The translations under genes and the position numbers were made by a program. From NCBI GenBank assembly GCA_945873955.1, contig CAMCFA010000014.1:1-43951 (forward strand): 43,951 nt of DNA. The letters are read 5' to 3'. The stretch's first letter is position 1. Each line of letters starts with the position of its first letter. This document shows positions 1 through 43,951 of the stretch, in pieces. This DNA is from an uncultured Clostridia bacterium (GTDB taxonomy: Bacteria; Bacillota; Clostridia; Oscillospirales; Ruminococcaceae). Under the pieces are notes generated by a model. It had not been told where the DNA came from, ran no database searches, and saw only the letters and a list, made by a program, of their open reading frames with translations.

Positions 1-22
1 TATTATACCACTTTTGCGCTTT

Positions 23-988
23 CTAGTCTACTAGTTTTGTGCGGTATTGCCCTAAACAAGTCCCAAGTCTCGACCAACTCCACCCGCTTGGTATTTCAAA
101 CGGGATTTCCTCGTCGATGCAGACCTCTTCTGAACCACGCTTTTCATAATGAGAATTATCCCGTCTGAAAATGACGGATTCGTGCTTGTCCTTTTTGATT
201 TTGCCTTCCTTGATGAGCCGTTGCTTCTCCGCCCGGATACGTTCCAGCAAAGCCTCTGCAGGCTCGTCAGACGGGTCTTGGGGTACCAGATTGCCCTGGA
301 CAGCCTCTTGCAAAATCGACTTCTTGAGGGCTTCAGGGAAGGCTGAGTTTAAGGTTTCAGTTTTTTGGTACGCCACATCGTATGCAGTAACAGCGGAGGC
401 AACCTCATCAATCTTCTCAACGATACGCCGCTGCTCATCCAGCGGAGGTATTGGCACTAATAGAGAGGTCATTGTTTCTGTGCCGACCCTGGGCATCTTC
501 ACACCGTAGGTAATGCTGTTGATGAGATTGTCGACATAAGGGGATTTTAGATAATTTACAATGTAGTTCGGATTGATTCCGCCGTATACACGGAATGGTA
601 CGATTTCCGGGGTACAAATGCCGTCATCGGGGGCGACAAGAATTTTCAACAAATATGGGCGTAGCTTGCTGTAGAGAATATCGCCCTTCGCAAATATGGT
701 TTTATCACCAACTGCTTTGCGTTCACCGACTGTTTTATGCTCTAAAAGCCTGCCGCCTTTTTCGATATCCTCCAAATCCAGCCCCCAAATCGAAGGATCG
801 GCACTTGTTGCATTTACTTTCTGCTTTGTTTCTGCATAGGACGAAATACTTCCCAGCCGCACCCACTCCCACGAATCGGGGATGTCAAACGGTACCTCAT
901 CCGCCAGCGACCGTATCTCATCGCCGATTTTCTCATAAGGAGTATTATCAGAATTAGGCCGTTTAACGATTACAGCGGCACAGAAAAC
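23..988 (-). pseudogene. hsdS: Type I restriction specificity subunit (HsdS), one-TRD fragment or silent cassette
   Basis: HsdS proteins recognise DNA for type I restriction-modification enzymes and normally carry two target recognition domains (TRDs) separated by conserved helices. Here only one TRD is present. The frame is open from 988, but the first usable start is a GTG at 862, which lies after the conserved run EVPFDIPDSWEWVRLG. The TRD is followed by the conserved helix region (DEQRRIVEKIDEVAS, then LKKSILQEAVQGNLVPQDP) and by a second copy of the pre-TRD motif, EIPFEIPSGWSWSRLG, and then stops after 11 more residues. The piece is therefore bounded on both sides by the same homologous motif, as expected of a shuffling cassette or a recombination scar. 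No hsdM or hsdR lies in the window. The family is clear; whether it is expressed is unknown. Confidence 0.8.
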
Positions 989-1040
989 CTAAATAGCTTA
1001 AAAACGCATTATTAATTGGTTCGTACTTACTCGGAAATTA

Positions 1041-1107
1041 TTCATTTCACAATGAAATTTTTCATGTCACTCTGAAACTTTTCTCAAAAGAAAAGTTTCA
1101 GAGTGAC
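1041..1107. repeat. Tandem hairpins, one with a 19-bp perfect stem
   Basis: Two inverted repeats lie in the non-coding stretch between the hsdS fragment and the tRNA. The first is TTCATT-4-AATGAA (1041-1056). The second has a perfect 19-bp stem (1066-1084 with 1089-1107) and a 4-base CAAA loop. Neither is followed by a clear T run, so a terminator is not obvious; a small palindromic repeat element is possible. The rest of 989-1184 shows no convincing gene. Confidence 0.6.
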
Positions 1108-1184
1108 TTATTATATCCCAAAAATCGATATTATCTCCCCTCTGCGGAGAATGGAAAACGGTACAACGAAACTATCCATAAAAA

Positions 1185-1224
1185 GTAAAAAAGCCTAAAA
1201 CCCTTTTAATAAAGGCATTTAGGC
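1185..1224 (-). terminator. Second terminator downstream of tRNA-Met
   Basis: GCCTAAA (1193-1199) pairs with TTTAGGC (1218-1224), with an inner AAAGG/CCTTT pairing. Read on the minus strand the hairpin is followed by a T-rich run. It sits directly behind the first tRNA terminator, giving a tandem pair. Confidence 0.65.
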
Positions 1225-1225
1225 A

Positions 1226-1278
1226 AAAAGAAAAAGCACGGTAGTTTCAGATACCATTGTATCATAATTACCGTGCTT
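1226..1278 (-). terminator. Rho-independent terminator of tRNA-Met
   Basis: A 10-bp perfect stem (AAGCACGGTA at 1234-1243, TACCGTGCTT at 1269-1278) starts four bases past the CCA end of the tRNA. On the minus strand it is followed by TTTTTCTTTTT, a textbook intrinsic terminator. Confidence 0.85.
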
Positions 1279-1281
1279 ATT

Positions 1282-1358
1282 TGGTTGCAGGAACAGGATT
1301 CGAACCCGTGATCTCCGGCGTATGAAGCCGGCGAGATAGACCGCTTCTCTACCCTGCA
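1282..1358 (-). tRNA. tRNA-Met (anticodon CAU)
   Basis: The minus strand folds as a full cloverleaf. The acceptor TGCAGGG pairs with TCCTGCA, followed by A73 and an encoded CCA. The D stem is GAGA/TCTC. The anticodon stem CCGGC/GCCGG encloses the loop TTCATAC with CAU at 1324-1322, and the T arm is ACGGG-TTCGAAT-CCTGT. The anticodon stem lacks the three G-C pairs of initiator tRNA, so elongator Met is the best reading; tRNA-Ile2, which also has CAU before lysidine modification, cannot be excluded. It lies on the same strand as the phage late genes, just after a hairpin that ends the MuF transcript, so it may be phage-borne. Confidence 0.93.
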
Positions 1359-1359
1359 A

Positions 1360-1386
1360 TAGAAAAGCGCCCCGGGTGGAGCGCTT
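1360..1386 (-). terminator. Hairpin ending the MuF operon
   Basis: AAGCGC (1365-1370) pairs with GCGCTT (1381-1386) and on the minus strand is followed by TTTTCT. It lies between the last small phage gene and the tRNA. Confidence 0.55.
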
Positions 1387-1437
1387 GGTTATTTTGTTAA
1401 TCGCGAACTTTAAATACGTACATGTCAAGGTAGCAAA

Positions 1438-1620
1438 CTAATAAATGCCGTCTAATGTCAAATATCCCATATCATAAACATCTTTCTTTTCGGAAACACA
1501 TTTATTGATAATGTCCACCACCTCTTCTGGAGATGTGCCAGAAAAAACAGCCATGGGAAATGAGTCATCGAATGTCTGTTCATAAACATTCAGCGCTTTC
1601 TCAAGCTCTTTATCAAACAT
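1438..1620 (-). CDS. Small acidic protein paired with the MuF toxin-like gene; immunity candidate
   Basis: This 60-residue acidic protein starts one base after the MuF stop codon, so the two are translationally linked. It contains the pattern TFDDSFP followed by an I-N-x-C helix and KKDVYDMGYL. From memory, similar short proteins are found next to polymorphic-toxin-like genes of Firmicutes prophages, but I cannot name the family with certainty. There is no signal peptide or membrane segment. By position it could be the cognate immunity protein of the metallopeptidase-like C-terminus encoded just upstream; that is inference. Alternatively it is a conserved head-region accessory protein. It is the last phage protein before the tRNA on this strand. 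Confidence 0.7.
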   Translation of the reverse strand: MFDKELEKALNVYEQTFDDSFPMAVFSGTSPEEVVDIINKCVSEKKDVYDMGYLTLDGIY

Positions 1621-3510
1621 TTACTTTGCCCCTTTCAGAATATTAAGCATTGCAGCATAGCTGTTGGGAAGATATTTCTTCACATATTCAAGCTCTTCTC
1701 CTCCGCACACCTCGGCGCTCATAATATTTGCCCATACTTCTGACGCCGCTTCGTATTGCCTGCATATTACTTTGACTTTTGTCTGGTTGCTTGCGTCCAA
1801 GCCAAGATTTTTATAAACTTGCTGCAACTCCTTCTTTCTTGAAGATGTTGAAGAAATCTTGTCCATGAACTCAATATTGGAATATTTGCGGTTGTAATAC
1901 TTTTCGCCATGTCCCCAGTTGATTCTTGATTTTGGGAATAGCCCGTCAATCGCGTCTTGTACTCCATGACTTGCATTGTGTGAAAGAAAATCTTTTTTTA
2001 CTTCCGGAGTGTAAATACTCCTAATATGTGCCTTGTCTTTTCGTAGAGCAGCAAGGAACTCATCGCTGGAACTCGCTACCTCCTTGAATGTTGTGTTCAG
2101 CCCTGTTGCTTTCTGAACTGCCTGGATTTCATCAAAATGCAACCCTTGATATTTGACTTCTGCGTCAAAGAAATGCCCGTATTCGTGCGCAAGATTTCCG
2201 TATTTATTCATATCTGCGTGCTTAGGATAATTAAATACAAGCGACTTACTGTCAGGAAAGTATTCTCCTTTAGGCGAATTTGAAATCGCTGAAACATCAT
2301 TAGCATGACGTTTATACAGCTTAATAATATCTGGGTTATCATGATTGTTGATAAGTTCCAAATATTCTTCATATTCGTTATTGGGAATTCCCGACTGTTT
2401 CAGTTTATCAAGCGACCGAATTGTATCTTTTGGTATATTTATTATACCGTTATTATGAGCTGCTGTCAAGGGATTTGTACTATCGCCGACATATTTATTG
2501 TACCACTCCTCATACTTCATATCCGCCGGGACTTTCATGGTATTCCCGTCCTTATCCCGCGCCCGGCGTTCCATTCCTGCAAGCGCGTCCCCGCCGAATT
2601 CGGCTATCGTAGTAGACCGGCAGAACGGGTGCATAGGCGGGTAGTTCGTGCCGGGAACTGCGTCCTTTGCGGGGAATACCTTCCCGTCCAGAGCGGCGCA
2701 GACCTCGGAGGTCTTGCTGTCAAGGGTCGCTATGAAGCGGTACTTATCGACCCCGGCTTCGTCGTAGGCGGACATCTGCGCGGCGTTCGCGACGTAGGCG
2801 CTCTCCGTCCGGACTATACGCCGGGCGCAGTAGGCATTCACGCCGAAACGGTCTTGAATTATCCGCGCGGTTTTCTTGTTGGAGCGCCCGGACAGCATGC
2901 TGACCAGCAGCTCCTTCTTCATAGATTCGGCGGTGGCGCTGACGTCCCGCCAGATTCGCTGGCTGTAGTTGCCGCCGTTCCAGTTGGCGCGTAGAATTCG
3001 GTCAACGTCTTTCTGCGAGAACTTCGCGAAGCTGAATCCCAGCCCCGTTTCCTGCTGAATGTTGAATATCGAATGATAGTAGCTGTCATTCGCGACGGTT
3101 TTCAGCGCGGAGGTAACGGCGCGGTTCTCGGTCTGGTAGAGCTTCCGGCACTCCGCGTTGATGCCCTTGTTTAGCTGTTCCAGCCGGGTAATGCGGTAGC
3201 GGTACGCCCCGGCGCTGTCAATCGCGGACATGAGCGCCTGCCGCTTCTCCGGGTCGGAAACGCGATTTGCGGCGGCTCGGAGGTTCTGGAGGGCGGTCTT
3301 GTTCCCAGCGGCGTTCAGTATCTTTCGCGCCTCGCTCTCGGAAATGCCGAAGCTCTCAATGCCGCGGAATACCGCCTTGACCTCTTTCGCGATATAGTCT
3401 GCGGACTTCTGAATAGCGCGGTTCATCTCAGCGGCGGTCTGCTCTGCCGTTCCCATGCGGTCAACCATGTCCTGCGCCGACCGCATAGCCCAGTAATCAC
3501 GACTGTTCAT
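1621..3510 (-). CDS. MuF-type minor head protein with C-terminal HExxH metallopeptidase-like (toxin-like) domain
   Basis: At 629 residues this is about twice the length of a plain MuF minor capsid protein. Residues 170-310 carry the Phage_Mu_F core, with the run VRTESAYVANAAQMSAYDEA and the late motif NYPPMHPFCRST. From about residue 330 the protein changes: a new domain has HEYGH at 442-446 and a later YEAASEVWANI (586-596) whose glutamates could be the third zinc ligand, as in gluzincins. The DNA for this C-terminal part is visibly AT-rich compared with the N-terminal part, suggesting the domain was swapped in. MuF proteins with polymorphic C-terminal toxins are a known group in temperate phages. 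The start overlaps the portal stop by 14 bases. Toxicity and target are not shown by sequence. Confidence 0.85.
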   Translation of the reverse strand: MNSRDYWAMRSAQDMVDRMGTAEQTAAEMNRAIQKSADYIAKEVKAVFRGIESFGISESEARKILNAAGNKTALQNLRAAANRVSDPEKRQALMSAIDSAGAYRYRITRLEQLNKGINAECRKLYQTENRAVTSALKTVANDSYYHSIFNIQQETGLGFSFAKFSQKDVDRILRANWNGGNYSQRIWRDVSATAESMKKELLVSMLSGRSNKKTARIIQDRFGVNAYCARRIVRTESAYVANAAQMSAYDEAGVDKYRFIATLDSKTSEVCAALDGKVFPAKDAVPGTNYPPMHPFCRSTTIAEFGGDALAGMERRARDKDGNTMKVPADMKYEEWYNKYVGDSTNPLTAAHNNGIINIPKDTIRSLDKLKQSGIPNNEYEEYLELINNHDNPDIIKLYKRHANDVSAISNSPKGEYFPDSKSLVFNYPKHADMNKYGNLAHEYGHFFDAEVKYQGLHFDEIQAVQKATGLNTTFKEVASSSDEFLAALRKDKAHIRSIYTPEVKKDFLSHNASHGVQDAIDGLFPKSRINWGHGEKYYNRKYSNIEFMDKISSTSSRKKELQQVYKNLGLDASNQTKVKVICRQYEAASEVWANIMSAEVCGGEELEYVKKYLPNSYAAMLNILKGAK

Positions 3511-4834
3511 CAGCTAAATCCGGCAGGAGGTTCGGGAAATCGTTCTGCTGCGCCCGCACCTTTTCCGCAGCGGCTTCGGGATTATCCACGAACGGAAGCT
3601 GCCCCAGCAGGATATCCAGCGGCACAACGTCCCGAAGCTCGGACACAAGCTGCGCCCGCTCTACCTCGTTGACCGGCAGCGCCCGGGTGAACTGTATCGA
3701 GATGTCCGTGCTGTCGATTTTCGCCGCGCCGGTAAGGGCGAGAACGTTGCACAGCAGCCGCAGGCGCTCTTTCAAGCCTTCCCGGAAGTAGCGCTCCTTT
3801 ATCTTGGTTATCTGCTCAAAGCCGAGAAGCTTATACCGCATAGCCACGCCGGAAGCGTTCCCGCCGAAGCTCTCGTCGCTCATGCAGGGGACGTTCGCGA
3901 ATTTGTGAATATCCTGTTCAAGCGACTTCCGAAGCACCTCAACGCTTTCCTCATCAAATTGCCGCGTGAGCCACTCGGCAGAACCGTCCGTATCTACTTC
4001 CATAGTGCCGTTTTCGCGGATTGCTTTGAATGTTTCGGTTTTTTCGGCGTTGGTATCGCCCAGCGTGAAGCCCTTAATCAGCAGGATAGCTTCAACGAAC
4101 TGCTCCTTGTCGTTCACGCGGTCGGATTGCAGGACATTGTACGCGTCTATCAGCGAAAGCACCGGCTCAAAATCCCCGGAGCAGGTGGAGTTATTATAAA
4201 TCTCAATGAGCGGCACTCCGCCCATGCCGTGGGGCTTCTCGGTGACTTCACCCTTGACCGTGAACGCCGTATCGGTGAGGAAATGCCGCACGCTCACGCT
4301 GTCGCAGAGGTACACGGAATACCCCGTCACGCGGTTTGTGAAGCCCTCCCGCAGTTCGTAGTAATACACCCCGGCGACGGGCTTCTGCTCGACGGTATCG
4401 TCGTAGATAACGAACGCCTGCCGCGGGTCTGGGGCGTAAAGCCGGGGCTTTCCGTCCGCGTCATTGTAGATGAACTCATACGCAACGCCGAATATGCTTG
4501 CTTTCTGGGCTAAATCTATGTCTTGGGTATCACTATCCGCATATTTCAGCAGGTCAAGGAGCGGCTCTATGGTCTGCTCGGAGCTGTATTTCACCGGATT
4601 TCCCGCAAAGTAACCGACGGCAGTATCGCTGATATAACGCGCATGATTGCACACCAGCTTATTATTCGCCAGCACCTTGCGCTTGTCGCGGTTGAGGATA
4701 TCGTGCTCGCCCTCGTAGTAGCGCTCCAGCTTGTCGTAGCGCTCGCAGGTGCGGGTCTTGTGTTCATTTATGTACTTACACGCAAGGGCGGGGGTGAGTT
4801 CCGTTCCCTCGGTTATCGTAAATGGCTTTATCAA
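3497..4834 (-). CDS. Phage portal protein (SPP1 gp6-like)
   Basis: Portal proteins form the dodecameric ring at one capsid vertex through which DNA is packaged and to which TerL docks. This 445-residue protein matches the SPP1-type family in length and in its run YERYYEGEHDILNRDKR near residue 40, a stretch around GVAYEFIYNDADGKPR, and the late segment GNASGVAMRYKLLGFEQ. It starts with TTG overlapping the terL stop (TTGA) and its end overlaps the MuF start, so the packaging genes are translationally coupled. It is clearly different from the second portal-like protein at 32860-34254. Confidence 0.9.
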   Translation of the reverse strand: MIKPFTITEGTELTPALACKYINEHKTRTCERYDKLERYYEGEHDILNRDKRKVLANNKLVCNHARYISDTAVGYFAGNPVKYSSEQTIEPLLDLLKYADSDTQDIDLAQKASIFGVAYEFIYNDADGKPRLYAPDPRQAFVIYDDTVEQKPVAGVYYYELREGFTNRVTGYSVYLCDSVSVRHFLTDTAFTVKGEVTEKPHGMGGVPLIEIYNNSTCSGDFEPVLSLIDAYNVLQSDRVNDKEQFVEAILLIKGFTLGDTNAEKTETFKAIRENGTMEVDTDGSAEWLTRQFDEESVEVLRKSLEQDIHKFANVPCMSDESFGGNASGVAMRYKLLGFEQITKIKERYFREGLKERLRLLCNVLALTGAAKIDSTDISIQFTRALPVNEVERAQLVSELRDVVPLDILLGQLPFVDNPEAAAEKVRAQQNDFPNLLPDLADEQS

Positions 4835-6090
4835 TTGATTCCCAGCTCCTTTCGGTCGTATGTTTTCGGCTTCTTTTTGCCGATGTCGGTTTCAAGCGCG
4901 TAGCGTACCGCGTCAATAGTATGATTATCCTTGTCCGGGAAATCGTCCCGGAAGCCGCCGTTATTCTTGTCCGGGGTGCGTTCATATCCGCTGAATTCCC
5001 GCTTGGCGTTCGGGCAGTCCGCCGGGTCAATGACTATCTCGTCAAGGTTTTGCAGCCATATCAAGCCGTGTTCGACAGACCCCGCGCCCTTTTTCACCGG
5101 GTAGATACGCAAGCCGCGAGATTTCAGCTCGTCGTTGCTCCGCGGCTCTGCGCTGTCGGCGGAAATAGGGCGGTTGTCGGGATTTTCGGCTTTTATTGCT
5201 TCGGCAAGCGGGTCGAATTTCGCGCCGTAGCGGTATATCTCGCCGTAGATGTACAGCCGCCTGCGCTCCAGCGCACAAACGACATAAGCAGTCGGGTCTG
5301 CGGCATAGCCCCAGTCCAGCCCGCGCCGAATATGCGAAAAGCCCTGCCGTTCCTCCGGGGAGATAGTCCGCACTGTGAGGTTCGCGAACACCTCGCCGCC
5401 GGTTCCGGTGACCTTGCCGAGGTATTCATGCTCATAAGCCGTGGGGTTCGTTTGCCGGAGGTGTTCAGCTTCTAGGAGAAACTGTTCCCCAAGCCACTCT
5501 TGCGGTACGCTGCGATAGTCGCTGTGGTGTACCAGCTTATCCTCCGCCGGAACAGTGACCGCCGCGTTTATCCAGTTGCGCTGGGATTTTGGCGGGTTGT
5601 AGGTGTAAAATACCGTGAACTCCCTGCCACCGCGCAGAAGCGACTGATTTATGACGCGTATTTCTTCCTCTCCGGCGAACTCGTCCGCTTCCTCATACCA
5701 GACATAGCGAATATAGCCCTTGCGGACTTTGGTGGATTTGAGCTTCTTCGGCTCGTCCGCACCGCGGAAGATAATGCGCTGTCCCGTTGGCGTGTAGATA
5801 AGCTCCAGCGGCGACAATTTCGCCTGCCAGAGATGAGATACCCCCAGCCGTTCTATCGCCCAGAGAAGCTGCTCGTACACGCTGTCTTTGAGGTACAGCC
5901 CGACCTTGCGGATAACTACGGCGTTCGCGTCCGGGTGCTTCATTATGCCGAGGGGGATTTCTACCGATACAAACGAAGATTTTGTCGAACCTCTGCCGCC
6001 TTTAAGCCAGTAGTGGGTATGTTTATTTGCAACGATATCCCGATGAACCGAGTAGAACGCCGGCGCTATGATTTCGGTGAGATTAGCCAT
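4831..6090 (-). CDS. terL: Terminase large subunit (PBSX family)
   Basis: TerL is the ATP-driven packaging motor and the nuclease that cuts phage concatemers. In 419 residues the ATPase half shows a Walker A run GGRGSTKS at 31-38 and an acidic Walker B region VWYEEADEF near 130. The nuclease half shows the RNase H-like acidic set: RGLDWGY, ISADSAEPRS and DNHTIDAVRYAL. Order and spacing fit PBSX-type terminases. The start overlaps the terS stop, and the stop overlaps the portal start. The protein looks intact. Confidence 0.95.
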   Translation of the reverse strand: MANLTEIIAPAFYSVHRDIVANKHTHYWLKGGRGSTKSSFVSVEIPLGIMKHPDANAVVIRKVGLYLKDSVYEQLLWAIERLGVSHLWQAKLSPLELIYTPTGQRIIFRGADEPKKLKSTKVRKGYIRYVWYEEADEFAGEEEIRVINQSLLRGGREFTVFYTYNPPKSQRNWINAAVTVPAEDKLVHHSDYRSVPQEWLGEQFLLEAEHLRQTNPTAYEHEYLGKVTGTGGEVFANLTVRTISPEERQGFSHIRRGLDWGYAADPTAYVVCALERRRLYIYGEIYRYGAKFDPLAEAIKAENPDNRPISADSAEPRSNDELKSRGLRIYPVKKGAGSVEHGLIWLQNLDEIVIDPADCPNAKREFSGYERTPDKNNGGFRDDFPDKDNHTIDAVRYALETDIGKKKPKTYDRKELGIN

Positions 6091-6571
6091 CGGGGATATC
6101 GTCCACTATCTGGACTACACCGCCGCCGCTGACGTTCACCTTGTCGGTGAACATACCGAGGTGCTTTCCCAGAAGCTCCAGAGCTTTGAGCTTATCGCAC
6201 ATTCTGATCTCGCGCTCCACGCTGTCGGAGCTTTCCCCGGACGATGACTTGAACTTTACCGACGCGATACAGGCTTTATCCTCGTCTGTTGCGCTGTCCC
6301 GGACGGTCGCGGTGTTCGGGTCGATGATGTCTGTCGCTTTCATAAATGCGATTTTCGCAAGCTCATGCAAAACGCGGTCGGCATTCACCCCGGTGCGGCG
6401 AGAGCGCTCCGCCATTTCGGTATCTATACGCGCGCGAATAACAGGTTTTGACAAGTTTTCCGCGCCTATCTGCTGGGCGCTTTCCGGGGAATACCCCGCC
6501 CGGATAGCCGCCTGAGTAGCGTTCAGGTCGATGAGGTATTCTTCACAAAATCGTTTCTGCTTTGCTGTCAC
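6083..6571 (-). CDS. terS: Terminase small subunit
   Basis: TerS recognises phage DNA and hands it to TerL. The 162-residue protein opens with the Terminase_2 family signature (KQKRFCEEYLIDLNATQAAI, then RAGYS), a DNA-binding helical region, and ends in the oligomerisation part with LELLGKHLGMF. It begins with GTG seven bases after AAAGGAGG. It is the first gene of the late transcript: a promoter, a hairpin leader and a phased repeat array lie immediately upstream. Confidence 0.93.
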   Translation of the reverse strand: MTAKQKRFCEEYLIDLNATQAAIRAGYSPESAQQIGAENLSKPVIRARIDTEMAERSRRTGVNADRVLHELAKIAFMKATDIIDPNTATVRDSATDEDKACIASVKFKSSSGESSDSVEREIRMCDKLKALELLGKHLGMFTDKVNVSGGGVVQIVDDIPDG

Positions 6572-6598
6572 AGGCAGCCTCCTTTCCGAGAAACAGAA

Positions 6599-6623
6599 AA
6601 GCCCCGATGAAATATCGGAGCTT
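6599..6623 (-). terminator. Leader terminator/attenuator upstream of terS
   Basis: AAGCCCCGAT (6599-6608) pairs with ATCGGAGCTT (6614-6623) with a 5-base loop. On the minus strand a T-rich run TTTTCTGTTTC follows. It lies inside the predicted leader between the late promoter and terS, so late transcription would have to read through it. Confidence 0.65.
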
Positions 6624-6645
6624 CCTGTACAATTTTCTAGCCTAT

Positions 6646-6675
6646 ATTATAGCACAGGTCGTATGTGACATACAA
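6646..6675 (-). promoter_or_regulatory. Late promoter candidate for terS operon
   Basis: On the minus strand TTGTAT (6675-6670) and TATAAT (6651-6646) are separated by 18 bases. The -10 is consensus while the -35 is weak, typical of an activator-dependent promoter. The phased AGGACAT array touches the -35. Confidence 0.65.
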
Positions 6676-6711
6676 GGACATTTTAGGACATTTCAGGACA
6701 TTGTAGGACAT
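6665..6711. repeat. Four to five 10-bp phased repeats (AGGACAT; ATGTCCT on minus strand)
   Basis: AGGACAT occurs at 6675, 6685, 6695 and 6705, exactly 10 bp apart, with a degenerate fifth copy (GTGACAT) at 6665. All copies face the same side of the helix, immediately upstream of the late promoter -35. The array overlaps the stop of the DUF1492-like gene, encoding its final CPEMS residues. It is a plausible activator site for that regulator, or alternatively a TerS recognition (pac) site. Confidence 0.8.
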
Positions 6712-7102
6712 CTTGCACCTGACGGAGAGCTTCTCCGTGTTTTCGGCACGCCTGACGGTAGCTGTAGTGAAGCTCATCGGCGGCCTGTACTAGCTTCTTG
6801 CCGTCCAGATACACCAGTTCCAGCAGCTCAGCATGATCATCGTCTATATGGCTGAGAACGTCCTCGATCTCGTCCTGAACAGCTGTCAGCTGATCAATCT
6901 TAGCGTTGATGCGCTCCTCGTAATGGATCAGTGCGACGGTACCGCTGCCGACTTTATCGTGAACACCAGAGGAAGCAGAACCTCCAGACGACTGCGACGG
7001 CGCGGAGGTTATCTTGGCGAAAAGCCGTTCCTTGCGTTCAAGCAGCCGGTCGATCTGACGGTCGATACGCCGGTATTGGCTGAGAAATTCCTTTGCGTTC
7101 AC
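6683..7102 (-). CDS. DUF1492 / ArpU-RinA-type late transcription regulator
   Basis: This 139-residue protein has an N-terminal helical region rich in R, E and K (IDRQIDRLLERKERLFAKI) and a C-terminal sigma-70 region 4-like helix-turn-helix around AADELHYSYRQACRKHGEAL. That layout and its position just before terS match the DUF1492/ArpU/RinA regulators that switch on packaging and head genes in gram-positive phages. It starts with GTG after a GGGGG run. Its last codons lie in the 10-bp repeat array that adjoins the late promoter, which suggests the regulator binds there; this is inference. Confidence 0.8.
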   Translation of the reverse strand: MNAKEFLSQYRRIDRQIDRLLERKERLFAKITSAPSQSSGGSASSGVHDKVGSGTVALIHYEERINAKIDQLTAVQDEIEDVLSHIDDDHAELLELVYLDGKKLVQAADELHYSYRQACRKHGEALRQVQDVLQCPEMS

Positions 7103-7134
7103 TTACATGCCCCCTGTGTTGTTTTATTCGCGAA

Positions 7135-7422
7135 TTATCCGTCCATCTTAGCGCCGCAATGCGGACAATAATTGCTCTTCGCTGAAACAAATTCTCTTTC
7201 GTGATTTTTACAACCGTCCCAATCACTTTCCCACAAACTCTTGACATTGCAATTAGAACAACAGGCTCTACCACCGCGCATATACCACTGCGCGTGAACC
7301 ACCGGCGCTACATCTGCGACCTTGCAATCTTCCATCAAGATTTCATCAAGCCACAACGGAAGCCTGCCGTTTCTTTTGTCGATAGCGTTTAACAGTTCGT
7401 TCTCGTCTATGTATCTAGCCAT
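7135..7422 (-). CDS. Small zinc-ribbon phage protein
   Basis: The 95-residue protein opens with MARYIDENELLNAI, a common start of short Clostridia phage proteins. It has two Cys pairs, CSNC near residue 55 and YCPHCGAKM at the end, together forming a likely zinc ribbon. It starts inside the end of the SNF2 helicase gene, overlapping by 8 bases, so it is translated from the same message. The function is unknown; it resembles conserved hypothetical proteins of this phage module. Confidence 0.75.
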   Translation of the reverse strand: MARYIDENELLNAIDKRNGRLPLWLDEILMEDCKVADVAPVVHAQWYMRGGRACCSNCNVKSLWESDWDGCKNHEREFVSAKSNYCPHCGAKMDG

Positions 7423-8797
7423 TTATGATTCCACCTTTTATCTCACGTATTCTGACCTTCAATGCTTCCAGCAGCGCGTTCTGAACGTCCTGTTTACCCT
7501 CGAGGGCGGCGGCAACGTCCTCGTCCCGGGTCTCCTGCGTAATCAGCCGATGAACGATCACCGGCTCTGACTGACCCTGCCTGTGCAGCCGCTTGTTTGC
7601 CTGCTCATAAAGCTCCAGACTCCAGTTCAGCCCGAACCAGATAACATGATGGCCGCCCTGCTGAAGATTAAGCCCGTACCCTGCCGAAGCCGGGTGCGCC
7701 AGAAGCAGGTCTATCTTCCCCGCGTTCCAGTCCGCCTGATCCTGATCCGTCCGAAGCTCCCGGATCACCAGCGGCGATTTCTCAAAGTACCGCAGGATCC
7801 GTTCAAGGTCGTGCCGGAAATTGTAGAACACAAGCGCGTGTTGACCGTTCAGCGCTTCCACAAGCTCGGCCAGCCTGTCCAGCTTCTCGGTATGTATCTC
7901 AACCGGGACTTTGTTTTCGTCGTACACTGCGCCGTTGGCGAACTGCATAAGCTTTCCGGAAAGCACAGCTGCGGTACCTGCGTCCAGCGTGTTCTCATCA
8001 AGCTCCAGCAGCATTTCCCGCTCGAATTCCTCGTACTGCTTTTTTGTACGCTGATTCATGTACACCGGAACGTCCACCACCGTGCATTCCGGCAGCTGTA
8101 GATAATCCTCAGCCTTCATGCTTATGCAGATATCGCTGATGGCGGACTTGATGGCCGCTTCAGCGTCCGGCTTCATCTCGTAGGTTGAGAAGTGGCCTCC
8201 GTGGGTGTTGCAGTTGCAGTATTTTGTGCGGAAATGAGTTATCCGCTTTCCCAGGCGTTCGCCTTCGTCCAGAAGATAAATCTGCGCCCAGAGATCGATC
8301 AGTCCGTTGCTCGCCGGTGTGCCGGTCAGACCTACCAACCGGCTGATGTGCGGCCGGACGTAGCACAGGCTCTTGAACCGCTGCGCCTTGCTGCTCTTGA
8401 AGCTGGACAGCTCATCGATCACTACCATGTCGAACCGCCACGCGTTCCGGTCGTATTCCACCAGCCATGGGACGTTTTCCCGGTTGATGACGTAAACGTC
8501 GGCGGGAGTATTCAGCGCCCGTATGCGCTGGGTAAGCGTTCCGAGTATTCTTGATACCCGCAGGTGCTTCAGGTGCTCCCACTTCTGCGCCTCGTTCGTC
8601 CAAGTGGATTCCGCGACCTTTTTCGGCGCGATCACTAAAACCCTGCCGACCTCGAAGCGGTTGTATATCAGCTCATTCACCGCCGTCAGCGTGATAACCG
8701 TTTTGCCCAGCCCCATGTCGAGGAACAGCCCCAGATACCTGTCGGAGATTATCCGGTCAATGCAGTACTGCTGGTACCCATGTGGTGAGAAGTTCAT
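7415..8797 (-). CDS. SNF2-family DEAD/DEAH-box helicase (phage replication module)
   Basis: This superfamily 2 ATPase of 460 residues shows Walker A DMGLGKT near residue 28, motif II VVIDELSSFK, motif III LTGTPASNG and motif VI QANKRLHRQGQS. It should translocate on DNA during phage replication or recombination. The start at 8797 overlaps the upstream nuclease stop as ATGA, which is why that start is preferred to one seven codons earlier. In related phages this gene sits with the VRR-NUC nuclease and VapE-type primase, as here. Confidence 0.93.
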   Translation of the reverse strand: MNFSPHGYQQYCIDRIISDRYLGLFLDMGLGKTVITLTAVNELIYNRFEVGRVLVIAPKKVAESTWTNEAQKWEHLKHLRVSRILGTLTQRIRALNTPADVYVINRENVPWLVEYDRNAWRFDMVVIDELSSFKSSKAQRFKSLCYVRPHISRLVGLTGTPASNGLIDLWAQIYLLDEGERLGKRITHFRTKYCNCNTHGGHFSTYEMKPDAEAAIKSAISDICISMKAEDYLQLPECTVVDVPVYMNQRTKKQYEEFEREMLLELDENTLDAGTAAVLSGKLMQFANGAVYDENKVPVEIHTEKLDRLAELVEALNGQHALVFYNFRHDLERILRYFEKSPLVIRELRTDQDQADWNAGKIDLLLAHPASAGYGLNLQQGGHHVIWFGLNWSLELYEQANKRLHRQGQSEPVIVHRLITQETRDEDVAAALEGKQDVQNALLEALKVRIREIKGGIING

Positions 8798-9090
8798 GCG
8801 CTCATCAGCCCCTTGCAAAATTCGAGATACGCCAGAACACCGTCCGCGCCTATCAGCACTTCAGCGTGGGTTTTCAGCTTCCGCAGCCGCAGTATCATGT
8901 GTTCCTGCTGCCGGCTGACTTTTCCGCCCACCGCTTTCAGCTCTACGAAATGCACCGCACCGCTGGGGAGTATCACGATCCTGTCTGGCACCCCCGTCCT
9001 TCCCGGCGAAATGAACTTGAACGTCATACCGCCGAGAGATTTCACCCCGTCCACCAGCTGCCGTTCGACTTTGCTTTCCTTGCTTCCCAT
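8794..9090 (-). CDS. VRR-NUC domain nuclease
   Basis: This 98-residue PD-(D/E)XK fold protein has the VRR-NUC pattern: SPGRTGVPDRIVILPSG, then VHFVELKAVGGKVSRQQ, then a C-terminal VLIGADGVLAYLEF. The acidic and lysine residues in D-x(n)-ELK are the likely active site. VRR-NUC proteins act on branched or replicating DNA and are almost always next to the SNF2 helicase in this phage type. The start at 9090 follows GGAGGACAG. Upstream lies the candidate replication origin rather than more coding sequence. Confidence 0.92.
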   Translation of the reverse strand: MGSKESKVERQLVDGVKSLGGMTFKFISPGRTGVPDRIVILPSGAVHFVELKAVGGKVSRQQEHMILRLRKLKTHAEVLIGADGVLAYLEFCKGLMSA

Positions 9091-9121
9091 TCTGTCCTCC
9101 TGTCTGAGATATTCTCGCGCT

Positions 9122-9365
9122 CGTGTATACACGCGCGCACGCGTATACCCTACGCGTTTAGGCATATTAGGTATATTATATATTATCTATTTACCTATTT
9201 TATATATTATAAATAGAAAGAATGTTACACTGTTACAAATAGGCGAATTTGGCTTTATAATGCGGTAACATTCCCGTAAACATTCTTGTAACAACCGTAA
9301 CATTCCGGAAGCCCATTTTTTCAGAGAATGTTACAAAATCGAGAATGTTACGCGGAGAATGTTAC
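9122..9365. other. Candidate phage replication origin (iterons, AT-rich element, alternating Pu-Py tract)
   Basis: Seven copies of GAATGTTAC or its inverse lie here: direct at 9220, 9326, 9343 and 9357; inverted at 9265 and 9297; and a one-base-insert inverted copy at 9276. Next to them is a strongly AT-rich run (about 9169-9216) that could unwind, and a 27-base perfectly alternating pyrimidine-purine tract at 9122-9148. The region separates the VapE-type primase gene from the VRR-NUC gene and has no convincing ORF. This combination is what iteron origins look like; function is inferred. Confidence 0.7.
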
Positions 9366-11756
9366 AACTTTTTCAGCCCGAACATACCCCCGCTGAACGC
9401 CATATTCTCCGCCTACCCGCATCGCGGCAGCCGACTTCTCCCAGCCCTCGATTGAAGCCAGTACGCCGTTTATCTCCGCAGCGTCCGACTTTCTGAACGT
9501 CTTAATATCGCCGCCCATAGCTTCACACCATATCTCCAGCGCGCACACCCTAGTCCGCTCCACAAGGAGCTCCGGGTCTATCCGCTCGAACTCGCCGCCC
9601 CAGAACAAACGCCGCTGCGCGATGTTCCGCTTGCCCCAGTCTGCGGGTATTCTGCGCTCCAGAAAATCCCGGATAATGCCCTCTTTGGCGCTGTGCTCAG
9701 AATGCTGCTCCTGCGCTTTCAGGGAGATCTCCGCGGCCTCGCCGTCCAGATACAGCTTCTCGCCGTTTTTCCATGCAAGCAGCGCCTCCGCCCATATCTG
9801 CGGAGCTTCCGCAGCAAGCTGAGTGAATACGTTCTTTGTCGGCGTATTCACGGCGCAGTCAATGGGCCAGAAACGGCGGTTTCCGGTCTTATCCCGCAGG
9901 AACTCAGATTCGTTGGTGGTTCCGAAGAACACGCACCGCCGCGGGAACTCCCGCGTTCTCCTGCCGTAAGGTTCCCGGAAAATATCCGCCAGCTTCGAGA
10001 GGAACTGCTTAACCACGTTCATTTCCGCCCGGGAAAGCCCCGTAAGCTCCCCCAGCTCCAGTATCCACGATCCCTGTATCAGCTCATACGCTTCCTTGCC
10101 CTCGAAGCTGTCAAGGCTGTCGTTGAACCAATCACCGCCCATAATGCGCAGCAGCGTGGATTTACCTATGCCCTGAGGCCCTACAAGAATAGGCATAGTG
10201 TCGTACTTAATACCCGGCTGCATAGCTCTGGCGACCGCCGCCGCGAAGGATTTCCGCGCCGCCGCCCGGATATACTCTGTGTCCTCTGCGCCGAGATAGT
10301 CCACGAATAGCCTGTCCAGCCGGGGAACTCCGTCCCACTCCGGCAGTGCGCGTAGAAAGTCCTGCACAACGTTTACTGTGTGGCGGTGGCATACCAAGGA
10401 GCAAGCGTCGAATACCTTGTTCACTCCGGTGATACCGTGCGCTTTTTCAAGATAATGCCGTATTCCCGCGTCGTCGTTGTCCGTCCACGCTCTGATCTCC
10501 GGTCGGTTATCCCATGGGACAGCACCAACTACCTGCACCCGGTTGCTGAATTCATCAAAGCGCATTTTGCCCTTCAGGAGCGGGTCGTTCTCGAGAATGA
10601 TAATTATATTGTCGGTGGTCTTTTTCGGTTGTCCTGTGGTCGCAGAGACGTCCAGAAGCGCGATCCAGTTTGCGTTATCGTCAGAGCTTTCTCCGAAAAC
10701 CGTGACCGCCTTTTCGTACTTCTCTGTATTCAGCAGCGAACATACCGCCGGATCAGACACAGCGAACTCGCACATAGCGGTGAAGCTCGGCAGGCGGTTC
10801 ACCGGAGTATCGGGGGCAGCTTCCTCGTCCTTATCTCCGAAAAGGTGAAGCCGCACGAGGTCAAATGCGTTGCACAGCTTCCCGCCGGCGGGATCGGTGG
10901 CATGGTGGGAATAAAGGTACTTTCCGCCCTCGTAAACCACAGCGCCGCCGGTCGTAGAGCCGCCGGAATAGGTGTATCTGTCAGCGTCACCGCAGGGAAT
11001 ATATACTCCGTCCAGCAACTCGTTGATCACACGGTATACATCATACGTCCGGCAGAACGCTCCTACTATGCCGGATTTCCCGGTGGGGTCGGCCTGTTTC
11101 GCATTACGGGGTATTTTCGGCGCGGAAACGCCTTTCCACTCGGAAACGTCCCGCCAGTCATGATAGAGCGCCAACATTCCGTCAACGTCCAGAAACGGCT
11201 TATCCTCGCATACATAGACATAGCTGCTGTCTGCGGAGCAGCTCGGCCAGTACATCAGCCGGGAAGCCTCGAACGTGGACGGGTCGCACATCTCCATGCC
11301 GACATACTCCGCCAACTTGCGGGAAAGAGGTTCGTATTCGTCAGCCGTGCAGGTGCGGTTCAGCGGCACGAGAAGCCGCAGCCTGGGTGCGGCGGGGCTG
11401 TGCTTGCGGGTACTGTACACACAATAGCCGAAGCCCAGACCGCTGATTTTTCGCAGAACATCATCGACCGCGCCGGCGGGTATGGTGTCGAGGTCAAGGG
11501 CAATGATGTCGCGCCCCTCCACCGCCGAAGCCTTACGCTGTTTGCCGTTCAGCGTTCCGCCCACGAAACCGCCGACATCCTTCAGCTCGTCCTGTTTAGC
11601 CTTTGGCAGCCGCAGGAAATCTGCCAGCGCTTCGGTGGTGCGCTGCGGGGTACGGAGCTTCTCGCAAAGCTCCGACCACATCAGCTGCTGGTGCGTCCAG
11701 ACGACAGCCTTGCGGCTCGCCCCGGTAGATATATCTAAAAGCCGGTCATTAATCAA
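9348..11756 (-). CDS. VapE-family primase-helicase (virulence-associated E)
   Basis: This 802-residue phage replication protein has an N-terminal primase-like half, ending near a segment with IALDLDTIP and PRLRLLVPL, and a C-terminal VirE-type ATPase. The latter shows Walker A GPQGIGKSTLL, then WILELGELTGLSR and FFGTTNESEFLRDKTGNRRF. Such proteins prime and unwind at the phage origin. The start chosen is a TTG at 11756, eight bases after AAGGAG and just past the polymerase stop; longer starts would run back through the polymerase gene. The 3' end overlaps two iterons of the candidate origin. Confidence 0.9.
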   Translation of the reverse strand: MINDRLLDISTGASRKAVVWTHQQLMWSELCEKLRTPQRTTEALADFLRLPKAKQDELKDVGGFVGGTLNGKQRKASAVEGRDIIALDLDTIPAGAVDDVLRKISGLGFGYCVYSTRKHSPAAPRLRLLVPLNRTCTADEYEPLSRKLAEYVGMEMCDPSTFEASRLMYWPSCSADSSYVYVCEDKPFLDVDGMLALYHDWRDVSEWKGVSAPKIPRNAKQADPTGKSGIVGAFCRTYDVYRVINELLDGVYIPCGDADRYTYSGGSTTGGAVVYEGGKYLYSHHATDPAGGKLCNAFDLVRLHLFGDKDEEAAPDTPVNRLPSFTAMCEFAVSDPAVCSLLNTEKYEKAVTVFGESSDDNANWIALLDVSATTGQPKKTTDNIIIILENDPLLKGKMRFDEFSNRVQVVGAVPWDNRPEIRAWTDNDDAGIRHYLEKAHGITGVNKVFDACSLVCHRHTVNVVQDFLRALPEWDGVPRLDRLFVDYLGAEDTEYIRAAARKSFAAAVARAMQPGIKYDTMPILVGPQGIGKSTLLRIMGGDWFNDSLDSFEGKEAYELIQGSWILELGELTGLSRAEMNVVKQFLSKLADIFREPYGRRTREFPRRCVFFGTTNESEFLRDKTGNRRFWPIDCAVNTPTKNVFTQLAAEAPQIWAEALLAWKNGEKLYLDGEAAEISLKAQEQHSEHSAKEGIIRDFLERRIPADWGKRNIAQRRLFWGGEFERIDPELLVERTRVCALEIWCEAMGGDIKTFRKSDAAEINGVLASIEGWEKSAAAMRVGGEYGVQRGYVRAEKVVTFSA

Positions 11757-11761
11757 GGCTA

Positions 11762-13753
11762 TCACTCCTTCTTGTAATATTCGCCCACAAAGCCGTCCGC
11801 GTTCAGAACCAGCCCCTCTGCCCATGGGATAGGCTGCTTCATCAGATCACAGAGCGCAGCGAGGTCAGCACGATCGGTGGGGCAGTCCACGACGGCTTCA
11901 TCGTGTATGTGTATGACCGTCTGGAAGCCTGCGTTTTCGATGCGTTCCAGCGTGACCGCAAGGCAGTCCCTGGCGATCGCCTGTACAATGTTCTCGGTGA
12001 GCTTGCCGCCGTAGGTAGAGAGCCTTGTCCACTTTTTACTATCGCCGTTCGTACCCATGTAATGGACAGCAGGCTTTCCGAAATCATTGTCGGCGATAGT
12101 CGGCTGCGGATAGTAGAGCTTTCTGCCGCTAGGGAGCTGTACGGTTAGAAAATCCAGACCGTTTGCGTAGTCTCCCTCCCGGGTGAGAATAAGCCCCCGA
12201 ACTCCAACAGGAACACATTCCCGAACGGCGAAAAGCGCCGCCTGTTCAAGACCGTACCAAAGATCCTTTATTCTCGGACTAGCCGCCCGCCAGCGCTCCA
12301 CGATCTCGGACAGTTCTTCATCGGAAAGCCCCATTTTGTCCGCGCCCATGTTCTTCAGCGCGCCGACCGATCCCTGATAACCGAGCGCCAGCTCCGCCAC
12401 CTTGCCCTTTGCCCGAAGCGCATACTCCGGGTTTCCTTTCTTAATACGCTCTATCGGGACGTGGAACATCTGCGAAGCAGACGCTTCGTATATCTTTCCG
12501 TGCGTGGCGAATACCTCCTGCCGCCAGCTCTCACCGGCGAGCCATGCGATCACCCGCGCTTCTATCGCGGAGAAATCCGCCACGGCGAACTTGTTCCCCT
12601 CGGAAGGAATGAACGCCGTGCGTATAAGCTGCGACAGCACATCGGGGACATTTCCGTACCGAAATTTCAGCATGAACACATCTCGAGCCTTTACAAGCTC
12701 GCGGGCAAGGTCGAGGTTTTCGAGGTAGGTCCGCGGGAGGTTTTGCACCTGTATGAGCCGCCCCGCCCAGCGCCCCGTTCTGTTCGCGCCGTAAAACTGT
12801 ATAAGCCCGCGCGCCCTGCCGTCTTTGCATATCGCGTTCTGCATGGCGCGGTATTTGGTGACAGATGTCTTTCCGAGCTCCTGCCGTATATCAAGCACGC
12901 GCCGCGCCTTATCCTGCGGCAGCGTCTGCTTCAGCGCCGCTACCGTTTCCTTGTTGAGCGAGGATATCTCCTCAAGAGTTTCCTTTTCAAGCCAGTCCTT
13001 GAGCTGCTTTACCGACTTCGGATTTGAAAGCCCCGTCAGCCGCGCCGCTTCCTCCGCGAGCGCATAATTGATCTGTTCCGAGCATTCTATCGCGCCTTCC
13101 ATGAGTTCGACGTCCAGCCGGACACCGTATGCGTTGATACGCTGATCAAGCTCCCACTGCCTCTGTATATCCATGGGAACAGGGAAGCCGGACAGCCTGC
13201 GTTCCACCGTCATTTCGGTCTCAACGTCCCGGCAGCAGTACTGCTTGAACAGTTCCCAGCGGTCGGGGGAGTGCTGCGGGAAATTCCGCGTTCTCATGCC
13301 GTTCGCACGGGTCGGCGCGCAAGGCTTGCAGAAGTAGTTTATCAGCGAGACGCCGACGCTCATCTTCTTTTTGTCAGCGGGAAGTCCCAGCGCTTCACCT
13401 ATTGCCGCCAGGCCGGACGGGTACCCGAGATACAGCCCGTGAAGCTGCGTACACCGCCACTGCGAAAGCCAGTCCAGAGGTTTTTGTACTGAGAAGTATT
13501 TCGACAGGCAGTACCACTCGAATGCGGCGTTATATGCGTGCTTGATAACGTTTTTGTCGAACATGGTCGAAACTACTTCCGGCGGCAGCTGCTCTTTAGT
13601 CAGATCGACTATCTGCACCGGATCTCCGTCAAAGCTGAACGCGAACAGCAGCACCTCGAAGTCCGGGGACTGCACATATTTGTACAGCCCCGACTTTTTG
13701 ATATCAACGGAAGAATAGGTTTCAATGTCGATCGAGAGGTGTCTGACTGCCAT
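11762..13753 (-). CDS. Phage DNA polymerase, family A with 3'-5' exonuclease domain
   Basis: This 663-residue replicative polymerase has an N-terminal DnaQ-like exonuclease motif LSIDIETYSSVD. Polymerase motif A is ADFSAIEARVIAWLAGE, motif B lies around RAKGKVAELALGYQGSVG, and motif C is IHIHDEAVVD. All catalytic acidic residues appear present. The gene starts directly after the DUF2815 SSB-like gene and is followed within 5 bases by the primase-helicase start, so it belongs to the same operon. Confidence 0.95.
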   Translation of the reverse strand: MAVRHLSIDIETYSSVDIKKSGLYKYVQSPDFEVLLFAFSFDGDPVQIVDLTKEQLPPEVVSTMFDKNVIKHAYNAAFEWYCLSKYFSVQKPLDWLSQWRCTQLHGLYLGYPSGLAAIGEALGLPADKKKMSVGVSLINYFCKPCAPTRANGMRTRNFPQHSPDRWELFKQYCCRDVETEMTVERRLSGFPVPMDIQRQWELDQRINAYGVRLDVELMEGAIECSEQINYALAEEAARLTGLSNPKSVKQLKDWLEKETLEEISSLNKETVAALKQTLPQDKARRVLDIRQELGKTSVTKYRAMQNAICKDGRARGLIQFYGANRTGRWAGRLIQVQNLPRTYLENLDLARELVKARDVFMLKFRYGNVPDVLSQLIRTAFIPSEGNKFAVADFSAIEARVIAWLAGESWRQEVFATHGKIYEASASQMFHVPIERIKKGNPEYALRAKGKVAELALGYQGSVGALKNMGADKMGLSDEELSEIVERWRAASPRIKDLWYGLEQAALFAVRECVPVGVRGLILTREGDYANGLDFLTVQLPSGRKLYYPQPTIADNDFGKPAVHYMGTNGDSKKWTRLSTYGGKLTENIVQAIARDCLAVTLERIENAGFQTVIHIHDEAVVDCPTDRADLAALCDLMKQPIPWAEGLVLNADGFVGEYYKKE

Positions 13754-13754
13754 A

Positions 13755-14399
13755 TCAGCAAGGCAGACCCGTCAGAGGATCAACGGAGTAACTAGGAGCA
13801 GCAGGGGCAGCGGGCTGTGTGTACTGCTGAGAATAAGTCTGCTGTGTAGGCTGAACCGGAGCAGGAGCAGGAGAGCCGAACGCTTCCGCCACAGATACGC
13901 CGCCGCCCAGCGGTTCGCCGTCCTCCAGCTTCTGAACAGCATTCAGACCGCAGCCTATACCGCGCTTTCCGTTGCTGTTATAGGGGAAGAAGTTCACGTT
14001 CACCCGGGCATAGCAGCCGCTGTAAACCTCGCTTGCGTTGATAATGGGATTCAGACCGAGGTCAACCACCTGCGGGGGCTGCTTGCTGGAAGCCGTGAAC
14101 ACCCAACAGCCCTTGCATTCGTCGCCGAACGGCTCGCCGCTGGTGGGACGTACTCCGTCACCGTCATATACCGGGATAGCCACGATAGGCGGCTTTGCGC
14201 CGTTCCAGCACTTGGATATACCGTTCTGGGTAGCTGCGGCGATTGCGGCGTCAATGCGGCTCTTGGTGGCGATGTCGGTCTTGGGGACGAGAATGGTTAC
14301 GGAGTACTTCGGCTCCTGATTCTGCTGGTGTGCGTAGGGCTGGAAAAGGTGCTCGTAGGAAAGTCTTGCCTTGCCGGTAGTTACTGCTGTTTCAGTCAT
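13755..14399 (-). CDS. DUF2815 single-stranded DNA-binding protein (phage)
   Basis: DUF2815 proteins are OB-fold, SSB-like partners of phage polymerases. This one is 214 residues from an ATG at 14399 preceded by GGAGGTAAC. Typical features are YSVTILVPKTD near the start, PIVAIPVYDGDG in the middle and VNFFPYNSNGKRGIGCGLN after it. A Pro/Gln/Ala-rich tail follows, like the flexible tails of SSBs. It overlaps the DUF2800 stop by 8 bases and precedes the polymerase. Confidence 0.88.
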   Translation of the reverse strand: MTETAVTTGKARLSYEHLFQPYAHQQNQEPKYSVTILVPKTDIATKSRIDAAIAAATQNGISKCWNGAKPPIVAIPVYDGDGVRPTSGEPFGDECKGCWVFTASSKQPPQVVDLGLNPIINASEVYSGCYARVNVNFFPYNSNGKRGIGCGLNAVQKLEDGEPLGGGVSVAEAFGSPAPAPVQPTQQTYSQQYTQPAAPAAPSYSVDPLTGLPC

Positions 14400-15552
14400 T
14401 ATTGTTACCTCCAAAAATTTTGTTGATGTCCTGTTTGTAATCGGGACGTTTGTCGTCAGCCGGAACAAGGGTCGGCTTGCCCTGCGGCTTCTCAATAAAG
14501 CCGCCGATGAGTTCGGTCAGCTTCTTCTTGCCGCCGATGAGCTTTTCAAGGTCCGTTATGCCGAGTGGCGTGCGCTCATAGAGAACAGCCTCGTCATAGC
14601 CGTTTGCTTTGAGAACCTCGAAAGCGCCGTCTATGTCGGTTATTTTGCGCCGGCTGGTACCCTCGACCGCCCTAAAGCCTGTAATAGTCTTGCCGCTGAG
14701 TATCGCGTTCAGCGCGTAATTCTCAACGTCAGAAAGCCAGTTTGCGAACAGGCGGGCGCGTTCCAGAACCTTTCCCAGCTCATCATCGGAAAGAAGCTCC
14801 GGCGGAAGCGAGGAAAACCCGGCTTCCGAAAGCATAAAATCCGCCCGCGCCCGGCAGGTCGATTTTGCCTTGCAGAACCGACAGTGATCTCCGCACTTGA
14901 AATCGCCCTTACCGTCATAGGCGAGCTGAGCAACAAGTTTTATGCTTTCGCCCCACTCGTCCAGAGCCGCGCGGGTTATCGTCCACGAGGAATTGCCGTC
15001 GTCCGTCCGCGGCTGTACGATATGCAGCGTGATATTCTGTATATCGTAAAGAAGCTCATATTCACGGACAGCGCCCAGAGCGTACAGCTTGAGCTGCGGA
15101 TTGTCCTCGGCGCTGACCGGGACGCCCTTGCCATACTTGAAGTCGATTATATGAAGCTCGCCGCCGCACATGATAAGGCAGTCGCCTGTGCCGAAGCCGC
15201 CGGGCGCTATATGCGAATAATCCAGCCGCTTCTCAATTGCTATGTATGGCTTGTTTTTGAAGCTGTGCATTATCGCGGCGACATAGTCAAGGTAGCTGTC
15301 GGTGTAGCCGTCCATTTCGGGAGAATAGAGCGGGTCGGCTTTCAGCTCCTTCAGCGTCTTATCATAGACGGACTTCTTCATGATCTCGAATTTCTTCCGA
15401 ACCTTCAGCTCACCGAGCGCGTGTGCAAGAGTACCTTCTGCCGCATACTCCGATGCAGTGTCCGGCATATTCTCCGTCAGCCGCGCGGAGGGTGGGCAGT
15501 TCAGCCAGCGTTTTGCCGCCGACGCGGAAAGCAGTGCATGTGTGTCTGGCAT
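14392..15552 (-). CDS. DUF2800 protein, RecB-like PD-(D/E)XK nuclease
   Basis: This 386-residue protein belongs to the phage DUF2800 group, related to RecB/Cas4-type nucleases. The start ALLSASAAKRWLNCPPSARL holds the first conserved Cys. The nuclease core includes GTGDCLIMCGGELHIIDFKYGKG with the D-x(n)-D-F-K set, and the final cluster CGDHCRFCKAKSTC supplies Cys residues for a likely Fe-S cluster. It probably acts in recombination or end processing with the SSB-like protein encoded next. The start touches the stop of the preceding gene. Confidence 0.9.
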   Translation of the reverse strand: MPDTHALLSASAAKRWLNCPPSARLTENMPDTASEYAAEGTLAHALGELKVRKKFEIMKKSVYDKTLKELKADPLYSPEMDGYTDSYLDYVAAIMHSFKNKPYIAIEKRLDYSHIAPGGFGTGDCLIMCGGELHIIDFKYGKGVPVSAEDNPQLKLYALGAVREYELLYDIQNITLHIVQPRTDDGNSSWTITRAALDEWGESIKLVAQLAYDGKGDFKCGDHCRFCKAKSTCRARADFMLSEAGFSSLPPELLSDDELGKVLERARLFANWLSDVENYALNAILSGKTITGFRAVEGTSRRKITDIDGAFEVLKANGYDEAVLYERTPLGITDLEKLIGGKKKLTELIGGFIEKPQGKPTLVPADDKRPDYKQDINKIFGGNNND

Positions 15553-16190
15553 TATATCCGCCCTCCTAACTGCCGTATACCGTTCGCAAGAGCCGGGTAA
15601 AGCTCCTGCGGCATTTCCATGATACTCTGGACGGTTCTTACTGCCCCGGTACTGTCGGTGTAGGTGAATGAGTGGAGCAGATCCAGCAGCTTCTCCCTGC
15701 CGCCGGGCATTTCGCAGATAGGTCTTGCGGCTACCGCCAGTTCATCGGCGGTGTACTGCTTAACTGCTGTCGGCGGTGCTGTGGGAATGGGTGCAGGCGC
15801 GGGCGCTGGTGCGGGGGCGCTCTGGGCGGCCGGGACAACCGGCGCTGTGGGCGGAATAGCTGCCGCAACGGGCGGGACAACTGCCGCTGTGGGCGTAGCA
15901 GCCGGAGCGTTTAACGGGATAACCGCAGCGCTTGGCTGAATAACCGACGCAGGAGGCGTCGGGGCGGGTGCCTCAGCGCGTACCTCTGCTTCAGCGGAAG
16001 TACCGGAAGCCGTCCGAAGGAGCGCCAGCGCCAGCTCCGGGGAAAGCCCGGAGAATTTGAGCTCGATAGTCATGATTTGTTCCTCGCTTTCATAGTAATT
16101 ATCTGTAACGGGATTCCCGCACCAGAAGCAGGTGAGGCCGTTGTTTTCGATACTGCCGCAATAGGGGCAGCGGATAGGTGTGTCATGCAT
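15552..16190 (-). CDS. Phage protein with zinc ribbon and Ala/Pro-rich linker, possible internal start
   Basis: The 212-residue protein begins with a zinc ribbon (CPYCGS and CFWCGNP within the first 30 residues). A long low-complexity Ala/Pro linker (about residues 75-150) and a C-terminal globular part rich in helices follow. I do not recognise the family. A second ATG at residue 40 (MTIELKFSGL) is preceded by GAGGA at good spacing, while the first ATG has only a distant SD, so two products or a shorter true product are possible. It sits between the DUF3102-like coiled-coil gene and DUF2800 with 1-base overlaps. Confidence 0.75.
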   Translation of the reverse strand: MHDTPIRCPYCGSIENNGLTCFWCGNPVTDNYYESEEQIMTIELKFSGLSPELALALLRTASGTSAEAEVRAEAPAPTPPASVIQPSAAVIPLNAPAATPTAAVVPPVAAAIPPTAPVVPAAQSAPAPAPAPAPIPTAPPTAVKQYTADELAVAARPICEMPGGREKLLDLLHSFTYTDSTGAVRTVQSIMEMPQELYPALANGIRQLGGRI

Positions 16191-17533
16191 TATTTATTCT
16201 CGTCCTCGAGTACCTTAGTGGCTTCACCGACAAATTTCAGAGCCTGTTTGCGGTACAAGGGGTTCTTATACGCAAAAAGCATAAGGCGGTTCAGCGGATC
16301 GCGGCAGGTCTGACAGAGCAGCTTGAAGCTTTCGCCGAGATCAATGCGGGGGCTGTTCTCCAGTTCGGCGATACGTTTTTCAAGCTCTTGTTTCTCTGCG
16401 AGATTTTCCTCGGCGGTGCGCAGTATTTCATCGTAGTCCTCACGGGAAACGTACTCGTCCGGTATCTTCTCAACGATCTGCGTTGCGACGGGTGCTGGGG
16501 CGTTTTCCAGCTCCTTCACCCGCAGGGATAGGGTAGTGTTTTCCTCACCCAGCTGTTTATACCGCTTCTCCAGATCAGCATAATTCTGCTCGATATTCAG
16601 AAGATTAGTGTCGGCAAGCATATTCTGGGTTTTGAGTTCCTTTATCTGCTGCTCCAGCTGTTCAGCGGCGCTCTCGGCGTCAATGAGCTTGCAGGCGGTA
16701 TCCATCTGGTTCTTTTTCAGATCAGATATCTGCTTGTCCTTATCGGCGACAGCCTTTTCCTTGTCGGCGCGGAGCTGTTTGATCTCCTTTTCCAAATCCT
16801 TGACGGTGGTGCTTTCAAGGTCGGTTTCGGCGGCTATCTGCGCACGATCTTCCTCCGAGAGGGTGGTCAGCAGTGTGAGCTTCTTCACGCCGATTTGTCC
16901 ACTCGAGTGGACAAAATCCTCCGGGAGCTTTTCGGCGATAGCTATGTAATTATATGCCTGCGACCGCTTGAAGCCAGTTTCCTGCTCGCAGTAATCGCCG
17001 AAATCCGAGTAGCCCAGCTCCTTGTAGAGCTTGCTGTCCCGCATTTCCTTGAAGCCCATGCACATATCATAGATATTCTGCTGTGCAAGCTGCGCCGATA
17101 CGATTATCTTATTGTTGAGATTCAGCGCCCTGATGTAGCTTTCGGAAGGCGTGCCTTTGTTGTCGTCGGTCGGCTGGGTATTCGCAGTGGCCACGGGCTT
17201 GGCGGCTTCCTTAGCTTTTCGGTCGAGGATCTCAAAGATAGTTACCGCCGCCACGTGCCACGTCAGCCGGATAACTTTGTCGCCGAGGTTGTTCAGCTCG
17301 TGACGGAATTCCATGGTGATACCGTTTGTCTTGCTTCCCATAACAGACCATGGATCGCCGGAGTCAGCAGAAGGAATACCAATATTCCCTCCATTTCCGT
17401 AGCGGCTACGGAGATATTCTGCCGCGCCCTTTACGTCATGCGATTTGTGCAGCTTTTTAACCTCGTTATCGATATAAAAACGCTCAAGCATTCTCACGAC
17501 AACATCGCGCCGATTTTGCTTATCCCATATCAT
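16190..17533 (-). CDS. DUF3102-like coiled-coil phage protein
   Basis: The protein has 447 residues. The part around 140-220 (AQLAQQNIYDMCMGFKEM, then GYSDFGDYCEQETGFKRSQA) matches the DUF3102 pattern seen in phage and ICE proteins that resemble ParB or KilA-type DNA-binding factors. Residues 240-390 form a long coiled coil rich in K, E and Q, and the C-terminus has a short helical tail. It is probably a DNA-associated early protein; the exact role is unknown. The start overlaps the stop of the upstream gene. Confidence 0.78.
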   Translation of the reverse strand: MIWDKQNRRDVVVRMLERFYIDNEVKKLHKSHDVKGAAEYLRSRYGNGGNIGIPSADSGDPWSVMGSKTNGITMEFRHELNNLGDKVIRLTWHVAAVTIFEILDRKAKEAAKPVATANTQPTDDNKGTPSESYIRALNLNNKIIVSAQLAQQNIYDMCMGFKEMRDSKLYKELGYSDFGDYCEQETGFKRSQAYNYIAIAEKLPEDFVHSSGQIGVKKLTLLTTLSEEDRAQIAAETDLESTTVKDLEKEIKQLRADKEKAVADKDKQISDLKKNQMDTACKLIDAESAAEQLEQQIKELKTQNMLADTNLLNIEQNYADLEKRYKQLGEENTTLSLRVKELENAPAPVATQIVEKIPDEYVSREDYDEILRTAEENLAEKQELEKRIAELENSPRIDLGESFKLLCQTCRDPLNRLMLFAYKNPLYRKQALKFVGEATKVLEDENK

Positions 17534-17946
17534 GACGTGCTCTCCTTCCGCTTTATAGTGATCTCCTCGTCGCCGGCGGCAGCCGTTATAATAGTAACGC
17601 CGTCGTTCCTACTCACGCTGATGAAGAAGTCCCCGGCTATGTGGTCCTTGACGAATATCTCGAAGCCCCGGGCTACCTCGTACAGTTCGGTGGTTGTCGG
17701 CTGGGGTTCTGCAGCGGATTCGATACTGCGCTGCGCTTTTGCAGCTGGTTCCAGATCCTGCTGCGGTTCCGCAGCGGGGACAGGATTCTCGGGCGGATAG
17801 AGGTCTTCACGGGTAACACCGCGGACATACTTTGCAATATTTACATCGGAAACGCAGAACTCTCTGCTAAGCGCAGCCTTTGATTCTCCTGCCGCATATC
17901 TGCGGCGTACTTCTTCTATCTGTTCATCGGTTAGTGCTTTTATCAT
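17530..17946 (-). CDS. HTH protein with resolvase-type N-terminal helix-turn-helix
   Basis: In this 138-residue protein the first 50 residues read as an HTH_7-like DNA-binding unit: LTDEQIEEVRRRYAAGESKA, then LSREFCVSDVNIAKYVRG. A Pro/Glu/Ala linker and an unrecognised C-terminal domain follow. It begins the replication half of the early operon after a 75-base gap that holds a strong plus-strand promoter and terminator. The -35 of that promoter lies just upstream of this start codon, so this protein could influence that unit; that is speculation. Confidence 0.75.
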   Translation of the reverse strand: MIKALTDEQIEEVRRRYAAGESKAALSREFCVSDVNIAKYVRGVTREDLYPPENPVPAAEPQQDLEPAAKAQRSIESAAEPQPTTTELYEVARGFEIFVKDHIAGDFFISVSRNDGVTIITAAAGDEEITIKRKESTS

Positions 17947-17947
17947 C

Positions 17948-17976
17948 TTGACAAATCTCTCTTTCCGTGGTATAAT
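17948..17976 (+). promoter_or_regulatory. Consensus plus-strand promoter (TTGACA-17-TATAAT)
   Basis: TTGACA at 17948-17953 and TATAAT at 17971-17976 are exactly 17 bases apart. The -10 is the centre of a 15-base palindrome GTGGTATAATACCAC (17967-17981), a likely operator. It points against the early operon. Confidence 0.8.
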
Positions 17977-17982
17977 ACCACT

Positions 17983-18041
17983 GTGCTAAACTATTATTGT
18001 CTTTGCCGCTTGGGTGTGCTTTCACTCGGCGGCGTTTTTTC
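17983..18041 (+). ncRNA. Candidate small plus-strand RNA ending at intrinsic terminator
   Basis: The consensus promoter at 17948-17976 would start transcription near 17983. Only 20 bases later a hairpin forms (18005-18016 with 18023-18033, including G-U pairs), followed by six T at 18035-18040. The product would be about 59 nt and antisense to the leader and 3' gene edges of the early operon. There is no ORF in it. Confidence 0.55.
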
Positions 18042-18237
18042 TCTTCTCTGCTTCGGCGAGGGCGTGAAGTACAGCGCCGGAGATTCTAGCAAGCATGATC
18101 GGAGCAAGTTCCTTTACCGGCTTTTCCTCAGCTTCTGCCTGCGCTTCAATAAATTTTGATATTCCGTGGCTGAATTCGGCAGATAGCTGGATATTTACAC
18201 CAGTCAGCAGTACTTTGCCTTTATCAATGAGTATCAT
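18022..18237 (-). CDS. Small early phage protein, 71 residues
   Basis: This short protein begins ILIDKGKVLLTGVNIQLSAE and ends in a charged helical tail (ALAEAEKRKNAAE). The middle is rich in Glu and Ala. I do not recognise a domain. It starts after GGAG at good spacing and overlaps the preceding stop by 4 bases, so it is part of the early operon. Its 3' end overlaps the plus-strand promoter-terminator unit on the other strand. Confidence 0.65.
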   Translation of the reverse strand: MILIDKGKVLLTGVNIQLSAEFSHGISKFIEAQAEAEEKPVKELAPIMLARISGAVLHALAEAEKRKNAAE

Positions 18238-18440
18238 CTCATTTTCTCCTTTCCGCTAGATTTTGCGGGGAGTTTCAGCGTAAATACGCCTTTAGCCGCC
18301 CAAAGCATTATCACGCAGTCAACAGCCAACACAAGGTCGTGACCGTCCATTGTGTAGTTCTCCCAGCCGTTCATTGCCGCGAACACAGTCCTTGCGAACA
18401 ATCCAGCGAGGAATGCGATTATGTAGGGGACTGCTTTCAC
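18234..18440 (-). CDS. Small membrane protein of the early operon
   Basis: In 68 residues with a GTG start, one clear N-terminal hydrophobic segment (YIIAFLAGLFARTVFAA) and a second hydrophobic stretch around LVLAVDCVIMLWAAKGVF suggest a two-pass small membrane protein, ending in a basic tail. No family recognised. It could be a superinfection-exclusion type or other early membrane factor; that is only a possibility. Its ends overlap both neighbours by 4 bases. Confidence 0.65.
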   Translation of the reverse strand: MKAVPYIIAFLAGLFARTVFAAMNGWENYTMDGHDLVLAVDCVIMLWAAKGVFTLKLPAKSSGKEKMR

Positions 18441-18649
18441 CAGAACATCACCGCCTTTGCTATGTCGATTATCATGGCAATGCCGCTGTCACAGCTGACG
18501 TTTACGCTGTCGTTACAGCTGCCATAATAGCTGATAGTCACTCGTTCCTTGTCTTTGTCATAGTGCAACCCCATGATGTCTGTGCCTGCCCGGGTGAGCT
18601 TCAGCGCAGGCAGCAGCGCGTCAAGAATCGCCTGTTTGTTTTCTTCCAT
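18437..18649 (-). CDS. Small early phage protein, 70 residues
   Basis: This acidic protein begins MEENKQAILDALLPALKLTR and has a middle strand-rich part with VTISYYGSCNDSVNVSC. It looks like a conserved hypothetical of Clostridia phages. It starts at the last base of the preceding gene, with GAGGAAGAC as its SD, and overlaps the following GTG start. No function can be assigned. Confidence 0.65.
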   Translation of the reverse strand: MEENKQAILDALLPALKLTRAGTDIMGLHYDKDKERVTISYYGSCNDSVNVSCDSGIAMIIDIAKAVMFW

Positions 18650-18939
18650 CAGTCTTCCTCCCGAATAAACGTGTAGTGTATAGCACGTTCTCCGGCGAAG
18701 CCTGTCCCTCTGCCGAAGCGCTTCATAGCTTCCTTAGCTGTAATTGCGAGGTAGTTCGGGGTATAAGGTACGTACATTTCATCGCGAAGACCGGGGATAG
18801 CTTTAATATCATCGGCTTTATGCTTTTCATAGCGCTCACGGTCTTTCTGGAGCTGCTTGTCCAGCCATTCATCACGCTGGCGCTTAGTGTTGAAGCCGAA
18901 GCACTGCGCGAACGGTGGCTTTACCATTGCATAGAACAT
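18649..18939 (-). CDS. Early phage protein, 96 residues, charged
   Basis: The protein is basic and helical, with RQRDEWLDKQLQKDRERYEK in the middle and a C-terminal segment around TAKEAMKRFGRGTGFAGE. The SD is AGGAGGATTTGAATT before the ATG. It is conserved-hypothetical in style and the function is unknown. It lies 13 bases after the preceding gene in the early operon. Confidence 0.65.
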   Translation of the reverse strand: MFYAMVKPPFAQCFGFNTKRQRDEWLDKQLQKDRERYEKHKADDIKAIPGLRDEMYVPYTPNYLAITAKEAMKRFGRGTGFAGERAIHYTFIREED

Positions 18940-18952
18940 AATTCAAATCCTC

Positions 18953-19213
18953 CTATTTCTGTCCGAGAAGCTTTATCTCGGAATGACTAAGGTGCGCGGT
19001 GTGTATCTTCTTCCGCAGCGTGTCCTTGTCGGCGTTAGTCAGCAGGTCGAAGTCCTCAACCACCTTGCAGATTCCCTCCGCTGTGTAGTAGTTCGAGCTT
19101 TCGTAGCCGGGATAGTATTCTGGGTCCGCCTTGTCCTCGCGGATACGCTCGTTTATTTTTTCGAGCTCCTTATTAACGAGGCTTCTCGCCTCTTTTGTCG
19201 TGATCTTACGCAT
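18953..19213 (-). CDS. Early phage protein, 86 residues, helical
   Basis: A charged helical protein beginning MRKITTKEARSLVNKELEKI and ending HLSHSEIKLLGQK. No catalytic motif is visible. It has a good SD (AGGAGGCGCATA). It sits third in the early operon, directly after the HTH gene. No function can be assigned. Confidence 0.65.
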   Translation of the reverse strand: MRKITTKEARSLVNKELEKINERIREDKADPEYYPGYESSNYYTAEGICKVVEDFDLLTNADKDTLRKKIHTAHLSHSEIKLLGQK

Positions 19214-19226
19214 TATGCGCCTCCTA

Positions 19227-19457
19227 TCATATTTCCTGCTTCACGAGCAGCCAGTCCAGTGTTTTGCCGAAGTATGCGGCTATGTGCGCGAGCTGGCCAA
19301 GCGTCCAGTTGCCGGGAACGTCCCGGCGGTTCTTGAGGGTGTTCAGGCTAACTCCGGCGATCTCCGCTATCTTCTCCCGCGTCAGATGACGGGTAGCTCT
19401 GAGCAGCTCGATGTTGTACCAGATAGCGTCGCCGGTTTCTGCTACGTTCGCTCTCAT
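19227..19457 (-). CDS. XRE-family helix-turn-helix protein (Cro-like)
   Basis: This 76-residue DNA-binding protein has the helix-turn-helix at HLTREKIAEIAGVSLNTLKN, followed by WTLGQLAHIAAYFGKTLDWLL, the usual ending of XRE-type phage repressor domains. The ATG at 19457 is chosen over the GTG at 19466 because AAGGAGG overlaps the GTG but is correctly spaced for the ATG. As an early gene opposite the repressor, it could act like Cro; that is inference. Confidence 0.8.
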   Translation of the reverse strand: MRANVAETGDAIWYNIELLRATRHLTREKIAEIAGVSLNTLKNRRDVPGNWTLGQLAHIAAYFGKTLDWLLVKQEI

Positions 19458-19470
19458 GCGCTTCACCTCC

Positions 19471-19677
19471 TTACGTTGCCATATACGCCGGAATATCCAG
19501 CGCCTTAGCGATAGCCTCTGCCAGACCGTCAGATGTTCTCGTGCCGCACATAAACGCTTCGATCGCGCTGGTGGTGTAGCCGGAGGCAGCCGCGAGATCT
19601 TTGTACTTCCAGCCCCGGAGGGAAAGCTGCTTGCGAATCTCCGCCCGGAACTCCTTATAGTTTGCGAGTGCTATAAT
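19471..19677 (-). CDS. Second small HTH-like protein with non-canonical start (ATT)
   Basis: An open frame of about 68 codons ends with TAA at 19471-19473, but the N-terminal part has no ATG, GTG or TTG. The best start is ATT at 19677, six bases after AAAGGG. The product begins IIALANYKEFRAEIRKQL and has an HTH-like centre around KYKDLAAASGYTTSAIEAFM, with AIAKALDIPAYMAT at the end. This is the first gene downstream of the leftward early promoter, the position of a Cro-type regulator. It may use the rare start, or be a decayed gene whose start was lost. Confidence 0.6.
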   Translation of the reverse strand: MIALANYKEFRAEIRKQLSLRGWKYKDLAAASGYTTSAIEAFMCGTRTSDGLAEAIAKALDIPAYMAT

Positions 19678-19713
19678 ATCACGCCCTTTCTTGATTTGTT
19701 TCGTAGAAAAACC

Positions 19714-19742
19714 TTGACAAAATGCTAAAAATGTTGTATCAT
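19714..19742 (+). promoter_or_regulatory. Plus-strand promoter (TTGACA-17-TATCAT)
   Basis: TTGACA at 19714-19719 and TATCAT at 19737-19742 are separated by 17 bases. It points toward the repressor gene, about 180 bases upstream of its start. A hairpin follows soon after, so it may be attenuated. Confidence 0.65.
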
Positions 19743-19748
19743 ATACTT

Positions 19749-19806
19749 GCGAGGAAATATGATACGATTGATATGCCGCCCACTTTGGACGGTGGGCTTT
19801 GTTGTA
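19749..19806 (+). ncRNA. Candidate short leader or small RNA in immunity region
   Basis: Transcription from the 19714 promoter would start near 19749. A stem GCCCAC/GTGGGC (19778-19783 with 19792-19797) is followed by TTTGTTGT, a weak terminator. The product, about 58 nt, is antisense to the untranslated leader of the leftward early transcript (which starts near 19828). Read-through would give a long leader for the repressor. Confidence 0.45.
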
Positions 19807-19834
19807 TCTCGGCGTCGGGGTTTTGCTACAAGAA

Positions 19835-19863
19835 TATTATATTACGTATGTTCGTAATTGTCA
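19835..19863 (-). promoter_or_regulatory. Leftward early promoter, perfect consensus
   Basis: On the minus strand TTGACA (19863-19858), a 17-base spacer and TATAAT (19840-19835) match the sigma-70/SigA consensus at every position. The spacer holds operator O1 almost exactly. Transcription would start near 19828 and run into the HTH genes of the early operon. Confidence 0.88.
19841..19856. promoter_or_regulatory. Operator O1 (TTACG-N6-CGTAA)
   Basis: TTACGTATGTTCGTAA is a 16-bp dyad that fills the spacer of the early promoter. A bound repressor would exclude RNA polymerase. Confidence 0.75.
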
Positions 19864-19870
19864 AGACTTT

Positions 19871-19899
19871 TCTTACGATATTACGTAATTTTGCCATAA
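19871..19899 (+). promoter_or_regulatory. Repressor promoter candidate overlapping operator O2
   Basis: CATAAT (19894-19899) is a good -10 about 24 bases before the repressor ATG; the -35 (CTTACG at 19871-19876, 17-base spacing) is poor. Operator O2 covers the -35 and part of the spacer, which would allow autoregulation. Weakly supported. Confidence 0.45.
19872..19887. promoter_or_regulatory. Operator O2 (TTACG-N6-CGTAA)
   Basis: TTACGATATTACGTAA has the same half-sites and spacer length as O1, 31 bp (three helical turns) away. It lies between the early -35 and the repressor gene. Confidence 0.72.
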
Positions 19900-19922
19900 T
19901 GCACGATTTGGAGGGTCTTTTT

Positions 19923-20756
19923 ATGTCAGAATTATATAAACGTATTGAACAGTTGTGTAATGAAAAACAAATGTCAATTACGCAAATGTGCAAAGAAAGC
20001 GGTGCTAGTCGAGGATCGCTCGGAGACCTTGCGAACAACAGAATACAAACTCTTTCTTCAAATACGATTCAAAAAATTGCGAATTTCTTTAACGTTTCAT
20101 TGGATTGGCTCACCGGCAAGACTAGATACCGCAGTAACCAAGAGTACAAAGAATATAACTGGGGCGTAAGTGGCCCGAATTTTGAAGCCGCCTTTGACTT
20201 TGCGAGTCTTTTAGCACCTATGAGAAAGGAGCAGGGCGTGTCATTTTCTGAATTCGGCGGTGTGATTGGCGCGACAGAAGACCAGATGCAAGAGATAGAG
20301 GGCGGATTTCTTCCCATAACCTACGAACAGGCAGAGAAGTTATGCAACTATCTGGGAACTGATGTTTCACAGGTGTTTTTTGATAACGAACTCTATGATG
20401 ACGAAGTCCCCGAGAAATACCACAATAATATCAAAGAATGGGAAAGAAAAAAAGAAGAATTAGACGAAGAAGCAAAACTTGAATCAGCTAATATGTGGCG
20501 AGAGAAGTCAAATACAGGAACGACAGCGCTGTTCCTGTCCCAGAAAGAACAACGGCTTCTAGCGGCGTACAAGGCGCACCCGGAGCTTCAGTTCGCGGTG
20601 GACAAGCTGCTCGGTATCAATGATGAAGACACCGAAACCGTTAAAATTGTAGCCCGTTCCGAAGACGACGCCCCGATGACCGCGGAGAAAGTGCCGAAGT
20701 CGAAGGTCAAGGCAGCGCTAGAGGATAAGTCGATAAAGTCCGACGAGGATCTGTGA
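19923..20756 (+). CDS. Prophage repressor, XRE family, ImmR-type without peptidase domain
   Basis: The N-terminal HTH_3 domain of this 277-residue protein (KQMSITQMCKESGASRGSL, then FFNVSLDWLTG) is typical of lysogeny repressors. A second HTH-like or XRE-like part follows (FSEFGGVIGATEDQMQEI). The C-terminus carries FLSQKEQRLLAAYKAHPELQ, a tail seen on many Clostridia phage XRE proteins. There is no S24 self-cleavage domain; the downstream ImmA-type protease probably controls its stability, as in ICEBs1. The start at 19923 has GGAGGG 8 bases upstream; the frame extends further upstream but without an SD. The first two thirds are AT-rich, the last third GC-rich. Confidence 0.88.
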   Translation: MSELYKRIEQLCNEKQMSITQMCKESGASRGSLGDLANNRIQTLSSNTIQKIANFFNVSLDWLTGKTRYRSNQEYKEYNWGVSGPNFEAAFDFASLLAPMRKEQGVSFSEFGGVIGATEDQMQEIEGGFLPITYEQAEKLCNYLGTDVSQVFFDNELYDDEVPEKYHNNIKEWERKKEELDEEAKLESANMWREKSNTGTTALFLSQKEQRLLAAYKAHPELQFAVDKLLGINDEDTETVKIVARSEDDAPMTAEKVPKSKVKAALEDKSIKSDEDL

Positions 20757-20769
20757 CATTCACTATATT

Positions 20770-20812
20770 TTGATAAAATAATCACCCTGTGGCATAATAG
20801 TCACGGGGTGAT
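20770..20812 (+). promoter_or_regulatory. immA promoter within a 32-bp dyad
   Basis: TTGATA (20770-20775) and CATAAT (20793-20798) are 17 bases apart. An 11-bp inverted repeat (ATCACCCTGTG at 20781-20791 with CACGGGGTGAT at 20802-20812) is centred on the -10 and includes the SD GGGGTG. It could be a DNA operator or, if transcribed from upstream, a hairpin hiding the ribosome binding site. Confidence 0.55.
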
Positions 20813-20817
20813 GAAAA

Positions 20818-21399
20818 TTGTATTATGGTGTATACCAAAAAGTAAGAAATTCCGCATGGCAGTGTCTGATTGACGCGCAGATAACAGAAATGCCGGTACC
20901 GGTAGTTAAGATTGCACGGCACTTCGAGGTGAACATTGTCAAGAACAGCGTCCACAACTGGCTGAAGCCGTCGCAGAGCGGTATCAGCTTCGTGACCGAA
21001 AGCGGTGAATGGGTGATTGTGTATGATGATTCTGATTCTATCGGGCGCAGGCGCTTTACCGTAGCGCATGAGCTGGGGCACATCCTCCTCGGCCACCCGC
21101 TCCGGGAAGACACTCCATACACAAGGACTTTCAGCAAGATCCGCCCGAGGATAGAAAGCGAAGCAGATATGTTTGCCGCGCGTGTGTTATCGCCGGCGTG
21201 CGTGCTCTGGGCGCTTGATATGCACGCGCCCTGGGATATCGCGGAGCTGTGCAAAGTAAGCTATACCGCCGCGCAGGCACGCGCGGACAGAATGAAGATA
21301 CTCTATGACCGGAAGAAGTTTCTGAAATCTCCGCTGGAGCGGCAGGTGTATGACGCGTTCCGCCCGTGGATAGAGGAATATAAGAGCCGTTCTGAATAG
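20818..21399 (+). CDS. ImmA/IrrE-family metallopeptidase
   Basis: This 193-residue zinc metalloprotease has FTVAHELGHILLGH with HExxH at residues 84-88, and ESEADMFAARVLSP about 30 residues later as the third-ligand region. In ICEBs1 and many prophages ImmA cleaves the neighbouring ImmR-type repressor after DNA damage, releasing lytic genes. Here it follows the repressor by 61 bases with its own promoter, consistent with that role. It starts with TTG seven bases after GGGGTG. The C-terminal helix-rich part (ERQVYDAFRPWIEEYK) is usual for the family. Confidence 0.92.
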   Translation: MYYGVYQKVRNSAWQCLIDAQITEMPVPVVKIARHFEVNIVKNSVHNWLKPSQSGISFVTESGEWVIVYDDSDSIGRRRFTVAHELGHILLGHPLREDTPYTRTFSKIRPRIESEADMFAARVLSPACVLWALDMHAPWDIAELCKVSYTAAQARADRMKILYDRKKFLKSPLERQVYDAFRPWIEEYKSRSE

Positions 21400-21429
21400 G
21401 AACGGCGATACATATAATAGGAGGTCAAA

Positions 21430-22392
21430 ATGTTCGCTGATGATTTCCGTGCATACAAGGCCAGAGTGCTGCAATACTCCGATAAATTCGCTGAAATGAC
21501 CGAAGAAGCCACGAAAACAGCTCTGATAATGCCGTTTCTTGTACTGCTGGGGTATGACGTATTTGATCCCAACGAGGTTATTCCGGAATTTGTCTGTGAT
21601 GTTGCCGGGAAGAAGGGCGAAAAGATAGACTATGTGATCCTGCACGATGGAGAACCGGTGATACTCATTGAAGCAAAGCGCGCGGGACTAAAGCTCCAGA
21701 AGCAGCAGCAAGGACAGCTGTACCGTTATTTTTCAACTAACCGCTGCCGGCTGGCGGTACTCACAAACGGAAATACATACAATTTCTACAGCGACATTAA
21801 TTCTCCAAACATAATGGACGACGATCCGTTCCTGTCCTTCAATATTCTTGATGATGATGAGGAGTTGTTCCTGTCCTCGCTGGAGCAGTTCCATAAAGCG
21901 AATTTCAATATAAAGGAAATACTGTCAAAGGCGGTTTTTCTAAAATACGTCAAAGTAGTAGAGCAGACGCTTAAGCAGGATCTTATCAACCCCAGTGATG
22001 AGCTGGTGAAGTACTTCCTTTCCCGGCCGGAAATCAAAACCGGGAACAGGATCACCACACAGATCATTGAGAAGCACCGTGCCGCAACCGCCGAAGCGAT
22101 GAGGAAGGTCATGGGCGCGACAATAACCGCTGCCCCCGCGGTTCCCGCCGCAACAGTTCAGGCAGAAACCATCGGTGATAAAGCAATGAACGCAGTAAAA
22201 TCAGCCCTCCCGAACGCTGATTGCAGCATGACGGAAAACGACGGCGTATATTCAATAGATATCACGGACGGTGGCGTACATAAGGGAACGCTTAGAGTAT
22301 CGGACAAGCTCCGTGTTAAGTGTGATTACTTCGGAGAAGACAAGTCTGTCTGCTTCTTTGGGGATATTGATAAGATAAAAGAACTGATGTAA
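21430..22392 (+). CDS. HSDR_N-like PD-(D/E)XK protein (type I restriction R-subunit N-terminal domain)
   Basis: The protein has 320 residues. The first 130 match the N-terminal nuclease fold of HsdR: a TKTALIMPFLVLLGYDVFD lead, an acidic EVIPEFVCDVAG, KIDYVILHDGEPVILIEAK with the D-x(n)-E-x-K active-site set, and a following region with LYRYFSTNRCRLAVLTNG. There is no helicase motor, so it is not a full HsdR. The rest is helical, and the final 100 residues form an unrecognised C-terminal domain. Such stand-alone genes are common cargo near prophage integrases and may serve in defence; that is inference. It lies between immA and the TIR-like gene. Confidence 0.85.
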   Translation: MFADDFRAYKARVLQYSDKFAEMTEEATKTALIMPFLVLLGYDVFDPNEVIPEFVCDVAGKKGEKIDYVILHDGEPVILIEAKRAGLKLQKQQQGQLYRYFSTNRCRLAVLTNGNTYNFYSDINSPNIMDDDPFLSFNILDDDEELFLSSLEQFHKANFNIKEILSKAVFLKYVKVVEQTLKQDLINPSDELVKYFLSRPEIKTGNRITTQIIEKHRAATAEAMRKVMGATITAAPAVPAATVQAETIGDKAMNAVKSALPNADCSMTENDGVYSIDITDGGVHKGTLRVSDKLRVKCDYFGEDKSVCFFGDIDKIKELM

Positions 22393-22510
22393 ACAAAGCT
22401 CTTGTCAAAAAGGGCCTCTTGCAGCTGGAACACGTTGGGCGGGTTAATCGTTCAACTTTCTAAATAATTCTAAAGTCTTAAAGATCTAAAAAACAAGGAG
22501 GAATTTTATT

Positions 22511-23284
22511 ATGTCGAATTATGAAAAGTTAAAGGCTCTCTACGATGAAATTGATAGCCTTATTCTATCAAGGGTGAAAAGTGATGACCCGAGGTTTGAA
22601 ACATGGCAAACCAAAGTAGAACGTTTATTAAAGAAAGTGTATGGAGAAAGTAGCGAAGAACGCATAAATTTCTTACATACAGTGTTTAGTCCTATAGTAT
22701 ATACATCGTACACCACAGACGTGGATTATATCGAGGCTTGTGCTGATGGGCTCAAATCGACAAAATCAGTTTTATCCGTATACTTAGAGGAAATGGCGGA
22801 TAATTCAGAAGAACATTCGGTACCAGCGAACATTGAAGAAAAAGCTAGCGATTTTTCCAAAGTTTTTATTGTACACGGGCACGATGATGCGTTAAAAGAA
22901 GCGGTTGCGCGCTTGGTTGAGAGACAGAACATCAAGGCGATTATTCTCAATGAGCAAGCAAATGGAGGTAAGACCCTTATTGAGAAGCTAGAGGGTTACA
23001 GCGATGTAGGTGGCGCGATATGCTTATTTACGCCAGATGATGAAGGTAAAGAAAAAGGCGCCTTAGAACTGAGCGCTCGCGCAAGACAAAACGTTGTTTT
23101 TGAAGCAGGGTATTTCATGGGAAAACTCGGACGCGACAAAACCGTTATTCTTTCTCAGGGTGATGTGGAACTCCCTTCAGATATGCAGGGCATCGTCTAT
23201 ACAAATAACGAAGAATGGAGATATAAAACGCTAAAAGAGCTGAAGGCAATGGGATACGCAATTGATTTTGAACAGCTCGGGTAA
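22511..23284 (+). CDS. TIR-like nucleotide-binding domain protein (CAP12/Pycsar-effector TIR type)
   Basis: The C-terminal half of this 257-residue protein has the TIR-like pattern: KVFIVHGHDDALKEAVARLV, then ILNEQANGGKTLIEKLE, then GAICLFTPDDEG, ending with RARQNVVFEAGYFMGKLGR. Such domains act as NAD-degrading or nucleotide-sensing effectors in anti-phage systems. Residues 1-110 are a separate helical domain of unknown type. No nucleotide cyclase gene is visible next to it, so activation would have to be by another signal. The gene is AT-rich relative to its neighbours, which suggests recent acquisition. SD AAGGAGG is well placed. Confidence 0.88.
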   Translation: MSNYEKLKALYDEIDSLILSRVKSDDPRFETWQTKVERLLKKVYGESSEERINFLHTVFSPIVYTSYTTDVDYIEACADGLKSTKSVLSVYLEEMADNSEEHSVPANIEEKASDFSKVFIVHGHDDALKEAVARLVERQNIKAIILNEQANGGKTLIEKLEGYSDVGGAICLFTPDDEGKEKGALELSARARQNVVFEAGYFMGKLGRDKTVILSQGDVELPSDMQGIVYTNNEEWRYKTLKELKAMGYAIDFEQLG

Positions 23285-23304
23285 AAAGAAAGGCGGTTTA
23301 TCTT

Positions 23305-24423
23305 ATGTCTGACATCATCAAGGAAGAATACCGCACCGAGATAGTGAACGGGCGAAAAAGACGCTATAAATGGTACACTGCCCAGCCCTATATCGGCAAG
23401 GACAAGGACGGCAAGAAGAAGTACCAGCGTTTCTCCGGCCGGGACAAGAACGAGATCCTCCGTCAGATCACCGAAGCGCGGGAATCCTTGCAGCGGGAAA
23501 CCGCTGTTTCCAAGACCCTCGGTGAAGCGCTAGAGGAATACATTCAGAGCCGCAGCGCAACCTGTTCGGTGTCCACGCTGCGTGGGTACCGCATGATACA
23601 GAAAAACGCGCTGGAGGATCTTCAGAAGCGGGAGATCAACGACATAACACAGACGGAGCTTCAAGCAGCTTTCAATGAATATGCCAAGGATCACAGCCCT
23701 AAGACTTGCCGTAATGTTCACGGGCTGTTCTCGGCGGTGATACAGGGAAACCGCCCCGGATTTATCGTTAAAACCACCCTCCCACAGAAAGAGCGGAACG
23801 AGATATACGTCCCGGACGAGGAGGAGATCAATACCATAGCAAAGCTCATTAAGGGCAGCAATATCGAGATACCGTTCCTGCTGGCTACGCAGTGCGGGCT
23901 TCGGGAAAGCGAGATCACCGCGCTGAGTATCAATAACGTGTTTGATGACCACATAAGGATAACTGAAGCGCTCGTCATGGACGAATACGGCGAGTACCAG
24001 AAGAAAGCCCCGAAAAGCTATGCAGGATACCGCGATATCCCGATAAGTGCCGAATTCGCCGGAATTCTGAGGAATGCCGCGCTCCCTGACGGCAGGATCA
24101 CTAATATGCGAAGCATCAATATCTGCAATACCTGGATAAGATTCCGGGATAAGAACGGCATTGATGAACACATGAACTTCCACGCCCTGCGCCACCATTA
24201 CGCTTCCAAATGTCTGCTGATAGGCATGCCGCAGAGGTACATCGCAGAAATTATGGGACATTCCAGCACAAAGATGATAGAGCAGGTTTACCAACACGTT
24301 TTCGGCTCGGAGATGGATAAGTACGCTGAAAAAATCCGCAAGCGTATGAACGAATTTTGCAAGGAATACAACAACACAGACAACAGAGATCAGACAAATG
24401 CTGATGAACAGCCAGAATATTAG
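23305..24423 (+). CDS. int: Tyrosine-family site-specific integrase
   Basis: The phage integrase has 372 residues. It has an N-terminal AP2-like arm-binding part with PYIGKDKDGKKKYQRFSG and a core-binding SAM-like domain. The catalytic set includes R200 (CGLRESEITAL), H293-R296 (HALRHHYAS), H319 (MGHSS) and nucleophile Y329 (QVYQHVF). It is directed at a tRNA gene: its stop codon abuts the tRNA-Gly 3' fragment. It is the last gene of the element at this end and is intact. Confidence 0.95.
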   Translation: MSDIIKEEYRTEIVNGRKRRYKWYTAQPYIGKDKDGKKKYQRFSGRDKNEILRQITEARESLQRETAVSKTLGEALEEYIQSRSATCSVSTLRGYRMIQKNALEDLQKREINDITQTELQAAFNEYAKDHSPKTCRNVHGLFSAVIQGNRPGFIVKTTLPQKERNEIYVPDEEEINTIAKLIKGSNIEIPFLLATQCGLRESEITALSINNVFDDHIRITEALVMDEYGEYQKKAPKSYAGYRDIPISAEFAGILRNAALPDGRITNMRSINICNTWIRFRDKNGIDEHMNFHALRHHYASKCLLIGMPQRYIAEIMGHSSTKMIEQVYQHVFGSEMDKYAEKIRKRMNEFCKEYNNTDNRDQTNADEQPEY

Positions 24424-24449
24424 GGGTTCGACTCCCATTATCCGCTCCA
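24424..24449 (+). other. Prophage attachment site in the 3' end of tRNA-Gly
   Basis: The 26 bases read GGGTTCGACTCCCAT followed by TATCCGCTCCA: the T loop, acceptor 3' strand, U73 and CCA of a tRNA. The acceptor strand TATCCGC would pair with GCGGATA, and U73 is typical of tRNA-Gly. The bases upstream belong to the integrase, so this is only the 3' piece. The complete gene should lie at the other junction, outside the window. Confidence 0.8.
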
Positions 24450-24457
24450 ATAATCAC

Positions 24458-24498
24458 TCCCGCCAGAGCCGGATCAACGCGTTCTGGCGGGAATTTTT
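24458..24498 (+). terminator. Terminator of the host tRNA-Gly transcript
   Basis: TCCCGCCAGA pairs with TCTGGCGGGA across 24458-24492, followed by TTTTT. It lies 9 bases past the tRNA CCA, so it is the original chromosomal terminator. Confidence 0.85.
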
Positions 24499-24521
24499 CT
24501 CATGCAATACGGAGGTGCGAT

Positions 24522-25118
24522 ATGTCAGCAAACACAAAGAAGCCGGGATTCCGGCTGTCCTATAATTCACCGGTGGTGCTAACCTACGCGGCGCTGTGTC
24601 TGGTGCTGCTGGCGGTGGATTGGCTCACGCAGGGGTGGTTCAACCGGAACGTCATGGTGTGCTACGGGCACCCGTCGCTGCTTGACCCTATGACCTACGT
24701 CCGGTGCGTTACATACTTTTTCGGGCACTCCGGCTGGGCGCATTACGCAAGCAATATGCTGCTTATGCTGCTGGTTGGTCCTGTGGTGGAGGAGAAATAC
24801 GGCAGCGGAAATCTGGCGTTCATGATAATGGTCACAGGTATCGCGTCCGGAATTATTCACTGCATTTTCTTCGACGGAGGCATTATCGGCGCAAGCGGTA
24901 TCGTGTTCATGATGATTATCCTCAGCGCGTTCACAAACATGAAAAAGGGAGAGATCCCGCTGTCGCTGATACTGGTAGCGGCTATCTACCTCGGACGTGA
25001 GATAGTCAGCGCGTTCACGCCGGATACCGTGTCGCAGTTCGGACACATCATCGGCGGCATATTCGGGCTGTTCTGGGGTATCTACTTTTACCGCACAAAG
25101 TTCAAGAGCCAGTACTGA
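24522..25118 (+). CDS. Rhomboid-family intramembrane serine protease
   Basis: Rhomboids cut substrate proteins inside the membrane. This 198-residue protein has about six hydrophobic segments, the conserved HYASNMLLMLLVG loop, the catalytic serine in IGASGIVFM and the histidine in QFGHIIGG. The Ser-His dyad and its placement in separate helices match the family. It starts after GGAGGTGCG and is the first chromosomal gene past the attachment site. It ends in a bidirectional terminator shared with the MATE gene. Confidence 0.9.
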   Translation: MSANTKKPGFRLSYNSPVVLTYAALCLVLLAVDWLTQGWFNRNVMVCYGHPSLLDPMTYVRCVTYFFGHSGWAHYASNMLLMLLVGPVVEEKYGSGNLAFMIMVTGIASGIIHCIFFDGGIIGASGIVFMMIILSAFTNMKKGEIPLSLILVAAIYLGREIVSAFTPDTVSQFGHIIGGIFGLFWGIYFYRTKFKSQY

Positions 25119-25120
25119 TC

Positions 25121-25154
25121 AAATGTCCCTCATCGTAAATGAGGGACATTTTTT
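25121..25154. terminator. Bidirectional terminator between rhomboid and MATE genes
   Basis: AAATGTCCCTCAT pairs with ATGAGGGACATTT with a 5-base loop. It is followed by T on the plus strand and preceded by A, so it can end both convergent genes. Confidence 0.85.
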
Positions 25155-26556
25155 ATGACTTTTTGACCTCCAGCTTTCTCATCAGCCGGAATTCCCACGC
25201 GGACAGTATGACCGCCGCCGCTCCGGAGAGCAGGTCGGCGATAGGACCGGACCACAGGATACCGTCGATACCCATGAATATCGGCAGGATTATCATCGGC
25301 GGCAACAGGAACAATATCTGCCTTGTCAGCGACAGGAACACGCCCTTGCCTGCCTTGCCTATTGATGTGAAGAACATAGAGCATATCGGCTGCAAGCAGT
25401 TGAGCCATGTGAAGAACAGGAAGATACGGAAGAACTTCACGCCGAACTCAAAGTACTCCTCCGTGCCGCTGCCGAAAATAGAGATGATCTCCCGCGGGAA
25501 AAGCTGAAACATAAGGAAAGCCACGATCGCCACCACGGCTCCCACAGAAACCGCCGACTTGAACGCCTTGCGAACCCTGTCGTACCTCTCTGCGCCGTAA
25601 TTGTAGCTGATTATCGGCTGAGCGCCCTGCCCCAGCCCGATCACGATAGAAAATGTGATCTGGTTGATCTTCATGATGATACCGGAAACCGCGATCGGGA
25701 TAGACTCACCGAAGGCGGAAAGCGCGCCGTAATGCCTCATCAGGTTGTTCATCACTATCTGGACGATCATCATTGCCAACTGATTGAAGAAGCTCGCCAT
25801 GCCTACCGCCGCGATCTTTCCGATATATCTCAGCCGCGGGACAATATGCTTCAGCCCGACATGCACCGTTTTATACCGGGTGAGATATACCGCCGCCACT
25901 CCGCCGGATATCACCTGCCCGATCACCGTCGCGTAAGCGGCGCCGCTCATTCCCCAGCCAAGCCCAAGCACGAATATCGCGTCCAGAGCAGTGTTTATCG
26001 CCGCGCCAAGCAGATTGCAGAACATCGTCATGCGGGGACTTCCGTCCGCGCGGATAAGATGTCCGCCGCCGGTGGTGAGTATCATGAACGGGAATCCCCA
26101 TGCGGTTATCCCGACGTATTCCTGCGCCAGAGGAAGCACCTCCGCAGGAGAACCGAACAGGTTCAGCAGCGGCGTAAGAAACAGCTTAGTCACCACAAGC
26201 AGCACAACGCCGCATACCGTCATCATGAACACTGCGTTACCCACGAAGTAGGGCGCTTTATCACGCTCTCCCCGCCCCATGCTGAGGTTGAAGCAGCTAG
26301 CGCCGCCTATTCCCGCCAGCAGCGCCAGCGACAGGCAGGAGGTAGTCAGCGGGAAAGCTATGTTAGTCGCCGCATTTCCCAGCGGTCCTACCGCGTTGCC
26401 TATGAAAAGCTGGTCCACGATATTGTACAAAGCGCCCACCAGCATAGCAATAATGCTAGGCACGGCGAATTTTATCATCAGCGAAGTCACCGGTGCGTTA
26501 CCCAGCATTTCAGACCGGGGATTCACGGCGCTTTCTGTTTTTTCGATATCACTCAT
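25153..26556 (-). CDS. MATE-family multidrug/Na+ antiporter
   Basis: This 467-residue transporter has about twelve membrane segments. The first runs PSIIAMLVGALYNIVDQLFI with the typical DQLFIG pattern of MATE proteins, and the repeat in the second half shows INQITFSIVIGLGQGAQPI. The family exports cationic drugs or other small molecules in exchange for Na+ or H+. The start at 26556 (MSDIEKTES) is preferred to an upstream one. It has only a weak SD (AGAGTG). No regulator gene lies beside it. Confidence 0.92.
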   Translation of the reverse strand: MSDIEKTESAVNPRSEMLGNAPVTSLMIKFAVPSIIAMLVGALYNIVDQLFIGNAVGPLGNAATNIAFPLTTSCLSLALLAGIGGASCFNLSMGRGERDKAPYFVGNAVFMMTVCGVVLLVVTKLFLTPLLNLFGSPAEVLPLAQEYVGITAWGFPFMILTTGGGHLIRADGSPRMTMFCNLLGAAINTALDAIFVLGLGWGMSGAAYATVIGQVISGGVAAVYLTRYKTVHVGLKHIVPRLRYIGKIAAVGMASFFNQLAMMIVQIVMNNLMRHYGALSAFGESIPIAVSGIIMKINQITFSIVIGLGQGAQPIISYNYGAERYDRVRKAFKSAVSVGAVVAIVAFLMFQLFPREIISIFGSGTEEYFEFGVKFFRIFLFFTWLNCLQPICSMFFTSIGKAGKGVFLSLTRQILFLLPPMIILPIFMGIDGILWSGPIADLLSGAAAVILSAWEFRLMRKLEVKKS

Positions 26557-26799
26557 TTTATCACTCTTTCTGTTATTTGCGCAAATTGATACACGGAAGC
26601 GGCGCAATATGCGAAACAGGCACTTTTTTTACCGAAACTTTTCACCGCTATTTCACAAAGCCGTTACTCCAAATTCATATAGACAATGTATCATATAATC
26701 ACAGCAGGAAACCAACCAAGCGGTTACTGCCGACAAGCTACTGCGATGATCGCAGTATTTCAATAACCTACCTCCCCTTTTTTATGATGAGCATTCATC

Positions 26800-26837
26800 A
26801 AAAATCTGTGCGTTTTCCTTCCTTTTTTCGCACAGAT
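26800..26837 (-). terminator. Terminator of the recR operon
   Basis: ATCTGTGCG (26804-26812) pairs with CGCACAGAT (26829-26837). On the minus strand five T follow, about 50 bases after the recR stop. Confidence 0.75.
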
Positions 26838-26848
26838 CAGAATTATTT

Positions 26849-26880
26849 CCCGCAGCAACCATAGCTGCGGGACTTTTTTT
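26849..26880 (+). terminator. Plus-strand terminator with no matching gene
   Basis: CCCGCAGC pairs with GCTGCGGG (26849-26871) and is followed by ACTTTTTTT. No plus-strand gene lies upstream in this gap. Confidence 0.75.
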
Positions 26881-26886
26881 GTATCG

Positions 26887-27483
26887 TTACAGCTCGTTGC
26901 GGTTTTCAAGCGCTTTCAGCAGCGTCACATCATCGGCGAACTCCAGCGCAGACCCTGCGGGCAGCCCGTAGGCAAGCCTTGACACTCTGATACCCATAGG
27001 CTTTATCAGCCTGCTGATGTACACGGCGGTAGCCTCCCCCTCAACGGTGGGATTGGTAGCCATGATGACCTCCTTAGCGTCGGACAGCCGGGACATCAGC
27101 TCCTTTATTTTTAGCTGTTCGGCAGTGATACCGTCCATAGGGGACAGCAGCCCGTGCAGGACGTGATACACTCCCTCAAAGCCGCCGGAGCGTTCAAAGG
27201 CGGAAACGTCCTTCGGGGACTCCACCACGCAGATAACGCCCTTGTCGCGGTTTTCGTCGGAGCATATCTCGCACACCTCGCGGTCGGTGAAGTTCTGACA
27301 GCACCGGCAAAGCTGCACGCCGTTGCGCGCTTTCACCAGTGAATCTGCGAATTCCTCCACCTCATGCGCCGGGAGGTTGAGCATATAGTAGGCAAGCCGC
27401 TGCGCCGTCTTGATCCCTATGCCGGGCAGCTTTGCGAACTGCTCCGCAGCCAGCGCCAGCGGAGCGGAAATAAATTCAGCCAT
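26887..27483 (-). CDS. recR: Recombination protein RecR
   Basis: RecR works with RecO to load RecA at DNA gaps. The 198-residue protein has the helix-hairpin-helix LPGIGIKTAQRLAYYML near the N-terminus, a C4 zinc finger (CRCCQNFTDREVCEIC), and the Toprim segment ICVVESPKDVSAFERSG. Length and domain order are normal. It ends the ffs-dnaX-ebfC block, but unlike the common order a comEC gene separates it from ebfC. Confidence 0.97.
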   Translation of the reverse strand: MAEFISAPLALAAEQFAKLPGIGIKTAQRLAYYMLNLPAHEVEEFADSLVKARNGVQLCRCCQNFTDREVCEICSDENRDKGVICVVESPKDVSAFERSGGFEGVYHVLHGLLSPMDGITAEQLKIKELMSRLSDAKEVIMATNPTVEGEATAVYISRLIKPMGIRVSRLAYGLPAGSALEFADDVTLLKALENRNEL

Positions 27484-27498
27484 GTGGTTCTCCTTATC

Positions 27499-27594
27499 TA
27501 AGGAAACGCTGATTAAATCAAATTCGACCCGCTCAAACGCGCTAACTCACGGGTCTGAATTTGATACGCTTCGCTTTAATCAGCGTGTCCCTAA
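27499..27594. repeat. Palindromic MITE-like repeat, 96 bp
   Basis: The ends AACGCTGATTAAA (left) and TTTAATCAGCGTG (right) are inverted copies, and a second pair TCAAATTCGACCC / GGGTCTGAATTTGA lies inside. The whole gap between comEC and recR consists of this element. Its two termini (about 19 bases with few mismatches) look like those of a small non-autonomous mobile element. Confidence 0.7.
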
Positions 27595-29577
27595 TCACTC
27601 ATTATCCAGTTCTATCCTGTACTGCTGCCGGTATATGTTTACCCCGCCCTCCGGAAGCAGCTCCTGCCGGGAGGAAACGTAGGCGGACAGCCCCGCGCCG
27701 CTCTCCGGGACTTCACCGGTATAGCCGTAATACAGCGCGATATCAGCGTTCACCGACTCTCCCGCCGGGGCGCAGGCTATCGTCCTGCCGGCAACGGAAA
27801 GCGTTTCCGCAGCGGGACGGAATTCCTCCACTCCGCCGCAGGTGTGTGAAGCCAACGTCAGAAGCTCCTCCGGGCAGAGCAGCATTTTCGCCGGGAACAG
27901 TTCCGTTATCTCGTCCAGCCCGCAAAGCCCGTCGTAATCAAGCTGCGGCGCATTTATCATTATTATCTCCGTGCAGCCGCTGCGTAACAAGCGGTCATAC
28001 AGCGTGTAGCTGAGATCCTTTGCATTTCCGCTGATGATCACCGCGGACTGATTTCTGCCGGATATCACCGCCGCCCCGCTGCTGCCGTCAGAGATAAAGT
28101 CTATCCTGCTGCGGCTTCCGGAGCCTTCTATGCCCACGCACAGCGTCAGCACAAGGCACAGCCCGAAAATCTGCATACCCTGCTTTGAGCGCTCCGGGGA
28201 AAATGCGGCGATAAGCAGCGCCAGCGCCGTGAATACTGTCATAAGCACCGCAAACGGGGAGTCCAGCGCCAGCCACACCCAGTCCAACTCACCGAAGAAC
28301 TCCAGAATACCGCGGAAACAGCTCATCACCGCCCGCAGAGGTATTATCAGCCACGGCAGCCCGAACATTGCCGGAAGTCCCAGAGCCACCGCAGCGGTGA
28401 AGAACGGCGACAGCGCCACGGACGCGGGAATCTCAGCTATTGAGATACCGCCGAACAGCGAAACGCTCACCGGCGCAATGCATACCACCGCGCACAGGGA
28501 CATCACCGCCGCCTGCTTTATCAGCGCCAGCAGCCGGAAACGCTCAAACCCGAACCTGCGCAGACCGAACACGGCTCTGCCGAGCACCGCCGTTCCGAAA
28601 ACTCCCAGCGCCGACATTTGAAGCGCCGGGTCAGCGGCGGCGTTCGGGGTGAATATCGTCAGCAGGACAAGCGCAATGCACAGCGAATTCAAGGTATCCG
28701 CGCGGCGGCTGAACAGAACCTCCGCACGGCATATCACCAGCATTATCCCAGCCCTCATCACCGAGGGCGAAAACCCGAAAAACACCGCCAGCAGCACCGC
28801 CGCCGTCAGCGATATCCCGGCGGTGAGCCGCGGGCGCTTCCTGCCGAAAAGCTCCGTCAGTATCATAACGCACAGCGTGAGGTGCGCGCCGGAAACTGCG
28901 GTCATGTAGTTCACTCCGCTGTATGTGATGTCCCGGCGCAGCCGCAGCGGAAAGCCGGAGGTTTTCCCAAGAAGAAGTCCCTTGCACAGCTCCGCTTCGT
29001 CGCCGCCGATCAAGTCAAGATTATTCGCCGCCGCGTCCCGCAGCAGGTCAACATAGTACAGCAGGCTGAAATTGCTTTTGGTGGAATAGATCTCCTGCAC
29101 CTCACCGTAAAGAACGATACCGCCCGACAGGTTGTAGGTGTTGTTTTCGGCTCTTTCAAGGAGTATCTGTGCGTCAATGCTGTCGCCGATCTCCGCGGTA
29201 TGTTCCCCGGTGAGGATAATTACCGTGGGACGACCGTCCAGTGTGCAGACCGCTTTTGAGCGGCTCCACCCGTAGCTGTACGCTTCTGTTGAAACAATAC
29301 GAAGCTCCGTCCGCTGTGAGCTGCCCGACATCTGCTCCAACGGCTGGGCGTACAGCCGGAAATACCCGGTAATGCCCGCAAGTCCCAGCAGCAGACCCGC
29401 CGCCCAGACTCTGCCCCGGCGGAATATCATGCTTGCCAGCGTCACGACAAGTGCCGCAATGGTCAGTATCCCGGCGATGTCGCTGCCCAGAATACACCCG
29501 GCAAGGCATCCGGAAAAGAACATCAGCCCAAAGCCCACCGCCGGCAGCGCGAGCCGTGAAGAAATATTATAATTCAT
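27595..29577 (-). CDS. comEC: ComEC/Rec2-type DNA uptake channel, with degenerate C-terminal MBL-like domain
   Basis: ComEC forms the inner-membrane channel for single-stranded DNA in natural transformation. The 660-residue protein has an N-terminal OB-like part, many membrane helices and the competence-domain signature NYMTAVSGAHLTLCVMIL near residue 220. The C-terminal 180 residues have the outline of the metallo-beta-lactamase-like domain, but the usual H-x-H-x-D-H stretch is replaced by INAPQLDYDGLCGL and the DVGQGD strand by IDFISDGSSG, so it should not bind metal. No SD is visible before the ATG. It sits between ebfC and recR, an unusual place. Confidence 0.88.
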   Translation of the reverse strand: MNYNISSRLALPAVGFGLMFFSGCLAGCILGSDIAGILTIAALVVTLASMIFRRGRVWAAGLLLGLAGITGYFRLYAQPLEQMSGSSQRTELRIVSTEAYSYGWSRSKAVCTLDGRPTVIILTGEHTAEIGDSIDAQILLERAENNTYNLSGGIVLYGEVQEIYSTKSNFSLLYYVDLLRDAAANNLDLIGGDEAELCKGLLLGKTSGFPLRLRRDITYSGVNYMTAVSGAHLTLCVMILTELFGRKRPRLTAGISLTAAVLLAVFFGFSPSVMRAGIMLVICRAEVLFSRRADTLNSLCIALVLLTIFTPNAAADPALQMSALGVFGTAVLGRAVFGLRRFGFERFRLLALIKQAAVMSLCAVVCIAPVSVSLFGGISIAEIPASVALSPFFTAAVALGLPAMFGLPWLIIPLRAVMSCFRGILEFFGELDWVWLALDSPFAVLMTVFTALALLIAAFSPERSKQGMQIFGLCLVLTLCVGIEGSGSRSRIDFISDGSSGAAVISGRNQSAVIISGNAKDLSYTLYDRLLRSGCTEIIMINAPQLDYDGLCGLDEITELFPAKMLLCPEELLTLASHTCGGVEEFRPAAETLSVAGRTIACAPAGESVNADIALYYGYTGEVPESGAGLSAYVSSRQELLPEGGVNIYRQQYRIELDNE

Positions 29578-29585
29578 AAACTATT

Positions 29586-29605
29586 GGGCGGGTAAAGACC
29601 CGCCC
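29586..29605 (-). terminator. Hairpin between ebfC and comEC
   Basis: GGGCGGGT and ACCCGCCC form an 8-bp stem with a 4-base loop. On the minus strand AATAGTTT follows, a weak T run, so partial termination is possible before comEC. Confidence 0.5.
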
Positions 29606-29628
29606 GTGTGATTCTGTTTTGGGCAATA

Positions 29629-29976
29629 TCAGATGAAGCCGGGGAAAGATACTCCGCCGGTAGCCTTTTCCATCTCTGCCGCACCGTAGTCGTCAACTTC
29701 CTTGAGGATCTCGTTCACACCGCTGATGATAAGATCCTGAAGCATTTCGATATCCTCCGGATCAACGACCTCGGGCTTCAGAGTAACGGATTTGAGCTGC
29801 TTGTCGCCGGTCATTACCAGCTCCAGAGCGCCGCCGCCTACCTGCTTTGTGAACTCCTTTACCGCAAGCTCGTCCTGGATCTTTGCGATATCCTCCTGCA
29901 TTTTCTGGGCTTTTCTCACCATCTGGTTCATATTCGGGGTAGAGTTCTGATATTCCTTGGGTAATCTTGCTTTCAT
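29629..29976 (-). CDS. ebfC: YbaB/EbfC nucleoid-associated protein
   Basis: A 115-residue dimeric DNA-binding protein. It has the family run MVRKAQKMQEDIAKIQDEL, then GGGALELVMTGDKQLKSVTL, and VDPEDIEMLQDLIISGVNEI. Length and order are typical, with a longer-than-usual N-terminal extension of about 15 residues. It follows dnaX by 21 bases, the usual arrangement in Firmicutes. Confidence 0.95.
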   Translation of the reverse strand: MKARLPKEYQNSTPNMNQMVRKAQKMQEDIAKIQDELAVKEFTKQVGGGALELVMTGDKQLKSVTLKPEVVDPEDIEMLQDLIISGVNEILKEVDDYGAAEMEKATGGVSFPGFI

Positions 29977-29997
29977 GGTTTTTTATCCTTTCAAGTA

Positions 29998-32103
29998 TTA
30001 TTTTAAAACTACTTCTATGCCAAGCTGCCTTGCTTTTTCAAGCAGCTCGTCAACAGCGGAGTTTTTCTCCTCCTCTGTTTCTTCCTGTTCTGTTGTGATG
30101 ACCAGCGCGTGGACTTTCCTGCCGAATCCGGCTTCAAGCTCCTGCTCCAGATCCTGCGAACCGTTCGCCGTCATGCCTTGAAGCATGAGATTTCCGGAGG
30201 TGATCTCCAGAACGCCGTCGCTGTTCACGCTGACTTCCGCGCCGTCAAGCATTGCGGCGTACAAAGGAGATACTCTCTCCAACACCGCGTTCCACTCCTC
30301 CGGGGTGATCCCGGTGAGCTTCTCATAGCCGCCGGAAGTTTCGGCTAGCTTCTGGCTTTCTGCGGTTTCTGCGGGTTTATCTGGATTCGCCGGTTCGTCC
30401 GGAACTGCCGCCGGTTCTGGTGATTTCGTGGGAACGGCGGGCGCTTCCGGCTCAGCGGGCTTTTCCGGTTCTTTATGCACCACGGGAGCGGCTGGCTTCT
30501 CCTGCACAGCGGGCTTCGCCGCGGGGATCTCAAACTCACGCTGGGGGACAAATTCCTCCGGCGGCTCCTCCGGGGGAGGAACAAAGTCCGTCAGCTCCGG
30601 CGCTGCGGGTCGGCTGTTAAGCTCCGGCAGGGGCGCTTCCTCTGGGAAAGGTACTTCCTGCGGGGCAGCAGTCACAGGCTTCTCCGCCGGCTCTTTTGCC
30701 GGTACAGCCTGCGAAAACTGGTCGGTTATCTCGTGTATCTTGCTGATATCAGCCGCCGTCTTGGCACTTAACTGCGGTTCAGCCGCAGGAGCTGCCTTAT
30801 GCTCCTGTGGGGCAGCGGGCTTTTCAGATGTATCATTCTTTTCCGGCTCCGGCTCGCTGAAAAGCTCACGGAGCTTATTTACGTTCTGCGCTGCCTTGGG
30901 GCTTAGCTTTTCGTCCGGCAGGGGCGTGAATTCACTGCCCATGGGCTTGAATTCAGCAGGCTTCGGCGCAGGTCTTGACTGCACCGCCGGACGTGCCGCC
31001 GCAGCGGACTGCTCCGCCGTGGGAGCGCCTGTGCACAGCTTCACAAAGCACATCTCCGCCATAGTACGACGGCTGCGGGAGTTTGATATCTTGTCGTTAC
31101 ATTCCTGAATAAGTGTCAGACAGCGGAGGATATCTCCCAGACTGAACAGCCCGGAAAGCCGCTCTATCTCCGGGTAATCCGACGGCATGACCGACAGAAG
31201 CCCCTTTTCAGCGGGGGCGCTGCTGCACAGCATGATGTCCCGGAAAACACCGCCCAACTCCTCCATAATGCGGGAAATATCCTTGCCGCCCTTATAGAGC
31301 TGTTCCAGCAGCGTGATACAGCCGGGAATATCCTGCGCGGCTATCATTTCCGCGAACCGGAACAGGTGGTGGTTGTCCGCAACTCCGGCGCAGCTTCGCA
31401 CCACGTCCTCGGTGACGTCGCGGCTCATCGCGATACAGCGGTCAAGAAGCGAAAGCGCGTCGCGCATTCCTCCGTCGGACAGCCGGGAGATCATGTCCGC
31501 AGCTTCCTGCGTGAGGGTGACGCCCTCGTTCTGAGCGACGCTCATCAGCCGCGCAGAGCTGTCCGCTATGTCGATCCTGCGGAACTCGAACCGCTGGCAG
31601 CGGGACAGGATAGTCGCAGGTACTTTATGCAGCTCGGTGGTCGCGAATATGAATATCACATGTGGCGGAGGTTCCTCAATGGTTTTCAGCAGCGCATTGA
31701 ACGCCGCCTTTGACAGCATGTGGACCTCGTCCAGAATGTAAACCCGGTATTTGCAGCTCACCGGTGTGTACGCAAGCTGCTCCTGCAAGTCGTGGACGTC
31801 GTTCACGCTGCTGTTGCTTGCTGCGTCTATTTCAAGGATATCGGTGGATTCCCCCGAAGCTATCTCGCGGCAGCTCTGACATTCAAGGCAGGGATTGCCG
31901 TTCACCGGGTGCTGGCAGTTCAGCGCCATTGCAAGTATCTTGGAGCAGGTGGTTTTGCCCGTTCCGCGGCTTCCGGTGAAAAGATAGGCGTGGGCGTTCT
32001 GCCCGGTGGCTATCTGGTTTTTGAGGGTAGTAACGATATGCGGCTGGGATATAACGTCGTCAAAGGTTCTGGGACGGTATTTTCTATATAATGCCAGATA
32101 CAC
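29998..32103 (-). CDS. dnaX: DNA polymerase III subunit gamma/tau
   Basis: DnaX is the clamp-loader ATPase. The 701-residue protein starts with GTG at 32103 (ALYRKYRPRTFDDVI) after GGAGGTGCG; a longer frame would run into the SRP RNA. Walker A is GSRGTGKT (residues 44-51), the zinc motif is CQHPVNGNPCLECQSC, and DEVHMLS is the Walker B and sensor region. Residues about 380-600 form a long Pro/Glu/Ala-rich linker. A conserved C-terminal domain with GITPEEWNAVLERVSP follows. I see no slippery A-run for frameshifting to a shorter gamma form. Confidence 0.96.
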   Translation of the reverse strand: MYLALYRKYRPRTFDDVISQPHIVTTLKNQIATGQNAHAYLFTGSRGTGKTTCSKILAMALNCQHPVNGNPCLECQSCREIASGESTDILEIDAASNSSVNDVHDLQEQLAYTPVSCKYRVYILDEVHMLSKAAFNALLKTIEEPPPHVIFIFATTELHKVPATILSRCQRFEFRRIDIADSSARLMSVAQNEGVTLTQEAADMISRLSDGGMRDALSLLDRCIAMSRDVTEDVVRSCAGVADNHHLFRFAEMIAAQDIPGCITLLEQLYKGGKDISRIMEELGGVFRDIMLCSSAPAEKGLLSVMPSDYPEIERLSGLFSLGDILRCLTLIQECNDKISNSRSRRTMAEMCFVKLCTGAPTAEQSAAAARPAVQSRPAPKPAEFKPMGSEFTPLPDEKLSPKAAQNVNKLRELFSEPEPEKNDTSEKPAAPQEHKAAPAAEPQLSAKTAADISKIHEITDQFSQAVPAKEPAEKPVTAAPQEVPFPEEAPLPELNSRPAAPELTDFVPPPEEPPEEFVPQREFEIPAAKPAVQEKPAAPVVHKEPEKPAEPEAPAVPTKSPEPAAVPDEPANPDKPAETAESQKLAETSGGYEKLTGITPEEWNAVLERVSPLYAAMLDGAEVSVNSDGVLEITSGNLMLQGMTANGSQDLEQELEAGFGRKVHALVITTEQEETEEEKNSAVDELLEKARQLGIEVVLK

Positions 32104-32134
32104 AGCCGCACCTCCTGATAATTCGATACAAAAA

Positions 32135-32273
32135 TATAAATGCCCTCGATTATGGGAACAGGCTGACTGCGGCACACAGAGAAATCCGCTTAATGCTGCT
32201 CGGTTCCCCGCCTGACATGGTTCACAGCACTCTGTTGCACAGGGTCTGTCCCCATAAGCGAGAGCATTTATAT
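32135..32273 (-). ncRNA. ffs: Signal recognition particle RNA (small bacterial type)
   Basis: The minus strand holds the SRP core with the GTCAGG strand, a GGAA tetraloop and the AGCAGC strand (around 32190-32215), the Ffh-binding site. The ends pair for at least 10 bases (TATAAATGC with GCATTTATA), and the inner stem TATGGGGACAG pairs with CTGTTCCCATA. No Alu domain is present, so it is the short form. It precedes dnaX, as in many Firmicutes. Confidence 0.93.
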
Positions 32274-32291
32274 ATTTTCAGTTACTATTTT

Positions 32292-32320
32292 ATTATACTC
32301 TATTCTGAAGAAAAAATCAA
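32292..32320 (-). promoter_or_regulatory. Promoter of ffs (TTGATT-17-TATAAT)
   Basis: On the minus strand TTGATT (32320-32315) and TATAAT (32297-32292) are 17 bases apart. Transcription would begin near 32285, a few bases before the SRP RNA. Confidence 0.85.
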
Positions 32321-32360
32321 GTGGTTTTTGAAAAATATATGGGGAAAGGGAATTGAGTGA

Positions 32361-32374
32361 TAAATTGTAATTTA
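32361..32374. repeat. 14-base motif TAAATTGTAATTTA, copy 1
   Basis: An inverted copy is at 32717-32730 and a third, direct copy lies at 43938-43951. Copies 1 and 2 flank a 340-base non-coding stretch, as terminal repeats of a small element might. Confidence 0.5.
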
Positions 32375-32533
32375 GCGGCGCACAAACGGCGCGTCACTCT
32401 CTCGCCGAAGTGCATGATATCAGCGAAGTGACCTAAGGCGACGGCAGAACCCTTTTTACTTGTTTCTTGCCCCTTTCCCTTTGAATCCGTGAAAAACCGG
32501 GGAGGGGGAAAAAAGGGAGAGGGGAAGAGAAGT

Positions 32534-32625
32534 CTGAGGAGAAACCCGTAGGGGAAAAGGGGGGAGTCCCGGTTTTTGCCGGATTTTCTATCTCCCCCCT
32601 TTTCCCCGAAGGGTGTACTCCTCAG
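32534..32625. repeat. Long stem: 16-bp perfect inner stem with outer stems
   Basis: GGGGAAAAGGGGGGAG (32551-32566) pairs perfectly with CTCCCCCCTTTTCCCC (32592-32607). ACCC/GGGT pairs outside it, and CTGAGGAG (32534-32541) pairs with CTCCTCAG (32618-32625). The small internal loops are symmetrical. The preceding run (about 32498-32533) is almost all purine. The stretch 32375-32859 otherwise has no gene I can support. Confidence 0.75.
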
Positions 32626-32716
32626 TCCCGTGCGAAAACAGTTTTAATCTGTTTGCTCCAAACAGCAACCGTCCACACGATAAATCTAACGTACCACTGG
32701 GTCATAGGCACTCCTA

Positions 32717-32730
32717 TAAATTACAATTTT
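32717..32730. repeat. Motif TAAATTACAATTTT, inverted copy 2
   Basis: The reverse complement matches copy 1 at 32361 at 13 of 14 positions. It lies upstream of the second phage-like operon. Confidence 0.5.
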
Positions 32731-32859
32731 CTTCTCCTCCCCCCACATTGCAGTTTTTTGCAGTTCCTCCCGGAGTATTATCTAATCAGCGGGAAGAAGG
32801 TCGAAAAAAACGGCGTGGTTCCTGCAAATAACCGGGGTTCATACCCGGAGAATGGAGGA

Positions 32860-34254
32860 ATGGATTTGGGCTTAAAGGACTGGCTGTTCAGACGTGGGAA
32901 CGCCGGAAATATTCCCGCCGGGATCGCCGGCTGCTACGCCGATATTCAGCGTTGGGAGGACATCTACAACGGCGGCGGAGACTGGCGTTACACACGAAAG
33001 GGCGGTATTCAGGGCGGCACAAGGCGGGTCGCTTCGCTGGGGGCTGCTAAGGCGCTCTGCGGGGAGCTTTCACGGCTGTGCTTCACCGAGGGTACGGCAA
33101 TGTGCTATTCTGACCCGGACACGGAAAAGCTGGTGAAACGCGTGCTGAAAGAAAGCCGTTTTACCGAGCGTTTCCCGGAGTTTCTTGAAAAGGTGTTCGC
33201 TCTGGGCGGCGGCGTTATAAAGGTGTACTACGCCGGGGAACAGAACGGGTCTTCCGGGATACGGGTGGATCTGGTCACAGCAGACTGCTTTGTCCCCACC
33301 GGGTGGAATTCCCGTGAGATCACCGGCGGAGCGTTTGCTTCAATGATAATGTCCGGCGGTAAAAGCTACGTCCTTGCGGAAACGCAGGAGAACGACGGCA
33401 GTGCGCTTGTAATTGAGAACCGCCTGTACCGCGAGGACGGAGCAAAAGCGGACTTGCAGGAGATCCTGCCGGGGCTGAGAGAACAGAGCAGGATAGAGGG
33501 GCTTTCCTCACCGCTGTTTGTTTACCTCAGAGCCGGGGGACTCCGCAGGACGGTAAACTCCGGGGAATGCCCGCTGCTGGGAAGCTCGGTGTTCGCCGGG
33601 GCGGAGGATACCCTCCGGGAGATCGACACTGTGTTCGACAGCCTTGGCAGGGAATTCGTGCTTGGCAAGAAGCGGATAATCGTACCGGCTTACGCAGTGC
33701 GCGGCGAATGGGACAGCGACGGCAACAAGAAGCATTACTTTGACGTCAATGACGAGGTGTTCCAAGCGATGTCAACCTCAGACACTGAGGAACTGAAGAT
33801 CACCGACAACACCGGGGAGCTTCGCGTTACAGAGCATGTTCAGGCGCTGGGAGAGCTGCTGGATCTACTCTGTATGCAGGCGGGTCTGTCCGAGGGGGCG
33901 TTATCCTACAAGGACGGCACGATACGCACCGCGGCGGAGGTAGTCAGCAGAAACAGCCGCACCTACCGCACGCAGGCATTCTATCGCAGCATGATCTCCG
34001 AGGCGCTCAGCCGCATGGTACAGAATATCTGTATTCTTGGAAAAATGGCGGGAGAGCTGCCGGACGGTGCAGCCGAAAGCGCTTCGGCGGTATTTGCGGA
34101 CGGCGCTGCCGAGGACGACGGTACAAGAACTGACAGGGCGGTAAAGCTGTACAGTGCGGGGGTCATCTCACGGGCAAGGGCTTTGTCGCAGATCTACGGA
34201 ATATCGCTTGAGGAGGCTCAGGCAATGGAAAGGACAGATTTTAATGAACAATGA
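32860..34254 (+). CDS. Phage portal protein, first gene of the compact capsid cluster
   Basis: The 464-residue protein resembles the A118/SPP1-like portal or minor capsid group: an N-terminal WRYTRKGGIQGGTRRVASLG, a middle segment EFLEKVFALGGGVIKVYY, and a late region with EGALSYKDGTIRTAAEVVS, all typical of that family. I chose the ATG at 32860 (MDLGLKDWLF) because GGAG lies 9 bases upstream; the frame is open further back but without homology or SD. No TerL precedes it, which is odd for a phage. Its 3' end overlaps the scaffold-like gene by 11 bases. Confidence 0.87.
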   Translation: MDLGLKDWLFRRGNAGNIPAGIAGCYADIQRWEDIYNGGGDWRYTRKGGIQGGTRRVASLGAAKALCGELSRLCFTEGTAMCYSDPDTEKLVKRVLKESRFTERFPEFLEKVFALGGGVIKVYYAGEQNGSSGIRVDLVTADCFVPTGWNSREITGGAFASMIMSGGKSYVLAETQENDGSALVIENRLYREDGAKADLQEILPGLREQSRIEGLSSPLFVYLRAGGLRRTVNSGECPLLGSSVFAGAEDTLREIDTVFDSLGREFVLGKKRIIVPAYAVRGEWDSDGNKKHYFDVNDEVFQAMSTSDTEELKITDNTGELRVTEHVQALGELLDLLCMQAGLSEGALSYKDGTIRTAAEVVSRNSRTYRTQAFYRSMISEALSRMVQNICILGKMAGELPDGAAESASAVFADGAAEDDGTRTDRAVKLYSAGVISRARALSQIYGISLEEAQAMERTDFNEQ

Positions 34255-34648
34255 TGATATGATCCGGCAGGAGAGCCTGCCGGAGTCTGCCGAAGCTGTA
34301 CAGCTGGAAGAAATTGAGCAGGCAGCGGCGGAGGTTACTCCGCAGGAGGAAGCTCCAGCAGCGCAGGACGAGGAGATCAAGGCGCTGCGCGGCGAGCTTA
34401 TGGAGCTTAAGCTGCGTCTGGCTCTGCTCACTGCCGGGGCTGCTCCGGAAAGGCTGGAGGAGGGAATGAAGCTGGCGGCGGGTATCATGGTTTCCGACCA
34501 GATACCACCGGAAAGCGCTGCGGAGGAGGTCCTTCGCGAATACCCGCACATCAAGCTGGCGAAGCGCACAATCCCTCAGTTCTCTGCCGAAAGCAGAGGC
34601 TGCGGCGACGGCTTCGCGGCGATACGCGGCATTTTCGCTAAGAGATGA
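34244..34648 (+). CDS. Scaffold-like protein
   Basis: A 134-residue acidic, helical protein. It starts with MNNDDMIRQESLPESAEAVQ and has a coiled-coil-like middle (EIKALRGELMELKLRLALLT) and a basic tail ending GFAAIRGIFAKR. The place between portal and major capsid, the acidic N-terminus and the basic C-terminus are what phage scaffolding proteins show. It is encoded in the overlap with the portal gene. There is no prohead protease gene nearby. Confidence 0.75.
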   Translation: MNNDDMIRQESLPESAEAVQLEEIEQAAAEVTPQEEAPAAQDEEIKALRGELMELKLRLALLTAGAAPERLEEGMKLAAGIMVSDQIPPESAAEEVLREYPHIKLAKRTIPQFSAESRGCGDGFAAIRGIFAKR

Positions 34649-34654
34649 TCCGCG

Positions 34655-34865
34655 CGTAACGTACAATGAGAGTCCTGCACGACGGAAGGCAGTGGGCTTA
34701 CCATAGGATACAGCCGGGCAGTGCGGACATTCTCACATTATAAAACGGCGGCAAAATGCCGAGGGTGGGACGGCGGGTTTACATATATCGGCAGTCGGCG
34801 AAGCCCCGGGCGGCACGAGCAGCGGTTGTTCACCAGAGAACTAAGGTGCGGCAGCGGCGGGCTTC
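34655..34865 (+). ncRNA. Candidate structured RNA leader of the capsid gene
   Basis: A 263-base gap between scaffold and capsid genes has no ORF but has pairings. AATG-AGA-GTCC-GCAC (34665-34680) pairs with GTGC-GGAC-TCT-CATT (34721-34739), 15 pairs with small bulges. GGCT/AGCC pairs inside it. A 5-bp CGGCA-AAA-TGCCG hairpin is at 34749-34761. It ends before the SD AAGGAGG. It may be a leader, a processing site or a packaged RNA; this is inferred from folding only. Confidence 0.5.
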
Positions 34866-34911
34866 ATAGGACTGTATTACAACAATAATTTCTGTTAAGG
34901 AGGAAAATAAC

Positions 34912-35802
34912 ATGGCAAATACAATTGAATACGCAAAGGTATTCCAGAAGGAACTGGACAAGCAGGTGATCGAGGGATCTACCTCCGGCTGGATGGAGGA
35001 GAACGCTTCGCAGGTCATTTATAACGGCGGCAGCGAGATCAAGCTTCCCAAGATGTCGCTTCAGGGTCTTGGAAGTTACAGCAGGGGCGACGGCTACGTC
35101 AGCGGCGCTGTGACCTACGCTTACGAGACATTCTCTCTGACGCAGGACAGAGGCAGACGTTTCCGAATTGACGCGGTGGACGTTGACGAGAGCGGTTTCG
35201 GACTGGCGGCGGCAAACGTCGCTGCGGAGTTCCAGCGCACAAAGGTGATCCCGGAGATCGACGCTTACCGTTACTCTAAGCTGGCGGAGGCTGCGGGTAT
35301 CCGCGAGACCTACACTCCGGACAAGTCCACCGTGATGTCCTCTCTGCTGGCGCAGCTTGGCGAGGTGCGAGACGTCACCGGCGACGAGGGCGACGTAGTT
35401 ATCGTGATGAGCCGCCCGGTATACGACAAGCTCATGCTTTCCGGTGAGATCTCCTACGCTGTGGAGAGTGCAAATTTCAAGCAGGGCGATCTGGAATTCA
35501 GCGTAAAGACTATCAACGGTGTGCCGGTGATCCCTGTTCCCTCCGCGAGAATGAAGACTGCATACACCTTCAAGACCGACGGCGACGGCGGATTCACCGC
35601 TGCCGATGACGCGAAGGATATTAACTGGCTTATCTGCCCGAAGTCTGCCCCCATTGCGGTTTCCAAGACCGACAATGTGAAGATCATCACTCCAGAGAAT
35701 AACCAGTTTGCGGACGCGTGGGACATTGACTACCGCAAGTATCACGACCTGTTCGTACCCGACAACAAGAAGGCGGTCATCGCCGTTTCTATCGGCGCGT
35801 GA
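34912..35802 (+). CDS. Phage major capsid protein
   Basis: The start ANTIEYAKVFQKELDKQVIE and the next region, with YSRGDGYVSGAVTYAYETFS, match the large family of HK97-fold coat proteins of Firmicutes phages without an N-terminal delta domain. The C-terminal half has FADAWDIDYRKYHDLFVPDN before a final beta strand. The protein has 296 residues and is intact. A strong SD AAGGAGG precedes the ATG, and a stem-loop follows the stop, both consistent with high expression. Confidence 0.92.
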   Translation: MANTIEYAKVFQKELDKQVIEGSTSGWMEENASQVIYNGGSEIKLPKMSLQGLGSYSRGDGYVSGAVTYAYETFSLTQDRGRRFRIDAVDVDESGFGLAAANVAAEFQRTKVIPEIDAYRYSKLAEAAGIRETYTPDKSTVMSSLLAQLGEVRDVTGDEGDVVIVMSRPVYDKLMLSGEISYAVESANFKQGDLEFSVKTINGVPVIPVPSARMKTAYTFKTDGDGGFTAADDAKDINWLICPKSAPIAVSKTDNVKIITPENNQFADAWDIDYRKYHDLFVPDNKKAVIAVSIGA

Positions 35803-35823
35803 GCCGCAGAGTAGATCACAGAG

Positions 35824-35850
35824 GGGCGCAGCAATGCCGCTGCGCCCTTA
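35824..35850 (+). terminator. Hairpin after the capsid gene
   Basis: GGGCGCAGC (35824-35832) pairs with GCTGCGCCC (35839-35847) with a 6-base loop, followed by TTATT. It probably gives partial termination or protects the capsid mRNA. Confidence 0.55.
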
Positions 35851-35870
35851 TTCTGAAAGGAGAATGAAAA

Positions 35871-36263
35871 TTGCTTATTACAGCGGAGGAATACAGCAGC
35901 ATGGGATTCCCGGCGGTGAGCGGCGGCAATCTTGAAAGCTGCATCATGAGGAGCGATTACATAATCGGCGCGCTCACCGAGGGCAGAGCCGCCAAGGCGG
36001 TCGCGGCGGGAGGTCAGCCGGCGCAGTTTGTGAAGCAGGCGGCGGGATTCCAGACCTACATGCTGCTGAAAGAAATGGAAACGATCGAGAAAAGCCAGAA
36101 GTCCGGCTCTGAGAAGGTGGCGCTGGGGGACTACTCATATAGCAGCCAGACCAGCGAGAGCAGCGACGTGCAGACCTCCGACAGCGATACCGCCGGGATC
36201 AACGTGATCCGTCTGCTGCGGGCGGCGGGCTGCCTGTACGCCGGGGTGGAGGTGTCTGAATGA
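35871..36263 (+). CDS. Head-tail connector-like protein
   Basis: Starting at a TTG (AAGGAG eight bases upstream), the 130-residue protein reads LITAEEYSSMGFPAVSGGNL and has helices compatible with gp6/gp15-type head completion proteins. It ends with INVIRLLRAAGCLYAGVEV. The place after the capsid gene fits a connector. An ATG eight bases earlier is in another frame. The stop overlaps the next start as ATGA. Confidence 0.72.
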   Translation: MLITAEEYSSMGFPAVSGGNLESCIMRSDYIIGALTEGRAAKAVAAGGQPAQFVKQAAGFQTYMLLKEMETIEKSQKSGSEKVALGDYSYSSQTSESSDVQTSDSDTAGINVIRLLRAAGCLYAGVEVSE

Positions 36264-36607
36264 GCGCACTGAAACCTATCCCGGCGGAGCTGCTGACGGA
36301 CTGCGCGGTGCTGCGCACTCCCGAGGCGGGCGGGTACACGGACGAAGATCTCATTGACGTGCGGATCGTCAGAACTAACGCGATAACGGACTACACCGCC
36401 GGGCGCACCCGTGACTGCACCGAGCTTGTGATGTATTTCGACTGTGAAAACTCATACCCGCAGGACGTGGAATTTGCCGCAGGACAGACGATAGTTTACT
36501 GCGAAGAAAGCTACGAGATCACTTCGGTGGAGCTGTTCTCCGGGACAGCGCCGCACCATTACAGAATAAAGGCGAGAAAGACAGACGGTACATTCCGCGC
36601 GGAATGA
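36260..36607 (+). CDS. Minor capsid / head-tail adaptor-like protein
   Basis: In this 115-residue protein a beta-rich middle (ITDYTAGRTRDCTELVMYFD) followed by VEFAAGQTIVYCEESYEITS and a histidine-rich HHYRIKARK fits the small adaptor proteins that close phage capsids. Exact family uncertain. It overlaps the preceding stop as ATGA and is followed within 13 bases by a tiny gene. Confidence 0.7.
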   Translation: MSALKPIPAELLTDCAVLRTPEAGGYTDEDLIDVRIVRTNAITDYTAGRTRDCTELVMYFDCENSYPQDVEFAAGQTIVYCEESYEITSVELFSGTAPHHYRIKARKTDGTFRAE

Positions 36608-36620
36608 AAGGAGCGATATC

Positions 36621-36767
36621 ATGAGCAGCAACAATAATACTCCCAAGACCACAGTGAAAACCACCAGCGGCAGGGAGGAGGGCTACCGCCTTGCAAAGCT
36701 GCTGCGGGCGGGAAACCGTGAGCTTGCGCGGCAGCTCAACATCAAGAGTACGCAGAAAACGCGCTGA
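36621..36767 (+). CDS. Very small basic protein, 48 residues
   Basis: This short protein reads SSNNNTPKTTVKTTSGREE and ends ELARQLNIKSTQKTR. It is Lys/Arg/Thr-rich. It has its own SD (AAAGGAG) and a following gene after 17 bases, so it is a real member of the operon. I do not recognise it; a DNA-binding or capsid-cementing peptide are only possibilities. Confidence 0.7.
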   Translation: MSSNNNTPKTTVKTTSGREEGYRLAKLLRAGNRELARQLNIKSTQKTR

Positions 36768-36784
36768 ATCGACAGGAGGCAGAC

Positions 36785-37144
36785 ATGACGATATGGATAA
36801 ACGATACTGAATTCAGCAAGGTGACTGAGCTTTCTGCGCTGCGTGAGACTCGCAGAACGGATATCCGCTACAACACGCAGGGGGATATGCTCATAGACCT
36901 TGTGAACAGAAAATACCGGCTGACAGTCCGGTTCGGGCTGCTGACGGAAAGAGAGCTAAAACAGCTCCGCGAGCTGACGCAGGAGATCTTCGTGACAGTG
37001 AGATTCCCGGCGCCGGAGGGGGACTTTGACACCGGGCTGGTGACCGGGGAATTCCACATAGCCGACGAGCCTGCCCCGACAGTGACCGAGGTGAACGGAG
37101 TCACCCTGTACGGCGGCGTGGAGCTCACCATGCGGCAGAAGTGA
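36785..37144 (+). CDS. Small tail-like protein, 119 residues
   Basis: The protein starts TIWINDTEFSKVTELSALRE and ends VTEVNGVTLYGGVELTMRQK. It is beta-rich with a middle segment RLTVRFGLLTERELKQLREL, compatible with a small distal tail or tail-completion component of Clostridia phages. SD CAGGAGGC precedes it. No tail tube or tape measure gene follows, unlike in full siphophages. Confidence 0.6.
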   Translation: MTIWINDTEFSKVTELSALRETRRTDIRYNTQGDMLIDLVNRKYRLTVRFGLLTERELKQLRELTQEIFVTVRFPAPEGDFDTGLVTGEFHIADEPAPTVTEVNGVTLYGGVELTMRQK

Positions 37145-37155
37145 GGTGAGATATC

Positions 37156-38643
37156 ATGGTTGAGGTATCAGACAGCTTCAAGGAGCTGGCGCAAAAGAAC
37201 GGCAGAAACGTCTGGTGCAAAATCGTTGCGGACGGGGTAGAGTTCCTTGACGACAGGATAATCGACATGGATTTCGACGATATTGTCCACCCGGACTGGT
37301 TTACGGTGGGGACTACCTGTGCGAATCGTCTGCATTTCACTGTCAATTATACCGGGGAGCTTTCTCCCGGTGCAGAGGTCAGGGCCTACATCAGCTTTGA
37401 CGGGCAGGAATGGTGTCCGCTGGGAGTATTCTTTATTGCCCGGAGGTACGTCCGGGGAAGCTATGTCAGCGTCACTGCATACGACATGATGTACAGCCTT
37501 GACGTGGACTATCACTACGACGGGGAGCTTCCGGTGACCGCTGACGTACTTATGCAGGCGGTCTGCGATAAGGTCGGGCTGGAGTGCGCCGATCCGGGCT
37601 ATCACTATAAGATAGAGTCAGTGCCGGAGGGCTGCACCGCCAGGGATATAATCGGCTATATCGCGGGCATTAACCGCGCCTGCGCGAAGATAGACCGTCA
37701 AGGCAGGCTGCACCTAAAATCCCATATAATAATCGATTTTAACCTGCTGGACAGAAACTGCTGGGAGGTCCAGCGAAACATGGGCAGCTCTGTCATCACC
37801 AGCATAAAGGTCAATACCGGGGACGGAGAGATCACCGCTGGCAGCGGCGCGGAGATATCTTCGCTGGAGATGTACAACCCGTTCATGACACAGGCTATCG
37901 CGGATAACATGTATTCTATGTTCAAGCCGTTTTCGTTTTACGGAGCGGAGCTTGAAATGCAGGGAATGCCGTTTCTGGAAGCAGGTGACAGGGTAAATTT
38001 CCTTGACGGCAAGCTGCTGTATCAGTTGGTCATAAGCGAGATAGAATACAGCTACAACGGCGGGCTGACGGCGGTGCTTTATTCAAGGAACCGTGTGAAC
38101 GACGAGGAGTCCGGCGACCTTGAAAAGCTGCTGGAGCAGCTTGTACACACTAAGGAAGCAGTGTACTACAAACGCGAGAATCCCAGTCAGATCACGCTGA
38201 GAAGCGAACCGCAGATAATCGCGGATTTTGAGTTCGAGTGCGAGGCGGACTGCTTCGCGCAGCTTGACGTGAATTTCACTATCAAGCAGAGCACCGCGGA
38301 CTTTTTCATTGCCACGGTCAATGTCAACGGCACTGATGTTCCCAGAAAGAGCGTCCAGACGCTCACCGGAGCGGACTATGAGCTGCTGCATTTGTATCAT
38401 CTGGCGGAAAAGCTCCCGGCGGGGAAGAACCGAATTTATGTTACGGCGCAGACCAAGACCGGCGAGGCATATATCGCCGCCGGGGATATGCTGGCTACTG
38501 TTGTAGGCCACGGGCTTTACGGCAATGTCGGAAGTCAGCGGGACAAGGAGTCGCTTTACGAGAAGGCAGCGCGCTGGCAGCTGGTTCCGGCGAAGCTTAT
38601 ACCTAAGGAGATAACGACAGAAATAAACAAGGAGGTCACATAA
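37156..38643 (+). CDS. Tail-hub (gp27-like) baseplate protein
   Basis: In this 495-residue protein the first 120 residues form a beta-rich part (DWFTVGTTCANRLHFTVNYT). The centre shows the hub-type helix and strand series with VSVTAYDMMYSLDVDYHY and DRVNFLDGKLLYQLVISEIE, as in phage tail hubs and the front part of tail endopeptidases. The C-terminal 150 residues are a separate beta domain with no peptidase motif. It appears to be the central tail-tip protein. The stop overlaps the next start by one base. Confidence 0.77.
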   Translation: MVEVSDSFKELAQKNGRNVWCKIVADGVEFLDDRIIDMDFDDIVHPDWFTVGTTCANRLHFTVNYTGELSPGAEVRAYISFDGQEWCPLGVFFIARRYVRGSYVSVTAYDMMYSLDVDYHYDGELPVTADVLMQAVCDKVGLECADPGYHYKIESVPEGCTARDIIGYIAGINRACAKIDRQGRLHLKSHIIIDFNLLDRNCWEVQRNMGSSVITSIKVNTGDGEITAGSGAEISSLEMYNPFMTQAIADNMYSMFKPFSFYGAELEMQGMPFLEAGDRVNFLDGKLLYQLVISEIEYSYNGGLTAVLYSRNRVNDEESGDLEKLLEQLVHTKEAVYYKRENPSQITLRSEPQIIADFEFECEADCFAQLDVNFTIKQSTADFFIATVNVNGTDVPRKSVQTLTGADYELLHLYHLAEKLPAGKNRIYVTAQTKTGEAYIAAGDMLATVVGHGLYGNVGSQRDKESLYEKAARWQLVPAKLIPKEITTEINKEVT

Positions 38644-39959
38644 TGAAGGGAAAAGCAACATTCACCCTGACCGAAGCCAAAACCGGAAGAATGGTGAAGC
38701 AGTTCACCGAGCACAACATGATCACCGACGCGGTAAAAAGGATCCTTGACCCGCCGGATCATACCGTGCTGTACAATTTCGACTACTGCGCTTCCCTGAA
38801 GAAGATGATGCCGATAAGCCAGACGCTGTTCGGCGGGATAATTCTTCTTGGCAACAACATAGAGGAAAGCGCGGGCAACGTAATGCTCACAAAGGACTGT
38901 ATCCCTATTGCGACCGCGGGGGGAGCGTATTCCGGCACAAATGTCATGAGGGGTTCGCTTAACGAAAACGAAAGCTATCAGACGGCAAACGGCTACCATT
39001 TCACATGGGATTTCGCAACTGACAAGGCTAACGGCACGATAAAGTGCGCGGCGCTCACCAGCAGGATATTCGGCAACACGGGCTTCGCAAACGAGGACTC
39101 CAGCGGCTGCCTTACTTTGAACCCGGAAAACATTTCAACAATTTCCACCACGACGGTGAAATATTTCAATGCCGAGGGGCAGTATGTCGGCACGTTTGAA
39201 AAGTATGTACACACCTATTTCAAGAGAATAAGCGGCAGCAAGAATCTGGAGTTCGTAAGGCTGAAAAGCCTTGACCCGACCGCTGTCGGCGTCAATGATG
39301 TGGTGGATATTTCATCATACGCGCAGCCGTATTTCAGCACAGAGGTCGAAATACCGATAAACTACGATCTGTATAACAGGTGGTTCTTAAATGTTTCGAC
39401 AAAGGTGCTGTATTTCTTCACGGACGCTTACTCCGACAATGGTCAGTACAAGGTGGGCTACGCCGGGATAAGCATGACGGACTTTTCCGTAGCCGACACC
39501 GGGACATGGGTGCTGTCGAAAACCTATTCGTCGCAGCGTGCTACCGCGATCTACGACGGCAAGCTCTTTGTGGCGGGAGATGAGAAGGTGGAAATATTCT
39601 CCTCCTCCGGAGAACTGCTGCGCAGTTACTCGCGCTCTCTGTCGCCGGCATGCTATTTCTATACGGTCAACGGAGTTTTGTATTTCACCGACGGCAGCAA
39701 GGTGATGATGGCGTATTACAACGGGGAATTATACACGTTCAATAATCCCAACGCTTACAGCTATATGTACTCAGCGGACATAGAGGCGCCCTATTTTGCT
39801 TCTGCATACGTCAATATTTATTCCAACCTCAGCGGAGTAAGCCAGAATCCTTATCTGGGACTTGCGTCCAACTTCCTTGCGACGATAAATAACCTCAGCG
39901 AGCCGCTAGAAAAGACCAACGAGCATACGCTGAAGATCACCTATGACATCACCAACTAA
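38643..39959 (+). CDS. Fibre-like or receptor-binding protein
   Basis: The N-terminus (KGKATFTLTEAKTGRMVKQF, then TEHNMITDAV) is the common attachment part of Clostridia phage fibre proteins. The remainder is beta-rich with repeated blades such as TAIYDGKLFVAGDEKVEIFS and YTVNGVLYFTDGSKVMMAYY, which look like a propeller-type receptor binder. The protein has 438 residues and is intact. It ends in a strong terminator. It probably decorates a particle and binds a cell surface; ligand unknown. Confidence 0.77.
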   Translation: MKGKATFTLTEAKTGRMVKQFTEHNMITDAVKRILDPPDHTVLYNFDYCASLKKMMPISQTLFGGIILLGNNIEESAGNVMLTKDCIPIATAGGAYSGTNVMRGSLNENESYQTANGYHFTWDFATDKANGTIKCAALTSRIFGNTGFANEDSSGCLTLNPENISTISTTTVKYFNAEGQYVGTFEKYVHTYFKRISGSKNLEFVRLKSLDPTAVGVNDVVDISSYAQPYFSTEVEIPINYDLYNRWFLNVSTKVLYFFTDAYSDNGQYKVGYAGISMTDFSVADTGTWVLSKTYSSQRATAIYDGKLFVAGDEKVEIFSSSGELLRSYSRSLSPACYFYTVNGVLYFTDGSKVMMAYYNGELYTFNNPNAYSYMYSADIEAPYFASAYVNIYSNLSGVSQNPYLGLASNFLATINNLSEPLEKTNEHTLKITYDITN

Positions 39960-39965
39960 AGTTTC

Positions 39966-39994
39966 AGCCCCCGAATCTTAATCGGGGGCTGTTG
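39966..39994 (+). terminator. Terminator after the capsid cluster
   Basis: AGCCCCCGA (39966-39974) pairs with TCGGGGGCT (39982-39990), followed by GTTGTTAT. It also lies at the 3' end of the convergent small gene. Confidence 0.8.
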
Positions 39995-40141
39995 TTATAC
40001 TTGTTCAGCGCTGTCCTGTTCCGCTTTTTCAAAGTAGCGGCATTGAGATACCGTAGAAGCTGCCGGGCGTGTGAGGTCGCACAGGGTGCAGAGTCCGTCG
40101 CTCTGCCAGCGGCAGTTTTCCTTGCATGGCACTAAATTCAT
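39995..40141 (-). CDS. Cys-rich small protein
   Basis: A 48-residue protein from an ATG at 40141 (SD GGGAGGCGC). It has the Cys pattern PCKENCRWQSDGLCTLCDL and a final SQCRYF. Proteins with this NLVPC-x-x-NC start are widespread in Clostridia and are often labelled, without proof, as hydroxymyristoyl-ACP dehydratase fragments. A small metal-binding fold is likely. No function known. Confidence 0.75.
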   Translation of the reverse strand: MNLVPCKENCRWQSDGLCTLCDLTRPAASTVSQCRYFEKAEQDSAEQV

Positions 40142-40184
40142 GCTGCGCCTCCCGAAAATGATTTGCAGGGATATTATGTGTGGC

Positions 40185-41063
40185 TCAGCCGGGATTATTC
40201 TGTGCAATTCTATCCTGCCGGAATACTACGGCAGAAATACCTGACAGCTGCTCCAGCGCTTCCTTGTGACCAAGCTCTATGCGCAGCGCCGCGTTTTCTC
40301 CGTCGAAATCCAGCGTACCCGCCTTGAGGAGTTTTTTATCAGTCCTGCCGAGGTTTATTTCCTCTGAGGGGACAAGCTCAATAAATTCCGCGTTATGGTA
40401 CTGTGAGAGATCCGCTCTTTCACTGCCGAGATAGGAGATGATGAACCGGCGTAAACCGATGTCGTACAGTGGTTTTACCGGGGTGTTGTCTGAGATCCCG
40501 CCGTCGCGGTAGTGATATCCGCCGATCTCCTCCGCCGGGAACACCGCCGGCAGCGCGCTTGAAGCGGAAAGATACCGCGGTATCTCATCAGCGGGGAACG
40601 CACTTATGTCGAAGTATTCCGGGACGCCGAGGTCGCTGTTGTGGCAGCAGACGAAGCAGGGCATTCCGCCGCCGGAAACGCAGGTGTGAACTCCGTTGTC
40701 CAAGATAAGCGAAACCAGCCCGCTGCGTGAGAAAATACCGCCGTTCACGAGCTGTTCCTTGTTCGGGAGGGTTATTGTGCGCTCCTCAGAGCCGAGGTAA
40801 TCCATGACCTTAAACAGCACCCGCCCGGCGGTCTCCACCGGGTCGGTGATAGTCTGCCGCCGCAATCCCGTCCATATCTGCTGTGCAAGGACTAAGTCCC
40901 CGCAGGCGAAAAGCGCAGCGTTCAGCGCACCGACGGACGTACCGGAAACGGCGGTGATCCTGCCGTCAATGCCAAGCTCCCGCAGAGCCTGCCACACGCC
41001 TATCTGATATGCGCCCCTGCCGCCACCGCCGCAGAGGATAAGTCCGATACCGGGATCATACAT
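40185..41063 (-). CDS. Patatin-like phospholipase
   Basis: Residues 12-17 hold the oxyanion loop GGGGRG and the nucleophile S43 lies in GTSVG. The paired aspartate is in YRDGGISDN. This 292-residue protein should hydrolyse acyl chains from membrane phospholipids. The start at 41063 is chosen because GAGG lies 8 bases upstream; an earlier GTG overlaps that SD. No signal peptide is present, so it likely acts from the cytoplasm. The dgkA gene upstream also concerns membrane lipids, which may be coincidence. Confidence 0.92.
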   Translation of the reverse strand: MYDPGIGLILCGGGGRGAYQIGVWQALRELGIDGRITAVSGTSVGALNAALFACGDLVLAQQIWTGLRRQTITDPVETAGRVLFKVMDYLGSEERTITLPNKEQLVNGGIFSRSGLVSLILDNGVHTCVSGGGMPCFVCCHNSDLGVPEYFDISAFPADEIPRYLSASSALPAVFPAEEIGGYHYRDGGISDNTPVKPLYDIGLRRFIISYLGSERADLSQYHNAEFIELVPSEEINLGRTDKKLLKAGTLDFDGENAALRIELGHKEALEQLSGISAVVFRQDRIAQNNPG

Positions 41064-41093
41064 AGCCGTCACCTCACAGTATTCTATGCGGTC

Positions 41094-41567
41094 TTACGGG
41101 TTTTTGTCATTTTTCTTGAATTTCTCCGGCAGGAACACGAAAAGAGCCGCGGCAGTGACCGCAGCGCCAAGAAAAACGAACCGCAGCGGCTCTGCGCAGA
41201 AATACGCGCTTACGGCGGCGAAACGTTCCATGTCCCAGAACAGCGCAACTCCGATTATCACCGCAAAGATCGCGGAAACCAGCACCGCGCCTGCCGCGCA
41301 GTCCTTGCAGCGGCGGATATTTTCGTCCTTTTCCGGTGAAACCTTGTCGCACAGGCGCTCAATAGACGTGTTGAAAAGCTCTGCCGAAAGCACTGCCGCG
41401 AACGTCAGCAGAAGCGCCGCCCATTCCCCGCGGGAAAGCTCATAGAACCTCAGCGCGAACCAGCTCACGAAGCAAACGCCGCAGATATGCACCCGGAAAT
41501 TCCGCTCGGTGAAGCCGTGGAAAACTCCGGCGGCGGCATAGGCGAAGCCTTTCAGAAAGCGCTTCAT
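41094..41567 (-). CDS. dgkA: Undecaprenol/diacylglycerol kinase (DgkA-type)
   Basis: A 157-residue membrane kinase. It contains the family signature AELFNTSIERLCD and a DCAAGAVLVSAIFAVIIG region, plus membrane helices flanking both. The Gram-positive members phosphorylate undecaprenol for envelope carrier recycling. The C-terminus is somewhat longer than usual, with two more hydrophobic segments (FVFLGAAVTAAALFVF). The start touches the ybeY stop, as in the common phoH-ybeY-dgkA operon. Confidence 0.93.
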   Translation of the reverse strand: MKRFLKGFAYAAAGVFHGFTERNFRVHICGVCFVSWFALRFYELSRGEWAALLLTFAAVLSAELFNTSIERLCDKVSPEKDENIRRCKDCAAGAVLVSAIFAVIIGVALFWDMERFAAVSAYFCAEPLRFVFLGAAVTAAALFVFLPEKFKKNDKNP

Positions 41568-42049
41568 CAGCCGTTCTCCCTTGTTATCCCCAGCTTGTCA
41601 AGAACCTTTTCCTGCTTGTCGAACATTTCCTTTTCTTCTTCCTCGCTGTTCACATGGTCGTAGCCAAGCAGGTGGAACAGCGAATGTGTGATGAGGAACG
41701 CCACCTCTCTGCGGTAGGAATGTCCTAATTCCTCCGCCTGCTGAGCCGCGCGTTCCAGTGAGATCACGATATCGCCAAGCATAATGGCGTCGTTGTCCGG
41801 GTCGATCTCGTAGCCGTCGTCGTCGCCCAGCGGGAATGAAAGCACGTCGGTCTCACGGTCGATACCGCGGTGCTCGTTGTTGAGTTCACGGATCCCCTCG
41901 TTGTCCACGAAGGTAACGGAAACCTCTGCGGTGTCGTCAATGCCCTCCTCCTCAAGAGCGGCGGCGGTGCATGCTTCTATCAGCTTTTCGACGTCCTGTG
42001 GCGGGTCGAGCTTGTCCTGTTCGTTGCTGAGAAATATCACTATTTTCAT
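41567..42049 (-). CDS. ybeY: Endoribonuclease YbeY
   Basis: YbeY matures 16S rRNA and takes part in ribosome quality control. The 160-residue protein has the zinc motif ITHSLFHLLGYDH near residue 120, where the usual HG is HS but the three His ligands are kept. The conserved REVAF helix and TDVLSFP strand are in place. SD GGAG lies close before the ATG, which overlaps the phoH stop (ATGA). Confidence 0.95.
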   Translation of the reverse strand: MKIVIFLSNEQDKLDPPQDVEKLIEACTAAALEEEGIDDTAEVSVTFVDNEGIRELNNEHRGIDRETDVLSFPLGDDDGYEIDPDNDAIMLGDIVISLERAAQQAEELGHSYRREVAFLITHSLFHLLGYDHVNSEEEEKEMFDKQEKVLDKLGITRENG

Positions 42050-43044
42050 ACGTTTCTCCTGTAAGGCGGTTTTTTCTGCTGTGCCGTATTAGCCTGATTG
42101 TAATTGTCGTAGGCACGGACGATATCCTGAACCAGACGGTGACGAACAACGTCCTTTTCGGTGAACCTGTTCTGGGCGATATCCTCTACGTTTTTCAGCA
42201 CCTTCAGCGCTTCGATCAGTCCGGATCTTGAGCTGTCCGGCAGGTCGATCTGGGTGATATCGCCGGTGATCACCATTTTGCTATTGAATCCCAGACGGGT
42301 GAGGAACATTTTCATCTGCTCACGGGTGGTGTTCTGGGCTTCGTCAAGAATGATGAAGCAGTCGTCCAGCGTGCGTCCTCTCATGTAGGCAAGGGGAGCG
42401 ACCTCGATAGAGCCGCGCTCCTGATGTTTTGCGAAAGCCTCCTGCCCGAACATCTCGAAAAGAGCGTCGTACAGCGGGCGGAGGTAGGGGTCTACCTTGT
42501 TCTGGAGGTCGCCGGGCAGGAAGCCCAGCTTTTCACCGGCTTCAACGGCGGGGCGGGTGAGGATTATGCGCTGAACCTCATGCGCCTTGAATGCGCTGAC
42601 CGCCAGCGCCACCGCGAGGTAGGTCTTTCCGGTGCCGGCGGGTCCTACGCCGAAGGTTATGGTTTTTTTGCGGATAAGGTCGCAGTACTTTTTCTGACCG
42701 AGGGTCTTGGGACGTATCGGCTTTCCGGCGTAGCTTACGCACACGCAGTCGGAGGATATGCTGTCCGCTTGGGATTCTGTGCCGTCGTTCACCATTGAGA
42801 TAACGTAACGGACGTTCTGCTCGTTTATCGGGTCGCCCTTGAAGTACATTCGCGACAGGGCTTCTATGCAGCGCTTAGCGGCGCTCACGGAGCTTGCGTC
42901 CTCGCCGGTGATCTTCACGTCGCTGCCCCGGCTGAACACAGTCACGCCGAAGGCTTTCTGTATAAGGTTTACGTTGCTGTCAAAGTCACCGAACAGCGCG
43001 TGGAGCTGTTCGAGATTTTCCATTGTGAGTGATTCTTCTGACAT
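42046..43044 (-). CDS. phoH: PhoH-like ATPase
   Basis: A 332-residue P-loop protein of the PhoH family. Walker A GPAGTGKT lies near residue 140, then RPAVEAGEKLGFLPGDL, and the Walker B area is DCFIILDEAQNTTREQM. An N-terminal KH-like part precedes it. The start at 43044 follows AAAGG. Role: RNA-related, probably with YbeY, its usual partner; details not known. Confidence 0.94.
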   Translation of the reverse strand: MSEESLTMENLEQLHALFGDFDSNVNLIQKAFGVTVFSRGSDVKITGEDASSVSAAKRCIEALSRMYFKGDPINEQNVRYVISMVNDGTESQADSISSDCVCVSYAGKPIRPKTLGQKKYCDLIRKKTITFGVGPAGTGKTYLAVALAVSAFKAHEVQRIILTRPAVEAGEKLGFLPGDLQNKVDPYLRPLYDALFEMFGQEAFAKHQERGSIEVAPLAYMRGRTLDDCFIILDEAQNTTREQMKMFLTRLGFNSKMVITGDITQIDLPDSSRSGLIEALKVLKNVEDIAQNRFTEKDVVRHRLVQDIVRAYDNYNQANTAQQKKPPYRRNV

Positions 43045-43122
43045 ATTGCGCCTTTCTTTTAAAGGTATTTTTTTATAATTATACACCCATACCGCCCGGT
43101 TGTCAATGAGAATAATTCCGTA

Positions 43123-43920
43123 TCATGCCGTAATTCCTGTTATCCCCAGAAGTCGCACGGCGTTGCGGTACAGAATGTCCTGCCGTTCCTGTTCGGTCAG
43201 CGGCAGTTTGTCGAACCGCTCCAGCTCGTCAACGGCGCTCCACATGGGGTAATCCGTGCCGAACATCACCCGGTCGGTGCCGAGGCTGCGGATAAGCGCG
43301 GCGGCGTGCTCCGGCGTCATTGCGTAAAGACTGCTGGAAAGGTCGGCGTATATCTGCCCGCCGGAGAAAAGCTCCGCGGCTTCGTCCCATTTCGTCCAGC
43401 CGGCAAGGTGAGCGCCGATTATCGTGAGCTTCGGGAAACGCTTCATGACGTTATACAGCCGCTTCGGGGAGGAGAAATCGTACCTGTTGTCGCCGACATG
43501 GAACAGTATCGGCAGTCTGCCCTCCGCCGCTTCGTATATCGGGAATGCGTGTTCGTCGTCAATGTTGAACTGCTGGAAATCCGGGTGGAGCTTTATTCCT
43601 TTAAGCCCCAGTGAAATTATGCGTTCGGTTTCAGCTTCGATACCGGGGAAGTCCGGGTGCAGCGCCCCGAAGCCCACGAACTCCCGCGGGTGGAGCTTCA
43701 CCTGTTCGGCAATAAAGCTGTTGATGTTGTGTACCTGCTCCGGCACGGTCGCCACAGATTGCACCAGCGCCATGTCGATACCGGCGCGGCGGTTTATTTC
43801 CAACAGGGAGCCAACCGTGCCGTCAAAGAGTACTCTCATGCCGTAGAATTGACTTATCCCGTCCGCCGCCCTAGCGGCGATCTTGTCCGGGAATATATGT
43901 GCATGTGCGTCGATTATCAT
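43123..43920 (-). CDS. Amidohydrolase family protein (Amidohydro_2)
   Basis: A 265-residue TIM-barrel metal enzyme. It has the N-terminal HAHIFP metal motif, a GLKGIKLHPDFQQ strand with a possible active lysine and His, ILFHVGDN, IIGAHLAG and the final MFGTDYPMW aspartate. Substrate not shown by sequence; the family includes decarboxylases and hydrolases. It lies 78 bases upstream of phoH and may be read from its own promoter. Confidence 0.9.
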   Translation of the reverse strand: MIIDAHAHIFPDKIAARAADGISQFYGMRVLFDGTVGSLLEINRRAGIDMALVQSVATVPEQVHNINSFIAEQVKLHPREFVGFGALHPDFPGIEAETERIISLGLKGIKLHPDFQQFNIDDEHAFPIYEAAEGRLPILFHVGDNRYDFSSPKRLYNVMKRFPKLTIIGAHLAGWTKWDEAAELFSGGQIYADLSSSLYAMTPEHAAALIRSLGTDRVMFGTDYPMWSAVDELERFDKLPLTEQERQDILYRNAVRLLGITGITA

Positions 43921-43937
43921 AGTATTTTCGCCTCCGG

Positions 43938-43951
43938 AAAATTGTAATTTA
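43938..43951. repeat. Third copy of AAATTGTAATTTA motif at the window edge
   Basis: AAAATTGTAATTTA matches copy 1 (32361) at 13 of 14 bases and the reverse complement of copy 2 (32717) at every position. It lies 18 bases upstream of the amidohydrolase start. The surrounding sequence is cut by the window end. Confidence 0.45.

Follow-up and report, generated by a model that had tools for sequence, protein, structure and literature searches.

A putative GTA-like element in a clostridial genus, with particle genes in a compact operon and a terminase pair at a separate locus

To our knowledge, few GTA genes are known outside the Alphaproteobacteria. Kogay et al. (2022, PMC9662315) define GTAs by six features: particle proteins derived from tailed phages; full endogenisation, often at several loci; mostly vertical inheritance and co-diversification; encapsidation of mostly random host DNA; a genome of their own that is not fully packageable; and delivery of the DNA to other cells. 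For FpGTA of Faecalibacterium, Borodovich et al. (Nat Commun 2026, PMC12946183) describe particles of about 40 nm with no identifiable tail, about 9 kb of DNA and genes at two loci; the particles, the DNA length and the proteins were shown experimentally, and FpGTA was present in all twelve Faecalibacterium genomes that its authors examined. The same study reports that GTA-like DNA packaging is widespread among gut Ruminococcaceae and Oscillospiraceae and assigns genes to it in Faecalibacterium (2026, PMC12946183); this was the only paper on GTA genes in these families that our literature search found, preprints and most subscription journals lying outside its scope.

The stretch of DNA analysed here, 43,951 nucleotides long and called the window below, contains a compact phage-like operon. 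An earlier note had described nine open reading frames at 32860..39959; all nine were found there, intact, closely packed and in the order described, and the roles proposed for them are backed by family matches for the portal, the capsid, both connectors and the hub, and weakly for the scaffold (Table 1). The scaffold-like gene keeps its position between portal and capsid across the compared loci. The 48-residue protein occupies the spot of the tail tube and tape measure in related clusters and was recognised in 18 of the 37 element loci when these were searched with a profile built for it; the fibre, sought in the same 37 loci with its own profile, went undetected in part of the genus. The earlier note had also listed terminase, tail tube, tape measure, lysis and integrase genes as missing. 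None of them occurs among the nine genes, but a terminase is encoded elsewhere in the genome, as described below. Contiguous temperate-phage modules (packaging, tail, lysis, replication, integration) were found neither among the nine genes nor in 11 loci read by eye, and the element does not have the feature set that defines a complete temperate phage. A defence function was considered and dropped, as a PADLOC search of the patatin, the 48-residue protein, the hub and the fibre gave no match.

Table 1. Features of the operon in the window, with the matches on which each assignment is based
Feature	Coordinates	Strand	Evidence
Portal, 464 aa, A118/SPP1 type	32860..34254	+	phrog_533 E 7.3e-98; PF05133 2.1e-12; TIGR01542 1.3e-69 (under that model's cut-off)
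Scaffold-like protein, 134 aa	34244..34648	+	phrog_2303, weak, E 2.7e-4 only
Major capsid protein, 296 aa	34912..35802	+	phrog_422 E 2.4e-102
Head-tail connector A	35871..36263	+	phrog_541 E 1.3e-11
Head-tail connector B	36260..36607	+	phrog_793 E 7e-4; PF10665 25.5 bits (cut-off 25)
Basic 48-residue protein	36621..36767	+	no family match
Distal-tail (Dit)-like ring protein, 119 aa	36785..37144	+	phrog_1194, family without assigned function
Tail hub (gp27/gp44-like) with C-terminal jelly-roll-like domain	37156..38643	+	phrog_6616; model; Foldseek
Fibre-like protein, 438 aa	38643..39959	+	phrog_19291, family without assigned function
Intrinsic terminator-like hairpin 3' of the last gene	39965..39991	+	10 pairs, 8 G-C, T-rich tail; consensus match only

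The portal is widespread in the genus. A profile of 23 portals matched 37 of 43 same-genus genomes at E below 1e-230, with stop-free frames in all 37, and a portal match was present in 26 of the 27 genomes with at least 90% completeness and at most 5% contamination; among those compared, the genus portals are 58-86% identical to that of the window. An order-level sample gave portal matches in 52 of 395 genomes, with the strength of E below 1e-230 confined to the genus. The next-best portals (E 5e-152 to 2e-162) come from five genomes of g28, a sister genus in the same family that is represented by at least 12 genomes in this sample. We rely on portal counts because the capsid search, which matched 36 of 61 relatives, mixes in prophage-type capsids. 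The genus records are Oscillospiraceae, Ruminococcaceae or Clostridia MAGs, and several among the best 80 of 96 relatives are labelled as rabbit or deer gut.

The surroundings of the element are also largely shared. Taking as criterion that phoH lies no more than 10 kb from either the portal or the capsid gene, or that an RpiR-type gene lies no more than 6 kb away, a common neighbourhood was seen in 30 of the 37 element loci fetched (phoH in 22, the RpiR-type gene in 19). Beyond these 30, G065 has a YqfD-like neighbour, and six loci, some on short contigs, lie outside the shared neighbourhood (G003, G016, G021, G026, G035 and G061). In G026 the portal and scaffold are on a separate contig from which the capsid is absent, and in G061 the 9.5 kb read show no capsid gene after the portal-scaffold pair. 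The surroundings of the element were inspected for integrases by eye: recombinase-like ORFs adjoin the pair in G061, and recombinase- or relaxase-like ORFs lie close by in the viral-contig relatives L153 and L154. The SRP RNA/dnaX flank described earlier is present in the window but is atypical, as most genus loci adjoin an RpiR-type regulator and/or phoH-ybeY-dgk. The window genome, G004 and G012 have the phoH block in reverse orientation, with the patatin gene in between.

A separate prophage, cut by the contig start, is present in the same window at about 23-24423; it has terminase subunits, a portal, replication genes and an integrase of its own and ends about 8 kb upstream of the operon. 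Phage satellites of the PICI-like kind are mobile between strains and dependent on a helper's motor. The operon could be such a satellite, or a partial element, served by the motor of a helper phage such as this prophage, and prophage-like loci with related capsid genes do occur in several genus members. The portal and TerL of the window prophage, however, show no significant similarity to those of the element, the neighbourhood shared by 30 of 37 loci and the host-like phylogeny misfit a mobile element, and the lineage possesses a co-inherited terminase of its own. The helper-driven satellite, one of the options of the earlier note, is thus unsupported, and we regard it as very improbable.

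The terminase was recognised by a genome-wide search. With a profile of eight portal-adjacent TerLs, a high-scoring copy at another locus was found in 36 of the 43 genus genomes, and the notion of a terminase-less particle was rejected on the strength of this dedicated TerL. Thirty-four copies are whole (E below 1e-185) and those of G004 and G033 are split across contig ends; other TerL copies, prophage ones among them, score 1e-143 or weaker. All 34 copies checked have the six ATPase and nuclease motifs that we take to be catalytic. A TerS-like ORF without a family match stands ahead of TerL in each of 20 loci examined and is homologous to the small ORFs of eight clusters outside the genus. 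At seven TerL loci listed gene by gene, the remaining neighbours are host-like and none matches the element profiles. The TerL and portal loci share one contig in G034, where they are 68.5 kb apart, and in the window genome TerL is on its own 5.3-kb contig. In a TerL tree with 16 genus, 8 portal-adjacent and 10 prophage-type rows, the genus and portal-adjacent copies group together (99/99) with the prophage-type copies outside, and the genus alone is supported at 89/94. Judged from these sequences, the operon is terminase-less only locally, with a dedicated TerS-like/TerL pair of the same phage lineage elsewhere in the genome. Where a compact phage-like operon seems to lack a terminase, the motor gene may simply have moved.

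Structural genes and TerL tend to occur together. Across the 43 genomes, 35 have both, 4 have structural genes only (G002, G016, G023 and G024), 1 has TerL only (G008) and 3 have neither (G014, G030 and G032), giving a Fisher p of 0.010 in a test that takes no account of relatedness or assembly gaps. The portal stood for the structural genes in this scoring, G028 was counted through a capsid fragment, and G023, whose portal is broken into three pieces, was scored as present. The portal is present and this TerL was not found in G002 (97% complete), G016 (92%) and G024 (83%); in G008 (73%) TerL is present and the portal was not found. In G014, which is 98% complete, the cluster is deleted and this TerL is absent too; a search of its site by RpiR with the element proteins of three relatives recovered just a 33-codon Dit-like relic, 79-82% identical to two relatives. 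No element gene was found on the RpiR side in G030. Contig ends cut off the insertion site in G032 and the phoH side of the site in G014.

Protein distances of the element follow those of the host protein dnaX, for which the N-terminal 367 aa of the query were used. Mantel correlations with dnaX were 0.886 for the portal (33 genomes), 0.819 for the capsid (30 genomes), 0.838 for TerL (29 genomes) and 0.690 for the hub (29 genomes), and weaker than for portal, capsid and TerL in the case of the Dit-like (0.524) and TerS-like (0.551) proteins (29 genomes each). The host control phoH gave 0.899 (27 genomes), and a prophage capsid control gave 0.144 (6 genomes, p 0.24); all other p values were 0.0005, the lowest that 1,999 permutations allow. 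Several clades match between the portal tree and the TerL tree. We estimated dN/dS by the Nei-Gojobori method with our own script in the 14 pairs whose portals are most alike (at least 92% identity), the genes varying among pairs. In these closest pairs the values were 0.041-0.135 for the portal (14 pairs), 0.012-0.125 for the capsid (the 12 pairs having it), 0.04-0.09 for TerL, 0.10-0.22 for the hub, 0.16-0.34 for the fibre, 0.12-0.42 for the scaffold and 0.08-0.56 for the short 48-residue protein, as compared with 0.06-0.23 for dnaX and 0.02-0.08 for phoH. The check on dN/dS that had been proposed earlier gives low values, near those of host genes, in the closest pairs. Together, the sequence comparisons indicate that the element is inherited mainly vertically and is under purifying selection.

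These data bear on whether the operon could be a decaying prophage remnant, raised earlier as a prophage that had recently lost genes. Loss does occur in the genus, as the portal pieces of G023 and the deletion with its relic in G014 illustrate, and the hub match of G022 crosses a stop; the patchy detection of the fibre points the same way. Against decay stand the 37 genomes whose portal frame is uninterrupted and the dN/dS values of the closest pairs, which lie near those of host genes. We find this option unsupported and, in our estimation, extremely improbable.

The lack of a tail tube and tape measure noticed in the window holds genus-wide within the reach of our profiles. With 6 and 7 sequences behind them, these could miss a tail tube that has diverged strongly; the tail tube profile matched 3 of 43 genus genomes (E 1e-32 to 1e-37) and the tape measure profile 1 of 43, the latter match being partial (74 of 243 positions). 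The tail tube of G012 lies on contig C8 alongside a second portal, TerL and holin, and so probably belongs to another prophage. Of the tail, the operon does encode a tip. The model of the Dit-like protein has the form of a tube/Dit-type ring (best Foldseek E 2.9e-3). The hub model (pLDDT 83) matches 3cdd (E 6e-16) and the pyocin R2 hub 6u5h (5e-13) in Foldseek, and its C-terminal domain matches C1q-like 4qql (8e-5); the protein is predicted to be a gp27/gp44-like hub with a jelly-roll-like domain after it. From the models, ring, hub and fibre would together form a stubby tail. For lysis, the one family sought was the PF05105 holin; it occurs in 14 of 43 genomes, and no lysis gene shared by the whole genus was found.

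Related clusters outside the genus show what a more complete arrangement looks like. In eight of them (L105, L106, L109, L110, L113, L114, L115 and L117), a small ORF and TerL lie upstream of a homologous portal, up to about 0.9 kb away; L113 and L115 are considered broken or cut because other ORFs come after the portal. L105, L106, L109, L110, L114 and L117 are of the same lineage as the element, have the same order of portal, capsid, connectors, Dit-like protein, hub and fibre and, like the element, are surrounded by host-like genes as judged by eye. Whereas the TerS-like gene and TerL stand just upstream of the portal in these clusters of other Clostridia, they are split off in the window genus. 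In L105, L106, L109, L110 and L114, genes for a tail tube and a short tape measure follow connector B and precede the Dit-like gene; for L105 the family matches are to minor head proteins, to phrog_820 (major tail protein) and, weakly, to a tape measure. L117 is without tail tube and tape measure, with one 127-aa ORF at that spot and a holin gene after the fibre. A longer phage in relatives, for which the earlier note had suggested looking, was thus found in part: in none of the same-genus loci read is the operon joined by terminase and tape measure, but other genera do have such clusters, at other locations. In the portal tree, which covers 18 of the 37 genus rows, the genus (100/100) stands beside eight rows of clusters with tails or their kind (joint support 89/82). 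As L117 lies outside both portal groups and is tailless too, tail loss may have happened twice, a direction of change that we infer. A different compact cluster, near an acetate-kinase-like gene, is held by L423 and L424, two genomes of genus g49 in family f10 of the same order; its TerL, portal and connector were recognised by profile, and its capsid-like and hub-like ORFs by eye.

The explanation that we favour, with a probability of about 0.7, is a host-owned GTA-like element with its parts at two or more chromosomal loci. The domesticated particle envisaged in the earlier note gains support here from vertical inheritance, purifying selection and the genus-wide shared neighbourhood. Weighing against the GTA-like reading are the four genomes in which portal or TerL was found without the other, the stop crossed by the hub match of G022, the failure to find a genus-wide lysis gene, and the recombinase- or relaxase-like ORFs near the element in G061, L153 and L154. 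By sequence, the window operon encodes the head, neck and tail tip, and the unlinked, co-inherited TerS-like/TerL pair encodes the packaging motor. Scaffold, capsid and portal would assemble a small procapsid, onto whose portal the unlinked TerL would dock to fill it with host DNA. The connectors would then close the filled head, the Dit-like ring and hub would be seated on the neck itself to make a stubby, fibre-bearing tail, and particles would exit by lysis and deliver their DNA to kin.

A domesticated particle could also have a use other than gene transfer. PBSX of Bacillus subtilis is a killer particle that takes up host DNA and does not deliver it, and the element could be a killer of this type or a protein container or delivery device. 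The C1q-like fold at the end of the hub, with a fast-evolving fibre next to it, would suit such a use, and because tail tube and tape measure were not found, DNA injection is not assured; for FpGTA, too, its authors leave a PBSX-like option open (PMC12946183). A DNA-free container, however, would not need a motor with all the sought motifs under purifying selection, and the lack of a detectable fibre in part of the genus is odd for a targeted killer. We consider a use other than gene transfer unlikely.

If the GTA-like element is what we propose, it may further represent a distinct GTA lineage of Oscillospiraceae-type Clostridia that displays successive stages of domestication, a proposal that to us is evenly balanced. 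Contiguous clusters, mostly short-tailed, in other genera would come first; the genus would next have lost its tail tube and tape measure and moved the terminase to a locus of its own; and in one or two species portal-scaffold and capsid genes would then have parted. Were this so, particle and motor may be under separate host control. The element adds a genus-wide gene set, with relatives that would stand at several stages of domestication.

Of the six features that define GTAs, three can be tested by sequence and are seen in the element: its particle proteins derive from tailed phages; it is endogenised over several loci, with the operon beside host genes and the TerS-like/TerL pair at another locus; and it is inherited mostly vertically, with Mantel r of 0.82-0.89 for portal, capsid and TerL. 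The other three need particles, and membership is limited to 'GTA-like': as far as sequence can tell, the element would work in the manner of a GTA. Among phages, Listeria phage A118 has a portal of the same family, to which that of the element is 30% identical, but the A118 group consists of full phages of about 40 kb. Among GTAs, RcGTA and other alphaproteobacterial type I GTAs are like the element in being phage-derived, vertically inherited, spread over several loci and co-diversified with their hosts (PMC9662315). RcGTA has a 49-nm tail (PMC9662315), whereas tail tube and tape measure were not found for the element. By its features, FpGTA is the closest published system. In FpGTA, TerS and TerL are within the head operon and the second locus holds baseplate, fibre, receptor-binding and lysis genes; in the element, hub and fibre stay together with the head genes, the TerS-like gene and TerL are split off, and no lysis genes were found. 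The two are alike in having a compact portal-scaffold-capsid operon without replication genes, a second locus, no identifiable tail and a home in gut Clostridia.

The hub gene becomes stepwise shorter across the genus (492-508, 448-470 and 341-351 aa), and the fibre gene is undetected where hubs are shorter; in one genome, G022, a stop lies within the hub match. Scaffold-capsid gaps like that in the window are also present in many relatives, and an Rfam search of the window returned no match at this gap.

Portal and scaffold are found apart from the capsid genes in two genomes. In a third, the relic of the Dit-like gene is the scar left by deletion of the element.

The same two genes adjoin the TerS-like/TerL pair, the dedicated terminase of the element, at three loci. 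Its neighbours vary at other loci, and the motor locus therefore seems less fixed in position than the structural operon.

The window also carries a separate prophage, which encodes an integrase, replication genes, a minor head protein, a portal and terminase subunits.

Coordinates of the features discussed
Feature	Location	Remark
Hub and fibre	window 37156-39959	
Stretch without assigned gene	window 34649-34911	263 bases, between scaffold and capsid
Portal and scaffold	L425:9593-11315	G061
Recombinase-like ORFs	L425:7633-9030	G061; by eye
Portal and scaffold	L432:2967-4779	G026
Dit-like relic joined to stretch upstream of it	L471:10557-10916	G014
TerS-like/TerL pair	L324:11603-14102	
TerS-like/TerL pair	L336:10776-13260	
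TerS-like/TerL pair	L333:1884-4185	
Prophage distinct from element	window 23-24423	cut by contig start
CapP/RmrA-like gene	window 20818-21399	adjoins prophage integrase
PDC-S35 candidate defence gene	window 22511-23284	TIR-type matches; adjoins prophage integrase
Second compact TerL-portal cluster	L423:5844-13502	another family of the order
Second compact TerL-portal cluster	L424:5496-13161	another family of the order

Among the viral-contig relatives, two loci (L153 and L154) have ORFs within or adjoining the cluster that by eye are recombinase- or relaxase-like, and these look as if they were mobile-element insertions. Outside the genus, a second compact TerL-portal cluster occurs in two genomes, its capsid and hub called only by eye, in similar host surroundings that include an acetate-kinase-like gene.
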